Under the pieces are notes generated by a model. The model worked only from the letters and a program-made list of their open reading frames with translations. It did no database searches and was not told the DNA's origin. A stretch of 64,000 nucleotides of DNA from Isoptericola jiangsuensis (GTDB lineage: Bacteria; Actinomycetota; Actinomycetes; Actinomycetales; Cellulomonadaceae). Made by a program: the position numbers and the translations under genes. The stretch lies in the NCBI RefSeq assembly GCF_002563715.1, contig NZ_PDJJ01000001.1, positions 3,906,001 to 3,970,000 of the forward strand. The letters run 5' to 3'. Below, piece by piece: positions 1 through 64,000 of the stretch (positions within the stretch are counted from its first letter, which is position 1; each line of letters begins with the position of its first letter).

Positions 1-802
1 GCGTGGTGGCGGTGGGCGACGCGGACGCCGAGGGCGCCGCCACGGGGTCGACGGTGACGGGCGCGGCCCCCGGGGCGAGGCTCATCGCCACGGCCGCCAC
101 GGCCACCAGCGCGGCCGCCGCACCCGCGACGACGCCCACGGGCCGACCCACCACCTGCTTGGCGGCACGCACGACGCCCTCCCACGCGCCGGCGAGCGCC
201 GCGCCGAGCGCCGCGAACCAGCCGGCGACACCCGTGGACCCGCTCGCGCCGAGCGCGCCGACCACGACGGGCACGGTGACACCGCTGCCGGCGAGCGGGG
301 CGAGCAGCAGCGGAGCGGCGTCGCGCAGCGCCCAGGACGCCTCCCGCACGTCCACGAAGGCCCGCATGCAGCCCGCGCAGCCGAACAGGTGGTCCTCGAG
401 GGCCGCGCGGCGGCCGCCGCCCAGGCGGTGGCCGACGTACGCGTGCAGGTCGCCGCGGGTCTCGACGCACAGCCGGGCGGGGACGCCGCGGGCGTGCGCG
501 GCGGACAGCGCGCGGGCGAGCTGCTCCTCCGCGCGGTGCAGGCGGCGGCGGGCGGCACGGACGTGCAGCCCGAGCGCCCCGGCGATGCCGTCGAGACCCC
601 GACCCAGCACGTGGCTGTCCCACAGCAGGCGCTGCTCCTGGTACGGCAGGGTGGCGAGCGCCGTGCGCAGCACGTCCGCGTCGGCGCTCCCGGCCTCGCC
701 CGGCCCCGCGTCGCCGGACTCCGCCGCGACGGCGCGCATCCGCGCGATGGCCGCGTCGACGGCGGCGCCGCCCGTCGGCGCCGCGTCCTCACCGGTGGTC
801 AT
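1..802 (-). CDS. Sigma-70 region 4 / zf-HC2 membrane protein, 3' end missing
   Basis: Minus-strand reading frame starting at ATG 802 (preceded by AGGGGG) and still open at the left window edge. Residues about 43-105 read as a sigma-70 region 4 helix-turn-helix (ALATLPYQEQRLLWDSH then an HTH around GLDGIAGALGLHVRAARRRL). It is followed by an anti-sigma-like zinc finger (HAYVGHRL ... HLFGCAGC, i.e. HxxxCxxC), a small-residue stretch, and one hydrophobic segment (GVVAGAAAALVAVAAVAMSL), then a Ser/Thr/Pro/Ala linker that runs off the edge. No region 2 is present, so it is unlikely to direct RNA polymerase as a normal sigma factor. Inference: a membrane-tethered regulator or degenerate sigma/anti-sigma fusion. 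The extracytoplasmic C-terminus is not visible. Confidence 0.8.
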   Translation of the reverse strand, partial: MTTGEDAAPTGGAAVDAAIARMRAVAAESGDAGPGEAGSADADVLRTALATLPYQEQRLLWDSHVLGRGLDGIAGALGLHVRAARRRLHRAEEQLARALSAAHARGVPARLCVETRGDLHAYVGHRLGGGRRAALEDHLFGCAGCMRAFVDVREASWALRDAAPLLLAPLAGSGVTVPVVVGALGASGSTGVAGWFAALGAALAGAWEGVVRAAKQVVGRPVGVVAGAAAALVAVAAVAMSLAPGAAPVTVDPVAAPSASASPTATT

Positions 803-895
803 GCTGCCCCCTGCCGATCGGTGCGATCCGGGGGAAGTCTGGCAGGTCCGCGGGCCGCCGTGGAAATCGCTGCCGCCCTGGTGGGCGCACCGCTG

Positions 896-932
896 CCCCG
901 GGTCGCCGTCGGGGGAGGTCGGCGACCCGGGG
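896..932 (-). terminator. Hairpin after ornithine cyclodeaminase gene
   Basis: Thirteen-bp perfect inverted repeat (CCCCGGGTCGCCG at 896-908 and its complement at 920-932) with an 11-nt loop, starting 9 bp beyond the stop codon of the cyclodeaminase gene on the minus strand. It has no clear U tract, as is common in GC-rich actinobacteria. Confidence 0.65.
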
Positions 933-940
933 CGGGCAGG

Positions 941-2011
941 TCAGGACACCGTCGGCGCGAGCGCGGGCACCGCGACGAGCGACCAGAGGTCCTTGGGGTC
1001 GGCGGGCTCGGCGACGAGGTCGACGCGCTGCAGGAGGTCCGCGGCCCACGGGTCGCGCCGGACGGCGTCGTGGACGTACCGCAGGGCGGACCAGTCCTCG
1101 ACGGCGAACCCGACGGAGTCGAACACGGTGACCTGGTCGGGGGACGTCCGGCCGGCGGCGTCGCCGACGAGGATCTCCCACAGCTCGGTCACCGGGAAGT
1201 CCGGGGCGAGCTGCTGGATCTCGCCCTCGATGCGGGTCTGCGGGGTGTACTCGACGACGACGGCGGTGCCGGGGGCGGTGAGGATCGCGGCGTCGAGCTC
1301 GGTCTTGCCGGGGCAGTCCCCGCCGATGGCGTTGACGTGCACGCCCGGCGCGGCGGCGGCCAGCATGTCGGCGGTGAGCACGGTGGCGTTGCGCTTGTCC
1401 GCGGTGCAGGTCGTCACGACGTCGGCGCCCGCGACGGCGTCGGCGGCGCTGGTGGCCTCGTGCACCTCGAACCCGAGGGCGCGGGCGTTGCGCAGGAACT
1501 TCTCCCGGGCGGCCGGGTCGACGTCCCACGCCCGCAGGTGCGTGACGCCCAGCGCGGCCCGCATGCCGAGCGCCTGGAACTCCGCCTGCGAGCCGGTGCC
1601 GACGAGCGCGAGGGTGCGCGCGTCGGGCCGAGCGAGCGCACGGGCGGCGAGGCCCGACGTCGCGGCGGTCCGCAGCGCGGTGAGCAGCGTCATCTCGGCC
1701 AGGAACGTCGGGTAGCCGTTGTGGACGTCCGCGAGGACGCCGAACGCGGTGACGGTCTGGAAGCCGCGTGCCGGGTTCGTCGGGTGCCCGTTGACGTACT
1801 TGAAGCCGTACGTGGCGCCGTCGGAGGCGGGCATGAGCTCGATGACGCCGTCGCGCGAGTGGGAGGCGACGCGCTCGCGCTTGTCGAGGTCGGGCCAGCG
1901 GCGGAAGTCGACGGCGAGGGCGTCGATCAGCTCGCCGATGATGCGCTCGGCGCCGCGGGCGTGGATCCAGCGGGCGGCGGCGGCGACGTCGAGGAGGTCG
2001 ACGGTGGTCAT
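941..2011 (-). CDS. Ornithine cyclodeaminase (mu-crystallin family)
   Basis: 356-residue protein of the ornithine cyclodeaminase/mu-crystallin family, expected to convert L-ornithine to L-proline and ammonia with bound NAD. The Rossmann motif GTGSQAEFQALG (about residue 135) and the catalytic-loop segment NAIGGDCPGKTELD, whose Asp is the family's catalytic acid position, are both present; length is normal. I chose ATG 2011 (MTTVDLLD) because it overlaps the stop of the upstream amidinohydrolase gene by 4 nt (ATGA), which implies translational coupling; a longer frame to 2068 reads only Arg/Gly-rich shadow sequence. With its partner it would make a two-step arginine-to-proline route. Substrate (ornithine versus another amino acid) is inferred from family and neighbour. 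Confidence 0.9.
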   Translation of the reverse strand: MTTVDLLDVAAAARWIHARGAERIIGELIDALAVDFRRWPDLDKRERVASHSRDGVIELMPASDGATYGFKYVNGHPTNPARGFQTVTAFGVLADVHNGYPTFLAEMTLLTALRTAATSGLAARALARPDARTLALVGTGSQAEFQALGMRAALGVTHLRAWDVDPAAREKFLRNARALGFEVHEATSAADAVAGADVVTTCTADKRNATVLTADMLAAAAPGVHVNAIGGDCPGKTELDAAILTAPGTAVVVEYTPQTRIEGEIQQLAPDFPVTELWEILVGDAAGRTSPDQVTVFDSVGFAVEDWSALRYVHDAVRRDPWAADLLQRVDLVAEPADPKDLWSLVAVPALAPTVS

Positions 2012-2949
2012 GCGGTCACCTCCACCGTGGGTGCCGAGGCGGCGGGGCGCAGCTCGAGCGTGCAGCACTTGACCGAGCCGCCCCCCTTGAACAGCTCGGA
2101 CAGGTCGATGCCGACGGGCTCGTACCCGCGCTCGCGCAGGGCCGCGTGCATGCCGGTGGCGCGCTCGGTGAGGAACACGTGGCGGCCGTCGCTGACGGCG
2201 TTGAGGCCCAGCACGGCGGCGTCGCCCTCCGTGGCCTCGATGGCGTCCGGGTAGCGCTCGCGCAGCACGGCGAGCGACTCCGGGGTGAACGCGCCGGGGA
2301 AGTACGCGACCTCGGGCCGGACGCCGTCGGCGGCGGTGGTGAGCACGGCCAGCGCCGTGTCGAGATGGTAGAAGCGGGGGTCGACGAGCTCGAGCGTGAC
2401 CACGTCGACGTCGAGCAGGGCCGCGACCTCGGCGTGCGCCTCACGGGTGGTGCGGAACCCGGTGCCGGCGAGCATCACCTCGCCGTCCCACAGCAGGTCG
2501 CCCTCGCCCTCGTTGCGCTCGGCCGCCTGGCCCAGGCTGACGACGCCGTGCTGCGCGCCGGACGTGCGCAGCCACGCCTCGTAGGCGGCGCCCTCGGGCT
2601 GCCGCTCCGGGAACGTGAACCGCGCGGCCAGGGCCCTGCCGCCCACGACGACCCCGCCGTTGGCCGCGTAGACCATGTCCGGCAGGCCGGGCTCGGGACG
2701 GATGACGTCGACGGTGTGCCCGCGCGCCTCGTACGCGGCCTTGAGCGCCTGCCACTGCACGACGGCGAGGCCCGCGTCCACCGGCACGCTGACGTCCATC
2801 CAGGGGTTGATCGCGTAGACGACGTCGAAGTGGACGGGCGGGCACATGAGGTAGTGGCGCGGGGTCGCGGTGCGCTCGGTCGAGACGCGCGCGGGGTCCG
2901 TCCCGAGGACGGTGCCGGCGTCGGCGAGCGGTGTGGTGATCAGCGTCAT
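2008..2949 (-). CDS. Arginine dihydrolase / dimethylargininase family protein
   Basis: 313-residue amidinotransferase-fold (pentein) protein. Visible catalytic elements are INPWM (Asn48), MVYAANGG (Asn97), EGEGD (Asp151), FYHLDTAL (His195) and GGGSVKCC (Cys295/296). Database annotation would usually say dimethylarginine dimethylaminohydrolase. However, the two Asn positions resemble the pattern described for cyanobacterial arginine dihydrolase ArgZ/AgrE (from memory Asn22, Asn71, His168 and a late Cys), which yields ornithine instead of citrulline. The downstream, overlapping ornithine cyclodeaminase gene fits an ornithine product; AgrE is a natural fusion of these two activities. I therefore favour arginine dihydrolase, with DDAH or agmatine-type hydrolysis as alternatives. 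A -10-like TAGCCT sits 6 nt before the ATG, so the transcript is probably leaderless. Confidence 0.8.
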   Translation of the reverse strand: MTLITTPLADAGTVLGTDPARVSTERTATPRHYLMCPPVHFDVVYAINPWMDVSVPVDAGLAVVQWQALKAAYEARGHTVDVIRPEPGLPDMVYAANGGVVVGGRALAARFTFPERQPEGAAYEAWLRTSGAQHGVVSLGQAAERNEGEGDLLWDGEVMLAGTGFRTTREAHAEVAALLDVDVVTLELVDPRFYHLDTALAVLTTAADGVRPEVAYFPGAFTPESLAVLRERYPDAIEATEGDAAVLGLNAVSDGRHVFLTERATGMHAALRERGYEPVGIDLSELFKGGGSVKCCTLELRPAASAPTVEVTA

Positions 2950-2955
2950 AGCGGG

Positions 2956-2961
2956 AGGCTA
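2956..2961 (-). promoter_or_regulatory. Leaderless -10 box for arginine module
   Basis: On the minus strand TAGCCT is followed by 6 nt (CCCGCT) and then the ATG at 2949. There is no purine-rich ribosome binding site between them. This is the TANNNT spacing expected when transcription begins at the start codon. Confidence 0.5.
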
Positions 2962-2990
2962 GGGGCGGTAGCGTTGCCCGCAAGGTGCCG

Positions 2991-3028
2991 GAACGTGCGC
3001 GTTCTGACGCCGTGACGCAAGATTCTTG
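2991..3028. promoter_or_regulatory. Two palindromes in divergent Lrp/arginine promoter
   Basis: The 116-bp divergent gap holds GAACG-tgcg-CGTTC (2991-3004) and CAAGA-t-TCTTG (3018-3028). Lrp/AsnC regulators usually bind short, AT-containing, partly palindromic sites in exactly this kind of position, so both are candidate operators for the adjacent regulator. Binding is inferred from position only. Confidence 0.4.
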
Positions 3029-3065
3029 ATGTCCCGCACAACGAATCGCCGCCCGGAGGTGACCC

Positions 3066-3533
3066 GTGGACGAGACCAACCGTCGCATCGTCGCGCAGCT
3101 GCTGCGCGACGGGCGCGCCTCCTACGCCGACGTCGGGGAAGCCGTCGGGCTGTCCGCGCCCGCCGTGAAGCGCCGCGTCGACCGCATGCTCGCCCGCGGC
3201 GAGATCTCCGGCTTCACCGTCCAGGTCTCCCCCGAGCAGCTCGGGTGGAAGATCGTCGCCTACGTCGAGATCTTCTGCCGCGGCAACATCTCCCCCGCCG
3301 CGCTCGAACGCGACTTCGGCCCCATCCCCGAGGTCGTCCGCGTCGACACCGTCACCGGCGAGGCCGACGCGCTCGTGCAGATCATGGCCGACTCCATGGC
3401 CGACGTGGAACGCATCGTCGAGACGTTCCGCGTCTCCGCCCGCGTCGACAAGACCCGCACCGCGATCGTCATGTCCCGCGTCATCGACCGCCCCGTCCGC
3501 GCGGGCACCGGGCCCGCGCCCGCCGAGGGCTGA
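3066..3533 (+). CDS. Lrp/AsnC family transcriptional regulator
   Basis: 155-residue regulator. Residues 1-60 form the AsnC winged HTH (NRRIVAQLLRDGRASYADVGEAVGLSAPAVKRRVDRM), and residues 65-145 the RAM/AsnC effector domain. GTG 3066 is preceded by GGAGGTG at good spacing. It is divergent from the amidinohydrolase/cyclodeaminase operon, an arrangement typical for local amino-acid-responsive control. I infer that it senses arginine, ornithine or a related amino acid and controls that operon and itself; this is not shown by sequence. Confidence 0.9.
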   Translation: MDETNRRIVAQLLRDGRASYADVGEAVGLSAPAVKRRVDRMLARGEISGFTVQVSPEQLGWKIVAYVEIFCRGNISPAALERDFGPIPEVVRVDTVTGEADALVQIMADSMADVERIVETFRVSARVDKTRTAIVMSRVIDRPVRAGTGPAPAEG

Positions 3534-3611
3534 CGTGCGCCCCGCCCTGCCGCAGGGGGGACGACGACGACGCCGCGCGTCAGGCTCCACGGCTCGGCGC
3601 CGTGCCGCGCG

Positions 3612-4574
3612 GTGACAGACCGCTCCGTGGCGGTCCGCGTGGCTGCGCTCTGCGCGGCGGGGCTCGTGCTCGCCGCCTGTACGCCACCCGCGTCCACCCC
3701 GACGCCGACGCTGCCGGCCGACGTCGCCGCCGCCCTGACCGCCGAGCTGCGTCAGGACCGCACCCAGTACGCCGACCGCACCGGCGCGCTGCGCGTCGTC
3801 AACGGCTCCGACCACGACCTCGTGCTGCTCGGGGGCACCGTCACCGCGCCGGGCTTCTCGCCCACCACCCCCGACGGCGTCACCGACCGGCCCCTGCCCG
3901 CCGGGTCCGGCCGTGACGTCCGGCTCCGGCTCGGGGACGTCGACTGCGCCACCGCACCCGACGAGGCCGCCGTGCACGCCGTCGTCCGGGTCGCCCTCCC
4001 GCCCGACGGGGAGACCGGGACCGAGGCCGCCGGCCGAGCCGCGGACGCCCACGTCGCCGGGACGGGCGCGACCGCGCCCACGGCGGGAGTCGAGGTCGAG
4101 GTGCCCGTCGTCGACCCGCTGGGCCGGCTCGCCGCCGTGCACGCCGAGGTGTGCGCCGAACGGCTCGTCGCCACCGGGGCGCGCCTGGAGGTGACCGACG
4201 TCGTCGCGGCCGAGGTCGAGGGCCGCGACGGCGGACCCGCCCCGGGCCTGCGGCTGACGGTCGCCGTGACGCCCGTGGACGGCGGTCCCGCCGTCAGGGT
4301 CGACGAGGTCACCGGCACCACCCTCCTCTCCCCCGCGGGCGGAGCGACCACCTGGACGGGCGACGCCGTCGAGCCGACCGACGACGTCGTCGTCCTCGAC
4401 GCGCTGCCCGCCCGCTGCGACCCGCACGCCGTCGGCGAGGACAAGCGCGGCACGTTCCTGCCCGTCGTCGCCTCCGTGGACGGTGTCCAGCAGGCCGTGA
4501 CCTACCTCCCGATGACGGACGCCCAGCGGGCCGCCGTGTACACCGCAATCCACGACGCCTGCGGCTGGGACTGA
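3612..4574 (+). CDS. Putative lipoprotein, function unknown
   Basis: 320-residue exported protein starting at GTG 3612. The N-terminus has a positively charged start, a hydrophobic core and a lipobox ending LVLAAC (Cys about 23), so it should be lipidated and anchored to the outer face of the membrane. The mature part is rich in beta-type sequence (RVVNGSDHDLVLLGGTV, FLPVVASVDGVQQAVTYLPM) with several scattered Cys. I recognise no catalytic motif or named domain. It lies 78 bp after the Lrp gene and ends at a very large hairpin. A role in ligand binding or envelope function is a guess. Confidence 0.75.
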   Translation: MTDRSVAVRVAALCAAGLVLAACTPPASTPTPTLPADVAAALTAELRQDRTQYADRTGALRVVNGSDHDLVLLGGTVTAPGFSPTTPDGVTDRPLPAGSGRDVRLRLGDVDCATAPDEAAVHAVVRVALPPDGETGTEAAGRAADAHVAGTGATAPTAGVEVEVPVVDPLGRLAAVHAEVCAERLVATGARLEVTDVVAAEVEGRDGGPAPGLRLTVAVTPVDGGPAVRVDEVTGTTLLSPAGGATTWTGDAVEPTDDVVVLDALPARCDPHAVGEDKRGTFLPVVASVDGVQQAVTYLPMTDAQRAAVYTAIHDACGWD

Positions 4575-4581
4575 CCCTCTT

Positions 4582-4653
4582 CACGCAACGAGCGCGCTGA
4601 CTCGGTACCTCAAGCAAGAGTTTGAGGTACCGAGTCAGCGCGCTCGTCGCGTG
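4582..4653. terminator. Very long hairpin with embedded CGAGTCAGCGC motif
   Basis: Between convergent genes. Arms 4582-4613 and 4622-4653 are 32 nt each and complementary except for one mismatched pair (4587/4648); the loop is 8 nt. Each arm contains the 11-bp GCGCTGACTCG/CGAGTCAGCGC motif that forms the 20-bp-phased arrays elsewhere in the window, joined to GGTACCTCAA. Position suggests a bidirectional terminator, but the stem is far longer than needed for one. Confidence 0.6.
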
Positions 4654-4722
4654 AGGAGGGGGGACGGCGACGGCCCGGCCGGACGCCGTGGAGGCATCGG
4701 ACCGGGCCGTCGAACCCGCCGG

Positions 4723-7065
4723 TCAGCGCGCGCGCCGCGCCAGCAGGGTGATCGCCGCGACCGCCCCGAGCAGGCCGAGGATCAGCAGGACGCTGCCGAG
4801 CAGCGACGCGGGACCGGCCGGGCTGTTCGTCACCTCGGTCCGCATCGTGCCGGTGCCGTCCGCGAGCTGCGTCGTGCCGGCCGCGAGCTCCGCCGCACCG
4901 TCGGACAGCACCGTGGTGCCGTCGGACAGCTCGCCCGCGCCAGTGGACAGGCGCCCGGCGCCGTCCGCCAGGTCACCCGCCCCGGCAGCCAGGTCGCCGG
5001 CCCCGGCGTCGAGGTCCTGGGCGCCGAGGTGGATCTTGCGGATGCCGACCGCCGCGTCGTCCGCGCCGTCCGCGAGCCGGCCGAGGCCGGCCTCGAGCTC
5101 CCCGGCACCGGCCTCCGCCTCACCGAGCTTGCCGGCGAGGCGGCTCGCCCCGGCGGAGAGCTGCGACGCGCCGTCGGACAGCTCCGGCAGCCCGGACGCG
5201 AGCCGGTCGGCGCCGTCCGCGGCCCGCACGGTGCCCGCCGCGACCTGGATCGCGCCGTCCGCCAGCGTCGGCAGCTTGCCCGCCAGCTCCGACGCGCCGT
5301 CGGAGGCCCGCACCGTGCCCGCCGCGACCTGGTCGGCACCGTCCACGAGGGTCGGCAGGCCGTCGGCGAGCCGCGTCGCACCGTCGGAGGCGCGGACCGT
5401 GCCCGCGGCCACCTGGTCGGCACCGTCCACGAGGGTCGGCAGCCTGCCCGCCAGGTCGGACGCGCCGCCCGCCACCTGCCGGGCACCGGCGTCGAGGTCC
5501 GACGTGCCCTGGGCGAGCGCCGCCGCGCCGTCCCGCGCCGACCACGCTCCGGCCTGGAGCTGGGTGCCGCCCGCGAGCAGCGCACCGACGCCGTCGCGGA
5601 CCTGGGCGGCCCCGGCACGGAGGTTCTCGGCACCGGCGTCCAGGCGGCCGGCCGCGTCGACGACCTGTCCGGTGCCGTTCGCCACGCCCTTCGCCCCGTC
5701 GGCGACGGCGCCCGCCCCGGCCTTCAGGTTCTTCGACCCGGCCACGAGCCCGGCGTCGCCCTCGAACCCGTCGGCGAGCTGCCGGGCACCCTGCCGGGCG
5801 GACTCGGTGCCGCGCGCGACGTCGGCCGCCCCGGCCGACAGCCCCTGCGCCTGGGCGGTGAGCTGCTGCAGCGCCTCGGCGAGCTGCGGGTCGTCGGTGG
5901 ACGCCGCGAGGTCGGCGAGCGCGCCCGCCAGGCCCGAACTCCCGGCCGCCACCGCGTCGGCGCCGCCGTCGACGGACCCGAGACCGTCGGCGAGCGAGCG
6001 GCTCGCGCCCGCCGCCTGGGAGATGCCCTGGGCCAGCGCCCCGGCGCCGTCGCGGACGCCGACCGCACCGGCCGCGGTGCGGTCCGCACCGTCGTCCAGC
6101 GTCGTCGCCGCGTCCACGAGCGACGAGGTGCCCTGCTCGAGCGTCTCCGCACCGCCGGCTACCTGCTGCGTGCCGTCGACCAGCGCGCCGCCCTTCGTCA
6201 CGAGCTGGTCGATCCCGGCCGAGAGCTGCCCGACGCCGGTGGACAGCCCGGAGGCTCCGGCGGCGACCTCGCTCGACCCCGCGGCGAGAGAACCGGCCCC
6301 GGCGGCGATCCTGCTCGCACCGTCCGAGGCCGCGGACGCGCCGTCGGCGACCTGGCTCGCGCCGTCGACGAGCTCGGGGAGCTTGCCCGCCAGCTCGGTG
6401 GCGCCCGACGCCACCTGCTTCGTCCCGTCGTGGACACGGAAGGCGCCGTCGACGAGGTCCGGGAGCTTGCCCGCGAGCTCGGAGGCGCCGTCGGTGGCCT
6501 TCTCGGCGCCGGCGGCGACCTTGTCCGCGCCGTCGACGAGGTCGGGGAGCTTGCCCGCGAGCTCGGAGGCACCGGCGGCGGCGGTGGCGCTGCCGTCGGC
6601 GAGGCGGGTGGCGCCCGCACTGAGCTCGACGCCGCCCGCGTGCAGCAGGACGGTGCCGTCGTGGAGCGACGTCATGCCGTCGCGGGCCTCGACGGTGCCG
6701 GGCTGGAGCCGGTTCACGAGCCCGTCCTGGAGCTCGCCGGTGCCGTCGGCGAGGCGGTCGGTGCCGTCGGTGAGGTCACCGGTGCCCGCCAGCAGGCGGG
6801 TGGTGCCGTCGGCGAGCTCGCCCGCGCCGTCGGCGAGGGTGGTGGCGCCGTCGGAGAGCTGGACGCTGCCGTCCGCGAGGCGGGTCGCGCCGTCCTGCAC
6901 CTCCCCCGCGCCGGCGTCGAGGCGGGTCGCACCGTCGGCGACGCTGCTGTTGAGCAGCACGAGCACGACGAGGGCGACGAGGGCCGCGAGCGCGAGCGCC
7001 GCGACGGCGAAGGCCGTGGTGATGGTCGGGCCGCGCGATCCGCGCACTGTTCTGGTCGAGGTCAT
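4723..7065 (-). CDS. Membrane-anchored xxxLxxG heptad-repeat protein
   Basis: 780-residue protein with a transmembrane segment near the N-terminus (AFAVAALALAALVALVVLVLL) and a second at the C-terminus (LLGSVLLILGLLGAVAAITLL), separated by about 700 residues of short repeats of the type L-(A/S/T)-D-G-(A/T)-x-x. This is the pattern of the YhgE/Pip family heptad repeats, which form long helical or coiled stalks outside the membrane. Some units are nearly identical at the protein level, for example LPTLVDGADQVAAGTVRASD occurring twice in tandem (roughly 5310-5460), so unequal recombination may change length. Relatives take part in type VII secretion or act as phage receptors in Gram-positives; no secretion genes are adjacent. 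Twin operator-like palindromes lie upstream. Confidence 0.85.
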   Translation of the reverse strand: MTSTRTVRGSRGPTITTAFAVAALALAALVALVVLVLLNSSVADGATRLDAGAGEVQDGATRLADGSVQLSDGATTLADGAGELADGTTRLLAGTGDLTDGTDRLADGTGELQDGLVNRLQPGTVEARDGMTSLHDGTVLLHAGGVELSAGATRLADGSATAAAGASELAGKLPDLVDGADKVAAGAEKATDGASELAGKLPDLVDGAFRVHDGTKQVASGATELAGKLPELVDGASQVADGASAASDGASRIAAGAGSLAAGSSEVAAGASGLSTGVGQLSAGIDQLVTKGGALVDGTQQVAGGAETLEQGTSSLVDAATTLDDGADRTAAGAVGVRDGAGALAQGISQAAGASRSLADGLGSVDGGADAVAAGSSGLAGALADLAASTDDPQLAEALQQLTAQAQGLSAGAADVARGTESARQGARQLADGFEGDAGLVAGSKNLKAGAGAVADGAKGVANGTGQVVDAAGRLDAGAENLRAGAAQVRDGVGALLAGGTQLQAGAWSARDGAAALAQGTSDLDAGARQVAGGASDLAGRLPTLVDGADQVAAGTVRASDGATRLADGLPTLVDGADQVAAGTVRASDGASELAGKLPTLADGAIQVAAGTVRAADGADRLASGLPELSDGASQLSAGASRLAGKLGEAEAGAGELEAGLGRLADGADDAAVGIRKIHLGAQDLDAGAGDLAAGAGDLADGAGRLSTGAGELSDGTTVLSDGAAELAAGTTQLADGTGTMRTEVTNSPAGPASLLGSVLLILGLLGAVAAITLLARRAR

Positions 7066-7164
7066 GGAGCGTCACTCCCACCCGCGTCGCCGGTGACGCG
7101 GAACGGTCCGGCACGGCACGTCGGCCGTGGCCCGTCGTCTTTGGCGGGTCACAGGGAGTATTAC

Positions 7165-7205
7165 TGATGCAGCCTCAATAGTGAATAGCTGAGGCCGCCT
7201 CAATA
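7165..7205. promoter_or_regulatory. Twin palindromic operator candidates
   Basis: TGAGGC-c-GCCTCA (7190-7202) is a perfect 13-bp palindrome. TGATGC-a-GCCTCA (7165-7177) is a one-mismatch copy. Both are followed by ATA, and their centres are 25 bp apart. They lie about 100-137 bp upstream of the heptad-repeat gene, in a locally AT-richer stretch. The form resembles TetR-family operators; no TetR gene is adjacent. Confidence 0.5.
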
Positions 7206-7250
7206 CGTCACGAGGTGGTCACGGACCGCAGCCCTACCGCTGCAGACGCA

Positions 7251-7311
7251 GACGAGCGTGCCGACCGTCCCGTCATCCGTCGTCGATGAGGGGACGGCCG
7301 GCACGCTCGTC
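7251..7311. terminator. Long imperfect hairpin
   Basis: GACGAGCGTGCCG at 7251-7263 pairs with CGGCACGCTCGTC ending at about 7311, and an inner CCGTCCC/GGGACGG pairing shortens the loop. It lies between the upstream region of the heptad-repeat gene and the nucleotidase terminator. It may be a second transcription stop or a structured spacer. Confidence 0.4.
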
Positions 7312-7334
7312 GGCAGGACGGACCGCGAGGGCCC

Positions 7335-7379
7335 GGCGGGGGGCGGCCCGGGACGTCAGACCCCGGGCCGCCCCCCGGC
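7335..7379 (-). terminator. Terminator of the nucleotidase gene
   Basis: Eighteen-nt arms (7335-7352 and 7362-7379) with a single mismatch and a 9-nt loop, starting 2 bp beyond the nucleotidase stop codon. The very GC-rich stem lacks a strong U tract, as usual for this type of genome. Confidence 0.75.
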
Positions 7380-7381
7380 GA

Positions 7382-9649
7382 TCAGGAGGTCCGCTCCCAC
7401 GGACCCCACTTCGACGCGCCCGGCTCCTGGTTCCGCGTCCACCACTTGGCCGTGTAGGTCACGCCCTCGTGCTCGACGACGTCACCCGCGACGAACACGC
7501 GCGACGGCGTCCACACGGCGGTGCCGTCGGCGGTCGTGGCGATCTCCTGCCACGAGCCCCACACCGACTTGCCGGGCACCTCCTTGGTCCACCACATCGC
7601 CTCGAACAGACGGCCCTGGTACATGACCTGGTCACCCTCGGTGTAGACGGTGCCGCGCTGCCACTCCGGGACCACGACCTCGACCGGGACGGTGACCTCG
7701 GTGCCCGTCGACGCACCCGCGAGGGTGAGCTCGGCGGTGCCCGCCGCGACGTCCGCGGGGAGCTTCACCGACACCGACGCGGTGCCGATCAGGTCGTCGA
7801 CCGTGCTGCCCGGCGTGGTCGTCACCGGGAACGTGCCGAGGACCTCGCCGTCGAGCGACACCGTCAGCGCGGCGTCCTTGACATCGGCCGGGGTGGACAT
7901 CGACCACGACGACACGTCGAACGCGACCGTGTCGCCCGCGACGTACGACGCCGGGGCGCCGGCCGGGAACGAGACGCCGACGGCGCGCTGCGAGTAGTCG
8001 ACGGGCAGCGGCGCGTCGGCCGCGAACTCCGCCAGGTAGTCGACCATGGCGGCGAGGTCGATCTTGCCGGTGTCGCGCTTGTCCGTGCCCTCGGCCAGGG
8101 TGAAGAAGTTGTCACCACCCGTGGACAGGAACGAGTTGACCGTCACCGAGTAGGTGGCGTCGGCGGTGATCGGCGCGCCGTCCAGCGTCATCGAGGTGAT
8201 GCGGTCGCCCGCGGCGCCGGCCGGGTCGAACGTGTACTCGAAGCCCTCGGACACGCCGAGGCGCAGGAACGGCCGGGAGGCGCCGGCGGGCTGCCACTGC
8301 TCCTCCAGGACGGACTCGATCTGCGCGCCGGTGAGCCGCATGTTGACCAGCGTGTTCGCGAACGGCTGGACGACGGCGGCCTGCTTGTAGGTGAGGGTGC
8401 GCGGCGACCCGGTCCCGGTGCCGGTCATGTCGGCCCGCAGGCCGCCCGGGTTCATGAACGCGATCTGCGCGGCGCCCGACTCGGCGCCGGACGTCGCCCA
8501 GCGCTGCACCTCGGCGACGAGGTTGCCGAGCGTGGACTCGCCACCGCGGTTCTCGCTGCCCGACGCGAGCTTGGCCCGGTTGAACGCGCCCTCGATCTGG
8601 CCGAGCGGCTGCGCGCCGAGGACCTCGGCGTCCGCGACGGCCTTGCTGACGATCCCCGCGACCTCGGTGTCCGCGGGGTAGTTGCCCGCGAGCGGCAGGA
8701 TGGCGGTGTCCAGCCCGACGACGTCACCCGAGTCGGGGTCGACGGAGAACACGAGCTGGTTGAGGTTGTAGCCGTACTGGCCGGCCGACACCACGGGACG
8801 CTCCGTCACCGCACGCCCGGCCCACTCGTCCACGGGGAACGCGCAGTCGTAGGCCAGGTGGGTGTGCCCGGACACGATGGCGTCCACCTCGGGGCTGAGC
8901 TCGTTGACGACCTGCGCGAACGCGTTGTCGGCCGTCGGCATCGACGCGCACTGGGTGGTCTCCGCACCGTCGTGCACGAGCAGGACGACGACGTCCGCGC
9001 CCTCGGCGACCAGGGCGTCCGCCTCGGCGTTCGCCGTGTCGACGATGCTCGCGACCTCGAGCTCCGCGATGCCGCCCGGGCTGACCAGCGACGGCAGCTC
9101 CTCGGTGACGGCGCCGACGAACCCGACCTGGACGTCGCCGAAGTCCTTCAGCCAGGAGGCGGGGACGGCGTCCTCGCCGGTGGCGCGCATCTTGAGGTTC
9201 GCCGCGACGTACTGCCACTCGGCGCCGCCGTACGGGTTGGTCTGCGCGTCGTAGGGCGCCATGACGCGCTCGACCAGGTCGGTGTAGCCCTGGTCGAGCT
9301 CGTGGTTGCCCACCGCCGACACGTCGAGGCCCGCCTCGTTGAGGGCGGCGATCGTGGGGCGGTCGTGCTGGATGAACGACTCGAACGTGGAGGCACCGAT
9401 GAGGTCGCCCGCCGCCGCGAACACCGTGTTCGGGTTCGCGGCGCGGAGCTGCTCGACGGCCCCGGCGAGCACGGCGGCGCCGGCCTCGGAGCCGTTGGCC
9501 TGGATACGACCGTGGAAGTCGTTCGTGGCGAGGATCTGGATGTCGACCGGGTCGGCGGCCTGCGCGGGCAGCGCTCCGACGGCGGTGACACCGGCGAACG
9601 CGAGGCCGAGGATCGTGCCCCCGGCCACCCGCTGACGCATGGTGTGCAT
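7382..9649 (-). CDS. Secreted 5'-nucleotidase with two C-terminal binding modules
   Basis: 755-residue exported metallophosphoesterase of the UshA/5'-nucleotidase type, which hydrolyses nucleotides outside the cell. A Sec signal peptide ends near ALPAQAADP. Metal-site motifs follow in order: ATNDFHGRI, AAGDLIGAS, GNHELDQG, VSGHTHLAYDC. The C-terminal nucleotidase domain shows FMNPGGLRADM and STGGDNFFTLAEG. After an Ig-like stretch come two short aromatic modules (RGTVYTEGDQVMYQGRLFEA ... WGSW and a second with KWWTRNQEPG ... WGPW) that look like CBM5/12 chitin/cellulose-binding repeats, unusual on a nucleotidase. They suggest attachment to polysaccharide or cell wall. Start 9649 is preferred because GGGAGAG lies 6 nt upstream; a longer frame to 9685 exists. 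Confidence 0.9.
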   Translation of the reverse strand: MHTMRQRVAGGTILGLAFAGVTAVGALPAQAADPVDIQILATNDFHGRIQANGSEAGAAVLAGAVEQLRAANPNTVFAAAGDLIGASTFESFIQHDRPTIAALNEAGLDVSAVGNHELDQGYTDLVERVMAPYDAQTNPYGGAEWQYVAANLKMRATGEDAVPASWLKDFGDVQVGFVGAVTEELPSLVSPGGIAELEVASIVDTANAEADALVAEGADVVVLLVHDGAETTQCASMPTADNAFAQVVNELSPEVDAIVSGHTHLAYDCAFPVDEWAGRAVTERPVVSAGQYGYNLNQLVFSVDPDSGDVVGLDTAILPLAGNYPADTEVAGIVSKAVADAEVLGAQPLGQIEGAFNRAKLASGSENRGGESTLGNLVAEVQRWATSGAESGAAQIAFMNPGGLRADMTGTGTGSPRTLTYKQAAVVQPFANTLVNMRLTGAQIESVLEEQWQPAGASRPFLRLGVSEGFEYTFDPAGAAGDRITSMTLDGAPITADATYSVTVNSFLSTGGDNFFTLAEGTDKRDTGKIDLAAMVDYLAEFAADAPLPVDYSQRAVGVSFPAGAPASYVAGDTVAFDVSSWSMSTPADVKDAALTVSLDGEVLGTFPVTTTPGSTVDDLIGTASVSVKLPADVAAGTAELTLAGASTGTEVTVPVEVVVPEWQRGTVYTEGDQVMYQGRLFEAMWWTKEVPGKSVWGSWQEIATTADGTAVWTPSRVFVAGDVVEHEGVTYTAKWWTRNQEPGASKWGPWERTS

Positions 9650-9763
9650 GTGTGACTCTCCCGCTGTTGAGGTGGTGTCAGTCACAGTAGCCAGCGGGTC
9701 CGGCCCGGGAGAACAGATCCGGTAACGATCGGGAAAACTCCGGGCGTCGCGCGGACGACCAGG

Positions 9764-10126
9764 TCAGGCCGCCACGGGCTCCCGGACCTCGGCCGGGGCG
9801 TCGCTCAGGTGACCGGTGCGGCGCAGCCACCACTCGGCCGGGAGGGTCGCCAGCGGCGGCACGGCGGCCGCGAGCGCCACGAGCGTGCGCCACCAGCCCC
9901 AGCGGTGCTGGACGGCGACGATCAGCGCGACCACGACGTACGCGACGAACGCCCCGCCGTGCAGGCGGCCGAACAGCCACACGCCCGCCTCGGTGGTCTC
10001 GGTGACGTACTTGAGGAACATCCCCACCAGCAGTCCGGCCCAGGTGAACGCCTCCACCCAGGCGACGACGGCGAACACGCGTCCCCAGCGGGACAGGGCG
10101 GGCTTCGGGCGGGCGGGGGCGGGCAT
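9764..10126 (-). CDS. DUF3817-type small integral membrane protein
   Basis: 120-residue protein with about three hydrophobic helices (FAVVAWVEAFTWAGLLVGMFL, LHGGAFVAYVVVALIVAV, WWRTLVALAAAVPPLATLPAEWWL) and the order E...G..LK...H.......Y seen in DUF3817 proteins. Start ATG 10126 is preceded by GAAGGA at good spacing. Function unknown; members are single small membrane proteins common in actinobacteria. It follows the alpha/beta hydrolase gene by 113 bp on the same strand, so it may be cotranscribed. Confidence 0.8.
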   Translation of the reverse strand: MPAPARPKPALSRWGRVFAVVAWVEAFTWAGLLVGMFLKYVTETTEAGVWLFGRLHGGAFVAYVVVALIVAVQHRWGWWRTLVALAAAVPPLATLPAEWWLRRTGHLSDAPAEVREPVAA

Positions 10127-10239
10127 GGCTGGTCCTTCTTCCGTGGTCGGGATCGCCTGGGGCAACGCCCGACGGCGGCGAGGAGTTCCGCGCTCGCCGT
10201 CGCCGGACGTCGGCCCTGTCCCGGCCGCGCGAGGGAGGA

Positions 10240-10959
10240 CTACGCGGACAGCTTGCGGACGGCCTCGATGATCAGGTCGGCGACCGCCTCGGGCTGGGAC
10301 ACCATGACCGAGTGGGACGCACCGGCGATCTCCTGGATCGCGACGGCACCGGCACGCTCGGCCATGAAACGCAGGCCCTCGACCGGGATGTTCTTGTCGG
10401 CGTCGCCGAAGACGAACCACGACGGGAGCGTCTTCCACGCCGGGACCGGCGCAGGCTGGGCCTCGCCGAGCGCGAAGTCACGGATCGGGCGCTGCGTGCG
10501 CGCCTGGATCGCGGCGTCCGCGGCGGGGACGTCGGCGGCGAACTGGCCGTGGAACAGGTCCCGGTCCACGACGAGGTCGTGGGTGCCGTCGCCCAGCGGG
10601 TACGGGCGCACCGTCTCGCCGAGGGTGCTGCCGGGGAACCTGCCGGTCAGCTCGAGGGCGTTCTCGCCGTGGTCGGGCGCGAACGCGGCGACGTAGACGA
10701 GGCCGACGACGGCCGGGTCGTCCACGGCCGCCTCGGTGATGACGGCGCCGCCGTAGGAGTGGCCGACGAGGACGACCGGTCCGCCGATCCCCTCGACGGC
10801 CCGGCGGACGTTCTCCGCGTCGCCGGACACGCTGCGCAGCGGGTTCGGGGTGGCGACAGCGGCCACCCCGGCCTCGGTGAGCAGGGCGATCACCCCGGAC
10901 CAGCTGGACGACTCGGCGAACGCGCCGTGGACCAGGACGACGGTGACGGGTGCTGACAT
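10240..10959 (-). CDS. Alpha/beta hydrolase, esterase type
   Basis: 239-residue cytoplasmic alpha/beta hydrolase. It has the oxyanion-loop VLVHGAF near the N-terminus, the nucleophile elbow GHSYGG (Ser at about 67), an acid in VFGDADKNIP and a late His in IAGASHSVMVSQPE, so the triad is complete. The overall pattern resembles the short esterase/hydrolase group often annotated as alpha/beta fold hydrolases of salicylate- or pyrethroid-esterase type. Substrate is unknown. It lies 49 bp downstream of a second alpha/beta hydrolase on the same strand, and the two probably form an operon next to a divergent XRE-STAND regulator. Confidence 0.88.
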   Translation of the reverse strand: MSAPVTVVLVHGAFAESSSWSGVIALLTEAGVAAVATPNPLRSVSGDAENVRRAVEGIGGPVVLVGHSYGGAVITEAAVDDPAVVGLVYVAAFAPDHGENALELTGRFPGSTLGETVRPYPLGDGTHDLVVDRDLFHGQFAADVPAADAAIQARTQRPIRDFALGEAQPAPVPAWKTLPSWFVFGDADKNIPVEGLRFMAERAGAVAIQEIAGASHSVMVSQPEAVADLIIEAVRKLSA

Positions 10960-11008
10960 GGTGGGCTCCTTCGGTGGAGGTGGGAGGGACGTGCTGGCGA
11001 GGTGGGGG

Positions 11009-11830
11009 TCAGCCGGCCAGGAACTCGAGGATGTCGGCGCCGAGCGCCGTCCGGAAGTCGCCGTGGATGCCGTGCGGCGCGCCCGGGTAGACCTTCAGCG
11101 TGCCGTCCTTGACGAGCTCGGCGGAGCGGAGCGCGGAGGCGCCGATCGGCACGATCTGGTCGTCGTCGCCGTGCGCGATGAGGATCGGCACGTCGAGGGC
11201 CTCGAGGTCCTCGGTGAAGTCCGTCTCGGAGAAGGCCTGCACGCAGTCGTAGGCGGCCGCCAGGTTCACCAGCATGCCCTGCCGCCAGAAGTCGTCCTTC
11301 GCACCCTGGGACACCGTCGCGCCCTCACGGTTGGCGCCGAAGAACGTCTCCGCGAGGTCCTGGTAGAACTGCGAGGCGTCGTTCAGCACGCCGGCGCGGA
11401 TGCCGTCGAACACCTCGATCGGCAGCCCGTCCGGGTTCTGCTCGGTCCGGACCATGAGGGGCGGCACGGCGCCCACCGTGACGACGCGGGAGACCCGCCC
11501 GGCACCGTGCTGCGCCGCGTAGCGCACCACCTCGCCACCGCCGGTCGAATGACCGATCACGACGAGGTCGCGCAGGTCCAGGGCCTCGACGAGCTCCGCG
11601 AGGTCGCGAGCGTAGGTGTCCATGTCGTTGCCCGTGGACGTCTTCGAGGAACGGCCGTGACCGCGCCGGTCGTGGGCGATGGCCTGGTAGCCCGCGTCCG
11701 CGAGCAGCTTGAGCTCGACCTGCCAGGCGTCCGAGCTCAGCGGCCACCCGTGGCTGAACAGGACCGGCCGACCCGAGCCCTGCGTCGTGAAGTAGATCTC
11801 CGTACCGTCCGACGTCGTGATGTAGGGCAT
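11009..11830 (-). CDS. Cofactor-free haloperoxidase-like alpha/beta hydrolase
   Basis: 273-residue hydrolase with the N-terminal pattern TSDGTEIYFTTQGSGRPVLFSHGWPLSSDAW typical of non-heme chloroperoxidases/perhydrolases. It has the nucleophile elbow GHSTGGGE (Ser about 96), acid HGDDDQIVP and late His GAPHGIHGDF. Such enzymes hydrolyse esters and can form peracids; the physiological substrate is unknown. Start 11830 (MPYITTSDG) carries AGAGGA upstream, and the longer frame to 11926 is not supported. It is the first gene of a likely two- to three-gene unit, divergent from the STAND regulator at 11989. Confidence 0.88.
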   Translation of the reverse strand: MPYITTSDGTEIYFTTQGSGRPVLFSHGWPLSSDAWQVELKLLADAGYQAIAHDRRGHGRSSKTSTGNDMDTYARDLAELVEALDLRDLVVIGHSTGGGEVVRYAAQHGAGRVSRVVTVGAVPPLMVRTEQNPDGLPIEVFDGIRAGVLNDASQFYQDLAETFFGANREGATVSQGAKDDFWRQGMLVNLAAAYDCVQAFSETDFTEDLEALDVPILIAHGDDDQIVPIGASALRSAELVKDGTLKVYPGAPHGIHGDFRTALGADILEFLAG

Positions 11831-11988
11831 GAAATATCCTCTGCTGCAGTTGGTGTCGACCCGGCAGGTGTGCCGGAGGACGGGCCCGCCCGGTCGGTGG
11901 ACCGTCGGCGAACCCTTGCCTCCCACCTCACCGCCTCGCCTGCCGCGTCACCAGGCAGAAAGCAGGCAGAAGTGCGAAGTCACCTCCG

Positions 11989-14247
11989 GTGAACCGGCCC
12001 TCCACGCTCGGCGAGCAGCTCCGTCGGCTGCGGCTGGCGGCCGACCTCACTCTCGAAGCCCTCGCCGAACGCTCGGGGGTGAGCGTCCGGACGATCGGAG
12101 ACGTGGAGCGGGGCGTGAGCGTCGCGCCACACCGCCGGACCGTCGACGCCCTCGCCCGCGGCCTCCGCCTCGGCACCGCGGACCGGGAGTCGCTCCTGCG
12201 CGAGGTGCGCGCCCGACGAGCCGTGCCCGCGCAGGGGTCACGAGCCTCGGCTGTCGCCCCTCACCGGGTCGGGGACTTCAGCGGTCGCGAGCGGGAGCTC
12301 GCCGAGGTCGCGGCATTCCTGGACGCCTCCCGGACGGGCCGCACCCCTCCGGTCGTGATCTCCGGGCTCGCCGGGATCGGCAAGACCACGACCGCTCTCG
12401 AGGCGATCCACCGCCTCGACAGCCCGCGCCCCATCCTGTTCCTCGACCTCGACGGTCTGAGCCCGGCCCCGCTGACGCCTCTGCAGGTCGTCAGCGGCCT
12501 CCTGCGTCAGGTCCCCGGCGTCGGTGACGCAGCGCCCCGGACCCTCGACGACGCGGTGCGGCGCTGGTCCGCGGTCACGGCGGGGACACCGGTGACGGTG
12601 CTGCTCGACAACGCCGACGCGGAGGCCCAGGTCCGTCCCGTGCTCACCCTGGACCCCCGCAGCGCGGTCGTGGTCACCTCGCGCCGGGCCCTGACCGGGC
12701 TGGAGGGGGTGCGACGCGTCACGCTGGGTCCCCTGCGACCCGACGAGAGCGTCGAGCTGCTCGGCCGCATCATCCCCGCGGACCAGCGCGACGCCGGGGA
12801 CCTGCGCGAGCTCGCCGAGCTCTCCAGCCACGTCCCGCTCGCGATGCGGATCGCGGGCAACCGGATCGCCGCCGCGCCGGCGGTCCGGGCGGGCGACTTC
12901 TCGACCCGCATCCGGTCGGCGGAGAACCGACTGCGGATGCTGGTGGCCGGCGACCTGGCGGTGGAGGCTGCCTTCACCCTGTCGTACGACGACCTCGACC
13001 CCGCGGTCGCGGCGCTGTTCCGCGCGATCTCCGTGATCGACACCGGCACGTTCGACGCCCGGCTCGCCACCGCCACCGTCGGGCCCGCCGTCAGCGTCGT
13101 CGACGTCGAGACGGGCCTGGACGAGCTGACCGACCTCGGGCTGGTCGAGGCCCGCGGCGGCAACCGCTACCGCCTCCACGACCTCGTGCGCGTGTTCGCC
13201 GGCTCTCGCCTGGCGGACGCCGACTCCGCCGCGGAGTCGGAGGCCCGGCGCGCCCGGCTGCGGCACTGGCTGCTCGGCAGCCTGGAGCGCGCGGGGGCGT
13301 GGTTCGAGCCGGATCGCTCGCCGACGGACGCCGGGCCGGCCGGTGTGGCCTTCTCCGACGCGGAGGCGGCCGACGCGTGGATCCGCCTCGAGGAGCAGCA
13401 CTGGTGGCCGGCGATGCAGGCCGCGGCCCGGGCCGGCGAGCACGAACTGGTGGTCGAGGTGGCCGACGCGCTGCACTGGTTCTCGGAGCTGTGGGCCGAC
13501 TGGGGTCACTGGGTGGAGCTCTTCGGGCTCGCCGTGGACGCGGCGCGCGCCCTGCAGGACGACCGCCTGGAGGCGATGCACCTGGGCTATCTCGTGTGGG
13601 CCACCGTCGTCGAGTCGCGGGACCGCGTCGAGGGGCTCCGCCTCGCCCGGCTCGCGGTCGCGGCCGCCGCGCGGTCCGGGGACCATCAACAGCTCGGCTG
13701 GACGCACTACTACCTCGGCTGGATGCTGCAGCAGAACGGGCTCGACGGCGGCCCTGCGGCCAGCCGTGCCGCGCTGCTCCACTTCGGCCTCGCCGGCGAC
13801 TCCGTGGGCACGACCAGTGCCGCGGCAGCGCTCGGGAACCACGCCCAGGCGAACGGTGACCATCAGCTCGCGCTCGACGAGCACCGTGCCGCGTACGACC
13901 GCGTGCAGGCCGAGGCGCCGTTCACCACGCACGCCATGACCTACGTCGTCGGCACGCTGCACTACTTCATGGCCATGGCCCTCGTCGGGCTCGACCGGCC
14001 CGCCGAGGCGATCGAGGAGGTCGACCGCGCCCTCGCGATCGCCGAGGACGTGGGAGCGGTCAACCTCGTCCGCTTGTCCCTGCGGGTCCGGGCGACGGCA
14101 CACCTGGCGACCGGCGACGGACCACGGGCCCGGGCGGACGTCGAACGGGCGCTCGACGGGCTCGACCTGATGTCGTCCACGGAGATGAACACGGCGCTGC
14201 GCGACTCGCTGCTGCCGCTGCTGGAGGAGGCGAACCGCCTGACCTGA
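11989..14247 (+). CDS. XRE-HTH STAND ATPase regulator with TPR-like C-terminus
   Basis: 752-residue regulator. Residues 7-70 are an XRE helix-turn-helix (LGEQLRRLRLAADLTLEALAERSGVSVRTIGDVERG). An NB-ARC/STAND ATPase follows, with Walker A GLAGIGKTT (126-134), Walker B-like VTVLLDNAD and a sensor segment VVVTSRR. The C-terminal 350 residues are helical repeats of TPR type (AALGNHAQANGDHQLALDEHRAAYDR). This is the architecture of SARP/AfsR-related and MalT-like signal-integrating regulators. GTG 11989 has no convincing ribosome binding site. It diverges from the two alpha/beta hydrolases and may control them; ligand unknown. Confidence 0.88.
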   Translation: MNRPSTLGEQLRRLRLAADLTLEALAERSGVSVRTIGDVERGVSVAPHRRTVDALARGLRLGTADRESLLREVRARRAVPAQGSRASAVAPHRVGDFSGRERELAEVAAFLDASRTGRTPPVVISGLAGIGKTTTALEAIHRLDSPRPILFLDLDGLSPAPLTPLQVVSGLLRQVPGVGDAAPRTLDDAVRRWSAVTAGTPVTVLLDNADAEAQVRPVLTLDPRSAVVVTSRRALTGLEGVRRVTLGPLRPDESVELLGRIIPADQRDAGDLRELAELSSHVPLAMRIAGNRIAAAPAVRAGDFSTRIRSAENRLRMLVAGDLAVEAAFTLSYDDLDPAVAALFRAISVIDTGTFDARLATATVGPAVSVVDVETGLDELTDLGLVEARGGNRYRLHDLVRVFAGSRLADADSAAESEARRARLRHWLLGSLERAGAWFEPDRSPTDAGPAGVAFSDAEAADAWIRLEEQHWWPAMQAAARAGEHELVVEVADALHWFSELWADWGHWVELFGLAVDAARALQDDRLEAMHLGYLVWATVVESRDRVEGLRLARLAVAAAARSGDHQQLGWTHYYLGWMLQQNGLDGGPAASRAALLHFGLAGDSVGTTSAAAALGNHAQANGDHQLALDEHRAAYDRVQAEAPFTTHAMTYVVGTLHYFMAMALVGLDRPAEAIEEVDRALAIAEDVGAVNLVRLSLRVRATAHLATGDGPRARADVERALDGLDLMSSTEMNTALRDSLLPLLEEANRLT

Positions 14248-14271
14248 GGCGTGCGACCCCGATCGCGGACC

Positions 14272-16359
14272 TCACCGGACGAGCGCGGCCGAGAGCTCCT
14301 CGGGCGTGGTGACGGGCCGGTCGCAGACGAACCCACGGCACACGTACGCCGCCGGGCCGCCGTCGACGAGGGGCCGGTCGGCCAGCAGGGGCACGCCGTC
14401 GGCGTCCGGAGCGCCGTGGACGACCACGGTCCCGGGCGAGGTGGCCCGGCGTGCGGTCGCGAGCAGCGCGTCCGCCACGGTGCCGGTGCCGACGACGGCG
14501 ACCTGCAGCGGTCCGGCGGCGAGCGCCTCCGCGGTGGCCAGCAACTGCCCGGCGAACCGCGGCGCGCGGCGGGCGAGCGCGGCCGACGCCCGCACCGCGG
14601 CCTCGGCGGCCGCCCGGTGGCGGGTCGACCCGGTGAGGGCCGCGTACGTGGTGAGCGCCCCCGCGAGGGCGGACGCCCCGGACGGCTCCGCGCCGTCGCT
14701 CGGGTCGCGAGGCCGCACGACGAGCCGTTCGGCGTCGTCCGCGACGTCGAAGAACCCGCCGTCGTCCGCGGCGAACCGGGCGAGCGCGGTGTCGAGGAGG
14801 TCCCCCGCGGCGGCGAGCCAGCGCGCCTCCCCCGTGGCCTGGTGCAGGGCGAGCAGCCCCTCGGCGAGGTCGCCGTGGTCCGCGGCGACGCCCGGAGCGG
14901 CGCCCACGACCCCGTGCCGCGACGCCCGTCGCAGGCGTCCGTCGACGACGTGCACCCGCAGCAGCAGGTCCGCGCACTCCCGCGCGGCGTCCACCCAGGC
15001 GGGGACGTCGAGCAGGGCGCCCGCCTCGGCGAGCGCGGCCACGGCGAGCCCGTTCCAGGCCGTGACGACCTTGTCGTCGCGGGCGGGCTGGGGACGGGTC
15101 CGGCGGGCGGCGAGCAGGACGGGGCGCACGCGGGCCCACCACGCCGGGTCGGGGTCGTGCCGGAGCTGCAGCGTGGACGCACCGTGCTCGAACGTGCCCT
15201 CGTCGGTCACGCCGAGCACCGTGGCGGCGGTCGCGCCGTCGTCGTCGCCGAGGACGGCGCGGAGCTCGGCCGGCGTCCACACGTACGTCAGGCCCTCCAC
15301 GCCGTGCGCCCGGCGTGCGGTCGTCCGCGCGCCCTCGGTGCCGCCCGCGCCGTCCACAGGCCTGTGGACCGGCGCGTCCGCAGCACCGTCCACGGTGTCG
15401 TCGACGGTGTCGTCGACAGGGGTGTCGGCGTCGAGCGCGGACGCGAACCCGCCCTCGGCGGTGCGCAGGTCGCGCAGCAGGAACCCGGCGGTCTCGTGCA
15501 CCACCCGCTCCGCGAGCGGCGAGGCGCCCGTCCGCCACCGGTGCGCGTACACGCGCAGGAGCAGGGCGTTGTCGGAGAGCATCTTCTCGAAGTGCGGCAC
15601 CACCCAACCGGCGTCCACCGCGTAGCGGGCGAACCCGCCGCCGAGCTGGTCGTACAGGCCGCCGCGCGCCATCGCCTCGCACGTGCGGTCCACCATCGCG
15701 ATCGCGTTCGCGTCACCCGTGCGGGCGTGGTGCCGCAGCAGGTGCTCGAGCGTCATCGACGGCGGGAACTTCGGCGCGCCGCCGAACCCGCCCCGCACCA
15801 CGTCGGCCTCCCGGCGCAGGGTCGCGACGGCGTCCGCGAGCGCCGCGTCGTCCAGCGGCAGGCCCGGCAGCGGCCCCGTGGCCTGTGCGATCGCGGCCGT
15901 CACGGCGCCCGCGCGCTGCACGACGGCGTCCCGCGCGTCCGCCCAGGCGTCCCGCACCGCGCCGAGCACGCCGAGGAACTGCTCGCGCGGGAAGTAGGTG
16001 CCGCAGTGGAACGCGTCGCCGTCCGGGGTGAGGAACGCCGTCATCGGCCAGCCGCCCTGCCCCGTCATCGCGGTGGTCGCCGCCATGTAGACCGCGTCGA
16101 CGTCGGGCCGCTCCTCCCGGTCCACCTTGACGGGCACGAACGACGCGTTGATCACCGCCGCGACGTCGGCGTCCTCGAACGACTCGTGCGCCATGACGTG
16201 GCACCAGTGGCAGGCCGCGTAACCGACGGAGAGCAGCACCGGCACGTCCCGGCGACGCGCCTCGGCGAACGCGTCGTCGCCCCACTCCCACCAGTCGACC
16301 GGGTTGTCGGCGTGCTGGAGCAGGTACGGCGAGGTCGCGCCGCGCAGTCGGTCGGCCAT
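14272..16359 (-). CDS. DUF255 thioredoxin-like / six-hairpin protein (YyaL family)
   Basis: 695-residue protein of the YyaL/spermatogenesis-associated protein 20 family. The N-terminal thioredoxin-fold domain has the diagnostic [18 protein letters not shown] and CHWCHVM (CxxC-type active-site segment), then [11 protein letters not shown] and GGWPM. The rest is an (alpha/alpha)6-like domain with [10 protein letters not shown] and [17 protein letters not shown]. The biological role is not settled; a cofactor-free redox or sugar-epimerase-like function has been proposed for relatives. An acidic linker with repeated VDDTVD lies near residues 320-340. It converges with the STAND gene with only 24 bp between stops. 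Confidence 0.9.
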
Positions 16360-16363
16360 GCGG

Positions 16364-17485
16364 TCACGCTAGCCGCGCCGGACCGACGTCGGCGGTCCGC
16401 GCCTGGAACAGGGCCGCGCCTCCGGCCGGCCGGAACCCCATCGCGACGTTGATCGCGAGCATGTGGGGGTTGTCCTCGTTGTTCCACGTCCACAGCCGCT
16501 CGGCGCCGGGCCACACGGCCTGGTGGGCGCGCAGGTTCACGACCTTGACCAGCAGGCCGAGGCGACGCCCGCGGTGGTCCGGCATGACGACGGTGGTGTC
16601 CTGCTCGCTGAACGCCGGGGCGTCCATGCCGTGCTCCAGCCACGTCGCCGCGACCAGCCGGCCCGACGGCGCGTGCTCCGCCGCCGTCACGACGAACCCC
16701 TTGCGCTGCCGCAGCAGCCGCGCGAGCATCACCCGCACCCGCTCGGCGTCCCACCGCTCCGGCTCCAGGTCGAGGCCCGGGTTCGGCTCGTCCACCGTGA
16801 GCTGGTGCTCCAGGTCGGCGTAGCCGGCGTGCCAGCGCCGCGGCAGGTCGTCGCGCCAGGTGTGCAGGCGGTAGTCGTCGCCCGCCACCACGCGGGCGTC
16901 CGCCTCCCACCGGTCGAGCACGGCGTCGTCCACCGGCAGCCGCAGGCACGACCGCCGTGCCAGGAGCGCCAGCTCGAACCCGGCCGCGAGGGCGAACCGC
17001 ACACCGGGCACGTCGGACCGCACCCGGCCGTTGCCCGTCGGCGCGGTCAGGACGCCCGGCCCGTCGGACCCGGGCTCGTCGGCCACGTCGACCTCCGCCT
17101 GGAGCACCGCGCGGCCCTCGTCGCGCGCCGCCGCGACCAGCCAGGCCAGCAGCGCCGTGCCGATCCCCCGCCGCCGGTAGGCGGGCAGCACCGCCACCTG
17201 CACGAACGCCGAGTCCGGGTTGTCCCGCAGGTCCACCACGAGCAGACCGGACCCGACGACGTGCCGTCCGTCACCGTCGTCGGCCACCGCCACCACCCGA
17301 CGCCGCCGCTGGTAGCCGATCTCGTTCATCGTCACCACGACGTCCAGCGCCGACGGCACCCCGTCCGCGTCACCCAGGTCGGCCAGCGCCACCTGCCGCT
17401 CCACCTCCGCGCAGCCCCGGTACGCCCACGCCGCCGCGTCGTCCGGCGACGTGGCACGTGGTGCCTCCCGCAGCTCCCAGGCCAT
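16364..17485 (-). CDS. Tandem GNAT acetyltransferase
   Basis: 373-residue protein with two GNAT folds. The first (residues about 10-180) contains [26 protein letters not shown], the acetyl-CoA-binding motif R-R-x-x-G-x-G/A. The second (190-370) is more degenerate, with [24 protein letters not shown] and [21 protein letters not shown]. Double-GNAT proteins of this layout are common in actinobacteria; one, mycothiol synthase, makes mycothiol, but others act on unknown amines and this one lacks features that identify it as MshD. Start 17485 ([10 protein letters not shown]) is chosen over 17521 because the extra residues are Arg/Gly filler. The stop lies 4 bp from the preceding gene's start. Confidence 0.82.
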
Positions 17486-17572
17486 GACCCAGCGTCGCCC
17501 CGCCCCCACCGCCCGCGCCACCTGTTTCCGGCGTCACACCCGTTCGTCCGCGCCGACGTCACCGACTCGGGC

Positions 17573-17578
17573 TAGGGT
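17573..17578 (+). promoter_or_regulatory. Leaderless -10 box for GNAT gene
   Basis: TAGGGT followed by 8 nt and then GTG 17587, with no purine-rich ribosome binding site in between. Confidence 0.45.
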
Positions 17579-17586
17579 GCCTTCCC

Positions 17587-18153
17587 GTGACCGAGGTGAC
17601 CCCGCTGCGCGCTCCCCTGCCCGTCAGGACGAGCCGGCTCGTGCTGCGCACGTACGCCGAGAGCGACCTCGACGCGCTCCTTGCCTACTACTCCGACCCC
17701 GACGTCGCCCGGTTCCTCCTCGAGGAACCCTGGACCGCCGAGGACGCCGAGACGCAGCTCGCCCGCCGCATGACCCGCACCGGGGTGGACGAGCCCGGCT
17801 CCGCGCTGGCGCTCGTCGTCGAGCACGAGGGCACCGTCGTGGGCGACGTCTCCCTGTGGACGACCGGGGACACCGTGTCCCGCGGCGAGGTCGGCTGGGT
17901 GTTCAACCCCGCCTACACGGGCCGCGGGTTCGCCACCGAGGCGCTGCGCTCCCTGCTCGGCATCGCGTTCGACCACTACCGGATGCACCGCGTCGTCGCG
18001 CAGCTCGACGCCCGCAACGACCGCTCCGCCAAGCTGTGCGAGCGCGTCGGCCTCAAGCGGGAGGGGCACCTGCGCGCCGACTGGTGGTCGAAGGGCGAGT
18101 GGACCGACACCCTCGTCTACGGGATGCTCGCCCGCGAGTGGCAGCGCCCCTGA
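17587..18153 (+). CDS. GNAT acetyltransferase, RimJ/RimL-like
   Basis: 188-residue acetyltransferase of the Acetyltransf_3 group. The start pattern LPVRTSRLVLRTYAESDLDAL, the acetyl-CoA site GWVFNPAYTGRGFATEALRSLL and the AQLDARNDRSAKLCERVGLKREGHLR segment are all typical of ribosomal-protein N-acetyltransferase-like enzymes. These acetylate protein N-termini or small amines; the target here is unknown. It begins at GTG 17587, apparently leaderless. It converges with the LacI gene with 9 bp between stops, so it is an independent unit. Confidence 0.88.
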   Translation: MTEVTPLRAPLPVRTSRLVLRTYAESDLDALLAYYSDPDVARFLLEEPWTAEDAETQLARRMTRTGVDEPGSALALVVEHEGTVVGDVSLWTTGDTVSRGEVGWVFNPAYTGRGFATEALRSLLGIAFDHYRMHRVVAQLDARNDRSAKLCERVGLKREGHLRADWWSKGEWTDTLVYGMLAREWQRP

Positions 18154-18162
18154 GCCACGCGC

Positions 18163-19380
18163 TCAGGCCGAGTCGCGCACCACGAGCGACGTCGGCAGGG
18201 TGACCGCCGCCGGTTCCGCCCCCTCCACGACGTCGACCAGCAGCCGCACCATCTCCGAGCTGATCCGCTCGTACGGCTGACGCATCGTCGTCAGCGCCGG
18301 GTGCAGCTGCTCCGCCACCCCGTTGTCGTCGAAACCCGCCACCGCGACGTCGTCCGGCACCACCCGGCCCGCGGCCTGCGCCGCCACCAGTGCACCGGCC
18401 GCCATGAGGTCGCTGTGGACGAACACCGCGTCGACGTCCGAGTGCTCCGCCAGGAGACGCGCCATCCCCAGCCGGCCGCTCTCGCGCGAGTAGTCGCCGT
18501 GCACCACCAGCGCCGGGTCGAACGCGTCCCCCAGCGCCTCCCGGTAGCCCCGCAGACGCAGCACGCCGCCCGGGGTGTCCATCGGCCCCGTGATCGTCGC
18601 GATCCGGCGACGGCCCGCGTCCAGCAGGTGCTGCGTCATCGTGCGGCCGCCCGACAGGTCGTCCGCCGCGACGTACGCGACCTTGTCCTCGTAGCCGAGC
18701 GGCACACCGCACGCCACCGTCGGCACGCCCAGGCGCAGCAGCTCCGCGATCATCGGGTTGCCCTCGTGCGAGCTGATGAGCAGCACCCCGTCGACGTGCC
18801 CCGCCTCCACGTAGCCCGCCACCCGCCGACGCTCCTCCGCGGTGCCCGCCACCAGCAGCACCATCGGCATTTCGCGCGACGCCGCCGCCTCCGTCGCGCC
18901 CCGCAGCAGGCGCGGGAAGTTCGGGTCCTCGAACAGCAGGTGCTGCGGCTCCGTCAGCAGGAACGCCACCGAGTTGGACCGGCCCGTGACCAGCGACCGG
19001 GCGTGCTCGTTCGCGCGGTACCCCGTCCGGCGGATCGCGTCCTCGACGGCCGCGCGCGCCTCCGGCGACACCCAGTGCCCGCCGTTGATCACCCGCGACA
19101 CTGTGCCGCGCGACACGCCCGACTCCGCCGCGACGTCCCGGATCGTCGGACGCCGCGTCGACTTGGTCGGCTTCCGCGCACGCGCGGTACGGGACGCCGT
19201 CGTGGTCGCACCGCGGGCTGCGGGGGCGCCGTCCGTCGCGCCGTCCGTCACCGTGGTGCGGGTGGGAGCGGGACCGTCGGCGTCGTCGGGCGCGAGGGTG
19301 CCCACCGACGTGTCCGCCGACGTCGGACGTGTGTCGTCCGGGGGCGCGACGTCGACGTCGCCGTTCGTGGTGCCGCTCAT
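18163..19380 (-). CDS. LacI family transcriptional regulator
   Basis: 405-residue regulator. The LacI HTH and hinge (TIRDVAAESGVSRGTVSRVINGGHWVSPEARAAVEDAIRRTGYRAN, cut here into its helices) occupies residues about 72-120, and a periplasmic-binding-protein-like effector domain fills the rest (FPRLLRGATEAA, VDGVLLISSH, VAGFDDNGVAEQLHPALTTMRQP). About 70 low-complexity residues rich in Thr, Asp and Ala precede the HTH, which is unusual. The upstream ATG is nevertheless supported by a -10-like TAGACT 7 nt before it. It diverges from an MFS transporter across an array of 20-bp-phased repeats and probably regulates it. Confidence 0.9.
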   Translation of the reverse strand: MSGTTNGDVDVAPPDDTRPTSADTSVGTLAPDDADGPAPTRTTVTDGATDGAPAARGATTTASRTARARKPTKSTRRPTIRDVAAESGVSRGTVSRVINGGHWVSPEARAAVEDAIRRTGYRANEHARSLVTGRSNSVAFLLTEPQHLLFEDPNFPRLLRGATEAAASREMPMVLLVAGTAEERRRVAGYVEAGHVDGVLLISSHEGNPMIAELLRLGVPTVACGVPLGYEDKVAYVAADDLSGGRTMTQHLLDAGRRRIATITGPMDTPGGVLRLRGYREALGDAFDPALVVHGDYSRESGRLGMARLLAEHSDVDAVFVHSDLMAAGALVAAQAAGRVVPDDVAVAGFDDNGVAEQLHPALTTMRQPYERISSEMVRLLVDVVEGAEPAAVTLPTSLVVRDSA

Positions 19381-19387
19381 GGCGGCG

Positions 19388-19393
19388 AGTCTA
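19388..19393 (-). promoter_or_regulatory. Leaderless -10 box for LacI gene
   Basis: On the minus strand TAGACT is followed by 7 nt and the ATG at 19380. There is no ribosome binding site. This supports the long N-terminal form of the regulator. Confidence 0.45.
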
Positions 19394-19458
19394 GCGTGCG
19401 CGCTGTGAACGCTCCCAGCCGTCGCTCGGGGCAGCCGACCGCACCGCCGCGGCCGGCC

Positions 19459-19550
19459 GCGACTCAGCGCACCTCCCCGCGACTCAGCGCAGGACGCCGC
19501 GAGTCAGCGCACGTCGGCGCGACTCAGCGCAGGATCCCGCCAGTCAGCGC
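19459..19550. repeat. Phased 20-bp array 1 (five CGACTCAGCGC-type units)
   Basis: Decamers GACTCAGCGC or GAGTCAGCGC start at 19461, 19481, 19501 and 19521, with a variant CAGTCAGCGC at 19541: exactly 20 bp apart. The core GACTCAGCGCA is kept while the 7-9 bp between cores vary (ccccgc, gccgc, tcggc). The array lies in the divergent gap between the LacI and MFS genes, upstream of both promoters. Confidence 0.85.
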
Positions 19551-19645
19551 ACGTCGGGACGTGTCGCCGCGCGTCGACGGCGAGGCTCGGCGAAGATCAC
19601 GGAAGTCGGCGCGCGAATCGGCCCGACGCGCCTGCCTCGCCCTCG

Positions 19646-19657
19646 TAGAATCGATTC
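19646..19657 (+). promoter_or_regulatory. Leaderless -10 box overlapping a palindrome, MFS gene
   Basis: TAGAAT (19646-19651) lies 7 nt before ATG 19659 with no ribosome binding site. The perfect palindrome GAATCGATTC (19648-19657) overlaps this -10 box, so a repressor bound there would block initiation. The divergent LacI protein is an obvious candidate, though the palindrome is shorter than a usual LacI operator. Confidence 0.5.
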
Positions 19658-19658
19658 G

Positions 19659-20876
19659 ATGACCACCCAGCAGCCCACCTTCGACCCCCGTCGCGCCTCG
19701 ATCATCCTGGCCGCGATGGCCACCTCGACGTTCCTGTTCGTGACCGTCGAGTCCCTGCCGTCCGGGCTGCTCACCCTCATGGCACCCGACCTCGGCCGCA
19801 GTACCTCCGAGATCGGGCTCCTCGTCACCGCGTACGCGCTCGTCGTCCTCGTGTCGTCGGTGCCGCTGGCGTGGGCGACCAGCCGCATCCCGCGTCGCTG
19901 GGTGCTGTCCGCGTGCTGCGGCGTCGCCGCCGTCGCCACCCTGTGGGCGGCCCTCACGCCGTCGTACGAGCAGCTCATGGCCGCGCGGCTCGTCACCGGG
20001 CTCGCCCAGGCGCTGTTCTGGGTCGCGGTCGTCCCCGCCACCCTCGGCCTGTTCCCGCCGCTCGTCCGCGGCCGCGCCATGTCCCGGCTGGCGGTCGGCA
20101 ACTCCCTCGCGCCGCTGCTCGGCGTCCCGCTGGGCACGTGGCTCGGCGAGCAGACCAGCTGGCGCGTCACCTTCGCCGCCGTCGCCGCGCTCTCCGCCGT
20201 CGTCATGGTCATCGTGCTCGTCCTGTTCCCCACCGTCGCACCCCGGGCCGGCGGCGCCGCCCAAGCCCCCCACCCCAGCGGCCGGCGCTTCGGGTTCCAG
20301 CTCGTCACCACCGTCCTCGTCGTCACCGGCGCGTTCGGCGTCATCACGTTCGGCACCCAGTACCTCCAGGACGTCACCGGGTTCACCCAGTCCGACATCC
20401 CCGCCCTGCTGCTCGTCCAGGGCGGGGCCGGGGTCGTCGGCGCGCTCGTCGTCGGCCGCTACCTCGACCGCTACCCCGCGGCGGCCCTCGTCGTCGCCGT
20501 CACCACGTACGCCGTGGGAGTCCTGGGCCTGTGGGCCCTCGGCGAGAACAAGGTCGCCGCCGTCGCCTTCCTCGTCGTGTGCGGCCTGTCGTTCTCGACC
20601 GTCCCGCCCGCGCTGTCCCACCGGGTCATGCTCGTCGCCCCACGTGGCACGACGATGGCGCAGGCCGTCGCGTCGTCCACGTTCAACCTCGGCATCGCCG
20701 CCGGGTCCGCCCTCGGCGCGCTCCTCGTCGCCGTCGTCGACGTGCGCGTCGTCCCCCTCGTCGCCGCCGTCCTCGTCCTCCTCGCGCTCGCCGTCCTCCT
20801 GCTCGAGGAACGCCTCAACGCGCCGCTCGGCACCGTCGTCGAGCACGTCGAGGAGGCCGTCGCGCGCGAGTCCTGA
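19659..20876 (+). CDS. MFS transporter, DHA1 drug-efflux type
   Basis: 405-residue integral membrane protein with about 12 hydrophobic helices. The first half shows the order typical of AraJ/Cmx/PbuE-like DHA1 exporters: ESLPSGLLTLMAPDLGRSTSEIGLLVTAYALVV, then TSRIPRRWVL (motif A region) and LVTGLAQALFWVAVVPATLG (motif C-like). Substrate is unknown; efflux of a toxic compound, sugar or nucleoside is plausible. It is transcribed divergently from the LacI regulator with a leaderless promoter and flanked by phased repeat arrays on both sides. Confidence 0.88.
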   Translation: MTTQQPTFDPRRASIILAAMATSTFLFVTVESLPSGLLTLMAPDLGRSTSEIGLLVTAYALVVLVSSVPLAWATSRIPRRWVLSACCGVAAVATLWAALTPSYEQLMAARLVTGLAQALFWVAVVPATLGLFPPLVRGRAMSRLAVGNSLAPLLGVPLGTWLGEQTSWRVTFAAVAALSAVVMVIVLVLFPTVAPRAGGAAQAPHPSGRRFGFQLVTTVLVVTGAFGVITFGTQYLQDVTGFTQSDIPALLLVQGGAGVVGALVVGRYLDRYPAAALVVAVTTYAVGVLGLWALGENKVAAVAFLVVCGLSFSTVPPALSHRVMLVAPRGTTMAQAVASSTFNLGIAAGSALGALLVAVVDVRVVPLVAAVLVLLALAVLLLEERLNAPLGTVVEHVEEAVARES

Positions 20877-20900
20877 CCCGCGGGCCGGCGCCGGCTGGCC

Positions 20901-20970
20901 GAGTCAGCGCGGCAGGCCGCGAGTCAGCGCAGTCCCGGCCGAGTCAGCGCAGTCCCGGCCGAGTCAGCGC
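20901..20970 (+). repeat. Phased 20-bp array 2 (four GAGTCAGCGC units)
   Basis: GAGTCAGCGC occurs at 20901, 20921, 20941 and 20961, exactly 20 bp apart, beginning 25 bp after the MFS stop codon. Each unit is preceded by a C or G that keeps the (C)GAGTCAGCGC core. It faces array 3 in opposite orientation. Confidence 0.85.
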
Positions 20971-21150
20971 TGGGTGCGACCGGTGCCCACGACGCCGCTC
21001 TTCTTCAGCAGCCTCGACGCCTGTCACCGTGGTGGCCGACCTACGACGGCAAGCGTGAGGCACCCACGGCCGCGGGTGCGGGTGCGCGTCAGAATGCCCC
21101 ACTGGTCGCCACGCCCCGTGGATGCGCCACCGGCCCGTCGCACCGCGACG
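20971..21150. other. Spacer between arrays 2 and 3, no gene seen
   Basis: The 478-bp gap between the convergent MFS and permease genes is filled by arrays 2 and 3. The 180 bp between them has no coding frame with normal codon use, no tRNA-like fold and no clear terminator that I can see. Confidence 0.5.
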
Positions 21151-21270
21151 TCCTGTGCTGACTCGCACGATCCTGCGCTGACTCGCGCGGAGGTGCGCTG
21201 ACTGGGCGCTGCCTGCGCTGACTCGCGGCCGGTCGCGCTGACTCGCGGGTCGGTGCGCTGACTCGCGGAG
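21151..21270 (-). repeat. Phased 20-bp array 3 (six GCGCTGACTCG units)
   Basis: The complementary form GCGCTGACTCG repeats six times at 20-bp steps (TGACT cores at about 21158, 21178, 21198, 21218, 21238 and 21258). Two cores are variant: TGTGCTGACTC in the first and ACTGGG in the third. It lies upstream of the end of the NCS2 permease gene, 180 bp from array 2 and in inverted orientation to it, so the two arrays could pair. Next to it (about 21270-21300) GCGGATCGAGT is directly repeated. Confidence 0.85.
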
Positions 21271-21354
21271 TCGCGGATCGAGTTGCGGATCGAGTCGCAG
21301 CCCGACAGGTCGAGGCGCGGACGCCACCGGCTCGTGACCGGACAGGCCGGTTCG

Positions 21355-22860
21355 TCAGGCATGGCGTCCCGCCTCGTCGTCGGCCGGCTCGGTCGCGTCG
21401 ACGACGGCGTCGGAGCCCGTCGTGGACGCCGGTGCGGCCACCTCGACCGGCTCACCCTTGCCCGTCGCGGCGTCGAAGTGCAGCACCGCCGGCTGGACGG
21501 CGCGCAGCGCGTCGTGCGGGGCGACGTCCTGCGTGTCCTGAGCGCCGCGGAGCTGGTCGCCGTTGAGGAGCAGGTTGAGCAGGATCGCGGTGATCGCACC
21601 CGCGCTGATCCCGGAGTCGAAGACGAGCTGGAACCACGTCGGGAACTCGGCGTAGATCTCCGGCTTCACCGTGGGGAGCATCGCGACGCCCAGCGACACC
21701 GCGACCACGAGGATGTTCTTGCTGGTGAACGTCACCTTCGTCAGCGAGCGGATGCCGGACGCCGCGACCATGCCGAACAGCGCGATCCCGGCGCCGCCGA
21801 GCACCGCGCTCGGCACGCCCTCGACCACGGCGCTCACCTTCGGCACCAGACCCAGCACGACAAGGATCGCGCCCGCCATCGTCGCGACGAACCGCGACGC
21901 GACGCCCGTCAGGCTGACCAGGCCGACGTTCTGCGCGAACGCCGTGTACGGGAACGTGTTGAAGAACCCGCCGAGCATCGTGGACAGGCCGTCCGCGCGC
22001 AGACCGTCCGCGAGGCGCTTCCTGCTGACCGGCCGGTCGACGATCTCGCCGACCGCGATCATGTCGCCCGTGGTCTCGACCATGATGACCAGCCCCACGA
22101 CCAGCATCGACAGGACCGCCGCCACCGGGAACGTCGGCACCCCGAAGTGCAGCGGCGTCACCACGGCGAACCAGCCCGCGTCCCCCACGCCCGACCAGTC
22201 GACCTTCCCCATCGGCAGCGCCGCCAGCGTGCCCAGCGCCAGCCCGATCAGCACCGAGCAGCGGGCGATCGCCGCCGGCGCGAACCGCTCGATCAGCACG
22301 ATGAACAGCAGCGTCCCGAACGCCAGCCCCAGGTCCGACGGCGCCGCCGACTCCCCCTGGCTCGTGATCCAGCCCGCCGCCACGTCCATCAGCGACACCC
22401 CGATGATGAGGATCACCGTGCCCGTGACGATCGGTGGGAAGAACCGCAGCAACGTCGAGAAGAACGGCGCCACCAGGATCATGAACAGGCCCGTCGCGAT
22501 CGTCGCGCCGAACACCGCCGTGATGTCGTACGTCGTGCCGATGCTGATCATCGGACCGACCGCCGCGAACGTGACGCCCTGCATGATCGGCAGGCGGACG
22601 CCGAACCTCCAGAATCCCACCGACTGCACGATCGACGCCAGGCCCGCCACGAACAGGTCCGCGCTGATGAGGAACGCGATGTCCTGCGGGCTGTACCCCA
22701 GCGCGCCGCCCACGATCAGCGGCACCGCCACCGCGCCCGCGTACATCGCCAGCACGTGCTGCAGGCCCAGCGGGAACAGCCGCGCCAGGCGCGGGACCTC
22801 GTCCACAGGGTGCTTGGCCGCCGGTGCCTCCGGCGCCGTCAGGGCAGGTGCGTCCGTCAT
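21355..22860 (-). CDS. NCS2 family nucleobase:cation symporter
   Basis: 501-residue permease with 12-14 hydrophobic segments, of the nucleobase-ascorbate transporter (NCS2) family. It imports a purine or pyrimidine base with a proton. The N-terminal FPLGLQHVLAMYAGAVAVPLIVGGALG and the signature QNVGLVSLTG (Q-N-x-G-x-x-x-x-T) are present. The preceding ETTGDMIAVGEI segment matches the substrate-site helix of xanthine/urate-type members more than UraA, so xanthine or uric acid is my first guess. Start ATG 22860 is chosen because GAGGAG lies 7 nt upstream; an in-frame GTG immediately precedes it. It is monocistronic and convergent with the MFS gene. Confidence 0.9.
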   Translation of the reverse strand: MTDAPALTAPEAPAAKHPVDEVPRLARLFPLGLQHVLAMYAGAVAVPLIVGGALGYSPQDIAFLISADLFVAGLASIVQSVGFWRFGVRLPIMQGVTFAAVGPMISIGTTYDITAVFGATIATGLFMILVAPFFSTLLRFFPPIVTGTVILIIGVSLMDVAAGWITSQGESAAPSDLGLAFGTLLFIVLIERFAPAAIARCSVLIGLALGTLAALPMGKVDWSGVGDAGWFAVVTPLHFGVPTFPVAAVLSMLVVGLVIMVETTGDMIAVGEIVDRPVSRKRLADGLRADGLSTMLGGFFNTFPYTAFAQNVGLVSLTGVASRFVATMAGAILVVLGLVPKVSAVVEGVPSAVLGGAGIALFGMVAASGIRSLTKVTFTSKNILVVAVSLGVAMLPTVKPEIYAEFPTWFQLVFDSGISAGAITAILLNLLLNGDQLRGAQDTQDVAPHDALRAVQPAVLHFDAATGKGEPVEVAAPASTTGSDAVVDATEPADDEAGRHA

Positions 22861-23026
22861 CACTGAGCTCCTCGGGTGGGGTCGTGCGCCGACGTCGGCG
22901 TTAAGTCGACGCTAAACAGCGGTCGTTTCATCGCCGATGACCCCGTGTAACCAACGGGTGACGGATTACGCCCGACGGCGCCGCACCCGCCGGCCGTGCT
23001 CGCACCGCCCCCCGGGCCACCCACCC

Positions 23027-23431
23027 ATGACCGATCATGGACCTGTGGACGACGACGCACGCTGCCCCTGCCTCACCGGCCTCCCCTACGGCGAGTGCTG
23101 CGGGCCCCTGCACGCCGGACAGCGCACCGCCGCGACGGCCGAGGCGCTCATGCGCTCCCGCTACTCCGCGTTCGCCGCCCTCGACGAGCCGTACCTGCTG
23201 GCGTCGTGGCACCCCACCACCCGACCCGCCTACCTCGAGCTCGACCCCGACCAGCGGTGGCTCCGCCTCGACGTCCTCGCCGTCACCGGCGGCGGGATCT
23301 TCGACACCTCAGGGACCGTCGAGTTCGTCGCCACCTACCGCCACGACGGGCACCGCGGGAAGCTGCGCGAGGTCAGCCGGTTCGTCCGCGAGGCCGGCCG
23401 GTGGTTCTACGTCGACGGCGACGTCGAGTAG
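23027..23431 (+). CDS. YchJ family protein (SEC-C-like metal site)
   Basis: 134-residue protein. The N-terminus carries the CPCLTGLPYGECCGPLHAG cluster, the SEC-C-like zinc-binding motif of the YchJ family. It is followed by an NTF2-like domain with TAEALMRSRYSAFAALDEPYLLASWHP and a C-terminal WFYVDGD. Family members are small cytoplasmic proteins of unknown function. ATG 23027 is preferred over the longer frame from 22937, whose extra residues are Arg/Pro-rich filler. It diverges from the permease gene across 166 bp. Confidence 0.88.
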   Translation: MTDHGPVDDDARCPCLTGLPYGECCGPLHAGQRTAATAEALMRSRYSAFAALDEPYLLASWHPTTRPAYLELDPDQRWLRLDVLAVTGGGIFDTSGTVEFVATYRHDGHRGKLREVSRFVREAGRWFYVDGDVE

Positions 23432-23602
23432 CTCTCGGCCACCCGCGGGCGCCGACGAGGCGGGGGAATGTCGATGGGGCGGCGGGCTGACCACGACGGC
23501 TCGCCGACGTTGCTGGTGTTTGCGACGGACGACGCCCAGAGCGGGGCCCGACGCCGTCGCCCGTTTGCCGCAGCACCAAGTCCACCCCTGTGGACAACCT
23601 GT

Positions 23603-24571
23603 TCAGCAGGTCGAGCTGTTCTCGACGTCGTCGCAGACGAGCCGCACGCGCGCCTCGGTGACCGTCACCGGGTCCAAGGTGGTCGTCGTGGTGACTGCAC
23701 CCGCGATCGGCGTCCACGTCGCGGACCCGGCAAGACTGAACGAGCCCTGCCACGTCGTCGTCAGGGTGACCGTGACGTCGTCGCGGTACCGATCACCCTC
23801 GGCATCCACGTCCGTGCCCGCGTCCTGCGCAGGATCACCCAACGAGGTGTACCGGTGACCCACCCACGAGTCGTCCGGCGTCGCGTCACCGTCCCGCCAG
23901 GCCCGACCAGGATCCGTCGTCGTCAGCGTGCCACCACCCGCCGAGTGCGGGTCGTCGAAGTCCCACGTGAACTCCACCGGCTCCGCACGGATCGTCACCG
24001 GCACCCCGAGCAACGTCACCGACTCCTCCAACGGACCCGTCTCCGCGCGAGCCGGGTAGTGCACGTTCACCAGCAGCGGCTCCCGACCCTGCACCGACGC
24101 CACCGGAGGGTCGATCTGCAACGCCTCGAACGCCCGCCGCGCCTCAGCTGCCACATCCGCCGGCGTCACGCAGTCCGCCGCGCTCACCATCTCCGGCTCC
24201 GCGTACGAACCGTCCGCCTGCACCCGCTGCACCCACAGGTCCGCGAGCTCCACCGCGCCCGGCTCGCACCCCGCCGCCGAGATCGTCACGTCCAACGCCC
24301 CGTCAGGGCACGCCCCCGCCACGTGGAACAGCTCTACCTCGTCCAGACCCGCCGTCGCGTTGCACAACGCTGCGTCGGCGCGGAAGTACTTGTCCTGCGG
24401 CTTGTCAGCACCACCTGCGGGAGCTGAACCGTCCGAGCTTTCCCCGACGGCCCCGACGACGTACCGGTCGTTGTTCACTGCGTCCGATACGTATTCGGAG
24501 TCGCCGCCGGCCACAACCGCGGCTGCAACTACGGCGGCTGAGAGCGCGAGACCAACGATCGTCGTCGACAT
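23603..24571 (-). CDS. Secreted protein with PKD-like domain
   Basis: 322-residue exported protein. The N-terminus (MSTTIVGLALSAAVVAAAVVAGGD) is a signal peptide or anchor. The C-terminal half has a PKD-type pattern (VEFTWDFDDPHSAGGG ... VGHRYTSLGD). A cluster of Cys (LCNATA, GACPDG, AAGCEP, AADCVTP and a final SSTC) suggests disulfides. It starts 2 bp after the stop of the DUF6318-type lipoprotein gene, so the two are almost certainly translated from one message. Such pairs recur in actinobacteria with no assigned role; surface binding is inferred. Confidence 0.82.
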   Translation of the reverse strand: MSTTIVGLALSAAVVAAAVVAGGDSEYVSDAVNNDRYVVGAVGESSDGSAPAGGADKPQDKYFRADAALCNATAGLDEVELFHVAGACPDGALDVTISAAGCEPGAVELADLWVQRVQADGSYAEPEMVSAADCVTPADVAAEARRAFEALQIDPPVASVQGREPLLVNVHYPARAETGPLEESVTLLGVPVTIRAEPVEFTWDFDDPHSAGGGTLTTTDPGRAWRDGDATPDDSWVGHRYTSLGDPAQDAGTDVDAEGDRYRDDVTVTLTTTWQGSFSLAGSATWTPIAGAVTTTTTLDPVTVTEARVRLVCDDVENSSTC

Positions 24572-24573
24572 GA

Positions 24574-25173
24574 TCAGTCCGACTCCAAGTCGGAGATGCC
24601 TACAACGACCCAAGAGCCATTGCTCAGCGCGAGTTCATAATGGGAGACGTAGGTGACGCGGTCGAACGCAGCGACCTCGGTGCCCTGATCGTCGGTGATC
24701 CATACGTCGTCTGTCGTCACCTCGACATCCAGAGGCCAAATTCCTGTTGGCTCGTCCTGCAGGTAGGCGTGCACGACTCGGACGGTCTTCTCACCGCCCA
24801 TGAAGGTGTCCCCGTTCTGCGCGATCGTCCGGGCCTGGTCGAGCCGCGCCTCACAGGTTCCGCATGCCTTATGGGACATGCTCTCGTAGACGGCCGTGTC
24901 GTTCGTCTTCATGATGTAGCTGTCGAGCAGCGCGAAGTACTCAGCCGCGGCCTTCGCCCCTTCGACTCCGTCGTCGTCGAGCGCCGCGGGTCGTTCCGGC
25001 GCGACGACGACGGGAGCTGTCGAGCTCGATGTCGGGCTCGGCCCGGTCGGGCTGCTGGTGGCGACGGGCTCAGCGACAGGAGTCGCCGACGCGGACGGCG
25101 GATCGTCCGGCGTGCAGGCTGCGGTGAACAGGACGATGAGGACCGCGGCGAGGGCTGCGCGGGGGTGGGGCAT
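24574..25173 (-). CDS. DUF6318-type lipoprotein
   Basis: 199-residue lipoprotein. The signal peptide ends in a lipobox FTAAC (Cys about 20), followed by a Ser/Thr/Pro linker (residues 25-60). The folded part begins EGAKAAAEYFALLDSYIMKTNDTAVYESMSHKACGTC, which is the DUF6318 pattern with a conserved CxxC. ATG 25173 has AAGGAGCC upstream. It is the first gene of a two-gene unit with the PKD-like secreted protein, divergent from the 709-residue protein gene. Function unknown. Confidence 0.82.
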   Translation of the reverse strand: MPHPRAALAAVLIVLFTAACTPDDPPSASATPVAEPVATSSPTGPSPTSSSTAPVVVAPERPAALDDDGVEGAKAAAEYFALLDSYIMKTNDTAVYESMSHKACGTCEARLDQARTIAQNGDTFMGGEKTVRVVHAYLQDEPTGIWPLDVEVTTDDVWITDDQGTEVAAFDRVTYVSHYELALSNGSWVVVGISDLESD

Positions 25174-25393
25174 CGTGGCTCCTTCACGGGAGTCGACGGT
25201 GACGATCCGGACAACCTAGCGACTGGGGTCGGCCGTCGTCAGGCTGCGGTCCAGCCTGTGGACAACGGGGGTCGACACGGTCGTGCCGTTCACCAGGCGG
25301 GCGACAAGAAGGGAGTCGGAGCGCGCGGCCCGAGGAGCAGCCGACGGGGCGACGGACGTGCCGGTGCCCCGTCGACGTGGTCGAGACCTTGTC

Positions 25394-25417
25394 GGAGGGA
25401 GTGGATAGCCTCCCTCC
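25394..25417. promoter_or_regulatory. Inverted repeat upstream of S1-like gene
   Basis: GGAGGGAG (25394-25401) and CTCCCTCC (25410-25417) are perfect 8-bp arms around GGATAGC, 20 bp before the start codon. It could be an operator over the promoter, or a leader hairpin close to the ribosome binding site AGGAGG at 25427. Confidence 0.4.
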
Positions 25418-25436
25418 ACGCACGTCAGGAGGTGCA

Positions 25437-27566
25437 GTGCCCCCGCGCAACCGAGCCCGCGAACAGCGTCGAGACAAAGCGCCGCCCGTCGGCGAGCCGT
25501 CGGACACCCCTGTCCGATCGCGGCCGCCCGTGGACGTCGTCACGATCGACACGCTCGAGACGGCTCAGGACCTCGCCCACCGCCTCCTCACCCCGGGTCG
25601 CACCTGGCCCGTGGTCGCCGTGTCCACAGCGGCGGACGCGGACGGGCCCTTCGTCGACGTCGAGGCCCTCAAGGCGGAGATCGGCGACCTCGCCGAGGTG
25701 GTGCTCCTCACCACCGGCGACCCGTCGTGGGCGTTCTCCCACGCGATGCCGCCGAACACGCAGGTGTACGGCGGCGCGTCCCGCGTCTACCCCGTCGACC
25801 ACGAGTGGGTCGGGCTGCCGCGGCGATCACGTCTGCGCTTCGCGTACTCCGGGATCGACGGCGGGCACGTCCTCCAGGACCTCGTCCACGACGTGCTGGG
25901 GGCCGCCCTGCGCGCCGGCCTCGTCGGAACCCCCGAGGTCTCTCCCACCGCGTCCCTCGTCGAGGGGACGGTGCGCGGCGTCGTCGGGCAGCGGGCGTTC
26001 GTCGACCTGGACGACGGCCGACAGGCAACCGTCGCGGAGGAGCTCACCGGCGCCGGTGTGCCGCTCGACCAGGTTCTCGCGCGCGGCCTGCGGGTCCGAG
26101 GAGTCCTGGACCCTGTGAGTCGGCTGCTCGACGTCGCCGCGCACCTGCCCGACAGCTCCGCGTCGCGCCTGCTCGTGGAGGGTGCCTACGCCTCCGGCGA
26201 AGTCGTCCTCGTCCGGGTGCGGTCCGCCGACCGGGACACGGTCGTCGTCGAGCTCGCCCCGCAGCTCCCGGTCACCGTCCCGCGCGAGCACGTCACCACC
26301 AACGACCTCGACAGCCTGGACGGGCTCTTCGAGGCCGGTGAGGTGTTGCTGGCGCGCGTCATCGGTGCCGGCGTCGCCGTGCGGCTCGACGACGTCGACG
26401 AGAGCGAGGACGTGCCCGTTCCAGCGGTCGCCCTGCTGCCAGGGGGGCCTGTCTGGTTGCTGCCGCCCTCCGCCGCCGGCGCCGACGAACCCGGCCCGGC
26501 GCCCACGCCCGCCGCCAGCAACACCCTCAGCGACGCCGTCGGCGATACGCCAGCCCCAGGCCCGGTAGAGAGCCCGTCCGCCACGCCTCCCGCCGGCACC
26601 GTGCAGACGGTCGTTCCGGCGGTCCGTCCAGCACCGCCGCAGCCGAAGCCGAAGCCCGGCCCGTTCCGCCCTGCGCCGCCCGTGCCCCGCGAAGCCGCCC
26701 CGCCGTCCTCCGGACCACCAGCTGCGACGCCCCCTCAGGGCGACCTCCAGCCACCCGACAGGATCGCTGAGAGCGGCGCGGCACCGGCCCGACCGACCCC
26801 CGCGCTGCTCGGCCGCGGCACCGCGCACCGTCCGCAGGTAACCGCCATTCCCCCGACCACCGACGAGCCGGTCACCAGCGACCCCGCACCACGGGGCAAG
26901 GCACTCCAGGACGCCCAGCTCGCCCTCGCCGCCGCTCTCACGCGTGCCGAAGCCGCCGAGCAGGAAGCCGTCGCAGCCACACGGCTCGCGCGACAGCTCA
27001 AGGCCGACAACGCGCACCTGCTCGCGGAGATCCAGGAGCAGGACAAACGCGTCAACCGCCTGGAGAACAGCCTCGGCGACTTCAAGCGCAAGTACCGCAA
27101 CGCCGACCGCCGGCGCCAGCAGACCGAGCACCGAGCACCCGGGACCGACGACGACGGCCCCTGGTTCACCGACCCCGCCGACCAGTTCCGACACGAGGTG
27201 CACACCGCCTGGGTCCGGGGCGTCCCCGCTGCACAGAAGGTGTCACTCCCCCTGCACGACTACACGCTCGGGTCGGCCTTCCTCGACTCGCTCGCTCTTC
27301 CCGGGGTCAGTCGACGCAAGATCGTCGAGACCGTCGTGCACGTCGTCACAGGCCGGGCCGCCGACATCAACGGGCTCCAGCTTCACCCACTGCGCACCGA
27401 CGACGGTGGCGGCTCGCCCCAAGTGCGCCGCGACGACGGTGCCACATGCTGGCGGGTGTCCCTCCAGGCCAACACGCCCGCCGCGCGCCGCCTCCACTAC
27501 TGGCGGCTCCCCGACGGGGGCTGCGAGCTGTCCCGCGTGGTGGTGCACGACGACACGGAGCCGTGA
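25437..27566 (+). CDS. Large S1-like / coiled-coil protein, unknown function
   Basis: 709-residue cytoplasmic protein. GTG 25437 is chosen because AGGAGG lies just upstream; the frame extends to 25377 without support. Layout: residues 30-165 form an alpha/beta domain (VVAVSTAADADGPFVDVEALKAEIGDLAEVVLL, then TQVYGGASRVYPVDHEW). Two OB/S1-like beta domains follow (EGTVRGVVGQRAFVDLDDGRQA and GEVVLVRVRSADRDTVVVEL). Next come a long Pro/Ala-rich linker (about 365-500), a coiled coil (about 505-565, AEQEAVAATRLARQLKADNA) and a C-terminal domain (FRHEVHTAWVRGVPAAQK ... RRKIVETVVHVVTGRA). I cannot name the family. RNA or DNA binding is inferred. It precedes the NUDIX and helicase genes and may work with them. 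Confidence 0.75.
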   Translation: MPPRNRAREQRRDKAPPVGEPSDTPVRSRPPVDVVTIDTLETAQDLAHRLLTPGRTWPVVAVSTAADADGPFVDVEALKAEIGDLAEVVLLTTGDPSWAFSHAMPPNTQVYGGASRVYPVDHEWVGLPRRSRLRFAYSGIDGGHVLQDLVHDVLGAALRAGLVGTPEVSPTASLVEGTVRGVVGQRAFVDLDDGRQATVAEELTGAGVPLDQVLARGLRVRGVLDPVSRLLDVAAHLPDSSASRLLVEGAYASGEVVLVRVRSADRDTVVVELAPQLPVTVPREHVTTNDLDSLDGLFEAGEVLLARVIGAGVAVRLDDVDESEDVPVPAVALLPGGPVWLLPPSAAGADEPGPAPTPAASNTLSDAVGDTPAPGPVESPSATPPAGTVQTVVPAVRPAPPQPKPKPGPFRPAPPVPREAAPPSSGPPAATPPQGDLQPPDRIAESGAAPARPTPALLGRGTAHRPQVTAIPPTTDEPVTSDPAPRGKALQDAQLALAAALTRAEAAEQEAVAATRLARQLKADNAHLLAEIQEQDKRVNRLENSLGDFKRKYRNADRRRQQTEHRAPGTDDDGPWFTDPADQFRHEVHTAWVRGVPAAQKVSLPLHDYTLGSAFLDSLALPGVSRRKIVETVVHVVTGRAADINGLQLHPLRTDDGGGSPQVRRDDGATCWRVSLQANTPAARRLHYWRLPDGGCELSRVVVHDDTEP

Positions 27567-27604
27567 CGCGTGCCCCGTCTGGCTACTGCGCCCTCAGAGC
27601 ATCC

Positions 27605-27628
27605 GGCGAGCCTGGCGCGATGCTCGCC
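27605..27628 (+). terminator. Weak hairpin after S1-like gene
   Basis: GGCGAGC (27605-27611) and GCTCGCC (27622-27628) form a 7-bp stem with a 10-nt loop, 39 bp beyond the stop codon. It is possibly a partial terminator or attenuator before the NUDIX gene. Confidence 0.3.
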
Positions 27629-27711
27629 GTGTTGTTCGTGTCCCACCGGCGGTTCGCCGCGTCCGCTTCGCCGGCTTGGCCAGTGTCGTCCGTTCGTGGA
27701 AAGCTCCGCGT

Positions 27712-28116
27712 GTGGGTTCTGAGAAGCGCATCGATGTCGTCGGCGCTGTGATCATCGACCAAGGTTTGATCCTGTGTGCCCAGCGGGGCCCGTCAGGAAG
27801 TCTTGCGGGGATGTGGGAGTTCCCAGGCGGCAAGATCGAGCCGGGCGAGACGCCGCAGGAGGCCCTCCAGCGCGAGATCGACGAGGAACTCGACTGCACA
27901 GTTCTCGTCGGTCAGCAGGTGGAGTCAACGCGGCACCAGTACGACTTCGGGATCGTGACCCTCACGACCTTCTACTGCCATCTCGTCGCCGGCACACCAA
28001 CACTCTCAGAGCACGCGGCTGTCCGCTGGCTGGCGCCAGCAGAGCTGTCGGAGCTCGCCTGGGCTCCCGCCGATATCCCGGCAGTCGAGAAGATCCAGGC
28101 GGACCTGCCGTCGTGA
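27712..28116 (+). CDS. NUDIX hydrolase (MutT/NudG-like)
   Basis: 134-residue NUDIX protein. The Nudix box reads GGKIEPGETPQEALQREIDEEL, giving G-x5-E-x7-R-E-x-x-E-E-L, complete for metal binding except that the final Gly is Asp. The N-terminal VVGAVIIDQGLILCAQR and the WEFPGG segment match MutT/CTP-pyrophosphohydrolase members that remove oxidised or unusual nucleotides. GTG 27712 follows GGAAAG at 8 nt. Its TGA overlaps the GTG of the PLD-helicase gene (GTGA at 28113-28116), so the two proteins are translationally coupled and probably act together. Confidence 0.88.
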   Translation: MGSEKRIDVVGAVIIDQGLILCAQRGPSGSLAGMWEFPGGKIEPGETPQEALQREIDEELDCTVLVGQQVESTRHQYDFGIVTLTTFYCHLVAGTPTLSEHAAVRWLAPAELSELAWAPADIPAVEKIQADLPS

Positions 28117-31103
28117 CCGGCGACTTCGTCTGGAACGAGCGTTTCAAGCTCGACGTCGGCTACGGGTTCCTCAGTACCGAGACGCACGGAGCGCCCCGGC
28201 ACCACAACCCGCGCGTGGTGCTGAACGATGACAGCAGTACGGTGCTGCGGGCACTGCGCGTGGAGATTCGGCGCTGCCAGTCCTTCACGTTCTCGGTTGC
28301 CTTCGTTTCCCCGGGCGCCATCGCACTCCTCAAGCAGGACCTCGTGGAGTTCAGCGGTGAAGGCCGCATCGTCACGTCCGACTACCTGGGCTTCAACTCT
28401 CCAGAGGCGTTCGCCGAGCTGGCCAGTCTGCAGCGGCTGGGAATCGATGTCCGGCTGCACAACGCTGACGGGTTTCATCCGAAGGGGTACCTGTTCGAAC
28501 ACGGCAATGCCGTGACGGCCATGATGGGGAGCTCCAACCTCACGCCGAGCGCACTCCTGAAGAACCACGAGTGGAACCTCAAGGTGTCGGCCGCGCCGGA
28601 CAGCGATCTCGCGGCACAGCTGAACAGGCTGACGGAGAGCCAGATGCAGGACTCGGTGCCCCTCACGACGGAGTGGATCGAGCAGTACGCCAAGACTTGG
28701 GTCAGGCCCAACGCTCGCCCGCCCCGCATCCCACGTGACCTCTCATCGATTGGCCCGGATGCGCCTCCCCTCACGAGTTCGCGACTCACCTACCCCCCGG
28801 TCGCGACTCCCGATGAGGTTGTCGCAGCAACGCTGCCGCCGGTCCTCCCGAACTCGATGCAACGCGACGCCTTGCGTGCCCTGGCCGACGTACGTGAGTC
28901 CGGGGAAAAACGGGCCATCGTCATCTCGGCCACGGGCACCGGCAAGACCATCCTGTCAGCCCTGGACGTTCGCGCCGTGAATCCTCGTCGACTGCTGTTC
29001 TTGGTCCACCGGGAACAGATCTTGGACCGGACCATCCAGGAGTACCAGAAGGTGCTGGGCGGACGCGAGACTGACTTCGGCAAGCTCACCGGAACGACGA
29101 AGAACTTCGACGCGCGCTATCTCTTCGCCACCGTGCAGACCCTCTCGCAGCCGGGGGTGCTGTCTCAGTACCCCGTGGACGTCTTTGACTACGTCATCGT
29201 CGACGAGGCTCATCGCGCGGGTTCGCCATCGCACCAGAGGGTGCTGTCCCACTTCGATCCGGTCTTCACGCTCGGCATGACCGCCACCCCCGAGCGGACC
29301 GACGGTTTCAACGTCTACCAACTTTTCGACTACAACGTGCCCTACGAGATTCGCTTGAACCATGCGCTCGAGGAGGACATGCTCGCCCCGTTCCACTACT
29401 ACGGGATCACGGATGTCACATTCGATGACGACACCACCGTGGACGCGAAGAGCAACCTCAACGTCCTCATCTCGGCGGAGCGCGTCTCACACCTCATCTG
29501 GGCCATCGAAACCTACGGACAGTCCGGAGTCCCACCACGGGGTCTGATCTTCTGCAGCCGCAAGGAGGAGGCGCGGAGCCTCTCTGAAGCGCTCAACCGG
29601 TCGAGCCTCCGAGGCAGGTCGCTGCGGACGGTGGCGCTCACCGGTGAAGACTCGGTTGAGCGACGTGAAGCAGCCGTCGAACGGCTGGAGCGCGGCGAGC
29701 TCGACTACATCCTGACCGTCGACGTCTTCAACGAGGGCGTCGACATCCCCTCGATCAATCAGGTCATCATGCTGCGGCAGACCCAGTCCGCGATCGTCTT
29801 CGTGCAGCAGCTCGGGCGCGGCCTGCGCAAGCACCCTGAGAAGGACTACCTGGTCGTCATCGACTTCATCGGGAACTACGCGAACAACTTCATGATCCCG
29901 ATCGCGCTCTTCGGCGACGACTCGCTCAACAAGGAGTCCCTCCGCCAGAATCTCATCGCGGCCGAGGAAGCAGGCGCCATGCCGGGCCTCTCAAGCGTCC
30001 AATTTGACCGGATCGCGCAGGAGCGCGTGCTCGCCTCGATTCGCGACACCAAGCTTGATGACATGTCCCGCCTCAAGGCTGCCCTCGTGGCGATGCGCAA
30101 CAGAGTCGGAGGCGCACCTGCTTTGTGGGACTTCTTCCGGTTCGAGTCCGTCGATCCTGTCCTCCTCGCGACGAAGTGCGAACATTTCCCTGCCCTCATC
30201 CAGAAGGCGCTCAAGGAGGACTCGGGGTTGACCGACATAGAGAGCAGTGCCCTCCAACTCCTCTCCCACGAAGTGTTTCCCGCCAAGCGCCCGCACGAGT
30301 TCATCCTCCTCCGGGCACTGCTCGACGACATTCGCATGCCACGCTCGCATGTCAAGTCCCTCTTTGATCGGCAAGACCTGCCCGCAAGCGAAGCGCACAT
30401 CGACAGCACCATCGACACACTCACCCTCGAGGGCTTCACCGAAGCCGACAAGAAGCGCTACGAAAGAGGAATAGTTCAGCGCGAAGGCGATCACGCCCTG
30501 GCCCTCAACCCCGCCGTCGCGGCGGCCTATCAGTCATCCTCGGCCTTTTCGGCTGCGGTCGACGATCTGATAGAGACAGGCCTCTCCATCACCAAGAAAA
30601 GTCTCGACCATTCCCAACCCTTCTCTCCCGGCCGCCAGTACTCACGCAAGGAGGCGCTCCGCCTGCTCTGCTGGCCTCGCAAGTGGGCCTCGACGGTCTA
30701 CGGGTACAAGGTCGACGTGTCAACCGGACCGATACCCGCATGCCCGATCTTCGTCACGCTCCACAAGTCAGACGACATCTCGGCAAGCACGGCATACGAG
30801 GACACCCTGCTCGACCAGTCATCAATGCTCTGGTACACCCGGAGTCGTCGAACACTGTCAAGCGGAGAAGTTCGCCCGATCGTCGCCAACCAAGTCAAGA
30901 TCTACGTTTTCGTGAAGAAGGACGACGCAGAAGGCTCCGACTTCTACTTTCTTGGCGAAGCAACATCACACAACGCAGAACAGACCGTGATGACCAAGAC
31001 GGGAGACTCGGTCGTCCGCATGATATTGCGGTTCGATGCGCCGATCGAGACTTCCCTCTTCGACTACTTCCATCCCGCAATCGTCACCCCGGCTCCGCGC
31101 TGA
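28113..31103 (+). CDS. PLD nuclease - SF2 helicase - DUF3427 protein
   Basis: 996-residue multidomain DNA enzyme. Residues 40-165 are a phospholipase-D-like nuclease with one HxK motif (HPKGYLF, His122/Lys124) and the following MMGSSN. Residues 245-600 are a superfamily 2 helicase: Walker A SATGTGKT (272-279), DEAH box VIVDEAH (about 364-367), TAT motif GMTATPERTDG, motif V DVFNEGVDIP and motif VI QQLGRGLR. The C-terminal 350 residues fit the DUF3427 region (SRKEALRLLCW, then IFVTLHKSD). Such proteins occur in repair and anti-phage gene islands. Base composition is visibly less GC-extreme than neighbours (many AAG, TCA, ATC codons), which suggests transfer. It is coupled to the NUDIX gene. 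Confidence 0.9.
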   Translation: MTGDFVWNERFKLDVGYGFLSTETHGAPRHHNPRVVLNDDSSTVLRALRVEIRRCQSFTFSVAFVSPGAIALLKQDLVEFSGEGRIVTSDYLGFNSPEAFAELASLQRLGIDVRLHNADGFHPKGYLFEHGNAVTAMMGSSNLTPSALLKNHEWNLKVSAAPDSDLAAQLNRLTESQMQDSVPLTTEWIEQYAKTWVRPNARPPRIPRDLSSIGPDAPPLTSSRLTYPPVATPDEVVAATLPPVLPNSMQRDALRALADVRESGEKRAIVISATGTGKTILSALDVRAVNPRRLLFLVHREQILDRTIQEYQKVLGGRETDFGKLTGTTKNFDARYLFATVQTLSQPGVLSQYPVDVFDYVIVDEAHRAGSPSHQRVLSHFDPVFTLGMTATPERTDGFNVYQLFDYNVPYEIRLNHALEEDMLAPFHYYGITDVTFDDDTTVDAKSNLNVLISAERVSHLIWAIETYGQSGVPPRGLIFCSRKEEARSLSEALNRSSLRGRSLRTVALTGEDSVERREAAVERLERGELDYILTVDVFNEGVDIPSINQVIMLRQTQSAIVFVQQLGRGLRKHPEKDYLVVIDFIGNYANNFMIPIALFGDDSLNKESLRQNLIAAEEAGAMPGLSSVQFDRIAQERVLASIRDTKLDDMSRLKAALVAMRNRVGGAPALWDFFRFESVDPVLLATKCEHFPALIQKALKEDSGLTDIESSALQLLSHEVFPAKRPHEFILLRALLDDIRMPRSHVKSLFDRQDLPASEAHIDSTIDTLTLEGFTEADKKRYERGIVQREGDHALALNPAVAAAYQSSSAFSAAVDDLIETGLSITKKSLDHSQPFSPGRQYSRKEALRLLCWPRKWASTVYGYKVDVSTGPIPACPIFVTLHKSDDISASTAYEDTLLDQSSMLWYTRSRRTLSSGEVRPIVANQVKIYVFVKKDDAEGSDFYFLGEATSHNAEQTVMTKTGDSVVRMILRFDAPIETSLFDYFHPAIVTPAPR

Positions 31104-31281
31104 GGTTGTGACCCACGGCCATGGAAGCGCACCGGATCGATGCCGCCCGCGGGCGCGGCCCACGGCAGCAACGATGGTGCGCGGTTCAAGAGATCCGATG
31201 AGTCCCGACTAACGATGGACGGGACCGTCTGCTGCGCCGCCTGCCACTGGAGCAGGCGGGACGACCGCGAGCTGAAGGACG
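31104..31281. other. Intergenic spacer, no feature seen
   Basis: A 178-bp gap between the converging helicase gene and the frameshifted membrane protein gene. I find no strong hairpin or promoter here. Confidence 0.4.
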
Positions 31282-31870
31282 TCAGCGGGAGATCGCCAGC
31301 GGCGCCACGCCTGGGTGCTCGCGCAGCGCGTGCTCGCCATGCGTCTGGAAGAGGGTCATCACGGCGGCGAACGGTGCGTGGTTGCCGGTGAGGAGCAACG
31401 GCTGTGACGCTCCGAACTGGCAGACCAGTGCCCAGTCCTGAGGCTCCGGGAAGACGGCCGTCATGGTGGAGTAGTCGAAGGTGAGCCAGTGGCCACCGAC
31501 CTGGATCAGCAGGCGGTGGTTGCTGACGACGAGGCGCGCCTGGCTGTGCTCGCGCCATTGCGCTCGCGCGAGGTTGTTCGCCGACCGTCGTGCGGCCGCG
31601 TTCGACAGGGCGGTGGCGTCGATGCTCGCGGAACGTGCGGCTGCCCTTGACGAGCGCGAGGACGAGCAGCGTGATCGTGCCGCCGAGCACTGCGGCGGTG
31701 ACCCCGAGGACCGCCAGCGCCTGCCGGGCGCCGAGGACGTCCTGCCGTGTCATCGCGGACAGGGCGGCCGAGCCGCCGAGGAAGAGAAGCGGCGCAGCGA
31801 CGAGCGGTGCAGCCCAGCGGCCGTGGCGTCGGAGCACCGAGTCGCTTCGGTTGGTGCGTGGATCCTCCAT
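31282..31870 (-). pseudogene. Frameshifted small membrane protein gene
   Basis: The frame from ATG 31870 (AGGAGC upstream) encodes two hydrophobic helices (WAAPLVAAPLLFLGGSAAL and ALAVLGVTAAVLGGTITLLVL) and then VKGSRTFREH. Near 31620 the normal-looking sequence jumps to another frame, which continues DATALSNAARRSANNLARAQW ... LLIQVGGHWLTFDYSTMTAVF and ends at 31282 after APLAISR. The total, 589 nt, is one more than a multiple of three, so a single extra base (or two missing) explains it. After the break the first frame turns into Arg/Pro/His filler. It is either a real pseudogene or an assembly indel. Intact, it would be a membrane protein of about 195 residues with a cytoplasmic domain; family unknown. 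Confidence 0.7.
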
Positions 31871-32005
31871 CGCCGCTCCTGGTCCGCTGGTCGGTGCGCT
31901 CTCGCCTGGCACCTGCATCGGCACACTAGCGGGGGTCGGCTGGACACGCCGGAGTCATCCACAGCAGGATGACGGCGTCACGGGCCTCGTCCGGGCCCGC
32001 GCCCG

Positions 32006-33304
32006 TCATCGCTTGGACGCCCGGTACCCGGCGCGGGCGGCGTCGGCGGGGGTGTCGAAGCACTGTTCGGGGTTGGTGACGGCGTAGAACTGTCCGCCGG
32101 GCACGTGGTAGATGAGCTCGCCGTCGCCGGCGACGTTGCCCTTGACGGGGCAGCCGGGTTCTCCGCCGGTCGTGCTCGACGGCGCGTCGTCCGCACGGTC
32201 GGATCCTGTGGACGAACCGGTGCTGTCGGTGGCGTCGGCGGTGACGCCGGCGACGGGCTGCAGCGTGCCGGGCTGGACGAGTCCGCCGCGGGGCAGGGGT
32301 TCGTCGGGGCAGGTGGTCAGCACGCGTTCCATGGCGTCGCGCTCGGCGGCGGTGACGGACAGCCGGTAGAGCGTCTTGACGGCGACCTGCCGGGCGACGT
32401 ACTCGCAGCGGAACGCCTTGTTCGGGGGGAGCCAGGTGGCGGTGTCGCCGGCGCCCTTGGCCTGGTTGGCGGCGCCGTCGGAGGCGAAGAGGTTGAGGGG
32501 GTCGTTGGCGAAGACCTGGCGGGTGGTGGGCGTCCACTGCTGGGCGCCCTTCTGCCAGGCGTCAGCGAGGGCGACGACGTGGTCGACCTGCACGAGGATG
32601 CTGGTGTCCCAGCCGCGTGCGAAGTCGAGGGTGGCGCCGGTGTAGGGGTCGTGGAAGGTGCCGGTCTCGACGGTGCACCCACCGGTGCCGGGGCGGATCT
32701 CGAGGTCGACGAGGTCGCGCTGGAGCACGTCGTTGCGGGTGTCGCAGCCGTTGAGGTCGACGTCGGCCCAGGCGGGGCCGAACAGGTCGCGGTCGTAGCC
32801 GGTGGACGGTGCCCGTCCCTTGACGGTGAGGGTGGCGACGGCGGCGAGCGCGGTGCGGGTGTCGGCGGCGTTGTCGACGGTGTCGGGCGTGGGCGTCGGG
32901 GTCGGTGTGGGGGGCGGTGCGGACGGGGAGGGAGCGACGGACGTCGACGCCGTGGCGGACGGTGCGGCCGCCGCCGTCTCGGTCGGTTCGGTCGCGGGGG
33001 CCGTGGACCGGGCGTCGGTGGGGTCGGGCGTCCCCTCGGCCTGCGGACCGCTGGTGAGGGTGCCGACGACGAGCAGCACGACGACGGCGACGCCGCTGGT
33101 CAGGGCGGCACCGGGGCGGGTGACGGGCCCCCACCAGGTGCGGGTAGTGAGGATGCCCCAGGCGGCGCTGACGGCGACGTACAGCGCCGCGAAGGCGCTC
33201 GCGATGGGCCAGCCGCCGACGAGTCCGAGGAGGGTGACGGCGACGAGTCCGCCGACGCCGACCGGGAAGCCGGGGGCGCGGGGGTCGATGCGGGGTCGGG
33301 GCAC
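32006..33304 (-). CDS. Membrane-anchored HNH (DUF1524) nuclease with sunset-like domain
   Basis: 432-residue protein from GTG 33304 (GAGGAA upstream). N-terminal hydrophobic segments (FPVGVGGLVAVTLLGLVGGW, AFAALYVAVSAAWGIL, SGVAVVVLLVVGTL) are followed by a Thr/Pro/Ala linker. The DUF1524/HNH nuclease domain comes next (YDRDLFGPAWADVDLNGCDTRNDVL; catalytic region ILVQVDHVVALADAWQKGA, then FANDPLNL and LPPNKAFRCEYV). The last 50 residues (CPVKGNVAGDGELIYHVPGG ... CFDTPADAARAGYRASK) match the sunset/excalibur-like domain found at the end of secreted nucleases. Topology suggests the nuclease faces outside. It lies 58 bp after the 1001-residue gene, beyond a perfect hairpin, so it may be an attenuated last gene of that operon. 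Confidence 0.85.
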   Translation of the reverse strand: MPRPRIDPRAPGFPVGVGGLVAVTLLGLVGGWPIASAFAALYVAVSAAWGILTTRTWWGPVTRPGAALTSGVAVVVLLVVGTLTSGPQAEGTPDPTDARSTAPATEPTETAAAAPSATASTSVAPSPSAPPPTPTPTPTPDTVDNAADTRTALAAVATLTVKGRAPSTGYDRDLFGPAWADVDLNGCDTRNDVLQRDLVDLEIRPGTGGCTVETGTFHDPYTGATLDFARGWDTSILVQVDHVVALADAWQKGAQQWTPTTRQVFANDPLNLFASDGAANQAKGAGDTATWLPPNKAFRCEYVARQVAVKTLYRLSVTAAERDAMERVLTTCPDEPLPRGGLVQPGTLQPVAGVTADATDSTGSSTGSDRADDAPSSTTGGEPGCPVKGNVAGDGELIYHVPGGQFYAVTNPEQCFDTPADAARAGYRASKR

Positions 33305-33327
33305 GGTGTTCCTCGGTGGTGGGCGTG

Positions 33328-33360
33328 CCGGTGGGCGCCGTCGGGGACGGCGCCCACCGG
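33328..33360 (-). terminator. Perfect 15-bp stem, GGG loop, before nuclease gene
   Basis: CCGGTGGGCGCCGTC (33328-33342) and its exact complement (33346-33360) with a 3-nt loop, 2 bp after the stop of the 1001-residue protein gene and 24 bp before the nuclease start. It is probably a terminator or attenuator that lowers nuclease expression. Confidence 0.65.
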
Positions 33361-33362
33361 GT

Positions 33363-36300
33363 TCAGTGGAAGATCGGCGCGTCGGCCGTGACCGGGCGGG
33401 ACGCCACGGTGACGGGTTCGACGGGCGCCTCGTCGGCCACCTCGTCGGACGTGTCCGTGTCCGGGGCGAACAGCAGGAGGTCTCCGGCGTCGAGCCGGCG
33501 GGACACGTCGACGCGGACGGCGACGTCGGTGGTCGAGCGCCGCTGCACCACGCCCTCGGGGGCGACCTGGCCGCCGACGACCTGCGGCAGCCAGACCGCG
33601 GATCGTTCGACGTAGTGCTTGCGGGTCTGCCGGGCGGACGACACGAAGTTCCCGGCGACGAACGCGGTGGACCGTCCGGCGGCGGCCCGGTAGTAGTCGG
33701 GTTCGAGTGCGAGGTCGCCGTCGCCGTGGCTGCCGAGGCGTCCGACCTGGCGGGTGGGGAGGCTGATGAGCTCTTCGTGGACGGCTTCGCGGAGCTCGGC
33801 CACGGCCTTCGCGGTGAGGACCTCGGCGGCGGCGCCGGACGTCCAGAACTCGGTGAACAGGCTCCGTGGACCGTACTGGCTGGCGACGGTGTCGAGGTCG
33901 GGGGCGATGAAGCCGCCCTCGTCCTCGCGTGCCTGTGCGGCCTGGTGGGCGTCGTAGGCGTCGTCGAAGCACTGGCGCGCCCATCCGACGGGGTGCAGTC
34001 GCTGGACGGCGGTGACGACGGTCGCCGGGGTGATGTCGTCCTCGTCGGCGGTCCGGGCGACGGCGAACGCGGCGGGGAACGTGTCGACCGCGTCGTCGTC
34101 GAGGGTGCTGACCGTGGGGACGACGGTGCCGCGCGGGTGGTGCAGGACCCAGCCGACGACGGTCGCCCAGTCGACGAGGGTGGAGTAGAGCTGACCGAGG
34201 CGTGCCGCTTCCCGCCCGTAGTAGACGACGTCCTCCGACGCTTGCCGGCGGCGGTCGGCGACGGTCTGCACGTCCCACGCGTAGGCGCGGGTGGCCTGGT
34301 AGTAGCGGTGGTTGGCGACACCGACGAGCAGGAGGGTGACGAGCACCGTGCCGCCGACCCAGCCGACCCAGTCGAGAACGCGTTCCGGCTGCCCGTCGAA
34401 CCGCAGCCACAGGACGGCGACGGCGAGGACGACGAGACCGGCGAGCAGCAGGACCCGCCAGCGCGCGACCAGGCGTTCCTGGGCGGCGACGAGCGCCTCG
34501 TGGGGCGGGACGTCGACGCCGAGCCCTTCGCGGGCGCGGGCGTGCTGCTCGGCGTACTGGTCGCGGCGTCCGGCGACGTCGTCGAGCAGGCGCCACAGCA
34601 CGGACGACTCTGCGGTGCCACGCCACCCGAGGAAGCGGTCGCGTTCGCAACGGGCTGCGTCGTGCGCGAGCACGATGCCGTCGCGGGCGCGTTCGGCGGC
34701 CTCGTGCTCGGACCGGGCGGCGGCGAGGGCCGCGCCGCGGGCGGCGATCTCGGCGACGACGTCGGGTTCCGGCTTGCGGCCCCGCTTCTTCGCAGGGCGC
34801 GACTTCCCGCCGTTCGGCGCAGCGTCCGGTTCGGTGGGCGCGTCGGGCGTGTCCGTCGCGGCGTCGTCGGACGCCTCGGTGCCGGGGTCGGTCGACTTGT
34901 CGGGGTCCGGGGGCGCCTGGGTCGCCTCGAGCGCCTGCCGGGTGCGCGCGACCTCGCGCTCGGCCTCGTCGAGCGCGGTGCCCCACTGGGCGACGACGGC
35001 GTCGAGGCGCGCCTCGACGCGGCGGCCGACGGTGGGGTCGGTCGGGGTGATGGTGTCGCCGTCGACGTCGAACGTGTCGGTCGGGTCGGGCACCACGCGG
35101 TCGGCGGTGAGGATCTCCCGCTTCCCGGCGTAGCGGGGCGTGGGGACGTCGGCGGGCAGGTCGCCGCCGTCGACCGCGGCGAACGCCACGGTGCGCAGCT
35201 CTCCCCAGGAGCGCGGGTCGGGGACGGCGACGGACGTCGCCTCGCGTTCGAGCTCGTCGCGGCGGGCCCGCTCGTCGACGTCCTGGAGGTAGTCGGCGAC
35301 GGCGCCCTTGATGGCGTCGGGTCGGCCGGGGCGCAGCCGCAGCACGGTGTCTCCGCCGCCGCCGACGACGGTGTGCGTGGCACTGTCCTCGAAGCGGGCG
35401 ATGCGCTTGCCGACGACCCAGCGGGGCACGGCCCCGAAGGTGGTCGCGTTGAAGCGGGCCGCTTCCGCGACTCCTTCGAGGACGCCGGAGCGGCGACGGT
35501 CGGCCCGGTCGACCCGCGGCGGTCCCGCCGAGCCCCACGGTGCGGCCTGCACGAGGTGCTTGGTGAGGTCGTCGACGATCCGGTCGGGGTCGACGGCGAG
35601 GCGCGCCCACTCCACGAAGGCGGCGGCACCCTGTGGTTCGGCGGCCACGGCCTGGAGGGTCCTGGCGGCCAGCCGGGACTCGAGGTCCTCGCCCACGACG
35701 GCACGGACGTGGACCCGCACCACCTCGACCTCGCGGCCGTTCGCGGTCGACTGCGGCGGCGCGAGCACCTCGAACACGCCCGCATCGACGCCGGCGAGTG
35801 CGCCGCCGCACACCACCATCGCGGTGGCGGCGTGCCCGACGGCGTTGCCCGGTGAGCGGACGAAGACGTTGGACCGGTCGACGTCGGGGCGGTCCTCCGC
35901 GGAGACGACGACGTTGACGTCCCACCCGTCGGCGATCGCCTCGCGGGGGACGCCGGAGGCGCCGCTGACGGGGGCGAGCAGGTTGATGCGCAGGAGCGCG
36001 GTGGAGTGGCCGCCCTCCTCGGTGGCCTGCGGCAGGGCGTCCTGCAGGGCGTCGGCGACGTGCTGGGCGGCGGTGAGCAGGGCGGGGTCGAAGGGGCCGT
36101 CGAGGGTGAGAACCTGCGCGACGACGATCCGCACGGTGCTCAAGTGACGCCGACCGACGATCCGGAAGAGGTCGTCCTCGGCCCGGGACCGCTGCGCGAC
36201 GAGCTCGGCGTCGACGCGCGGCGGTCCGGCGGTCCCGACGTGGACGCCGGACGGCGTGACCCACACCGACGGCACGACGAGCCCTTCGTCGGCCCAGCGG

Positions 36301-36368
36301 GCGACGGTCTCCTGGAGCGCGCTGCCGCGAGCGTCGTCCCCGACGACGAAGACGGTGAGGTCGCTCAT
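33363..36368 (-). CDS. Large membrane protein of tubulin/VWA locus
   Basis: 1001-residue protein of no family I recognise. ATG 36368 overlaps the stop of the tubulin-like gene (ATGA), so the two are translationally coupled. Residues 1-330 look like a globular alpha/beta domain (LTVFVVGDDARGSALQETVARW; VRIVVAQVLTLDGPFDPALL; GWDVNVVVSAEDRPD). Residues 480-640 are charged and helical, with a Pro/Asp/Thr-rich insert. Two adjacent membrane helices lie at about 640-690 (VLLLAGLVVLAVAVLWLRF; VGWVGGTVLVTLLLVGVANH), and a soluble C-terminal 300 residues follow. Likely an inner-membrane partner that anchors the tubulin-like polymer or links it to the VWA protein; this is inference from operon structure. 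Confidence 0.8.
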   Translation of the reverse strand: MSDLTVFVVGDDARGSALQETVARWADEGLVVPSVWVTPSGVHVGTAGPPRVDAELVAQRSRAEDDLFRIVGRRHLSTVRIVVAQVLTLDGPFDPALLTAAQHVADALQDALPQATEEGGHSTALLRINLLAPVSGASGVPREAIADGWDVNVVVSAEDRPDVDRSNVFVRSPGNAVGHAATAMVVCGGALAGVDAGVFEVLAPPQSTANGREVEVVRVHVRAVVGEDLESRLAARTLQAVAAEPQGAAAFVEWARLAVDPDRIVDDLTKHLVQAAPWGSAGPPRVDRADRRRSGVLEGVAEAARFNATTFGAVPRWVVGKRIARFEDSATHTVVGGGGDTVLRLRPGRPDAIKGAVADYLQDVDERARRDELEREATSVAVPDPRSWGELRTVAFAAVDGGDLPADVPTPRYAGKREILTADRVVPDPTDTFDVDGDTITPTDPTVGRRVEARLDAVVAQWGTALDEAEREVARTRQALEATQAPPDPDKSTDPGTEASDDAATDTPDAPTEPDAAPNGGKSRPAKKRGRKPEPDVVAEIAARGAALAAARSEHEAAERARDGIVLAHDAARCERDRFLGWRGTAESSVLWRLLDDVAGRRDQYAEQHARAREGLGVDVPPHEALVAAQERLVARWRVLLLAGLVVLAVAVLWLRFDGQPERVLDWVGWVGGTVLVTLLLVGVANHRYYQATRAYAWDVQTVADRRRQASEDVVYYGREAARLGQLYSTLVDWATVVGWVLHHPRGTVVPTVSTLDDDAVDTFPAAFAVARTADEDDITPATVVTAVQRLHPVGWARQCFDDAYDAHQAAQAREDEGGFIAPDLDTVASQYGPRSLFTEFWTSGAAAEVLTAKAVAELREAVHEELISLPTRQVGRLGSHGDGDLALEPDYYRAAAGRSTAFVAGNFVSSARQTRKHYVERSAVWLPQVVGGQVAPEGVVQRRSTTDVAVRVDVSRRLDAGDLLLFAPDTDTSDEVADEAPVEPVTVASRPVTADAPIFH

Positions 36369-39300
36369 GCCCACACCGTCGTCCCGGCCGGGGCGGCGTC
36401 GAGGGCCTCGACGGCGCGGTGGAGGTCACCGAGCGCGGCGAGGATCTGGTGGCGCAGGTCGTAGGTGGGCGGGAACTCCAGGGCTTCGCTGCGGCGGGCG
36501 ATCTCGGCGAAGTGGCCCTCGTAGGAGGCGCGCAGCGCGTCGAGGCGGTCGAGGACCTGCTTCTTGCGGCCTTCGGCGTCGCCTGTCGGGGCGGGGGCGT
36601 CGGGGCGGCGGTTCTCGCCGTGCAGCACCCACCGCTTGAGCTCGACGCTGAGGTCCTCCTCGTCGCCGGCGACGCCGCCGGCACCGCCGAGGACGACGAG
36701 GCGGGTGTACGGCAGGATCGGCTGGAGCGACTCCTGGCTGTTGACGTCGACGAGGGCGAGGACGATCGACTCCAGGACGACGGCGAGGCCTTCCGGGCCG
36801 TCGACGGCGAGGTTGCGCAGGGTCGGCGAGGGGAACGGGAGGTGCTTGCCCCCGACGCCGGTCTCCTCCGGCACGTAGACGGTCGCGGCGCCGTCGCCGA
36901 GCGTGAGGTGCTTGAGGGTGCCGGCGACGAACCAGCCTCGGATCATGGCGTCGAGGACCTCCGGGGACAGCGGGAGGAACTCGTGCAGCGGGCGGGCGCG
37001 GCGCCAGCGCCAGAACTCGGCGCGGGAGTCCGCAGCCTTGTTCTTGGCACCCCAGTCGCTGGCGATCGGCCGCATGAGCGAGTCGAACACGACTGGCTCG
37101 TAGGGCGCGCCGAGGTGCGTGAAGACGTCGATGAAGCCGCCGTTGCCGTCCGTGTAGGACTTCTCGATGTCGTCGGACCACTGGTCGCGCGACTCGAGGA
37201 CGCGACGGAAGACGGACCGGCCCGGGGACTTGTCGGGCAGGGGGATCTCGCCGAACTTGTTGAGGTGGCGGGCGGAGTGCTGCCCGTGCACCTGCACGAG
37301 GACGCCGGGGTTGATGGAGACGAGGGGTTCGGCGGCCTGGAGGGCGGCGCCGAGCTGGTTCTCGAACCGCTGGAGGCGGGCGGCGTGCTCGGCGGGCGAG
37401 ACGCGTGCCGGGTCGAGGTGGTCGCGCAGCCCCTCGGCCATGTAGGCGCCGACGCGCGTGCCCTCCTTGGTGAGCCACTGGCCCGCCCGGGCGAGCAGGT
37501 CGCCCTGGCCCGCGGCGAGGCTGAACGCGGCGCGGGCGGGGACCGACGCGGCGGACGGGGCGAGCCGGTGGTCCTTCGGGACCCACGACGTCGTCCGGCG
37601 CACGAGGTGCTGGCCGGTGCCGTCGATCTCGTCGACGCCGAGCATCACCTGGAGCTCCGCGTCGCGGCGGGCGTCGAGCGGGTCCTGCGAGCCCGTGGTG
37701 CGCTGCACCAGGTCCGCGAGGATCGCCGGGTAGTCGTCGGGCGCGTCGAGGAGGAACTCGTTCGGCGCGGGACGCAGGCGCACGGGGATGACGTCGCCCT
37801 CGGGCCACAGCGACACGGGCGAGCCCTGCTCGTCGCGTTCCTGGCCGAGCTTCTCGTGGGCGTACCGGACGGCGGTGGCGAGAGGTTCGACGACGCCGGC
37901 CACCAGGTCGGGCACCAGCTCGACGGCCATCTCGCGCAGCTCCGCCTCGGCGCGCAGCCACAGGGAGCGCACCGCCGCCTTGACGGCGGTCGAGACCACC
38001 TCGGACGCCGCCAGGACGAGACCGCTCTTCTCGTCCGCGAGCGCCTCGCGCACAGGGGTTGCGACGTCGGTGGCCCAGCGGTGGTACTTCGCGGCCTCCT
38101 GCTGGAGCTCGTCGCGGACGAGGTCGAGCTCGGTGGCGACGCGGCGCAGCACCTGCTCGGTGACGGCGGCGCCGCTGAGCGCGACCTGCTGCGCGGTCAC
38201 GGTGCCGAGGCGGTCCTGGACGGTGGTGACCCACTCGCGCCCGCGGGCGTGGCGGGCCGCGGTGGCCGCATCGAGGTACTCGGTGGAGCGGTCGCTCACC
38301 GTACCGATGACCTGGTCGCGCACCCACTCGGGCTTCTCGCCCTTGGGGGACATCTCCCCGCGGATCCGCTGGGTGATCTGTGCCGCGAGCGCCAGGCCGT
38401 CCTCCTTCAGCGTCTCGGGGCGCAGGGCGTCGACGATGTCGTTGCGGTCCTCGCCCCGTTCGTCGAGGGCGGCCCGGCTGAGGAACCCGGGCAGCACCTC
38501 TTCGGCGAGGTCGCGGACGAGCTGCTTCTCGGTGCGGTCGTCGTCGTGGGCGCGCCGCTTCTCGTGCTCGCGGGTGATGCGCTCGACGACGGTGCGGGCG
38601 AGGTGCTCGGAGGCGTAGTCGGCGAACCGGTCGCGGCCGAGGCCGACGCGCGCGGAGCCGATGGCGGAGAACGGCGTCTCCGTGCCGGCGCTGTGCAGGG
38701 GCAGCTTGTCCGGCATGGACGACGCGGCGGACGCCCAGTTGCCCTGGAGGAACGCGGTGAAGCTGTCCTGGAGCGCGGCGGACGCCACCCAGGAGGCGAT
38801 GGAGCGGCCCATGGCGCGGTAGATGTCGTTCTGGGTGCGGTAGGTGACGCTGGAGTTCCGGGCGCCGACGAGGAACGGGTAGCGGGGGCCGCTGCGGCGG
38901 TCGGACCCACCGAGGGTGACGCCGTAGCGGGCGAACAGCTCGGTGGTCGCCTCGGACGGGCCGAGGGAGTTCCAGTAGCCGTTGAGGAGTTCGGCGAGCG
39001 TGGCCAGCGAGTTCGGGCGTACGCCGCGGCGGGCCTCGTCGGGCAGGTAGTCGAACACGTCGGGGGCGTAGAGGAAACCGACGGACTCGTCGGCCCACTT
39101 GTCCGCGAAGGAGCGGATCGCGTCGCAGACGTCGATGACGGCACCGGCGCCGGACCCGCCCGCGATGGAGGAGACGACGATGACGGTGGGGTCCGCGGCG
39201 ACGGACGACGTCGTCCCGCCGAGCAGGCGGGACACGTCGGCGAGCTCGCCTGCGACCTCGGCTCCGGTCAGGGCACGGCGGGCGCCGTTGAGGGCGTCGC

Positions 39301-39703
39301 TGATCCGGTCGAGCCCGGCGACGGCGATGATGCGGCCCAGGGTGCGGTACTGCCCGGCGCCCTTCGAGGCGGGCACGTTGACCTTGTTCGGGTCCGGGCG
39401 CCACGTGGCGACGGCGTCGCGCAGCCGTTCCCCCGGGGTCTGGAGCAGCGCGGAGTCGATGGTCCGGTAGTCCAGCCCGGTCGACACCAGGCCCTTGTAG
39501 TCCCGTGCGGGGAGCTGCGCGGGCAGGTCGCGGTCGTTGCCGTCGGCGTGCGTGGGCACGTCCACGTGCACGAACTGCCACGCCTGCGGCAGGTCGCCGG
39601 TCCATCCGGCCTGGGCGAGCCGACGCTGGAGGTCTTCGCGGATCACGCGCAGCGTCTTGCCGCCGGAGCCGCCGACGCCGACGAGGAGGAACGGTCGCAG
39701 CAC
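36365..39703 (-). CDS. Giant tubulin-superfamily protein (Tubulin_2-like)
   Basis: 1112-residue protein. The N-terminal 200 residues carry the two glycine-rich nucleotide loops of the FtsZ/tubulin fold: PFLLVGVGGSGGKTLRVI at residues 4-21 (T1 loop) and VVSSIAGGSGAGAVIDVCDA at 176-195 (equivalent of the tubulin signature GGGTGSG). A QNDIYR...ASWVASAAL helix region and a long helical C-terminus follow. It is more than twice FtsZ length and matches the family called tubulin-like (Tubulin_2), not FtsZ or TubZ. It should bind GTP and may polymerise. It lies between a VWA membrane protein gene (57 bp upstream) and the 1001-residue membrane protein (4-bp overlap). GTG 39703 is preceded by CACGAAAGG, also found before the VWA gene at 44004. 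Confidence 0.85.
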   Translation of the reverse strand: MLRPFLLVGVGGSGGKTLRVIREDLQRRLAQAGWTGDLPQAWQFVHVDVPTHADGNDRDLPAQLPARDYKGLVSTGLDYRTIDSALLQTPGERLRDAVATWRPDPNKVNVPASKGAGQYRTLGRIIAVAGLDRISDALNGARRALTGAEVAGELADVSRLLGGTTSSVAADPTVIVVSSIAGGSGAGAVIDVCDAIRSFADKWADESVGFLYAPDVFDYLPDEARRGVRPNSLATLAELLNGYWNSLGPSEATTELFARYGVTLGGSDRRSGPRYPFLVGARNSSVTYRTQNDIYRAMGRSIASWVASAALQDSFTAFLQGNWASAASSMPDKLPLHSAGTETPFSAIGSARVGLGRDRFADYASEHLARTVVERITREHEKRRAHDDDRTEKQLVRDLAEEVLPGFLSRAALDERGEDRNDIVDALRPETLKEDGLALAAQITQRIRGEMSPKGEKPEWVRDQVIGTVSDRSTEYLDAATAARHARGREWVTTVQDRLGTVTAQQVALSGAAVTEQVLRRVATELDLVRDELQQEAAKYHRWATDVATPVREALADEKSGLVLAASEVVSTAVKAAVRSLWLRAEAELREMAVELVPDLVAGVVEPLATAVRYAHEKLGQERDEQGSPVSLWPEGDVIPVRLRPAPNEFLLDAPDDYPAILADLVQRTTGSQDPLDARRDAELQVMLGVDEIDGTGQHLVRRTTSWVPKDHRLAPSAASVPARAAFSLAAGQGDLLARAGQWLTKEGTRVGAYMAEGLRDHLDPARVSPAEHAARLQRFENQLGAALQAAEPLVSINPGVLVQVHGQHSARHLNKFGEIPLPDKSPGRSVFRRVLESRDQWSDDIEKSYTDGNGGFIDVFTHLGAPYEPVVFDSLMRPIASDWGAKNKAADSRAEFWRWRRARPLHEFLPLSPEVLDAMIRGWFVAGTLKHLTLGDGAATVYVPEETGVGGKHLPFPSPTLRNLAVDGPEGLAVVLESIVLALVDVNSQESLQPILPYTRLVVLGGAGGVAGDEEDLSVELKRWVLHGENRRPDAPAPTGDAEGRKKQVLDRLDALRASYEGHFAEIARRSEALEFPPTYDLRHQILAALGDLHRAVEALDAAPAGTTVWA

Positions 39704-39760
39704 GGGCTGGCCCTTTCGTGGGAGGGGTGAAGTGCGGTGGGCGAGGTCGCCCGGGTGCCG

Positions 39761-42574
39761 TCAGCCGAAGGCGGGCGGCGGACCGTCGTCGGACGACGTC
39801 GGCGTGGAGGGCTGGGAGGCGGGCGGCGGGTCCCGACGGTCCCGGGACGGCGGATCGTCCCAGGACGTGGGGCGGGTGCGCCCGCGACGCGACGGCGACG
39901 ACGGGGAGCCGTCGCCGAAGGAGGGCGGACCGTCGCCGAAGGACGGAGGGCCTGTGTCGGCCGGGCGTGCACCGGTCACCAGGTCGGGGACCGCCGGGTC
40001 CGTCGTCGCGGTGGTGGCGGGCGCCTCGGACGCGGACGACGGCCGGCGGTCCGCGCGGCGCAGGCGGCCGGGGCGGGGGCTGCGGCCGGCTGGGGCGCTC
40101 CCGCGTTCCCGGGCGGCGAACGCAGCACGGGCGGCCTCGACGATCTCCGGCCACTGCGTGTACGACGTCAGGTCCGCGGTCCACCGGGCGATCGGCCCGC
40201 CGACGCTGCCGTGACGTGCGGGCACCAGCAGGACCAGGTCGGCGTCGAGGCCGTCCGAGGTCTCCGGGGTTCGCTCGGCCGGGGGCTGCAGCAGGAGGTA
40301 CAGGTGACCCGTGCCGGGAAACCGCACCGGCGCGGCACTCCCCTTCTCGTCCAGGACGTGGCTCGGGGTACCCACACCGGTCAGCACCAACTGGCCGTGA
40401 GCTCGGACGCGGCCCTGCATCGGCAGGAGCGGGACGATCGGCGCCGTCCGGTCGAACACCAGCCCCGCCACCTCGAAGCGCGAGGTGACTGCCGGGACCC
40501 CGGCACGTCGGAAGTCGTCGGGGGTGATCAGGAGGTCGCCGTCACGACGGCGCACGCCACCCGCGTCGATCCGGACTTGGACCCGCGCGTAGCGCAGGTC
40601 GTCGCCGAGCCGGTAGCGGTCGGCCAGGCGCCGACCGGTCTCTGCGGTGGCCCACGCCAGCCCGACCGCGCCGACCAACAGCGCGATGAGGATCAGCCAG
40701 CGCTTCCCCTCGTCGACGGGCCGGAACATCGAACCGGACACCGGGACCTCGAGCGTGATCTCCTCACCGCCGTTCGCGCCGGTCACCGTCACCGGCAGCG
40801 TCCCTGACAAGGACCCGTCGGCCACGCTCTCGGCGGTGACGGTTACCGGGACGGACACCGTGGCGCCCGCAGGGATCACGACGCACCCGCCGGGCGCGGC
40901 GCCGTCGTCGACGCCGAGGTCGATCCGGCCCGCCTGCACCGGGCCGTCGATCGCCGCACTGCCGAAGCACGCGCTTGTCTCGCCGTCGGCAGGCCCGGAC
41001 AGGTCGAACGCTGCCGTGGTCGGTTCGTCCGCGGGCATACGGGGCAGGTCGAGCCGCGTCGGGGTGATGGTCGGGTAGGTCGCCGGCAGGACGGTCGGGA
41101 CGCCGACGACGGCCACGACGGGGCCGAGCGGGACGCGATGGGGGGCGCTGACCGCGACCGCCGTGACGGCGACCTCGACCTCCGCGGGCACCGAGTCCGC
41201 CGGCACAATGACGGGCACCGTGTAGGTGCCGTCGTCCTGGGGCGTCGCGGGGACGGTCTCGCCGTCGACGGTCACCGTCAGGCCGACGGGGTCGGCGAAC
41301 AGCGACGGCGGCGCGACCGTCCCGTCGAGGCTGTGGACGGTCAGGGCGAGCGTGTTCTCCTCACCGATGACCAGCCCGTCGGCGTCCTCGATGGACACGA
41401 CCTCGACGCTCGCGCCCCACCGGTGGTAGAGGTCGACGACGGTCCCGGAGTCCCCGTCAAGCAGCCAGTCGCCGGCCCCAGCCGGACCGGGCGTCACGTC
41501 GGTGACGAACAGGCCGTCGTTCTCCGTCGTGGAGATGCTGCTGCCGCTGGTTCCGCCAGACCCCCGGGTCAGCTCGTGGGTGCTCCCGTCCGGTGCGGTG
41601 AGCCGCATCGGGGCGCCGCCCGCTTCCACCTCGTGGACGATGCGGAACGAGCCGACGGCGGCGTCGGCGTGGACGACGACGGGGCAGTCAAGGGGGCAGG
41701 CGAGCGCTCCGCCGTCACTCGGCGTGAAGCCCTCCATGAGCGCGCCCGCGCCGCTGAACAGACGGCGCAGGGCGCTCGGCTGGTCGGCGCGCAAGTAGGC
41801 GCCACCGACCGCACCGTCGGGGACCGGAAGGGTGCCGCAGGTCACGCCCTTCCCCTCGCCCTCGGCGACGGCGCGCAGCTGGTGACGGTTCCGGGGCGTC
41901 ACCGTGTCGTCGCCCTGGGCGAACAGGGCTAGCGCGATGACGGTGGTGCCGCTGGAGCGGATGCCGTCGACGATCCCGCCGGGCCGGCAGAGCTCCTTGC
42001 GGGCGTCCTCATCGGCCGGGTCGGCACCGTCCGCACCGACGTCGAGCTTGCCGTCGGTGAACCAGAGCACGGCGGAGCACGAGTCGCCGTCGACCTGCGC
42101 CTGGCGTGCGGCGATCGACGCCTGCGTCTCGTGCAGCGCCTCGCGGTAGTCGGTGTGCTGCGCCTCCTTGCGCGAGGGCAGCTCGTCGCGGATCGCCTGG
42201 CGCACCCGCTGCCCGTGCTCGCCGGACGGGGAGCCCCAGCCGACGAGGCGGGTGTGCTGCTCCCCGAACACGGCGAGCTCGACGTCGACGTCGGCTCCGG
42301 AGGCCTCGAGCGCGGCGAGCGTGTCCACGGCGACCTCGACCGCGCCGACCCGTTCGTCCGCGGGGTCCGTCGACTTCAGGCTGGCAGACTCGTCGACGAC
42401 GATCGACGCGACGAGCCGGTCGGTCCCGGCGACGCACGCCGACAGCTCGGCGAAGGCGTCCGCCCCGGCGTCGCTCAGGGTGGCGGCACCCGCCGGGAGG
42501 GTGCCGACCGGCACGGCGGCGAGGGCGAGCAGCACGGCCGTGACGACCACGCCCGCGCGTCGGGTGCGGCTCAC
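39761..42574 (-). CDS. Exported VWA-domain membrane protein
   Basis: 937-residue protein. A signal peptide (VVVTAVLLALAAVPVGTLPAGA) leads to an extracellular von Willebrand A domain with an intact MIDAS start (SIVVDESASLKS, DxSxS), SAVLWFTDGKLDVG and TTVIALALFAQG. Beta-sandwich regions (about 330-680) come next, then one transmembrane helix (RWLILIALLVGAVGLAWATA) and a cytoplasmic tail of about 200 residues ending in Ser/Pro/Gly repeats (GPPSFGDGPPSFGDGSP). GTG 42574 overlaps the preceding stop (GTGA). Inference: a single-pass protein that binds a metal-dependent ligand outside and signals to, or is positioned by, the tubulin-like protein inside. Confidence 0.85.
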   Translation of the reverse strand: MSRTRRAGVVVTAVLLALAAVPVGTLPAGAATLSDAGADAFAELSACVAGTDRLVASIVVDESASLKSTDPADERVGAVEVAVDTLAALEASGADVDVELAVFGEQHTRLVGWGSPSGEHGQRVRQAIRDELPSRKEAQHTDYREALHETQASIAARQAQVDGDSCSAVLWFTDGKLDVGADGADPADEDARKELCRPGGIVDGIRSSGTTVIALALFAQGDDTVTPRNRHQLRAVAEGEGKGVTCGTLPVPDGAVGGAYLRADQPSALRRLFSGAGALMEGFTPSDGGALACPLDCPVVVHADAAVGSFRIVHEVEAGGAPMRLTAPDGSTHELTRGSGGTSGSSISTTENDGLFVTDVTPGPAGAGDWLLDGDSGTVVDLYHRWGASVEVVSIEDADGLVIGEENTLALTVHSLDGTVAPPSLFADPVGLTVTVDGETVPATPQDDGTYTVPVIVPADSVPAEVEVAVTAVAVSAPHRVPLGPVVAVVGVPTVLPATYPTITPTRLDLPRMPADEPTTAAFDLSGPADGETSACFGSAAIDGPVQAGRIDLGVDDGAAPGGCVVIPAGATVSVPVTVTAESVADGSLSGTLPVTVTGANGGEEITLEVPVSGSMFRPVDEGKRWLILIALLVGAVGLAWATAETGRRLADRYRLGDDLRYARVQVRIDAGGVRRRDGDLLITPDDFRRAGVPAVTSRFEVAGLVFDRTAPIVPLLPMQGRVRAHGQLVLTGVGTPSHVLDEKGSAAPVRFPGTGHLYLLLQPPAERTPETSDGLDADLVLLVPARHGSVGGPIARWTADLTSYTQWPEIVEAARAAFAARERGSAPAGRSPRPGRLRRADRRPSSASEAPATTATTDPAVPDLVTGARPADTGPPSFGDGPPSFGDGSPSSPSRRGRTRPTSWDDPPSRDRRDPPPASQPSTPTSSDDGPPPAFG

Positions 42575-42945
42575 CACTTGGCCAGCTCTGTCGCGAGGGC
42601 GAACGCGCTTCCGATTCCGGTGCACACACCGAGCCACAGCGCGACCGTGGACACCTGGCCCCAGACCGGTCGGGGCCGGAACTCGGGATGCTGTCGGGCT
42701 CGGGAGTCGGCGGCGCGCTGGACGCTCCACAGGGCGGTGGCGACCAGCGCCCCGGACACGTAGCCGACCGCGCCGTAGACGACGGTTGACGTCCGCCCGT
42801 CGGAGAGGAACGCGGCGAGGCACGCCCCGGCGGCGAGGAGCGCGACGAGCGCGGCACAGACCGCTGGGAACCGTGGCGCGGGGGGCGCCGGGTCCCTCGT
42901 CGTCGTACCGAGGTCCGTCGTGGACACCGGAAGGTCGAAACTCAC
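42571..42945 (-). CDS. Small three-helix membrane protein, first gene of tubulin operon
   Basis: 124-residue protein with three hydrophobic segments (AVCAALVALLAAGACLAAFL, VVYGAVGYVSGALVATALW, VSTVALWLGVCTGIGSAFALA). GTG 42945 is preferred because GGAGGA lies 5 nt upstream; an ATG at 42957 contains that ribosome binding site in its own sequence. Its stop overlaps the start of the VWA gene. No family recognised. As the first gene of the operon it is probably a membrane partner of the VWA protein. Confidence 0.75.
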   Translation of the reverse strand: MSFDLPVSTTDLGTTTRDPAPPAPRFPAVCAALVALLAAGACLAAFLSDGRTSTVVYGAVGYVSGALVATALWSVQRAADSRARQHPEFRPRPVWGQVSTVALWLGVCTGIGSAFALATELAKW

Positions 42946-43248
42946 GTGATCCTCCATCAGCCGCAGCGCGCGATCCCCTCCTTGCCGCCGCGCTCCGCAG
43001 ATTATGAATGGATCCGGACCTTCGTTAGGCCTCGCGCACGCCTCCTGATCGTTTCACTTCACGTGAGCATCATGCGCAAACAAAGGATAAGCATGCGAGG
43101 AGTCATGACGAACTTGCCCGAATCGTCCGGTTGCCCCCGGAGAGGGCTGGCGTCCTGCGCCACGCCAACCCCGACTCATGAAAACGCATTGACCGTTTTC
43201 ACCCGGACGAAACGCCAGCCGTGGCAGCCTCCTCGCCCGCTCGACCTC
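42946..43248. other. Promoter region of tubulin/VWA operon
   Basis: A 303-bp gap, clearly more AT-rich than the genes around it (stretches such as AGATTATGAATGGATCC and AAACAAAGGATAAGC). It must carry the minus-strand promoter of the tubulin operon, and it holds the hairpin at 43179-43201. I see no credible small gene. Confidence 0.5.
43179..43201. promoter_or_regulatory. TGAAAACG inverted repeat
   Basis: TGAAAACG (43179-43186) and CGTTTTCA (43194-43201), perfect 8-bp arms with a 7-nt spacer, 48 bp downstream of the soluble VWA gene stop. It is an AT-rich stem in a GC-rich genome. Either the terminator of that gene or an operator for the tubulin operon. Confidence 0.45.
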
Positions 43249-44004
43249 TCACACCCTGGGGTCGCGGCCCCGCGGCGCGACCTCCGGCCGCAGCGCCCGC
43301 CCCCGCGGCACGCCCGAGCTGGTGGTGGTGCGCGGCGCCGGGACGTCGGGTCCGGCGGCGGCGGTGCGTTCGGCGTCGGAGTAGACGGCGTGGAGGTCGC
43401 GGGCGGCGGCGGGTGCGGCGCCGGCGGCGACGGCTCCGCGCATGTCGGTCATGGCGCGGGAGGTGGCGGCGTAGGCGGCGCGGACGTTCCCGGTGGAGTA
43501 CGTCATGGAGCGCGACTGGGGGATGCCGACGGAGGCGCCGACCTCGATGGCGTCCTGGTTGGCGCCCATGTAGAGGAAGGTCCAGCCGTCGATCTCCTCG
43601 CGTTCGGTGACGAGGGCCTTGACGGCGGCGTGGGTGTATTCGGTGGAGGCGTTCTCGTGGCCGTCGGTCATGATGCCGACGACGACGTTGGCGGGGCGCT
43701 GGTCCTCGGGGAGGCGGGCGATGCGGTCGGCGGTGGTGTGGACGACGCGGCCGATGGAGTCGAGGAGGGCGGTGCGTCCGCGGGGCTGGAGGTCGAGGGG
43801 CGGGACGTCGGCGATGTCGCGGTCGACGTAGACCTCGTCGTAGCGGTCGTCGAACTGGGCGAGGGTGACGCGGCAGCGGCCGGTGGTGTCGCGCTGCTCG
43901 GTGAGGAACGCGTCGAACCCTTCCTGGGTGGCGGCCTTGATGGACTGCATGGAGCCGGAGCGGTCGAGGAGCATGACGAGGTGGGTGAGGGTGGCGTCGG
44001 CCAT
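43249..44004 (-). CDS. Soluble VWA-domain protein
   Basis: 251-residue cytoplasmic protein made almost entirely of a von Willebrand A domain. The MIDAS motif is HLVMLLDRSGSM (DxSGS), with the later elements GRTALLDSIG and VVVGIMTDGHENAS (TDG). A Pro/Arg/Ala-rich tail starts near residue 205. This pattern is shared by many actinobacterial VWA proteins of unknown function that work with AAA+ or other partners. ATG 44004 is preceded by CACGAAAGGA. It lies upstream of the tubulin operon on the same strand and just after the HTH-like gene (29 bp), so it may belong to the same system. Confidence 0.88.
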   Translation of the reverse strand: MADATLTHLVMLLDRSGSMQSIKAATQEGFDAFLTEQRDTTGRCRVTLAQFDDRYDEVYVDRDIADVPPLDLQPRGRTALLDSIGRVVHTTADRIARLPEDQRPANVVVGIMTDGHENASTEYTHAAVKALVTEREEIDGWTFLYMGANQDAIEVGASVGIPQSRSMTYSTGNVRAAYAATSRAMTDMRGAVAAGAAPAAARDLHAVYSDAERTAAAGPDVPAPRTTTSSGVPRGRALRPEVAPRGRDPRV

Positions 44005-44033
44005 GGTGGCGTCCTTTCGTGGCGGCGTGCGGG

Positions 44034-44414
44034 TCAGTGGCGGCGGCGGAACCGAAGGGGTTCGACGGCGGGGGGTTCGGTGGGCGGCGGGGTGCCGCGT
44101 TCGCGGTCGTAGCGGGCGCGGGTGACGCCGTCGGCGGTGACGCGGCCGGTGTCGGTGGCGTAGGCGCCGAGGGTGGCGGTGCGGCCGAGGCGGGGCGGGA
44201 CGGTGTTGGGGGCGATGCCGGCGTGCTCGGCGACGGCGCGCAGGGAGGCGCCGTCGAGGACGGCTTCGGCCATGGCTTCGTCGAGGGCGGTGTCGAGGAG
44301 GGCGCGGGCTCGGGCGAGGGGTTCGACGGCGTGCCCGGGCGCGGCGGTCGCGGCCTCGTCGAGCGCGGCGCGGGCGGCGTCGAGGCGGGGGCGGTCCTGG
44401 GAGGGCGTCGTCAT
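44034..44414 (-). CDS. Small HTH-like protein
   Basis: 126-residue protein. A helical first half (RLDAARAALDEAATAAPGHAVEPLARARALLDTALDEA) is followed by a probable helix-turn-helix (AVLDGASLRAVAEHAGIAPNTVPPRLGR) and a basic tail (RARYDRERG ... LRFRRRH). No exact family recognised. It is the first gene of the minus-strand run that continues into the soluble VWA gene and the tubulin operon, so a role as local regulator is plausible. It diverges from the DUF6308-like gene across 124 bp. Confidence 0.7.
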   Translation of the reverse strand: MTTPSQDRPRLDAARAALDEAATAAPGHAVEPLARARALLDTALDEAMAEAVLDGASLRAVAEHAGIAPNTVPPRLGRTATLGAYATDTGRVTADGVTRARYDRERGTPPPTEPPAVEPLRFRRRH

Positions 44415-44526
44415 GACGACCACACTACGCGCAGTAACTGCACACGCGCATCTGTTGAGCAGACTTTCACCCCGCGCTGCCCGAGGTTCACCCGGTTCGT
44501 CCACCGCCCGGCGGATAACGGTTTCA

Positions 44527-44532
44527 TAGAGT
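44527..44532 (+). promoter_or_regulatory. Leaderless -10 box for DUF6308-like gene
   Basis: TAGAGT followed by 6 nt (CCCGTC) and then ATG 44539. There is no ribosome binding site. Confidence 0.45.
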
Positions 44533-44538
44533 CCCGTC

Positions 44539-45252
44539 ATGCACTCCGGTGACGACGCCGACCCCGCTCCGCAGCCCTTCCGCGCACGACCCGGCCGCAC
44601 CCCGAGGCCCCTCCCCCGACGCCCCCTCGCCCCCGTGCCGGCCATCCTCGGCCGCTCTCGCCGCGACGAGGCGGTCCGCCACCTCCGGTGCTACTTCGAC
44701 ACCGTGACCGACGGCTCCGGATGGACCGGGAGCCGCTTCGAACGGTTCCGCGGCGGCGGTGACGCCGTCGACGTGGCCGACACGTTCACCGCCGACGACC
44801 TCGTCGCCGTCACCCTCCTGTCCGTGCAGGTGCCGCCGCGCAGCGCGCTCTGGCTGCTGGAGGACCGCGCGGCCGAGTTCGCGGAGCTCCTCGCCGCGGT
44901 CCCCCGCGACCTCGACCTCGTCGACGTCGACCCCGTCGACATCCACCCGGACTGGCCGGCCTGGCGCCTGTGGACGGCCCTGACCCGGCTCCACGGCGTC
45001 GGCTGGGTCACCGCCGGCAAGCTCCTGGCTCGCAAGCGGCCACGCCTCGCCCCCGTCTACGACTCCGTCGTGCGGGGCGCGGTCGCCCCCACCGGCTCCT
45101 TCTGGGCGTGGCTCGCCGCCGCGCTCCGCGCCGACGACCGGGCGCTGCACCGCCACCTGCTCTCGCTGCGCGACGAGGCCGCCATCGGACCGGACGTCTC
45201 CGCGCTGCGGGTGTTCGACGTCGTCGTGTGGATGGAGCACCGCTACGGGTGA
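44539..45252 (+). CDS. DUF6308-like protein
   Basis: 237-residue cytoplasmic protein. Sequence from residue 40 on (AVRHLRCYFDTVTDGSGWTGSRFERF, TADDLVAVTLLSVQVPPRSALWLLE, LTRLHGVGWVTAGKLLARKRPRLAPVYDSVVR) matches the DUF6308 pattern as I remember it. The GVGWVTAGKLLARKRP segment looks like a helix-hairpin-helix or DNA-glycosylase-like helical motif. The first 35 residues are Pro/Arg-rich. It is transcribed from an apparently leaderless promoter and converges with the NERD-helicase gene (12 bp between stops). Function unknown; nucleic-acid binding is only suggested. Confidence 0.75.
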   Translation: MHSGDDADPAPQPFRARPGRTPRPLPRRPLAPVPAILGRSRRDEAVRHLRCYFDTVTDGSGWTGSRFERFRGGGDAVDVADTFTADDLVAVTLLSVQVPPRSALWLLEDRAAEFAELLAAVPRDLDLVDVDPVDIHPDWPAWRLWTALTRLHGVGWVTAGKLLARKRPRLAPVYDSVVRGAVAPTGSFWAWLAAALRADDRALHRHLLSLRDEAAIGPDVSALRVFDVVVWMEHRYG

Positions 45253-45264
45253 CGGCGGGCCCCG

Positions 45265-47007
45265 TCAGCCCGCGCCCACGGCCGTCCACACCTCCGCCTT
45301 GGCGAGCCGCCGGCGCACGCCCTCCCCGCCGACCTCCTCGATCCACGACCGGTCCCCCACGACGACCAGCAGCGTCCGCGCCCGCGACAGCCCCGTGTAC
45401 AGCATCTCGCGCACCCGGGCGGCGTCCCGCACCCCGTTGACGGCGAGGACGACGACCTGCCGCTCCAGGCCCTTGAAGCCGAGGACGTGCCCGTAGAACA
45501 CGTCGGTCCCGGCGAAGAAGTCGTCCCAGTACGCGTCGTGCCCGGACGTCCCGACGACGTTCACCTGCTCCGGGTGACGCCGCCCCGTCGCGAGGAGCGC
45601 CACCTGGCCGGGCTCCCACCCTTCGTCGAGGAGCGCCTCGACGGCGTCGTCGGCCGCCTCCACGGCCCGCTCGGCGGGCACGTCCACGATCCGCACGGGC
45701 GCGCCGTCGAGGCCCCGCGGCTTGACGACGTCGGGCGACAGCGCCCCGAAGACCTGGGCGATCTGCTTCGTGGAGCGCAGGTTCTCGTCGAGGGTCACCG
45801 GCACGAGGTCGATGGGCGCCTGCCCGTCGCGCGGGAAGACGCGCTGCGCGTCGTCGAGGAACACGTGCAGCCCGCCGTGCTCGGGGTCGCGCAGGCAGCG
45901 CAGCAGGGACGGCCACCACAGGTCGCCGAAGTCCTGCGCCTCGTCGACGACGACGGTGTCGAACAGGTCGGCGTGGTCGCGTTCCCCGGCGAGCCGGCCG
46001 AGCTCGAGGGGCAGGTCCCGCTCCCAGTAGTCGGGGTCGTCGTCCCGACCGCCGGTGGCGCCCCAGGCGCGCGGCAGGTCGTGGAACAGCCCGACCCAGG
46101 CCGGTCGCTCCCGGGCGGGCCAGGTCGCGGTGATGCGCTCGAAGTACCGCCCCAGGCCGCGCGAGCAGCACAGCAGCGCCACCCGCTCCCCGGCCCGGGT
46201 GCGACGTCGGGCCTGCTCCAGCGCGAGGTACGTCTTGCCGGACCCGGCACCGCCCACGACCCGCAGCCTCGGCGCCTTGCCCAGCAGGTCGAGGACGCGG
46301 GACTGGTCGCGGGTCATCTGCTCGAGCCGGGTCTCGTGCTCGAACGCGCGGGCCAGGTGCTCGGACTGGCCGGGGAGACCACCGACCAGCGACCCGGCGA
46401 GCTCGTCCGCCCCGGCGTCGTCGAGGCAGTGATGACCCTGCCCGTGCCGCTCGATCGCACGCTTGACCCGGGCGGCCACCTCACCGGGCGTCTCCAGGTC
46501 GCCGCGGTCGACGAGCATGTCGCGCGGCAGGTCGAGGGTCGACCACGTGGACGGCACGTACCGGTGCGGGAACGCGACCAGGTGCGCGGTGCGGGCCGTC
46601 GCCGCCAGGTCCCCGCGCTCGCGCAGGAGCGCCTGGAGGGCGTGGCGCGCGCCCTGCACCTGCACGACCGGGTCGATGCGGTGCCGCGCGTCCCCGCTGC
46701 CCTGGCACCAGGCGCCGTCGACGCGGTCGACGTACCCGCCCTTGACCTCGATCGCCGCGACCCCGACACCGGGCCACGCCACCAGCACGTCGATCTCGTA
46801 CTCCTGGCAGCCCTCCTGCAGGTGGACACCGTGGAACACGGCCGCCCCGTCGGGCAGCGCGGCCACCAGGGCCTCCCACACCGCCCGCTCGGCCCCGCCG
46901 TCGTCGGGGAAGCGGGGGTCGGGAGGAAAGGTGCGCACCATGCCCATGTCGTACCGGATCCGCGTGCCCGCGTCACGCGTCCGCCGGGGAACGGCCGCCG
47001 CCGTCAC
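45265..47007 (-). CDS. NERD nuclease-domain / UvrD-like helicase
   Basis: 580-residue protein if started at GTG 47007, which overlaps the previous stop (GTGA); homology-like sequence begins at MVRTFPPDPRFPDD, so 46947 or 46941 are alternative starts. The N-terminal 200 residues are a nuclease-related NERD domain: AERAVWEAL, the restriction-like core CQEYEIDVLVAWPGVGVAAIEVKGG (D-x(n)-E-x-K). A superfamily 1 helicase core follows, with Walker A VVGGAGSGKTYLALEQ, Walker B TVVVDEAQDF, motif IV-like VTLDENLRSTKQI and motif VI YTGLSRART. Such fusions act in DNA repair or in defence against foreign DNA. It is coupled to the zinc-ribbon protein gene upstream. Confidence 0.87.
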   Translation of the reverse strand: MTAAAVPRRTRDAGTRIRYDMGMVRTFPPDPRFPDDGGAERAVWEALVAALPDGAAVFHGVHLQEGCQEYEIDVLVAWPGVGVAAIEVKGGYVDRVDGAWCQGSGDARHRIDPVVQVQGARHALQALLRERGDLAATARTAHLVAFPHRYVPSTWSTLDLPRDMLVDRGDLETPGEVAARVKRAIERHGQGHHCLDDAGADELAGSLVGGLPGQSEHLARAFEHETRLEQMTRDQSRVLDLLGKAPRLRVVGGAGSGKTYLALEQARRRTRAGERVALLCCSRGLGRYFERITATWPARERPAWVGLFHDLPRAWGATGGRDDDPDYWERDLPLELGRLAGERDHADLFDTVVVDEAQDFGDLWWPSLLRCLRDPEHGGLHVFLDDAQRVFPRDGQAPIDLVPVTLDENLRSTKQIAQVFGALSPDVVKPRGLDGAPVRIVDVPAERAVEAADDAVEALLDEGWEPGQVALLATGRRHPEQVNVVGTSGHDAYWDDFFAGTDVFYGHVLGFKGLERQVVVLAVNGVRDAARVREMLYTGLSRARTLLVVVGDRSWIEEVGGEGVRRRLAKAEVWTAVGAG

Positions 47008-47618
47008 CGGATTTCACCCGGGTCGCGGGCGAGGTCGCTCGACGGGTGCACGGCCCGCACCCACGCCAGGTGCCGACGCCGGTGCTCGGCCGCGTCCCAC
47101 GGACGACGCCGCCAGTCGTCGAACCAGGCGAAGCGGACCGTCCGCTCGCGCACCACGGTGACGAACCCGTCCCGCGTGGGCACCGCGCCCCAGTAGGGCG
47201 CGTGGTCGTCGAGGACGAACACCGGCAGACCGGCCGCCACCGCGGCCGTCCACAGGTCCCCGAGGGCGAGCGTCGCGTGGGCGGTCGTGCGACGCGTCAG
47301 CCCCTCCCCCTGGACGGTCGTGACCAGCGGGTCGAGGCCGCGGGCGACGGCCACCTCCCGGTCGAGGCGCAGGCAGTCCTCGCAGACGTGCCGCTGCGCG
47401 TCCTTGAAACTGCGCAGGGGCACGGTGGTGCGCAGGCACACCTGGCACAGCCGCACGGACCGCACCTCCGCCCGGCAGACACGTCGGGACCGTGGCCGCT
47501 GCACCCCCGTGTGGACCGGACAGACGAGCTCGCCCAGCGAGCTGAGGGCGGTGCGGCACGGGTCGTCGGCGTCGACCTCGTGGACGGTGCCGTGCGGGGT
47601 GCGGAACGTGAAGGACAT
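47004..47618 (-). CDS. Zinc-ribbon-like protein, unknown
   Basis: 204-residue protein. The middle contains two Cys pairs with zinc-ribbon spacing: CPVHTG and CRAEVRSVRLCQVCLRTT, then RHVCEDCLRLD. The C-terminal part (LWTAAVAAGLPVFVLDDHAPYWG, RTVRFAWFDDWRRRPWD) is globular and aromatic-rich. ATG 47618 is preferred over the upstream frame to 47765, which is Arg-rich filler. The stop overlaps the GTG of the NERD-helicase gene, implying joint function, perhaps as its DNA-binding partner. Family not recognised. Confidence 0.7.
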   Translation of the reverse strand: MSFTFRTPHGTVHEVDADDPCRTALSSLGELVCPVHTGVQRPRSRRVCRAEVRSVRLCQVCLRTTVPLRSFKDAQRHVCEDCLRLDREVAVARGLDPLVTTVQGEGLTRRTTAHATLALGDLWTAAVAAGLPVFVLDDHAPYWGAVPTRDGFVTVVRERTVRFAWFDDWRRRPWDAAEHRRRHLAWVRAVHPSSDLARDPGEIR

Positions 47619-47902
47619 GCCGGGCTCCCGGTCCAGGGCCGTCCCGCACGACGCACCGCGGCGCACCGGGCGAGGTCGACCTCGCTCTTCCCTGCGCCGG
47701 GCGGCGCGGGGCCGGTCTTCCTCCTGGGGCACCGTGCGCGAGGGGCGCGGTTGCCGGACCGGCACGCGGAGGGCGTGTTGCCGGTCGCTCGTGACCTGGG
47801 CAGATGTCTACCCGACGGATGCCGGGCAGGGCAACTCGGCCACGTGGGCGCGCACCTGCGGTGTCCGTCACCGCCGCCGGGTCACCGCTGCGCGCCTGAG
47901 GT

Positions 47903-48391
47903 TCAGCCGATCGCCTCGCGCAGCAGGCGCACGGCCCGCGGTCCGACGCCGTGCAGCGCCAGCAGGTCGCCGTCGGATCGTGCCGCGACCGCCGCGAGCG
48001 TCGTGATCCCGGCGCCCACGAGCGCCCGGGTCGCCGGCCGCCCGATGTCAGCCGGCAGGTCGCCGACCGACCCCGGTGCGGCCGAGTCCGCCGCGACCAC
48101 CGTCTCGACGAGCTCGGGCGGTGCGCACGCCAGCCAGGCGCGCCGCACCCAGTGGTCGAGCTGCTGCCCGTCGAGGTCGTCGAGGTCCACGGCCACGCCG
48201 CCGGGCGACTCCTCGGCGCCGTCGATCTCCCGGAGCAGCGTCTCGGCGTCCGCGGCGTCGAGCGCGAGCTGGACCCCGAGGCCCGGCACGTCCGAGACGA
48301 ACACGACGTCGTGCACCCGGAAGGCGCCCTCGGACTCGACGACGTCGGGCAGCGCGAGGGCGGCCTGGCGGAGCTGCTTCTCGGCGGTCAT
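47903..48391 (-). CDS. MmcQ/YjbR-like protein with helix-hairpin-helix tail
   Basis: 162-residue protein. Residues 1-105 resemble the MmcQ/YjbR double-wing fold (LRQAALALPDVVESEGAFRVHDVVFVS ... WVRRAWLACAPPELVE). Residues 115-162 form a helix-hairpin-helix unit (LPADIGRPATRALVGAGITTLAAVAARSDGDLLALHGVGPRAVRLLREAI). The joining of the two is less usual than either alone. MmcQ/YjbR proteins are small DNA-binding-like proteins of uncertain role, and HhH units bind DNA backbone, so DNA binding is likely. Confidence 0.8.
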   Translation of the reverse strand: MTAEKQLRQAALALPDVVESEGAFRVHDVVFVSDVPGLGVQLALDAADAETLLREIDGAEESPGGVAVDLDDLDGQQLDHWVRRAWLACAPPELVETVVAADSAAPGSVGDLPADIGRPATRALVGAGITTLAAVAARSDGDLLALHGVGPRAVRLLREAIG

Positions 48392-48427
48392 GCGTCCACG
48401 CTCGCACGGACGCGGCCGGCGCGCCGG

Positions 48428-49783
48428 TCAGTCGAAGTAGGAGGGCACGTCGATCGCTCCGCCGGCGGCGGCGAACTCGTCGTGGACGGCGGCGCGGAGC
48501 CCGTCGTCGCACAGGTAGTCGAGCGCGGTGAGCGCGAGCCCGGCGGCGCCGTCGACGGCGGCGGCGACCGCGCGGGCGGACCCGGCGGCGGCGGCGAAGC
48601 CGGTGGTGTGCAGTGCGACGGCCGGGTCGGCGACCTGGATGAGCGGGTGGATGCCCGGCACACGGAAGCTGATGTTGCCGAAGTCGGTGGAGGCCGCCAG
48701 GGTCTCGGACACCACGCCGGCAGGCAGCACGTCGCGGCCGCGCCGCTGCTGCGCGGCCACCCAGCGGGCGGTGAGCGCGGCGTTGGTGCGCACCGGGAGC
48801 GACGGGTGAGCGCCGTCGTCCCAGCCGATCTGCACGTCGGTGCCGGTCATGAGCGCGGCCCCGCGGGCGACGTCGTCGAGGCGTCGCGACAGGTCCCGCA
48901 GCGTGTCCGGGTACTTCGAGCGGGCGTACAGCCGCACGCCGGCCCGCTCGGTGATGACGCTGGGGCGGGTGCCGCCGTCGGTGATGATGGCGTGCACCCG
49001 GTCGGACGGCGGCAGCTGCTGGCGCAGCAGCCCGACGCCGGTGTACGCGAGGTTCGCCGCGTCGAGCGCGTTGCGGCCCATGAAGGGCTGCGCGGAGGCG
49101 TGCGCGCTGCGACCGGTGAACGTCCACGTGAGCAGCCGGCGGCCGAGCCACACCTGGTCGGCGACGTCCGCGCCGTACGGGTGCACCATGATCGCGGCGT
49201 CGACGTCGTCGAACGCCCCGGCGCGGGCGAGGACCTCCTTGCCGGTGTGACCCTCCTCGGCGGGGGTGCCGAGCAGCACGACCCGGCCGGCGGGGGCGTC
49301 CGTGGCCTGCAGGACGTCCTGGAGCGCGAGGAACGCGCCGACGCCCGCCGCCGCGATGACGTTGTGGCCGCACGCGTGGCCGATCTCCGGCAGGGCGTCG
49401 TACTCGGCGCAGATCGCGATCGTCGGGCCGCCGCCCGGCCCGAGCGTCGCGCGGAACGCCGTCGCGACCCCACCGGTCCCCGTCTCGGCCGCGATGCCGT
49501 GCCGGGCGAGCAGGGCGACCAGCGTGCGCGCGCTGTCGTGCTCCTCGAACGCCGTCTCCGGGTGGGCGTGCAGCGTGCGGACGACGGCGGCGAGCTCCGG
49601 TTCCAGCGCGGACGCTGCGGCGTCGACCACCCCGGCGAGCACGGCGGGAGCCCCGCCGGGCGTCGCGTCGTCGGGCGACCGGGGGCCGGGCTCGACGACG
49701 GCGGCCCGGCGGCGCAGCTCGGCCTCGGCGGCGAGGTGGTCGAGATAGGCGGTGCTGGGCGGGCGGGCTCCATCCACAGGCAT
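48428..49783 (-). CDS. M20-family amidohydrolase
   Basis: 451-residue metallohydrolase of the M20D/aminoacylase group. Metal-site and catalytic elements are EYDALPEIGHACGHN, GTPAEEGHTGKEVLARAG and HPYGADVADQVWLGRR, with the dimerisation domain from about 190 to 310 (TWTFTGRSAHASAQPFMGRNALD). It hydrolyses an amide bond of an N-acyl amino acid or small peptide; p-aminobenzoyl-glutamate-type hydrolases are close relatives. Start 49783 (MPVDGARPPSTAYLD) is chosen over 49885. It diverges from the methyltransferase gene. Confidence 0.88.
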   Translation of the reverse strand: MPVDGARPPSTAYLDHLAAEAELRRRAAVVEPGPRSPDDATPGGAPAVLAGVVDAAASALEPELAAVVRTLHAHPETAFEEHDSARTLVALLARHGIAAETGTGGVATAFRATLGPGGGPTIAICAEYDALPEIGHACGHNVIAAAGVGAFLALQDVLQATDAPAGRVVLLGTPAEEGHTGKEVLARAGAFDDVDAAIMVHPYGADVADQVWLGRRLLTWTFTGRSAHASAQPFMGRNALDAANLAYTGVGLLRQQLPPSDRVHAIITDGGTRPSVITERAGVRLYARSKYPDTLRDLSRRLDDVARGAALMTGTDVQIGWDDGAHPSLPVRTNAALTARWVAAQQRRGRDVLPAGVVSETLAASTDFGNISFRVPGIHPLIQVADPAVALHTTGFAAAAGSARAVAAAVDGAAGLALTALDYLCDDGLRAAVHDEFAAAGGAIDVPSYFD

Positions 49784-50087
49784 CACGCCATCGTAAGGAA
49801 GCTCACGGGGCGCGACCGATGCACCGGGGTGCAGCAGTGGACCCGTCCAGATCGTGCTCGACCGTCGTTCGGACGATCTCGGCATCGACGGTGACGTGGC
49901 CGTGGACGATCCGGGGGGGCCGGCGGCGGCCGAGCGCCCGGCGCTCGCGCGCTGCGGCGACCGGAGACCCGGCGACCGGAGGGCCGATCGGTGGAGGCGC
50001 GCACGTTTGCCGGTCCGGCAAGCCCGTTGTCACGATGGCGGACGGTGCGGGCACCATGGGAGGACTTCGTCCCTGTGGAGGCTGCTC
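49784..50087. other. Divergent intergenic region, 304 bp
   Basis: It separates the amidohydrolase and methyltransferase genes. It contains the TTGCCGG palindrome at 50007-50021 followed by TTGTCA. I see no supported gene; the frames here are Arg/Gly-rich. Confidence 0.4.
50007..50021. promoter_or_regulatory. TTGCCGG-t-CCGGCAA palindrome
   Basis: Perfect 15-bp palindrome 67 bp before the methyltransferase start and just upstream of a -35-like TTGTCA (50027-50032). No convincing -10 box follows at the usual distance. Candidate operator of a dimeric regulator. Confidence 0.4.
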
Positions 50088-50849
50088 GTGCCCGTGACCC
50101 TGCTCGACGACGTCCGCCCGGACGAGTCGGACCACACGTTCCTGCCGGGCATGTCCCGGGGGTGGCTGATGCCCTGGTACGACGTCGTGGCTCGCTTCCG
50201 GGGGCTCGGTCGCTTGTACCGCCGCACGGCAGAGGTGGCCGGGGTCAGGCCCGGTGAGCACGTGCTCGACGTGGGCTGCGGCACCGGGAACCTCACGCGT
50301 GAGATCGTGCGCACGGCCCCCGACGCGGTCGTGACGGGCCTGGACCCGGACGCCGACTCGCTGCGCCGCGCCGCGCGCAAGCTCCGGCGCCGCCCGGCGG
50401 AGGTGACGCTGGTGCGCGGGTTCGCCCACCGGCTGCCCGTGCCGGACGGGAGCCAGGACCACGTCGTGTCGTCCTTGGCGCTGCACCACGTGCCGCTGCC
50501 GGAGAAGGTGCTGCTCGCGGCGGAGATCGCCCGCGTGCTGCGGCCGGGAGGCACGGTGACGATCGCCGACTTCGCGGGCGACCACGGGTCGGTTCATCGC
50601 CACGGGCACGACGACGCCCCGCACGACGGGCCGCGCGACCACCCCTCGCACGACGAGGGCGCGCACCGGCACCGCCCGGGCCGACGCCAGCCGGGCCACG
50701 GCCCGGGCAGCCGCACCCACGACGCCGACAACGCCGACGGCGGGATCGAGCGGCTGCTGACCGGTGCGGGCCTGACGGGCTCCCGCGCCGTCGGGCGGAT
50801 GCCGCTGCTCGGCGACGAGGTGGTGTTCGTGCAGGCGCGGCGCGCCTGA
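50088..50849 (+). CDS. Class I SAM methyltransferase with His-rich insert
   Basis: 253-residue methyltransferase. The SAM-binding motif I is HVLDVGCGTGNLTREIV, with an acidic residue in VTGLDPDADSL (motif II), LPVPDGSQDHVVSSLALHHV and RVLRPGGTVTIADF. GTG 50088 follows GGAGG at 7 nt. Between the motif III region and the C-terminal strand there is a stretch of about 50 residues in which His and Asp dominate (HRHGHDDAPHDG ... HDEGAHRHRPG). This is not part of the normal fold and looks like a metal-binding loop. The closest general type is the UbiE/arsenite- or phospholipid-methyltransferase group; substrate unknown. Confidence 0.85.
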   Translation: MPVTLLDDVRPDESDHTFLPGMSRGWLMPWYDVVARFRGLGRLYRRTAEVAGVRPGEHVLDVGCGTGNLTREIVRTAPDAVVTGLDPDADSLRRAARKLRRRPAEVTLVRGFAHRLPVPDGSQDHVVSSLALHHVPLPEKVLLAAEIARVLRPGGTVTIADFAGDHGSVHRHGHDDAPHDGPRDHPSHDEGAHRHRPGRRQPGHGPGSRTHDADNADGGIERLLTGAGLTGSRAVGRMPLLGDEVVFVQARRA

Positions 50850-50896
50850 CGCCACGCGAGCAGCCCGGACGTCGGGCCCCTGCCTCGCGGCGGCGG

Positions 50897-51787
50897 TCAG
50901 CCCAGCGCTGCCGCCTCCGCGGCGAGGTACTCCTCGGGCGGGTCGAACTGGGACAGCACCAGCTCCGCACCGAACGGGTCCCGGATCGTGGCCTCCTTGG
51001 TCCACTCGGTGTCTTCGGTGGTGAGCAGCGTGGCTCCGGCCTCGATGGCGGTCGCCGCGGCGGCGTCCCGGTCGGCGACGGCGAGCACGACGACCCAGCG
51101 GGGCGTCCCCTCGGCCGGCCCGATACCCGCGACGACGTCCGCGAAACCGGCCGGCACGTGCTCCTGCCGTTCGAGGATGCCCGGGTCGACGGTCGCCGCG
51201 AGGTGCGCGCCGTACCCCTCGACGCGCACCATCCCGTACCCGAGCTCGCCGACCGTCCAGCCCAGCAGCGGCCCGTAGAAGGCCAGCGCCGCGTCCTGGT
51301 CGTCGGTGAGCAGGTTGCTGAAGTTCCAGGTGCCGGGCTCGTTGACGCGCTGCGCGCCGATCCGGGTGCCCGCCTGCCACAGCCGGGACGGCACGCCCTG
51401 CGGGTCGCGGAACCGGACCAGGTGGCCTGCGGGCTCCTCCGGAGGGCCGACCACCTCGACGACGCCGTCGAGGGTCCCGCCCAACCCGAGGACCCGGGCC
51501 GCCGACGCGGCGGCGTCGTCGACCGCGAGGTACGTGTTCCACGTGGAACGGGGCGCACCGGACGTGGACGGCGAGGCGATCGCCGCGATCGCGGTCGCGT
51601 CGGTGCCGTCCTGCGACGCGACGACGTACCGTCCGGGTGCGCCCGGCGGCAGCTTCTCGGTGAACCGCCACCCGCACAGCGCACCGTAGAACGCGAGGGC
51701 GGCGTCGACGTCGTCCACCTCGAGGTCGATCCAGCAGGGCACGCCCTGCGGGTAGGTCCGGGTGGGGCTGTCGTGCGGTGCGCTCAT
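50897..51787 (-). CDS. Double VOC-domain protein (glyoxalase/bleomycin-resistance type)
   Basis: 296-residue protein with two vicinal-oxygen-chelate units. The first begins VPCWIDLEVDDVDAALAFYGALCGWRF, the second GTWNFSNLLTDDQDAALAFYGPLLGWTV, each with the beta-alpha-beta-beta-beta pattern and C-terminal metal or ligand positions (VRFRDPQGVPSRLWQ, IRDPFGAELVLSQ). Members bind small molecules or act as dioxygenases or isomerases; many actinobacterial copies are unassigned hydroxylase-like proteins. Start 51787 (MSAPHDSPTRT) is chosen over 51850. It diverges from the ScyD-like gene across 240 bp. Confidence 0.87.
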   Translation of the reverse strand: MSAPHDSPTRTYPQGVPCWIDLEVDDVDAALAFYGALCGWRFTEKLPPGAPGRYVVASQDGTDATAIAAIASPSTSGAPRSTWNTYLAVDDAAASAARVLGLGGTLDGVVEVVGPPEEPAGHLVRFRDPQGVPSRLWQAGTRIGAQRVNEPGTWNFSNLLTDDQDAALAFYGPLLGWTVGELGYGMVRVEGYGAHLAATVDPGILERQEHVPAGFADVVAGIGPAEGTPRWVVVLAVADRDAAAATAIEAGATLLTTEDTEWTKEATIRDPFGAELVLSQFDPPEEYLAAEAAALG

Positions 51788-51843
51788 GACGTCCTCCAGG
51801 TCGGTCCTGCCATCGTGCCCCGGGGCACCGACAAGTGTCCCGG

Positions 51844-51871
51844 GATTCACCCGGGCGACCGCTGGTGAATC
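51844..51871. promoter_or_regulatory. GATTCACC inverted repeat
   Basis: GATTCACC (51844-51851) and GGTGAATC (51864-51871), perfect 8-bp arms with a 12-bp spacer. Arm centres are 20 bp apart, about two helical turns. It lies in the divergent gap between the VOC and ScyD-like genes. Candidate operator. Confidence 0.4.
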
Positions 51872-52027
51872 ACCGGGGTCGGGCTGACACTCGACTGTGC
51901 CGCGTCATCGTCGACCGGCACCCGCCCCGGCCCCCGGGCCGTCCCGCGCACCCGCGTCAGCGTCGAGCGCCACCGCGCCGCCATCGGCCGCACCCCGATC
52001 TCCTCCTGCACCTGCCTGGAGTGCTCC

Positions 52028-53140
52028 ATGAGACGTCCCCTGTCCTTGCTCGCGGCCACGACGGCCGCGCTCGTCCTCGCCGCCGCCCCGGCGGTCGCCC
52101 ACGGGTCGAAGGACCCGTCCCCTCCGCCGTCGCGGACCCTCGCATCCGGTCTCGTGTCCCCGCTGAGCCTGGCGGCGGGCCCGCACGGCACCACGTTCCT
52201 CAGCCAGAACTTCGCCGGGCTGCTCACGGCGGTCGGCAAGGACGGGTCCACCTCGGTGGTGCACGCCTCGGACGGCGCCGAGGTGGGTGCCGTCAGCTAC
52301 CGCGGCGGCACGGTCACGTTCGCCGAGACGGGCGAGCAGACGGTGCTCAAGAAGATCGCGGTGTCGCCGAAGGGCACACCGCGCGGGACCGCCCGCACGG
52401 TCGCCGACCTCGGCGGCTTCGAGGCGACGAAGAACCCCGACGGCGCGACGACGTACGGGTTCCGTGACCTGCCGGCGTCGTGCGCGGACCTGTTCCCGCC
52501 CGACTTCCCGGCGGCGTACACGGGCCTGGTGGACTCGCACCCGTACGCGTCGGTGTCGCACGGCAGCACGACCTACGTCGCGGACGCCGGCGGCAACACC
52601 ATCGTGTCGGTGGACGCGCGCGGCACGGTCCGCACGGTGGCGGTGCTCCCCCCGCAGCCGGTGACGGTGACCGCGGAGGTCGCGGAGGCGCAGGGCCTGC
52701 CGACCTGCGTCGACGGCTACGAGTACTGGTTCGAGCCGGTGCCGACGGACGTGGAGGTCGGCCCGCGCGGTCAGCTCTTCGTGTCGCTGCTGCCGGGCGG
52801 TCCGGAGGACGCCTCGCTGGGTGCGCGCGGGTCGGTCGTGACGGTGTCGCCGTCGTCGGGGAAGGTCAGCACGGTCGCGACCGGGCTGCTGTCCCCCACG
52901 GGCCTCGCGGTGGACGGGCACGGCATGGTGTACGTCGCGCAGATGTTCGGCGGCGAGATCACGATGGTGGGTCACCACCACCGGATGACGCTCGTGTCGG
53001 TGCCGCTGCCGGGCGACCTCGAGCTGTCCCGCTCGGGGCTGCTCGCCACGGTGAACGTCCTGCCGGGTGAGGACACGCCGCCGGACGGCCAGCTCGTCCG
53101 GTACTCCCTGAAGGGGCACGGGCACCACCACCACCACTGA
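52028..53140 (+). CDS. Secreted ScyD/ScyE family beta-propeller-like protein
   Basis: 370-residue exported protein with signal peptide MRRPLSLLAATTAALVLAAAPAVAHG. The mature part has NHL/propeller-like repeats (LVSPLSLAAGPHGTTFLSQNFAGLLT, YVADAGGNTIVSVDARGTVRTV, GLLSPTGLAVDGHGMVYVAQMFGGEITMV) and resembles the ScyD/ScyE family, named for scytonemin loci but widespread in actinobacteria with no fixed role. The C-terminus is SLKGHGHHHHH, a natural His tail followed directly by the stop codon and a strong terminator. GGAG lies upstream of ATG 52028. Confidence 0.85.
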   Translation: MRRPLSLLAATTAALVLAAAPAVAHGSKDPSPPPSRTLASGLVSPLSLAAGPHGTTFLSQNFAGLLTAVGKDGSTSVVHASDGAEVGAVSYRGGTVTFAETGEQTVLKKIAVSPKGTPRGTARTVADLGGFEATKNPDGATTYGFRDLPASCADLFPPDFPAAYTGLVDSHPYASVSHGSTTYVADAGGNTIVSVDARGTVRTVAVLPPQPVTVTAEVAEAQGLPTCVDGYEYWFEPVPTDVEVGPRGQLFVSLLPGGPEDASLGARGSVVTVSPSSGKVSTVATGLLSPTGLAVDGHGMVYVAQMFGGEITMVGHHHRMTLVSVPLPGDLELSRSGLLATVNVLPGEDTPPDGQLVRYSLKGHGHHHHH

Positions 53141-53152
53141 CGGCCCGAGCGC

Positions 53153-53197
53153 GGGCGCCCCGTCCGTCCCCGCCCGCCGGGGACGGACGGGGCGCCC
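53153..53197 (+). terminator. Perfect 20-bp-stem terminator
   Basis: Arms 53153-53172 and 53178-53197 are exactly complementary (GGGCGCCCCGTCCGTCCCCG and its complement) around a 5-nt loop, 13 bp after the ScyD-like gene stop. Confidence 0.85.
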
Positions 53198-53267
53198 GGC
53201 GCGGTCCTGGCGGGAGCATCGTCACGGGAGTTCACCGCCCGTTGATGCCGCCGTCACGCCCGGCGCC

Positions 53268-53273
53268 TAGCGT
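53268..53273 (+). promoter_or_regulatory. Leaderless -10 box for phosphatase-family gene
   Basis: TAGCGT followed by 6 nt (GGCGGG) and ATG 53280. This indicates that the gene starts at 53280, upstream of the point where its frame is broken. Confidence 0.45.
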
Positions 53274-53279
53274 GGCGGG

Positions 53280-54537
53280 ATGACGCGACGACGCCTCCTC
53301 ACCGCTGCCACGGCGCCTGGCCGTGGCCCTGTCCAGCACGTTCGTCCCCCTGGCCGCGAGCGCCCACGGCCGCGGCGACGCCCCGGGACGCGACCCGCAC
53401 GGCCACGGCGCGGACCGTGCGCTGCGGGTCGCGACGTACAACCTGTCCCTGAACCGCGCGACGGAGGGCGGTCTGGTCGCGGACCTGTCGTCGCCCGACG
53501 ACGCGCAGGCGCGCACGGTGGCGGAGGTGATCCAGCGGGCGGCACCGGACGTGGTGCTGCTCAACGAGTTCGACTTCGACGCCGAGGGCCGGGCGGTGGA
53601 CCTGTTCCGGGAGAACTACCTGGAGGTGTCGCAGGGCGGCGCGGACCCGGTGCGCTACCCGTATGCGTACTCGGCGCCGTCGAACACGGGGGTGGCGAGC
53701 GGGTTCGACCTGAACAACGACGGGACGGTCGGCGGGGGTGACGACGCGTTCGGGTTCGGCCTGTTCGAGGGGCAGTACGGGATGGTGGTGCTGTCGCGGT
53801 ACCCGATCGACACGCGCAAGGTGCGCACGTTCCAGCACTTCCTGTGGAAGGACGTGCCGGGGGCTGCGCTGCCGGACGACCCGTCGACGGACGCGCCGGC
53901 GGACTGGTTCTCCCCGGAGGAGCTGGAGGTCGTGCGGCTGTCCAGCAAGTCGCACTGGGACGTGCCGGTGCGGGTGGGCCGCGAGACGGTGCACGTGCTG
54001 GCGTCGCACCCGACGCCGCCGACGTTCGACGGTCCGGAGGACCGCAACGGGCGCCGCAACCACGACGAGATCCGGTTCTGGGCCGACTACGCGACGGGCG
54101 GGGCGACGGCGCGGTACGTGTACGACGACGCAGGTCGGCGGGGCGGGCTGCCGCGCGGTGCGAGCTTCGTCGTCGTCGGGGACCAGAACGCGGACCCGCA
54201 CGACGGCGACTCGTTCGACGGGGCGATCGACCAGCTCCTGGGGAACCGTCGGGTGACGGACCCGATGCCGACGTCGCAGGGCGCGGTGGAGGCGGCCGTG
54301 CTGCAGGGCGGCGCGAACCTGACGCACACCGGGGACCCGGCGCTCGACACGGCGGACTTCGCGGACGGCGCCCCCGGCAACCTGCGCGCCGACTACGTGC
54401 TGCCGTCCCGGGACCTACGGGTGCGTGACGCGGGCGTGTTCTGGCCGACGCTCGCGGACCCCCTGTCCCGCCTGACGGGCGTGTACCCGTTCCCGTCGAG
54501 CGACCACCGGCTGGTGTGGGTGGACCTGGCTCTCTGA
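53280..54537 (+). pseudogene. Secreted endonuclease/exonuclease/phosphatase protein, frameshifted signal peptide
   Basis: The catalytic body is intact: ALRVATYNLSLNRATEGGL, VVLLNEFDFD (metal-binding Glu), YGMVVLSRYPI, HVLASHPTPPTF, SFVVVGDQNADP and a final FPSSDHRLVWVDL. Together these mark an EEP-family phosphoesterase or nuclease of about 400 residues with a FNNDG-like calcium-type loop (FDLNNDGTVGGGDD). A leaderless promoter and ATG at 53280 give MTRRRLLTAATA, a good signal-peptide start. The rest of that signal peptide (LAVALSSTFVPLAASAHG) is in another frame, beginning near 53316. The span is one nt over a multiple of three. Starting at GTG 53323 would leave no charged N-region. Either a real frameshift or an assembly indel; the enzyme may otherwise be functional. 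Confidence 0.75.
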
Positions 54538-54609
54538 CCCGCGCCGCCGGTCGTCCCCGGGGGCCGGGCGGTGGCCGAGCCCCGGGGGGCGTCGGGCACG
54601 CGGGTCCGG

Positions 54610-55119
54610 TCAGGACCGGGTGGCGTCGATCCAGTACCGGCGCCGCAGGATGCCGTCGTCGGTGCGGCGGTGGTCCTCCAGCACGCCGCCGCACGCCTCG
54701 ATGACGGCGGCGGAGGCGAGGTTGTCGTCGTCGCACGTGACCAGGACGCGGTCGACGCCCGACCCGGCGAGGCGCTCCACGGACTGCCGGAGCACCTCGC
54801 GGGCGTGCCCGCGGCCGCGGTGCTCCCGGCCGACGGCGTAGCCGACGTGCCCGCCGACCTCCCGCAGGAACTCGTTCAGCTCGTACCGGATCGACACGCG
54901 CCCCACCGGGACCCCGTCGACATCGGCGACGAGGAAGTCCGCGCGGACCCGCCCGGGCGGCAGGTCGACGCCCGCGGCCTCGCGCCCCCAGGTCGCGAGC
55001 ATCTCGTCCCACGGGCCGTCGGCGAGGAGGAACGGGAAGTCCTCGGTGGCGAGCTCGGCGTGGAGGCGCCGGAGTACGGGCTCGTCGGCGACGGTGGGCG
55101 GGCGCAGGATCAGCGTCAT
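54610..55119 (-). CDS. GNAT acetyltransferase
   Basis: 169-residue single-domain acetyltransferase. Characteristic parts are MTLILRPPTVADEPVLRRLHAEL at the start, HVGYAVGREHRGRGHAREVLRQS as acetyl-CoA-binding motif (R-x-x-G-x-A) and DDDNLASAAVIEACGG (motif B region). Its closest general type is the small-molecule or aminoglycoside-like GNATs; substrate unknown. ATG 55119 is chosen over a 12-residue longer frame. It lies 85 bp downstream of oleD on the same strand and could be read through from it. Confidence 0.87.
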   Translation of the reverse strand: MTLILRPPTVADEPVLRRLHAELATEDFPFLLADGPWDEMLATWGREAAGVDLPPGRVRADFLVADVDGVPVGRVSIRYELNEFLREVGGHVGYAVGREHRGRGHAREVLRQSVERLAGSGVDRVLVTCDDDNLASAAVIEACGGVLEDHRRTDDGILRRRYWIDATRS

Positions 55120-55204
55120 CGGTCGAGTGTGGCTCGGGGGCGGTGCACCGTGCACGTGCTTTCCGGACGGCGGCGGATGGGCCGCCCGGTCGGCGGGAGG
55201 GCGG

Positions 55205-56266
55205 TCAGCGGGCGGTGCCGCCGTAGTGCGCGGCGAGCCGCCGGAACCCCTCGTCGATGCTGACGGCGGGCCGCCAGTGCAGGTCGGCGTGGGTGGCGCG
55301 CTGGTCGAACCAGTGGGCGGTGGAGAGCTGTTCGGCGAGGAACCGGGTCATGGGCGGCTCGTCGGTGCCGGGCCGCACCTGCCACAGCCTCTCGACGAGC
55401 CCGCCGGCGCCGCGGGCGATCCCGGCGGGCACGCGCCACCGCGGCGGTTCGACGCCGCCGGCGCGGCAGATGCCGGCGAGCAGGTCGGCGACGGTGCGCG
55501 GCTCGCCGTTGGTGAGGACGTACGCGCGGCCGTGGACGGCCTCGGCGCGGTCGAGGGCGGCGACGATCCCGTCGGCGGCGTTGTCCAGGTAGGTCGTGTC
55601 GATGAGGGCGGCGCCGTGGCCGAGCAGCGGGAGCCGGCCCGACGCGGCGCGGTCGAGCACCCGTTCGACGAGCTGGGTGTCCCCCGGCCCCCACACGATG
55701 TGCGGTCGGACGGCGACGACGCTGAACCCGTCCCCCGTCGAGCGTCTCTGAAAGTCCGGCTCGGAGGGCTGATGCGGGACTTTCAGAGAAGCTCGCCGCC
55801 CGACGGCTGCGGGGCCGCGGTCCCGCGACAGCGCCAGCAGCTCGGACGCGGCCTTGGTGCGCGCGTACTCGCCGCGGGCGCGGGCCGGGTCGGCGGCCTC
55901 CGCGCCCGCACCGACGAGCGACGACCCGGCGTGCGCGACCGACGGCGACGACACCTGCACGAACCGCGTCACCCCGGCCCGGTCGGCCGCGTCGAGCAGC
56001 CGGCGGGTGCCCTCGACGTTGACGGCCTCAAACTCCGCCGGGTCGCCCGCGAGCGACACCTTCGCGGCGAGGTGCACGACGGCGGTGACGCCGTCGAGCG
56101 CGGCGGCCACGGCCGCGGGATCGGAGAGGGATCCGGCCGCGTCCTCGACGCCGGCCACCCCGGAGGTGCGGCGCTGGAACGTGCGCACGGTGTCGCCGCG
56201 CTCGGCGAGGACGCGGGCGACGGACCCGCCGAGCAGCCCGGACGCGCCGGTGACCAGCACCGTCAC
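55205..56266 (-). CDS. oleD: OleD, 2-alkyl-3-ketoacyl ketone reductase, with palindromic-element insert
   Basis: 353-residue NAD(P)-dependent extended SDR. The dinucleotide site is VLVTGASGLLGG (residues 3-14), catalytic YxxxK is Y134-ARTK138 and VRPHIVWGPGD follows. In olefin synthesis it reduces the 2-alkyl-3-keto acid made by OleA to the 3-hydroxy acid used by OleC. GTG 56266 overlaps the oleBC stop (GTGA). Residues about 157-177 (RRASLKV ... PDFQRRST) are encoded by a 59-bp palindromic element and break the loop between the active-site helix and the strand FSVVAVRP, where homologues have no insert to my knowledge. The frame stays open through it. The effect on activity is unknown. Confidence 0.88.
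   Translation of the reverse strand: MTVLVTGASGLLGGSVARVLAERGDTVRTFQRRTSGVAGVEDAAGSLSDPAAVAAALDGVTAVVHLAAKVSLAGDPAEFEAVNVEGTRRLLDAADRAGVTRFVQVSSPSVAHAGSSLVGAGAEAADPARARGEYARTKAASELLALSRDRGPAAVGRRASLKVPHQPSEPDFQRRSTGDGFSVVAVRPHIVWGPGDTQLVERVLDRAASGRLPLLGHGAALIDTTYLDNAADGIVAALDRAEAVHGRAYVLTNGEPRTVADLLAGICRAGGVEPPRWRVPAGIARGAGGLVERLWQVRPGTDEPPMTRFLAEQLSTAHWFDQRATHADLHWRPAVSIDEGFRRLAAHYGGTAR
55738..55796. repeat. Palindromic element copy A, in frame within oleD
   Basis: Arms 55739-55758 (CGAGCGTCTCTGAAAGTCCG) and 55776-55795 are inverted copies with two differences, around a 17-bp loop. On the oleD strand it encodes RRASLKV, then a variable middle, then PDFQRRST. It shares arms and reading frame with copy B at 59048-59108. 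Confidence 0.85.
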
Positions 56267-59196
56267 GGCTCGCCCACCCCGCCCCCGGCGAGCACGCCGG
56301 ACGCCCACGCGGCGAGCCTCGCGCGGTCGATCTTGGAGTTGTGGCGCACGTCGGTCGGCATCTGCGGCAGCACGAGGACGGCGGCGAGCGGCACGGGCGA
56401 CGACGCGCGCACGTCCGCGGCGACGTCGTCGGGCGCGAGCCCCGGACGTCGTGCAGGCGGGACCGTCTCGACGACGGCGACCGCCTGCTGCACCCCCGCG
56501 GGGCCGACCCCGACGACCGCGGCGCGACGCACGCCCTCGGCCCGCTCCACGCCCTGCTCGGGACCCACGGGGGCGAGCGGACCGTCGGCCGTCACCAGGA
56601 CGTGCGCGAGCCGTCCCTCGATCCACAGGCGGCCGTCGGCGTCGAGGTGCCCGACGTCGCCGGTGCGGTGCCAGTGTCCCGGCGGGGTGTCCCGCTCGGC
56701 GGCGACGTCCGTGAGCCACAGCCGGTCGTACCGCTCCTTGAGGTGCGGCGCGCTGACCAGCACCTCCCCCAGCACGCCGGGGATGTCCGACGGCGTGCCG
56801 ACGGCGGCGCCGGAGTCGTCGAGCGCGCTGACGAGCACCCGCCCCCCGCCGACGGGGCGGCCGACGCACACCCCGGCGTCGGGTGCCGCCGCGGCGGCGC
56901 GCACCCCGTCGAGCGTGACGTCGGTGACGAGCAGGCACTCCGTCATCCCGTACGGCGTGTGCGGCGTCGCCCCGGGCATGAGCTGCTGCGCGGACGTCAG
57001 CAGGGCCTCGCTGATGGGCGCCCCGGTGGACAGGAACGTCTCGACGCGGCCGAGGGCGTCGCGGTCGTCGGCGTCGAGCCCGCCCGCGGTGTCGACCACG
57101 TTCAGGATCGCCGCCGGGGACAGGAACACGATGCGCGCGTCCGACGCCGTCACGGCGTCCGCGACGGCCCGCGCCGTGAGGGTGCGCGGTGCGGACACGT
57201 CCATGTCGGGGGTCACCGAGCGGGTGCCGAGCGCGGGGCCGAGCAGCGCGAAGGGCGCGAACCCCGTCACCAGGCCCGTGTCGGGGCCGACGTCGAAGTG
57301 TCGCGCGAGGGCGTCCCGCAGGGCCGCGAGCCGGGCGTGCGTGTACACGACGCCCTTCGCCGGACCGGTCGACCCGGACGTGAACAGCACGGCCGCCTCG
57401 TCGTCAGGACCGGGTTCCGGCGGCAGGTCCAGCACGTCCCCGGCGCGGGCGACGTCGACCAGCTCGTGGTCCACCCCGAGCGCGCGCCGCACCACCGGGT
57501 CGAGCGGGTCGGCGGAGATCCGCACACCCGGCCAGCCGAACGCCCGCGCCGCCGCGAGCGCCTTCGTCTGCCCGACCAGGTAGCCGGGCCACGCGCCCCG
57601 CTGGGCGCGCGTCAGGCCCTTCACGCCGAGACCGGCGTCGGCGACGACGACCACGGCCCCGATCCGCAGGCACGCGTAGACGAGCGCGGTGAGGGTCGGC
57701 CCGGGCTGCACGAGCAGCGACACGCGGTCGCCGCGCCGCACCCCGATGCCGTGCAGCCCCGCGGCGATGCGCCGCACCTGCCGGTCCAGCGCCCGCCAGC
57801 TCACGCTCGCCGGTCCCGACCCGGACTGGTCCAGCACGGCGGGCTCCCCCGCCGTCGACGACGCGGCGCGCTCGTCCAGCCCGGCCCACATCGGCCGGAA
57901 CCCAGCCGGATCGGCGCCGTCGACGACCGCGGACGTGCTCTCGTCGCCCGGTCCCGCCGTACCCGAGGTGAGGTCGTCGCCCGCCGCGCCGAGGCCGAGG
58001 CCCGAGGCGACGGCCGCATCCGAGCCGGCCGGGTCGGACGTCGCAGGCGCGGACGTCAGTCCCGAGGTGGAGGGCCCCCCGGGGCCCGTGAACGCGTCCG
58101 CGCGCGCGACGCCCGGGCTGGCCGGCGACCCGACCACGGCGCCGGGGCCCACGGCCGTCCCCAACCAGTCGAGGACGGGCCCCGCGACGTCGACGTCCTC
58201 CGCGACGAGGTGCCCGGCGCCCGCGAAGCGGTGGACGCGGGCGTGCGGGAGGCGGTGCACGAGGTCGTCGAGGTACCGGTCGGAGAAGATCGGGTCGTGC
58301 GGGCCCCACAGCATCAGGGCGGGCACGGTGAGGCGGGCGACGCCCGCCGCGACACGGTCGAGCTCGGTGCGGCTGGGGTGGTCGGCCGTGGCGGGGATGT
58401 CGGCGACGAACTGCTCGATCCCGGCGCGGTCGGCGGCGGTGCGGTAGGGCAGCCGGTAGGCGTCGGCGACGTCGTGGGGCAGCCGGGGCCGGGCGAGCGC
58501 GAGGGTGGTCTCCAGGAACGCGCGGGTCGTGGAGGTGCCGAGGCGGTGCACGCCGCGGGCGAGCGCGAGGCGCAACGGCGCGGGGATCGGGACGCCGTCG
58601 GGCTGGTGCACGGCGGTGTTGAGGAGTGCGACGCCGGCGAGCTGCTCGGGGTGGTCGACGGCCCAGCCGAGGGAGACGACGCCGCCCCAGTCGTGGCCGA
58701 GGGTGACGACGGGGCCGTCGAGGCCGAGGGCGTCGGTGAAGGCGCCGAGGTCGCCGACGCGGTCGGCGAGGGTGCGGCGCCGGCCGGTGCGGGCGGACAG
58801 GCCCATGTCGAGCTGGTCGACGGCGACGACGCGCCACGCGCCGGGGACGGCTCCGGGGTGTTCCCCGGTGGCGGCCGCGGCCTCGAGGGCGCGGTCCGTG
58901 GCGAGCGCCACGACGTCCCGCCACAGGTACGACCAGGTGGGGTTGCCGTGCACGGCCAGGACGGTGCCGACGGGCGTGATGCCGTGCGCGGCGAGGACGG
59001 GCCCGTTGTCGAGGTGGTGCCACTCGACGTCGTCGCCGTCCTCGACCGTCGAGCGTCTCTGAACGTCCGGATCCGGGGCCCCGTGCCGGACTTTCAGAGA
59101 CGCTCGACGGGCCGCGGGGACGGTCAGGACGTGGCTGAAGCGCACGTCGAGGCCCGGGAGCCCGGGCGGGACCGGGCTCGCGGTACGGGTCGTCAC
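56263..59196 (-). CDS. oleBC: OleBC fusion: beta-lactone decarboxylase and beta-lactone synthetase
   Basis: 977-residue fusion. Residues 1-300 are OleB, a haloalkane-dehalogenase-like alpha/beta hydrolase (HGNPTWSYLW; nucleophile Asp169 in LGHDWGG; LMLWGPHDPIF; late His in GAGHLVAEDV) that decarboxylates the beta-lactone to the cis-olefin. A Gly/Ser/Pro/Ala linker covers about 310-400. The rest is OleC, an AMP-ligase-fold beta-lactone synthetase with P-loop LFTSGSTGPAKG (about 600), TPYGMTE and GHWHRTGDVGHLDADGRLWIEGR. This fusion is known from Micrococcus-type actinobacteria. GTG 59196 overlaps the oleA stop. Residues about 30-50 (RRASLKV ... DVQRRST) come from an in-frame palindromic element in the first strand-turn of OleB. 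Confidence 0.92.
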   Translation of the reverse strand: MTTRTASPVPPGLPGLDVRFSHVLTVPAARRASLKVRHGAPDPDVQRRSTVEDGDDVEWHHLDNGPVLAAHGITPVGTVLAVHGNPTWSYLWRDVVALATDRALEAAAATGEHPGAVPGAWRVVAVDQLDMGLSARTGRRRTLADRVGDLGAFTDALGLDGPVVTLGHDWGGVVSLGWAVDHPEQLAGVALLNTAVHQPDGVPIPAPLRLALARGVHRLGTSTTRAFLETTLALARPRLPHDVADAYRLPYRTAADRAGIEQFVADIPATADHPSRTELDRVAAGVARLTVPALMLWGPHDPIFSDRYLDDLVHRLPHARVHRFAGAGHLVAEDVDVAGPVLDWLGTAVGPGAVVGSPASPGVARADAFTGPGGPSTSGLTSAPATSDPAGSDAAVASGLGLGAAGDDLTSGTAGPGDESTSAVVDGADPAGFRPMWAGLDERAASSTAGEPAVLDQSGSGPASVSWRALDRQVRRIAAGLHGIGVRRGDRVSLLVQPGPTLTALVYACLRIGAVVVVADAGLGVKGLTRAQRGAWPGYLVGQTKALAAARAFGWPGVRISADPLDPVVRRALGVDHELVDVARAGDVLDLPPEPGPDDEAAVLFTSGSTGPAKGVVYTHARLAALRDALARHFDVGPDTGLVTGFAPFALLGPALGTRSVTPDMDVSAPRTLTARAVADAVTASDARIVFLSPAAILNVVDTAGGLDADDRDALGRVETFLSTGAPISEALLTSAQQLMPGATPHTPYGMTECLLVTDVTLDGVRAAAAAPDAGVCVGRPVGGGRVLVSALDDSGAAVGTPSDIPGVLGEVLVSAPHLKERYDRLWLTDVAAERDTPPGHWHRTGDVGHLDADGRLWIEGRLAHVLVTADGPLAPVGPEQGVERAEGVRRAAVVGVGPAGVQQAVAVVETVPPARRPGLAPDDVAADVRASSPVPLAAVLVLPQMPTDVRHNSKIDRARLAAWASGVLAGGGVGEP
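59048..59108. repeat. Palindromic element copy B, in frame within oleBC
   Basis: Arms 59048-59070 and 59086-59108 (23 nt each, one mismatch) enclose a 15-bp loop. The arm core TCTCTGAA(A/C)GTCCGG is the same as in copy A. On the oleBC strand it encodes RRASLKV, a variable middle, then PDVQRRST, in the same frame as in oleD. Confidence 0.88.
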
Positions 59197-60215
59197 CAGG
59201 CCAGCTCCATCATCGCCGTGTTGATGCCGGAGCCGACGCCCATGAGCAGGACGCGGTCGCCCGTCCGCAGGGACTCCTGCTCGTGGGCGAGCGTGATCGG
59301 GACGGACGCGGGCCCGACGTTGCCCAGGGTGGGGAACGTGGTGGGGACCTTGGCGCGGTCCAGCCCGACCGCCTCGGTGATGGCACGGGTGTGCACCTTG
59401 GACACCTGGTGGGTGACGTACCGGTCCATCGTGCCCCAGTCCCACTCGGCGACGGCGTCCTTCCAGGCGTCGACGACGAGCTCGAGCCCGCCCTCGAGCA
59501 GCGCCTGCGCGTCGGTGAACATCCCGTCGGTGCTGCCGACGCAGAGGGCGTGGTGCCGGGTCGCGGCGCGGGTGACGCCCCCGAGGACACGGTGCCCCTC
59601 GGGGTGCTCGTCGGCGCGGCCGAGGACGGCGGCCGCGGCCCCGGAGCCGAGGGTGAGGGTGGCGAACTCCGCCATGAAGTCGTCGCGGCCGGCGTCACCG
59701 CGCAGCAGCCGGTCGACGGTCACGTCCTGGATGTCGTCGGCGTCCTCCCCGTTCACGATGACGGCGTAGCGGATCTGCCCGGACTCGATCATGCCCGCGG
59801 CGATGCTCATGCCGTTGATGAACCCGAGGCACGCGTTCGCGACGTCGAAGTTCACCGCGGAGCTCGGCAGCCCGAGGCCGTGGTGCAGCCCCACGGCGAC
59901 GGACGGCTCCAGGTGCTTGCGCGTGACCGACGTGTTGATGAGCAGCCCGACGTCGCTGGGGTCGACACCCGCGACGCGCAGCGCGTCCTCGCCGGCGGCG
60001 ACGGTCGCGGACGTCACGTCCTCGCCCGGCGCCCAGGCGCGCCGCTCGTGCACCCCGGCGACGCGCTGGAGCAACGTGCGCGGCAGGCCGAGGCGCCGCA
60101 GCGCGGGCGCGAGCCGGTCCTGCACGTCGGCGGACGTGCGTACCCCACCGGGCAGGCGGCTCTGCACGGACAGCAGCGAGACGTTGCCGAACCGGGTGGT
60201 GGCGTTCCCTGTCAC
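59193..60215 (-). CDS. oleA: OleA, acyl-CoA head-to-head condensing thiolase
   Basis: 340-residue thiolase-superfamily enzyme that joins two fatty acyl-CoAs to a 2-alkyl-3-ketoalkanoic acid, the first step of long-chain olefin synthesis. Catalytic Cys129 is in FDVANACLGFINGM, Glu103 in RKHLEPSVA (the OleA-specific base), His in YVTHQVSKVH and Asn in FPTLGNVGPAS. GTG 60215 has GGAGC 5 nt upstream and a further GGAGG. It is the first gene of oleA-oleBC-oleD, with 4-bp overlaps at both junctions, so the pathway is made from one coupled message. Upstream lies phased repeat array 4. Confidence 0.93.
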   Translation of the reverse strand: MTGNATTRFGNVSLLSVQSRLPGGVRTSADVQDRLAPALRRLGLPRTLLQRVAGVHERRAWAPGEDVTSATVAAGEDALRVAGVDPSDVGLLINTSVTRKHLEPSVAVGLHHGLGLPSSAVNFDVANACLGFINGMSIAAGMIESGQIRYAVIVNGEDADDIQDVTVDRLLRGDAGRDDFMAEFATLTLGSGAAAAVLGRADEHPEGHRVLGGVTRAATRHHALCVGSTDGMFTDAQALLEGGLELVVDAWKDAVAEWDWGTMDRYVTHQVSKVHTRAITEAVGLDRAKVPTTFPTLGNVGPASVPITLAHEQESLRTGDRVLLMGVGSGINTAMMELAW

Positions 60216-60405
60216 ACGAGCTCCAGACCTCCGGGAGACGGGGCGCCCGGAACGACAGCAGTTCACCGGCTCACCTGCTCAGGTGTCCGGCACGGCGGGC
60301 GTGACGACACCCGTCATCGAGAGTAGGACGACCGGCGCCGCCGCGCCGTTCCAATCCACCATGTGTGCGCGGCGTCTCCCCGAGAGGGGGCAGGGTCGCC
60401 GGGTC

Positions 60406-60490
60406 CAGCGCTGACTCGCGGGAACCTGCGCTGACTCGGCGGATCCGGCGCTGACTCGCGAGTCAGCGCTCGTCGGCGCGAGTCAGCGCT
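60406..60490. repeat. Phased 20-bp array 4 with central palindrome
   Basis: Three GCGCTGACTCG units at about 60408, 60428 and 60448, then two inverted CGAGTCAGCGC units at 60459 and 60479, all on 20-bp spacing within each orientation. Where the orientation flips (60448-60469) the two cores abut as a 22-bp perfect palindrome. The array fills the divergent gap between oleA and the aldolase gene, ending 15 bp before a -10 box. Confidence 0.85.
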
Positions 60491-60504
60491 CGTCCCGGCG
60501 CGCT

Positions 60505-60510
60505 TACCCT
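60505..60510 (+). promoter_or_regulatory. Leaderless -10 box for aldolase-like gene
   Basis: TACCCT followed by 6 nt (GGGCGG) and GTG 60517, with no other ribosome binding site. Confidence 0.45.
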
Positions 60511-60516
60511 GGGCGG

Positions 60517-61701
60517 GTGCCGCAGATCTCCTCGCTCCCGCCGTTCGCGTCCGACAACTACGCGGGGACCCACCCCGAGGTGCTGGCGGCGGTGGTGGCG
60601 TCCGACGACGGGTTCGCGACGGCGTACGGCGACGACCCGTGGACGGAGCGCATGGAGGCGCGCGTCGCGGAGGTGTTCGGCGCGGGGTCCCGGGCGTTCG
60701 GGGTGCTGAACGGGACGGGCGCGAACGTGGTGTCGCTGATGGCGGTGTCGCAGCGGTGGGGTGGTGTGGTCGCGTCCGACGTCGCGCACGCGAACACCGA
60801 CGAGAACGGTGCGCCGGAGCGGGTGGGCGGTCTGAAGGTGCTGGCGTGCCCGTCGGTGGACGGCCGCATCACGCCGGCGGACGTCGAGCGGTGGGCCGGG
60901 CAGCGTCACGACGTCCACCGGGCGCACCCGGGCGTGCTGTCGCTGACGCAGTCCACGGAGCTGGGGACGGTGTACGCCGTGGACGCGCTGGCGGAGCTCA
61001 CGGCGACGGCGCACGGGCTGGGGATGGCGGCGCACGTCGACGGGTCGCGGCTCGCGAACGCGGCGGTCGCGCTGGGGTGCTCGCTGCGGGCCCTGACGAC
61101 GGACGTCGGGGTCGACGTGCTGTCGTTCGGCGCGGCGAAGACGGGCGGGATGCTGGGCGAGGCCGTGGTCGTCCTCGGCCCGGACGACGCGCCGGAGGTG
61201 CCGGGTTCGGGGTACGACGGCGCGGCGGTGCGCCGGGCGGCGGCGGACGCGGTGCCGTTCCTGCGCAAGGCGACGATGCAGCTCGCGTCGAAGTCGCGGT
61301 TCGTGTCGGCGCAGCTCCTCGCGCTGCTGGGCGAGCCGGGTGCCGCGGTCGACGGCGGGACCGCGGCGGCCGACGCGCCGCTGTGGTGGCGCACGGCGGG
61401 GCACGCGAACGCGATGGCGGCCCGCCTGCGCGACGGGCTGGTGGCGGCGGGCGTCGCGAGCGACGCGGCCGGGCCGGACGGCGGGGCGCCGGTGCGGGTG
61501 TCGCGTCCGGTGGAGGCGAACGCGGTGTTCGCGACGCTGCCCCGGGCGGCGGCGGACCGGCTGCGGGAGCGGACGAGGTTCTACGACTGGGCGCCGGGCG
61601 AGTCGGCGGACCGGGTCGAGGCGCGGTGGATGTGCTCGTGGGCGACGCCGCCGGAGGCCGTGGACGGGTTCGTCGCGGCGGTGGCCGACGCCGTGGCCTG
61701 A
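60517..61701 (+). CDS. Threonine aldolase-like PLP lyase
   Basis: 394-residue PLP-dependent beta-eliminating lyase of the low-specificity L-threonine aldolase type, splitting threonine or a related beta-hydroxy amino acid into glycine and an aldehyde. Recognisable parts are FASDNYAGTHPEVLAAV (N-terminal substrate region), VLNGTGANVVSLM, HVDGSRLANAAVALG (Asp holding the PLP ring) and VLSFGAAKTGGMLGEAV, whose Lys forms the Schiff base. A leaderless promoter supports GTG 60517. It is divergent from oleA across repeat array 4. Confidence 0.9.
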   Translation: MPQISSLPPFASDNYAGTHPEVLAAVVASDDGFATAYGDDPWTERMEARVAEVFGAGSRAFGVLNGTGANVVSLMAVSQRWGGVVASDVAHANTDENGAPERVGGLKVLACPSVDGRITPADVERWAGQRHDVHRAHPGVLSLTQSTELGTVYAVDALAELTATAHGLGMAAHVDGSRLANAAVALGCSLRALTTDVGVDVLSFGAAKTGGMLGEAVVVLGPDDAPEVPGSGYDGAAVRRAAADAVPFLRKATMQLASKSRFVSAQLLALLGEPGAAVDGGTAAADAPLWWRTAGHANAMAARLRDGLVAAGVASDAAGPDGGAPVRVSRPVEANAVFATLPRAAADRLRERTRFYDWAPGESADRVEARWMCSWATPPEAVDGFVAAVADAVA

Positions 61702-61848
61702 CCTGGACCTCCGCCCCGGGCCGCGCACGACGCCGGGGCGGGCCGGTCCGGGCGGGACGGATTCGGCCCGCGCCCGCCCGGCGGGTTACGGTCGTGCCGA
61801 CGGGCCGCGACGGTGCGCCCGGACCACGACCGACCGTGAGGGGGCGCC

Positions 61849-62343
61849 ATGCACGCCGAGGGACCGACCACGTTCACCGCCACCGCGTCGGCGCACGTCG
61901 CGCAGCCGCCGGAGCGCGTGTGGGCGGAGCTGCTGCACCCAGGTGCGCGGTGGATGCTGGGCGCGAACATCGAGTCCGACCTGCAGCCGGGCAGCCCGAT
62001 CACGTTCGAGGGGCACTTCTTCGGGCGGCAGTTCGCGGACACCGGTGAGGTGATCGCGGTGGAGCGGGCGCGGCTGCTGCACTTCACGCACTTCTCGCCG
62101 CTGGGCGACCTGGACGACGTCCCTGAGAACTACCACGAGATCCGCATCACCCTGACGCCGGACGCGGGGGGCACGGCGATCGAGGTGCGGCAGGAGAACA
62201 TCCGGACGCAGGAGCGCGCGGACCGGGCGGCACAGAACTGGCGCGGCGCCCTGGCGACGCTCGCGCACTCGGACACCGAGCCGAGCTCGGCGTCGTCGCC
62301 CACCGTCGTCGCGTCCGTCGAGGCACCGCCGTCGGGCTCGTGA
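61849..62343 (+). CDS. SRPBCC-fold protein
   Basis: 164-residue protein of the START/AHSA1-like SRPBCC superfamily: TATASAHVAQPPERVWAELLHPG at the start, LLHFTHFSPLGDLDDVPENYHEIRITL in the middle strands and a C-terminal helix (RADRAAQNWRGALATLAH). These domains bind hydrophobic ligands in a deep pocket. GAGGGGG precedes ATG 61849. The Ser/Thr-rich tail ends at a stop that overlaps the GH3 gene start (GTGA), so the two are translationally coupled, although no functional link is known. Confidence 0.85.
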   Translation: MHAEGPTTFTATASAHVAQPPERVWAELLHPGARWMLGANIESDLQPGSPITFEGHFFGRQFADTGEVIAVERARLLHFTHFSPLGDLDDVPENYHEIRITLTPDAGGTAIEVRQENIRTQERADRAAQNWRGALATLAHSDTEPSSASSPTVVASVEAPPSGS

Positions 62344-63569
62344 GGGGTCGCCGTCTCGCGCTGCTCGCCGTGACGGCCGCGGTCCTCGCGGCGTGCTCCG
62401 CCCCGTCGTCGTCCACCGGGACGACGGCTGCGCCGACGCCGTCCGAGACGCCCGGCACGTCACCGTCGTCGAGCGCCTCCCCGTCGACCGCCGCGCGGGG
62501 GGCCACGCCGTCGGGCGACACCTCCCCGGGGACGTCGGAACCCGGCGCGGACGTACCGGACGGCTGGTCGGTGGAGCGGAAGGTCGGCCAGCTCCTCGTG
62601 GTCGGCACCCCGGCGGACGCCGACACGGTGAGCGACGCGACCCGCACCGCCCTGGTGGACCACCAGGTGGGCGGCGTGTTCCTGCACGGCCGCAGCGAGC
62701 GCGGCGTGGACGCCACGCGGGACCTGGTGCGCAGCGCCACGGACCTGGCGCCGGACGGCACGCCGCTGCTGGTCGCCACGGACCAGGAGGGCGGGTTCGT
62801 GCAGGTGCTGCGCGGGCCCGGGTTCTCGGAGATCCCGCGGGCGACGGAGCAGGCGACGTGGCAGCGGTCGCGGCTCGTGTCGGAGGCGACGACGTGGGGC
62901 GCGGAGCTCGCGGACGCCGGCATCGACCTGAACCTGGCACCGGTGATGGACCTCGTCCCGGCGGCGAACCAGTCGGCGAACGCGCCGATCGGGCACTTCT
63001 CGCGGAACTACGGCAACACGCTGCGCAGCGTGGTGGACGGCGCGACGGCGTTCTCCCAGGGGATGCAGGAGTCCGGCGTGGAGCCCGTGATCAAGCACTT
63101 CCCGGGGCTGGGGCACGTCACCGAGAACACGGACACCACGGCGGGCGTGGTGGACGACACGGTGGGGCCGCGCTCGCGCTCGGTCGAGGCGTTCGGTGCG
63201 GGCGTGGACGCAGGCGCACGGTTCGTCATGCTGTCCCACGCGGTGTACACGAAGATCGACCCGAACGAGCAGGCCACGTTCTCCCCGGCGGTCGTGGGCC
63301 TGCTGCGCGACGACCTGGGCTTCGACGGGGTCGTGATGACGGACGACGTGTCCGCTGCGGCGGCCGTGGGCGACCGCTCCCCCGGCGAGCGGGCCGTGGA
63401 CGCCGTGGCGGCGGGTGTCGACCTCGTGCTGGCCTCCGCCGACCCGACGGTGGTCCCGGAGATGGCGGACGCCCTCGTGGAGCGTGCCGAGGCCGACCCG
63501 GAGTTCGCCGACCGCGTGGACGAGGCGGTCGGCCGGGTCCTGGCCGCGAAGGCGGAGATCGCCGGCTGA
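62340..63569 (+). CDS. Glycoside hydrolase family 3 lipoprotein (NagZ-like)
   Basis: 409-residue lipoprotein. The signal peptide ends at the lipobox VLAAC (Cys about 19), and a Ser/Thr/Pro linker follows to about residue 70. The GH3 N-terminal TIM-barrel domain shows VGQLLVVGTP, LLVATDQEGGFVQVLRG, DLNLAPVMDLVP, the NagZ-type substrate motif KHFPGLGHV and FDGVVMTDDVSAAA with the nucleophile Asp. It should cleave beta-N-acetylglucosamine from peptidoglycan or chitin fragments on the outer face of the membrane. The NagZ consensus KHFPGHGD has Leu and His/Val changes here, so specificity may differ. Confidence 0.9.
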   Translation: MRGRRLALLAVTAAVLAACSAPSSSTGTTAAPTPSETPGTSPSSSASPSTAARGATPSGDTSPGTSEPGADVPDGWSVERKVGQLLVVGTPADADTVSDATRTALVDHQVGGVFLHGRSERGVDATRDLVRSATDLAPDGTPLLVATDQEGGFVQVLRGPGFSEIPRATEQATWQRSRLVSEATTWGAELADAGIDLNLAPVMDLVPAANQSANAPIGHFSRNYGNTLRSVVDGATAFSQGMQESGVEPVIKHFPGLGHVTENTDTTAGVVDDTVGPRSRSVEAFGAGVDAGARFVMLSHAVYTKIDPNEQATFSPAVVGLLRDDLGFDGVVMTDDVSAAAAVGDRSPGERAVDAVAAGVDLVLASADPTVVPEMADALVERAEADPEFADRVDEAVGRVLAAKAEIAG

Positions 63570-63585
63570 ACCGCGCCGGGACGGG

Positions 63586-63659
63586 GCGAGCCCCCGCCGC
63601 CGGTCGGCGACGAGGGCTCGCGGGACGCCGGGGGTACGCGACGGCGCCGCCGCGTACCC
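63586..63659. terminator. Two hairpins between convergent genes
   Basis: Stem 1 pairs GCGAGCCC (63586-63593) with GGGCTCGC (63614-63621). Stem 2 pairs GGGTACGCG (63632-63640) with CGCGTACCC (63651-63659). Together they probably stop transcription from both sides. Confidence 0.65.
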
Positions 63660-63666
63660 GTCGGCG

Positions 63667-64000
63667 TCAGAGCTTCGGCGTGCCCTGCGAGGCGCCGCCC
63701 ATGACGGTGCTGGTGCCGGGGACGACCACGCGGTACTTGTACTTCTTCGAGGACGTGAACGCGTAGGTCGCACGGCCCTTCGAGTTCAGCTTGACGGTCT
63801 TCTTCGTCTTCCAGACGCCGTCCTTCTTGAACTGGATCTTGACCCACTTGCCCGCGTAGGGCTCCCACGCCTTCGACACCGTGTACTTCTTGACGCCGAC
63901 CTTGACGGTCTTCTTGGCACCCTTGGTGTTGACCTGGATGACGGTGCCGTACTTGGTGAGGTTCCCGTCGATGGCGGACTTCATGTAGAAGGTGCCGCCG
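63667..64000 (-). CDS. C-terminal part of a secreted/cell-surface protein
   Basis: Minus-strand frame open at the right window edge; at least 110 codons are visible. The sequence is Lys/Tyr/Val-rich beta repeat (YGTVIQVNTKGAKKTVKVGV, KYTVSKAWEPYAGKWVKIQF, TVKLNSKGRATYAFTSSKKYKYRVVVPG), like Ig/SH3-type surface domains at the end of secreted actinobacterial proteins. Internal ATG 63984 is unlikely to be the real start because the frame continues GGTFYMKSAIDGN from the edge. The catalytic or main domain lies outside the window. Confidence 0.75.
   Translation of the reverse strand, partial: GGTFYMKSAIDGNLTKYGTVIQVNTKGAKKTVKVGVKKYTVSKAWEPYAGKWVKIQFKKDGVWKTKKTVKLNSKGRATYAFTSSKKYKYRVVVPGTSTVMGGASQGTPKL

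Follow-up and report, generated by a model that had tools for sequence, protein, structure and literature searches.

REPs are described in Di Nocera 2013 (PMC3733652) as dispersed extragenic palindromes located near the 3' ends of genes, often between convergent genes. According to the same text, they sometimes supply the stop codon and sometimes lie inside genes. In the GTAG REPs the enzyme gene is often flanked by the repeats; the CGTC REPs seem to be without a dedicated transposase. The main text of that paper contains no word beginning with 'actino'. A second kind of palindrome, the RPE, lies inside genes, and the parts of PMC10969869 and PMC3767692 which deal with it describe an unbroken frame, a conserved peptide and an insertion site that is common to orthologues.

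The palindrome family analysed here resembles the REPs in being extragenic and near the 3' ends of genes, often between convergent genes (38/87 copies). It resembles the RPEs in its in-frame insertion with a conserved peptide, observed in oleD, oleB and a glycosyltransferase gene in one frame. The differences are also clear. REPs have a size of 20-40 bp and an unpaired GTAG or CGTC tag, whereas the present elements are of 57-65 bp, symmetric and tagless. The enzyme of the REPtron is a Y1 tyrosine transposase, whereas the gene bracketed here encodes a putative AbiEi/PD-(D/E)XK nuclease and Y1 is absent from the 18 genus genomes. RPEs, in the passages cited above, are about 100-150 bp long and belong to another phylum and presumably another sequence, the likeness being one of description; unlike the RPEs, the present peptide changes in concert with the species dialect, and an association with a nuclease was found. 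The two inserts in the ole genes are probably solo copies of a nuclease-associated palindromic repeat, having a layout like that of a REPtron with an unrelated enzyme.

The window, which is the whole stretch of 64,000 nucleotides analysed, contains an operon with two such elements. Its features are the following.

55735..55799, peptide read on the minus strand: palindromic element of 65 bp in frame inside oleD (covariance model R1, 74.4 bits)
59046..59110, peptide read on the minus strand: palindromic element of 65 bp in frame near the OleB start of the oleBC fusion (covariance model R1, 84.2 bits)
55205..56266, minus strand: oleD, host of the first element, NAD-dependent epimerase/dehydratase family (Pfam Epimerase, E 3.8e-31)
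56263..59202, minus strand: oleBC fusion, host of the second element, alpha/beta hydrolase and AMP-binding (Pfam Abhydrolase_1, AMP-binding)
59196..60215, minus strand: oleA-like gene (thiolase/KAS III) belonging to the same operon (Pfam ACP_syn_III_C, E 3.4e-15)
58024..58126: inverted-repeat segment I8 in the OleB-OleC linker, related to another genus-wide hairpin repeat and aligning to three pieces of the own genome (G000)

The operon was assigned on the basis of Pfam matches to thiolase-like, hydrolase/AMP-binding and epimerase proteins, and its genes are those which we take to be oleA to oleD. The preliminary description had reported two near-identical inverted-repeat elements in oleD and oleBC; both are present, and the length given there as 59-61 bp has to be corrected to 65 bp for each. 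The minus-strand translation bore out the reading proposed for them: the element of oleD encodes RRASLKVPHQPSEPDFQRRST and that of oleBC encodes RRASLKVRHGAPDPDVQRRST in OleB, both in the same phase as RRASLKV...PD(F/V)QRRST. The opposite strand also gives RRASLKV/RRASLNV in the same phase, as had been claimed. A second frame, read from the sequence, is likewise open in both copies, so that an open frame alone is nothing special. Placement of both peptides in surface loops had been expected; this is suggested for OleD only, through the length variation among the OleD sequences compared. The arm TCTCTGAAAGTCCGG matched the window four times at up to 2 mismatches, a number reached in 0 of 100 shuffles, and the predicted RNA fold of 59038-59118, comprising the oleBC element, had an energy of -59.7 kcal/mol (z -7.1). 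In the Rfam search of seven loci the sole match was a sub-threshold MIR4374 over the oleB element, and this identity was rejected as probably an artefact of the long hairpin.

Two further repeats were observed in and beside the operon. The segment at 58024-58126 is read through in oleBC as a Gly/Pro/Ser-rich linker; the hairpin repeat of this type, GTCAGACCCGAAGTGGAGGGCCCCCTGGGGCCCGTGAACGCGAC, has many matches in the genus and in G000 often forms inverted pairs about 200-600 bp apart. Units resembling GCGCTGACTCGCG, about 20 bp apart and in both orientations, form long palindromes in intergenic arrays at 60396-60500, at L258-L260 and at G003:1668632-1668723, G003 being the closest relative of G000 in the genus set.

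The dispersal of the family was analysed in the own genome and in the relatives. G000 (4,041,252 bases, one contig) carries about 20 copies. Arm matches at up to 1 mismatch numbered 31 genome-wide against 0 for the reversed control, so the further copies foreseen by the preliminary description exist, and their absence, which it had named as a refuting outcome, did not occur. The outer 11-mer GAGCGTCTCTG occurred exactly 32 times in G000 (control 0): 14 elements had both arms exact with arm starts 44 bp apart, and four other exact occurrences belonged to elements with one imperfect arm. The covariance model built from 17 G000 copies gave matches at E <=1 in 18 of 18 genus genomes, those in G015, G016 and G017 being weak only. 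A second, broader model at E 1e-4 revealed elements in 24 of 150 family genomes and in 5 of 25 genera; 15 of these 24 genomes belong to the genus, none was found in G017, and G015 and G016 are absent among the matches listed. A subset of the existing copies, 87 in number, was fetched and studied. The pattern scan of viral contigs gave 0 matches, and that of genome contigs, from which the own genome was possibly left out, gave one contig of Thermoleophilia, whose 50-bp hairpin looks related but was set aside as probably a chance match. The window itself also holds a more distant candidate.

7249..7313: diverged palindrome outside genes, belonging to the family or to a sister family (GACGAGCGTGCCGACCGTCC...), R1 38.6 bits, E 8e-8, palindrome score 21

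The 57-bp core consists of two inverted CGAGCGTCTCTG arms that enclose an interior of constant 33 nt, which contains complementary arms of its own. This interior was found in 85 of 85 copies anchored on both arms, 2 of the 87 being not anchored. In the alignment of 49 of the 87 copies, 20 of 29 pairs had changed on both sides. The covariation score was 0.354 compared to 0.114 in shuffles; the observed value was reached in 0 of 500 shuffles on any of the five measures, and all five dropped when the partner was slid by 1-3 columns. Across the genus the outer arms hardly vary, and the inner arms are largely species-specific. The identity of the inner 9-nt arm was 0.50 for 41 orthologous pairs and also 0.50 for non-orthologous cross-genome pairs, while for paralogues within a genome it was 0.79 and exceeded the orthologous value in 39 of 41 pairs; these pairs share sites, and the computed p values therefore overstate. 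The two arms of one copy agreed at 0.894 compared to 0.767 for arms of different copies in the same genome. Judged by their sequences, the elements are under concerted evolution together with palindrome upkeep, the copies being homogenised per species.

The gene context of the 87 copies was taken from our own codon-usage gene calls. The calls placed 38 copies between convergent genes, 25 between tandem and 14 between divergent genes, with 8 in a gene and 2 unassigned; most of the copies studied lie just behind stop codons. Between the stem and a stop codon facing it, 102 distances were measured; their median was 15 bp, 82 of them falling within 2-41 bp, and in five cases the gene terminates at a TGA supplied by the first arm. 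One such TGA was observed in G003 at the end of a gene (L097, 1574-2197) which we take to be GNAT-like; at the equivalent junction G000 has an unrelated GC-rich stretch resembling an inverted repeat.

These positions bear on the reading of the palindromes as functional RNA hairpins which are situated at gene ends and act as bidirectional terminators or 3'-end stabilisers, with the in-gene copies being stray and the nuclease genes merely tending to have such borders. The convergent (38/87) and tandem (25/87) copies and the short stop-to-stem distances (82/102 within 2-41 bp) are in accordance with it, as are the very stable folds, the compensatory changes and the similar siting of REPs given in PMC3733652. 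We consider it unlikely, however, as no terminator-like site (hairpin and T-run) was found in 54500-60500, the span of both elements, and a terminator role leaves unexplained the within-genome homogenisation, the in-gene copies and the occurrence of matched pairs round nucleases but round few other genes. In addition, G-U was counted by us in only 13 of 490 cells of the variable stem columns 19-28, with 47 cells unpaired. So few G-U pairs would be less expected of one RNA strand than of a DNA palindrome or hairpin, or of transcription from both strands.

The position of the listed copies along the chromosome was also analysed, and they concentrate in the origin-proximal half in G000, G003, G006, G014, G026 and G050. 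Among the copies listed, the median relative distance from dnaA was 0.15 in G000 (n=20, KS p 9e-5), 0.19 in G003 (n=20, p 4e-6), 0.26 in G006 (n=11, p 0.02) and 0.09 in G014 (n=4, p 0.003). For another genus the bias had p 0.01 in G026 (n=11) and p 0.005 in G050 (n=23), again for the copies listed, and G066 of the same genus (n=20) showed no origin bias (p 0.64). Sites of a chromosome-organising protein, with copies clustering round the replication origin, would produce such a bias in these six genomes, and yet we give hardly any credence to this explanation. The bias is missing in G066, merging of copies within 10 kb weakens the G000 test to p 0.008, and the shared sites are not independent. 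Moreover, the matches in G015 and G017 are weak, the half-sites of a protein need no base-pairing inner arms, and a higher gene dosage near the origin could by itself bias insertion.

Two sites hold one element in one genome and two in another. At G000:354822-357046 (L007/L009) the two elements are separated by 2.1 kb containing a MerR-like regulator gene and further genes, presumably transketolase halves; G003 has a single element there and none of this DNA. At G006:1125348-1127100 (L116) the two elements are separated by 1.6 kb with what is presumably a relaxase-like fragment, and G000 has a single element and no such DNA. This suggests exchange between the repeats, recombination having added or removed the intervening DNA.

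The eight in-gene copies represent four sites, namely oleD (G000), oleB (G000 and G003), the glycosyltransferase gene (four genomes) and a weak one in G005. All four are in the same phase, read as R-A-S-L...Q-R-R-S (P-A-S-L in one weak copy); four sites, of which one (L077) is weak, are too few for a frame-bias test. L006 was dropped as an in-gene copy after it was found between tandem genes. The OleD, OleB and glycosyltransferase orthologues were compared within the genus. The alignment proposed by the preliminary description for OleD and OleB revealed insert-free relatives in 14 of 17 and 14 of 16 parsed genus genomes, respectively. G007 has an insert at the same place of OleD in its own dialect (ARASLSV...DEQRRS), G012 has in our reading a probable remnant, and the OleB insert was present only in G000 and G003. 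With a glycosyltransferase query lacking the insert, the match was continuous in 14 of 18 genomes, and it was split in two in the four insert-bearing ones. The junction was readable in 15 of 18 genomes, with the insert in 4 (G000, G003, G001 and G006) and none in 11. The inserted peptide at this common site differs by species, being RRASLKVRPGGPMTDLQRRST in G000 compared to RRASLFLRSRPLNPEEQRRST in G006. As the in-gene copies are absent from most relatives in the genus, they are insertions. The earlier idea of mobile palindromes tolerated in frame is thereby supported, by the additional copies in the genome as well as by the genus relatives without inserts.

A conventional mover was looked for by way of the Y1 profile, target-site duplications and the outer arms. 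The linked REP-type transposase (RAYT), for which the preliminary description had proposed a search, did not appear: Y1/RAYT PF01797 was found in 0 of 18 genus genomes, in a search whose controls gave signal in 5 of 14 genomes. Target-site duplications, proposed likewise as a check, fared no better, since direct repeats of at least 5 bp lie beside 9 of 85 copies with about 5.5 expected from paired flanks of different copies, and there is thus no clear excess. The flanks extend the palindrome by at least 3 bases in 51 of 85 copies (about 21 expected), and the flank columns contain no conserved unpaired tag. All 32 exact GAGCGTCTCTG occurrences lie in 65-bp-type elements of short fixed spacing, so an autonomous copy of greater length with exactly these ends is lacking in G000. 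A MITE of a DDE transposon is expected to have a target-site duplication and an autonomous element with the same ends; neither was found, the latter result being for G000 only. It is very unlikely on these grounds that the family is of a conventional MITE, REP or RPE-like kind and owes its movement to an ordinary transposase, although the dispersed, patchy and species-specific copies and the in-frame insertion do resemble RPEs and REPs. No Y1 transposase was found in 18 of 18 genomes, target-site duplications are not in clear excess, and the exact outer arms of G000 are confined to short elements.

The reading of the family as a nuclease-associated repeat begins with one gene. Two family copies (L015/L016 in G000), orthologous in G000, G003, G001, G006 and G007, bracket this gene, which in G000 is located at 3554081-3555052. 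Residues 10-184 of its protein matched the AbiEi model (PADLOC E 8e-10), and its C-terminus matched the restriction-endonuclease-like MTES_1575 below the Pfam cut-off; among four nucleases scanned, Pfam AbiEi_4 was above cut-off only in L206. The residues E209, D240 and E254-x-D256 and an R-Q-N motif are invariant in 18 aligned homologues. The product is predicted to be an AbiEi-like DNA-binding part joined to a PD-(D/E)XK nuclease, the domain assignments being weak in Pfam. No relative of the nuclease was found in the PDB by sequence or profile at E <=1, three nucleases gave no match in NCBIfam, and no relatives of the G000 nuclease were found in viral contigs, plasmids and phages.

Homologues of the nuclease at E 1e-20 were present in 79 of 150 family genomes. 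By element content, nuclease matches were found in 22 of 24 element-bearing genomes (not in G012 and G092) compared to 57 of 126 element-free ones, the counts being uncorrected for phylogeny. The same palindrome family also brackets the nuclease in the genomes G026, G020 and G044, which belong to other genera. At two further loci, another one of G026 and one of G050, the bracketing palindromes match the model weakly, and those of this other G026 locus are a pair of different sequence. A DAHP synthase gene adjoins the family-bracketed nuclease gene in the genera g1, g10 and g4, so that the module looks inherited in place. In the genus, each of the five genomes that contain the family-bracketed module has at least 13 copies, and the 11 other genus genomes counted have 0-5, except G014 with about 13 (copies being taken as half the number of matches listed). 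Two genomes speak against a nuclease-driven process: G014 has its copies without the family-bracketed module, and in G012 copies are present although no nuclease was found at E 1e-20.

Among known systems the type IV toxin-antitoxin protein AbiEi is comparable, as the N-terminal part here matches AbiEi models. Unlike AbiEi antitoxins, this part is seemingly fused to a nuclease domain, and at the L181 locus the neighbours are sigma factor and DAHP synthase genes, with no AbiEii partner. The palindromes may then be operator sites of an AbiEi-type toxin-antitoxin system or of an autoregulatory nuclease, with the solo copies being a scattered regulon or decoys. The AbiEi match over residues 10-184 and the position of one L181 palindrome, 56 bp upstream of the gene match, favour this. 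We regard it as highly improbable, since the second L181 palindrome lies at the stop codon, most solo copies lie behind genes, only 14 of 87 are between divergent genes and the in-gene copies would be poor operators.

The association between nuclease and palindrome was then compared over 54 nuclease homologue loci, chosen among the matches listed. Strong palindromes occurred on both sides of 32 of these loci compared to 0 of 500 random window pairs. The 176 predicted genes used as controls, of 600-1500 bp and taken from the window and 340 kb of G003, included 7 with both-sided palindromes, one being a further nuclease (AbiEi/MTES_1575-like, Pfam E about 0.001-0.002). A matched pair (similarity >20) was present at 35 of 54 loci compared to 2 of 176 genes, one of which is that further nuclease (Fisher p 3e-25). 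Either pattern was found at 38 loci and neither at 16. Stricter windows used earlier, which start after the stop codon, had given 23 of 54 loci compared to 2 of 300 controls; as the downstream palindrome often reached into the end of the gene, the windows were then moved so as to include its last 90 bases, and were shortened, for loci and controls alike. Clustering of 52 nucleases at 60% identity gave 23 clusters, of which 14 have a both-sided example and 18 show either pattern. The palindromes vary between clusters, and some differ even inside the largest one. Closer nucleases have closer palindromes (Mantel r 0.28, 46 loci, 0 of 2000 permutations), the correlation being modest, and below about 55% nuclease identity the palindromes look unrelated. 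The matched palindromes could be the operator and terminator of the nuclease gene. As a separate observation, the flanking windows of the MFS transporter gene at window 19659-20876 share a similar stretch (score 32) with no palindrome.

A palindrome of a second family lies in the window.

4575..4660: solo palindrome with CGCTGACTCGGTACCTCAA arms, representing a second family, palindrome score 33, directly behind the stop codon of the upstream gene

An arm type similar to it brackets a second nuclease gene of G000 (G000:1013991-1014935, L209). This nuclease A, with its palindrome pair, occupies a SURF1/ABC transporter junction, and the same junction in G003 holds the remote nuclease B (1655156-1656178) with a different palindrome pair, the two nucleases having 32% identity over part of their length. 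In G003 a remote AbiEi/REase-like gene with a GAGATCGACCCTCCCGG palindrome pair (L246 15064-16268) is located where G000 has another nuclease module. G003 gave one nuclease match at E 1e-20, beside the DAHP synthase gene. Solo family-A-like arms were found at window 4575-4660 and at G003 1563327 and 1597624, in the stretches examined. As the SURF1/ABC transporter junction of G000 and G003 indicates, one intergenic site can apparently hold rival nuclease-palindrome modules.

In homing endonuclease genes a site-specific nuclease could drive copying by break repair, which would explain the conversion of sites. The present modules differ from these in having no intron or intein, in offering many target sites which are the repeat itself, and in their AbiEi-like part and long palindromes. 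We infer that the nuclease may move or homogenise the palindromes in a comparable way. It would recognise its palindrome in duplex, cruciform or single-strand hairpin form, cutting at or near it. Break repair would then copy palindromes to new places and overwrite old copies, giving rise to the species dialects. Harmless copies would persist, namely those that follow stop codons and, in rare cases, those that lengthen a variable loop by about 19-22 codons. In-frame insertion is possible in either orientation because the element is symmetric and 19 codons long. Extending this to the whole group, we lean slightly towards the view that AbiEi-like/PD-(D/E)XK nucleases serve a new class of selfish DNA as its enzymes. 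In this view most lineages would have a long palindrome of their own, which would bracket the nuclease gene, give rise to solo copies over the chromosome (some of them in frame inside genes) and be kept uniform within the species by cut-and-copy conversion. Titles and abstract beginnings in the open-access PMC literature returned nothing on a link between nuclease and palindrome, which is no proof of absence in print.

The spread of short bacterial palindromes without a known transposase is an open question, for which PMC3733652 names the CGTC REPs as a case. A nuclease bracketed by its cognate palindromes would give a testable answer to it, and would at the same time assign a candidate function to uncharacterised nucleases that form a widespread group. 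Through the species dialects, the homogenising process can be measured directly. For the proteins of these bacteria, the elements may represent a way in which coding sequence acquires loops of about 20 codons, and these loops later change together genome-wide.
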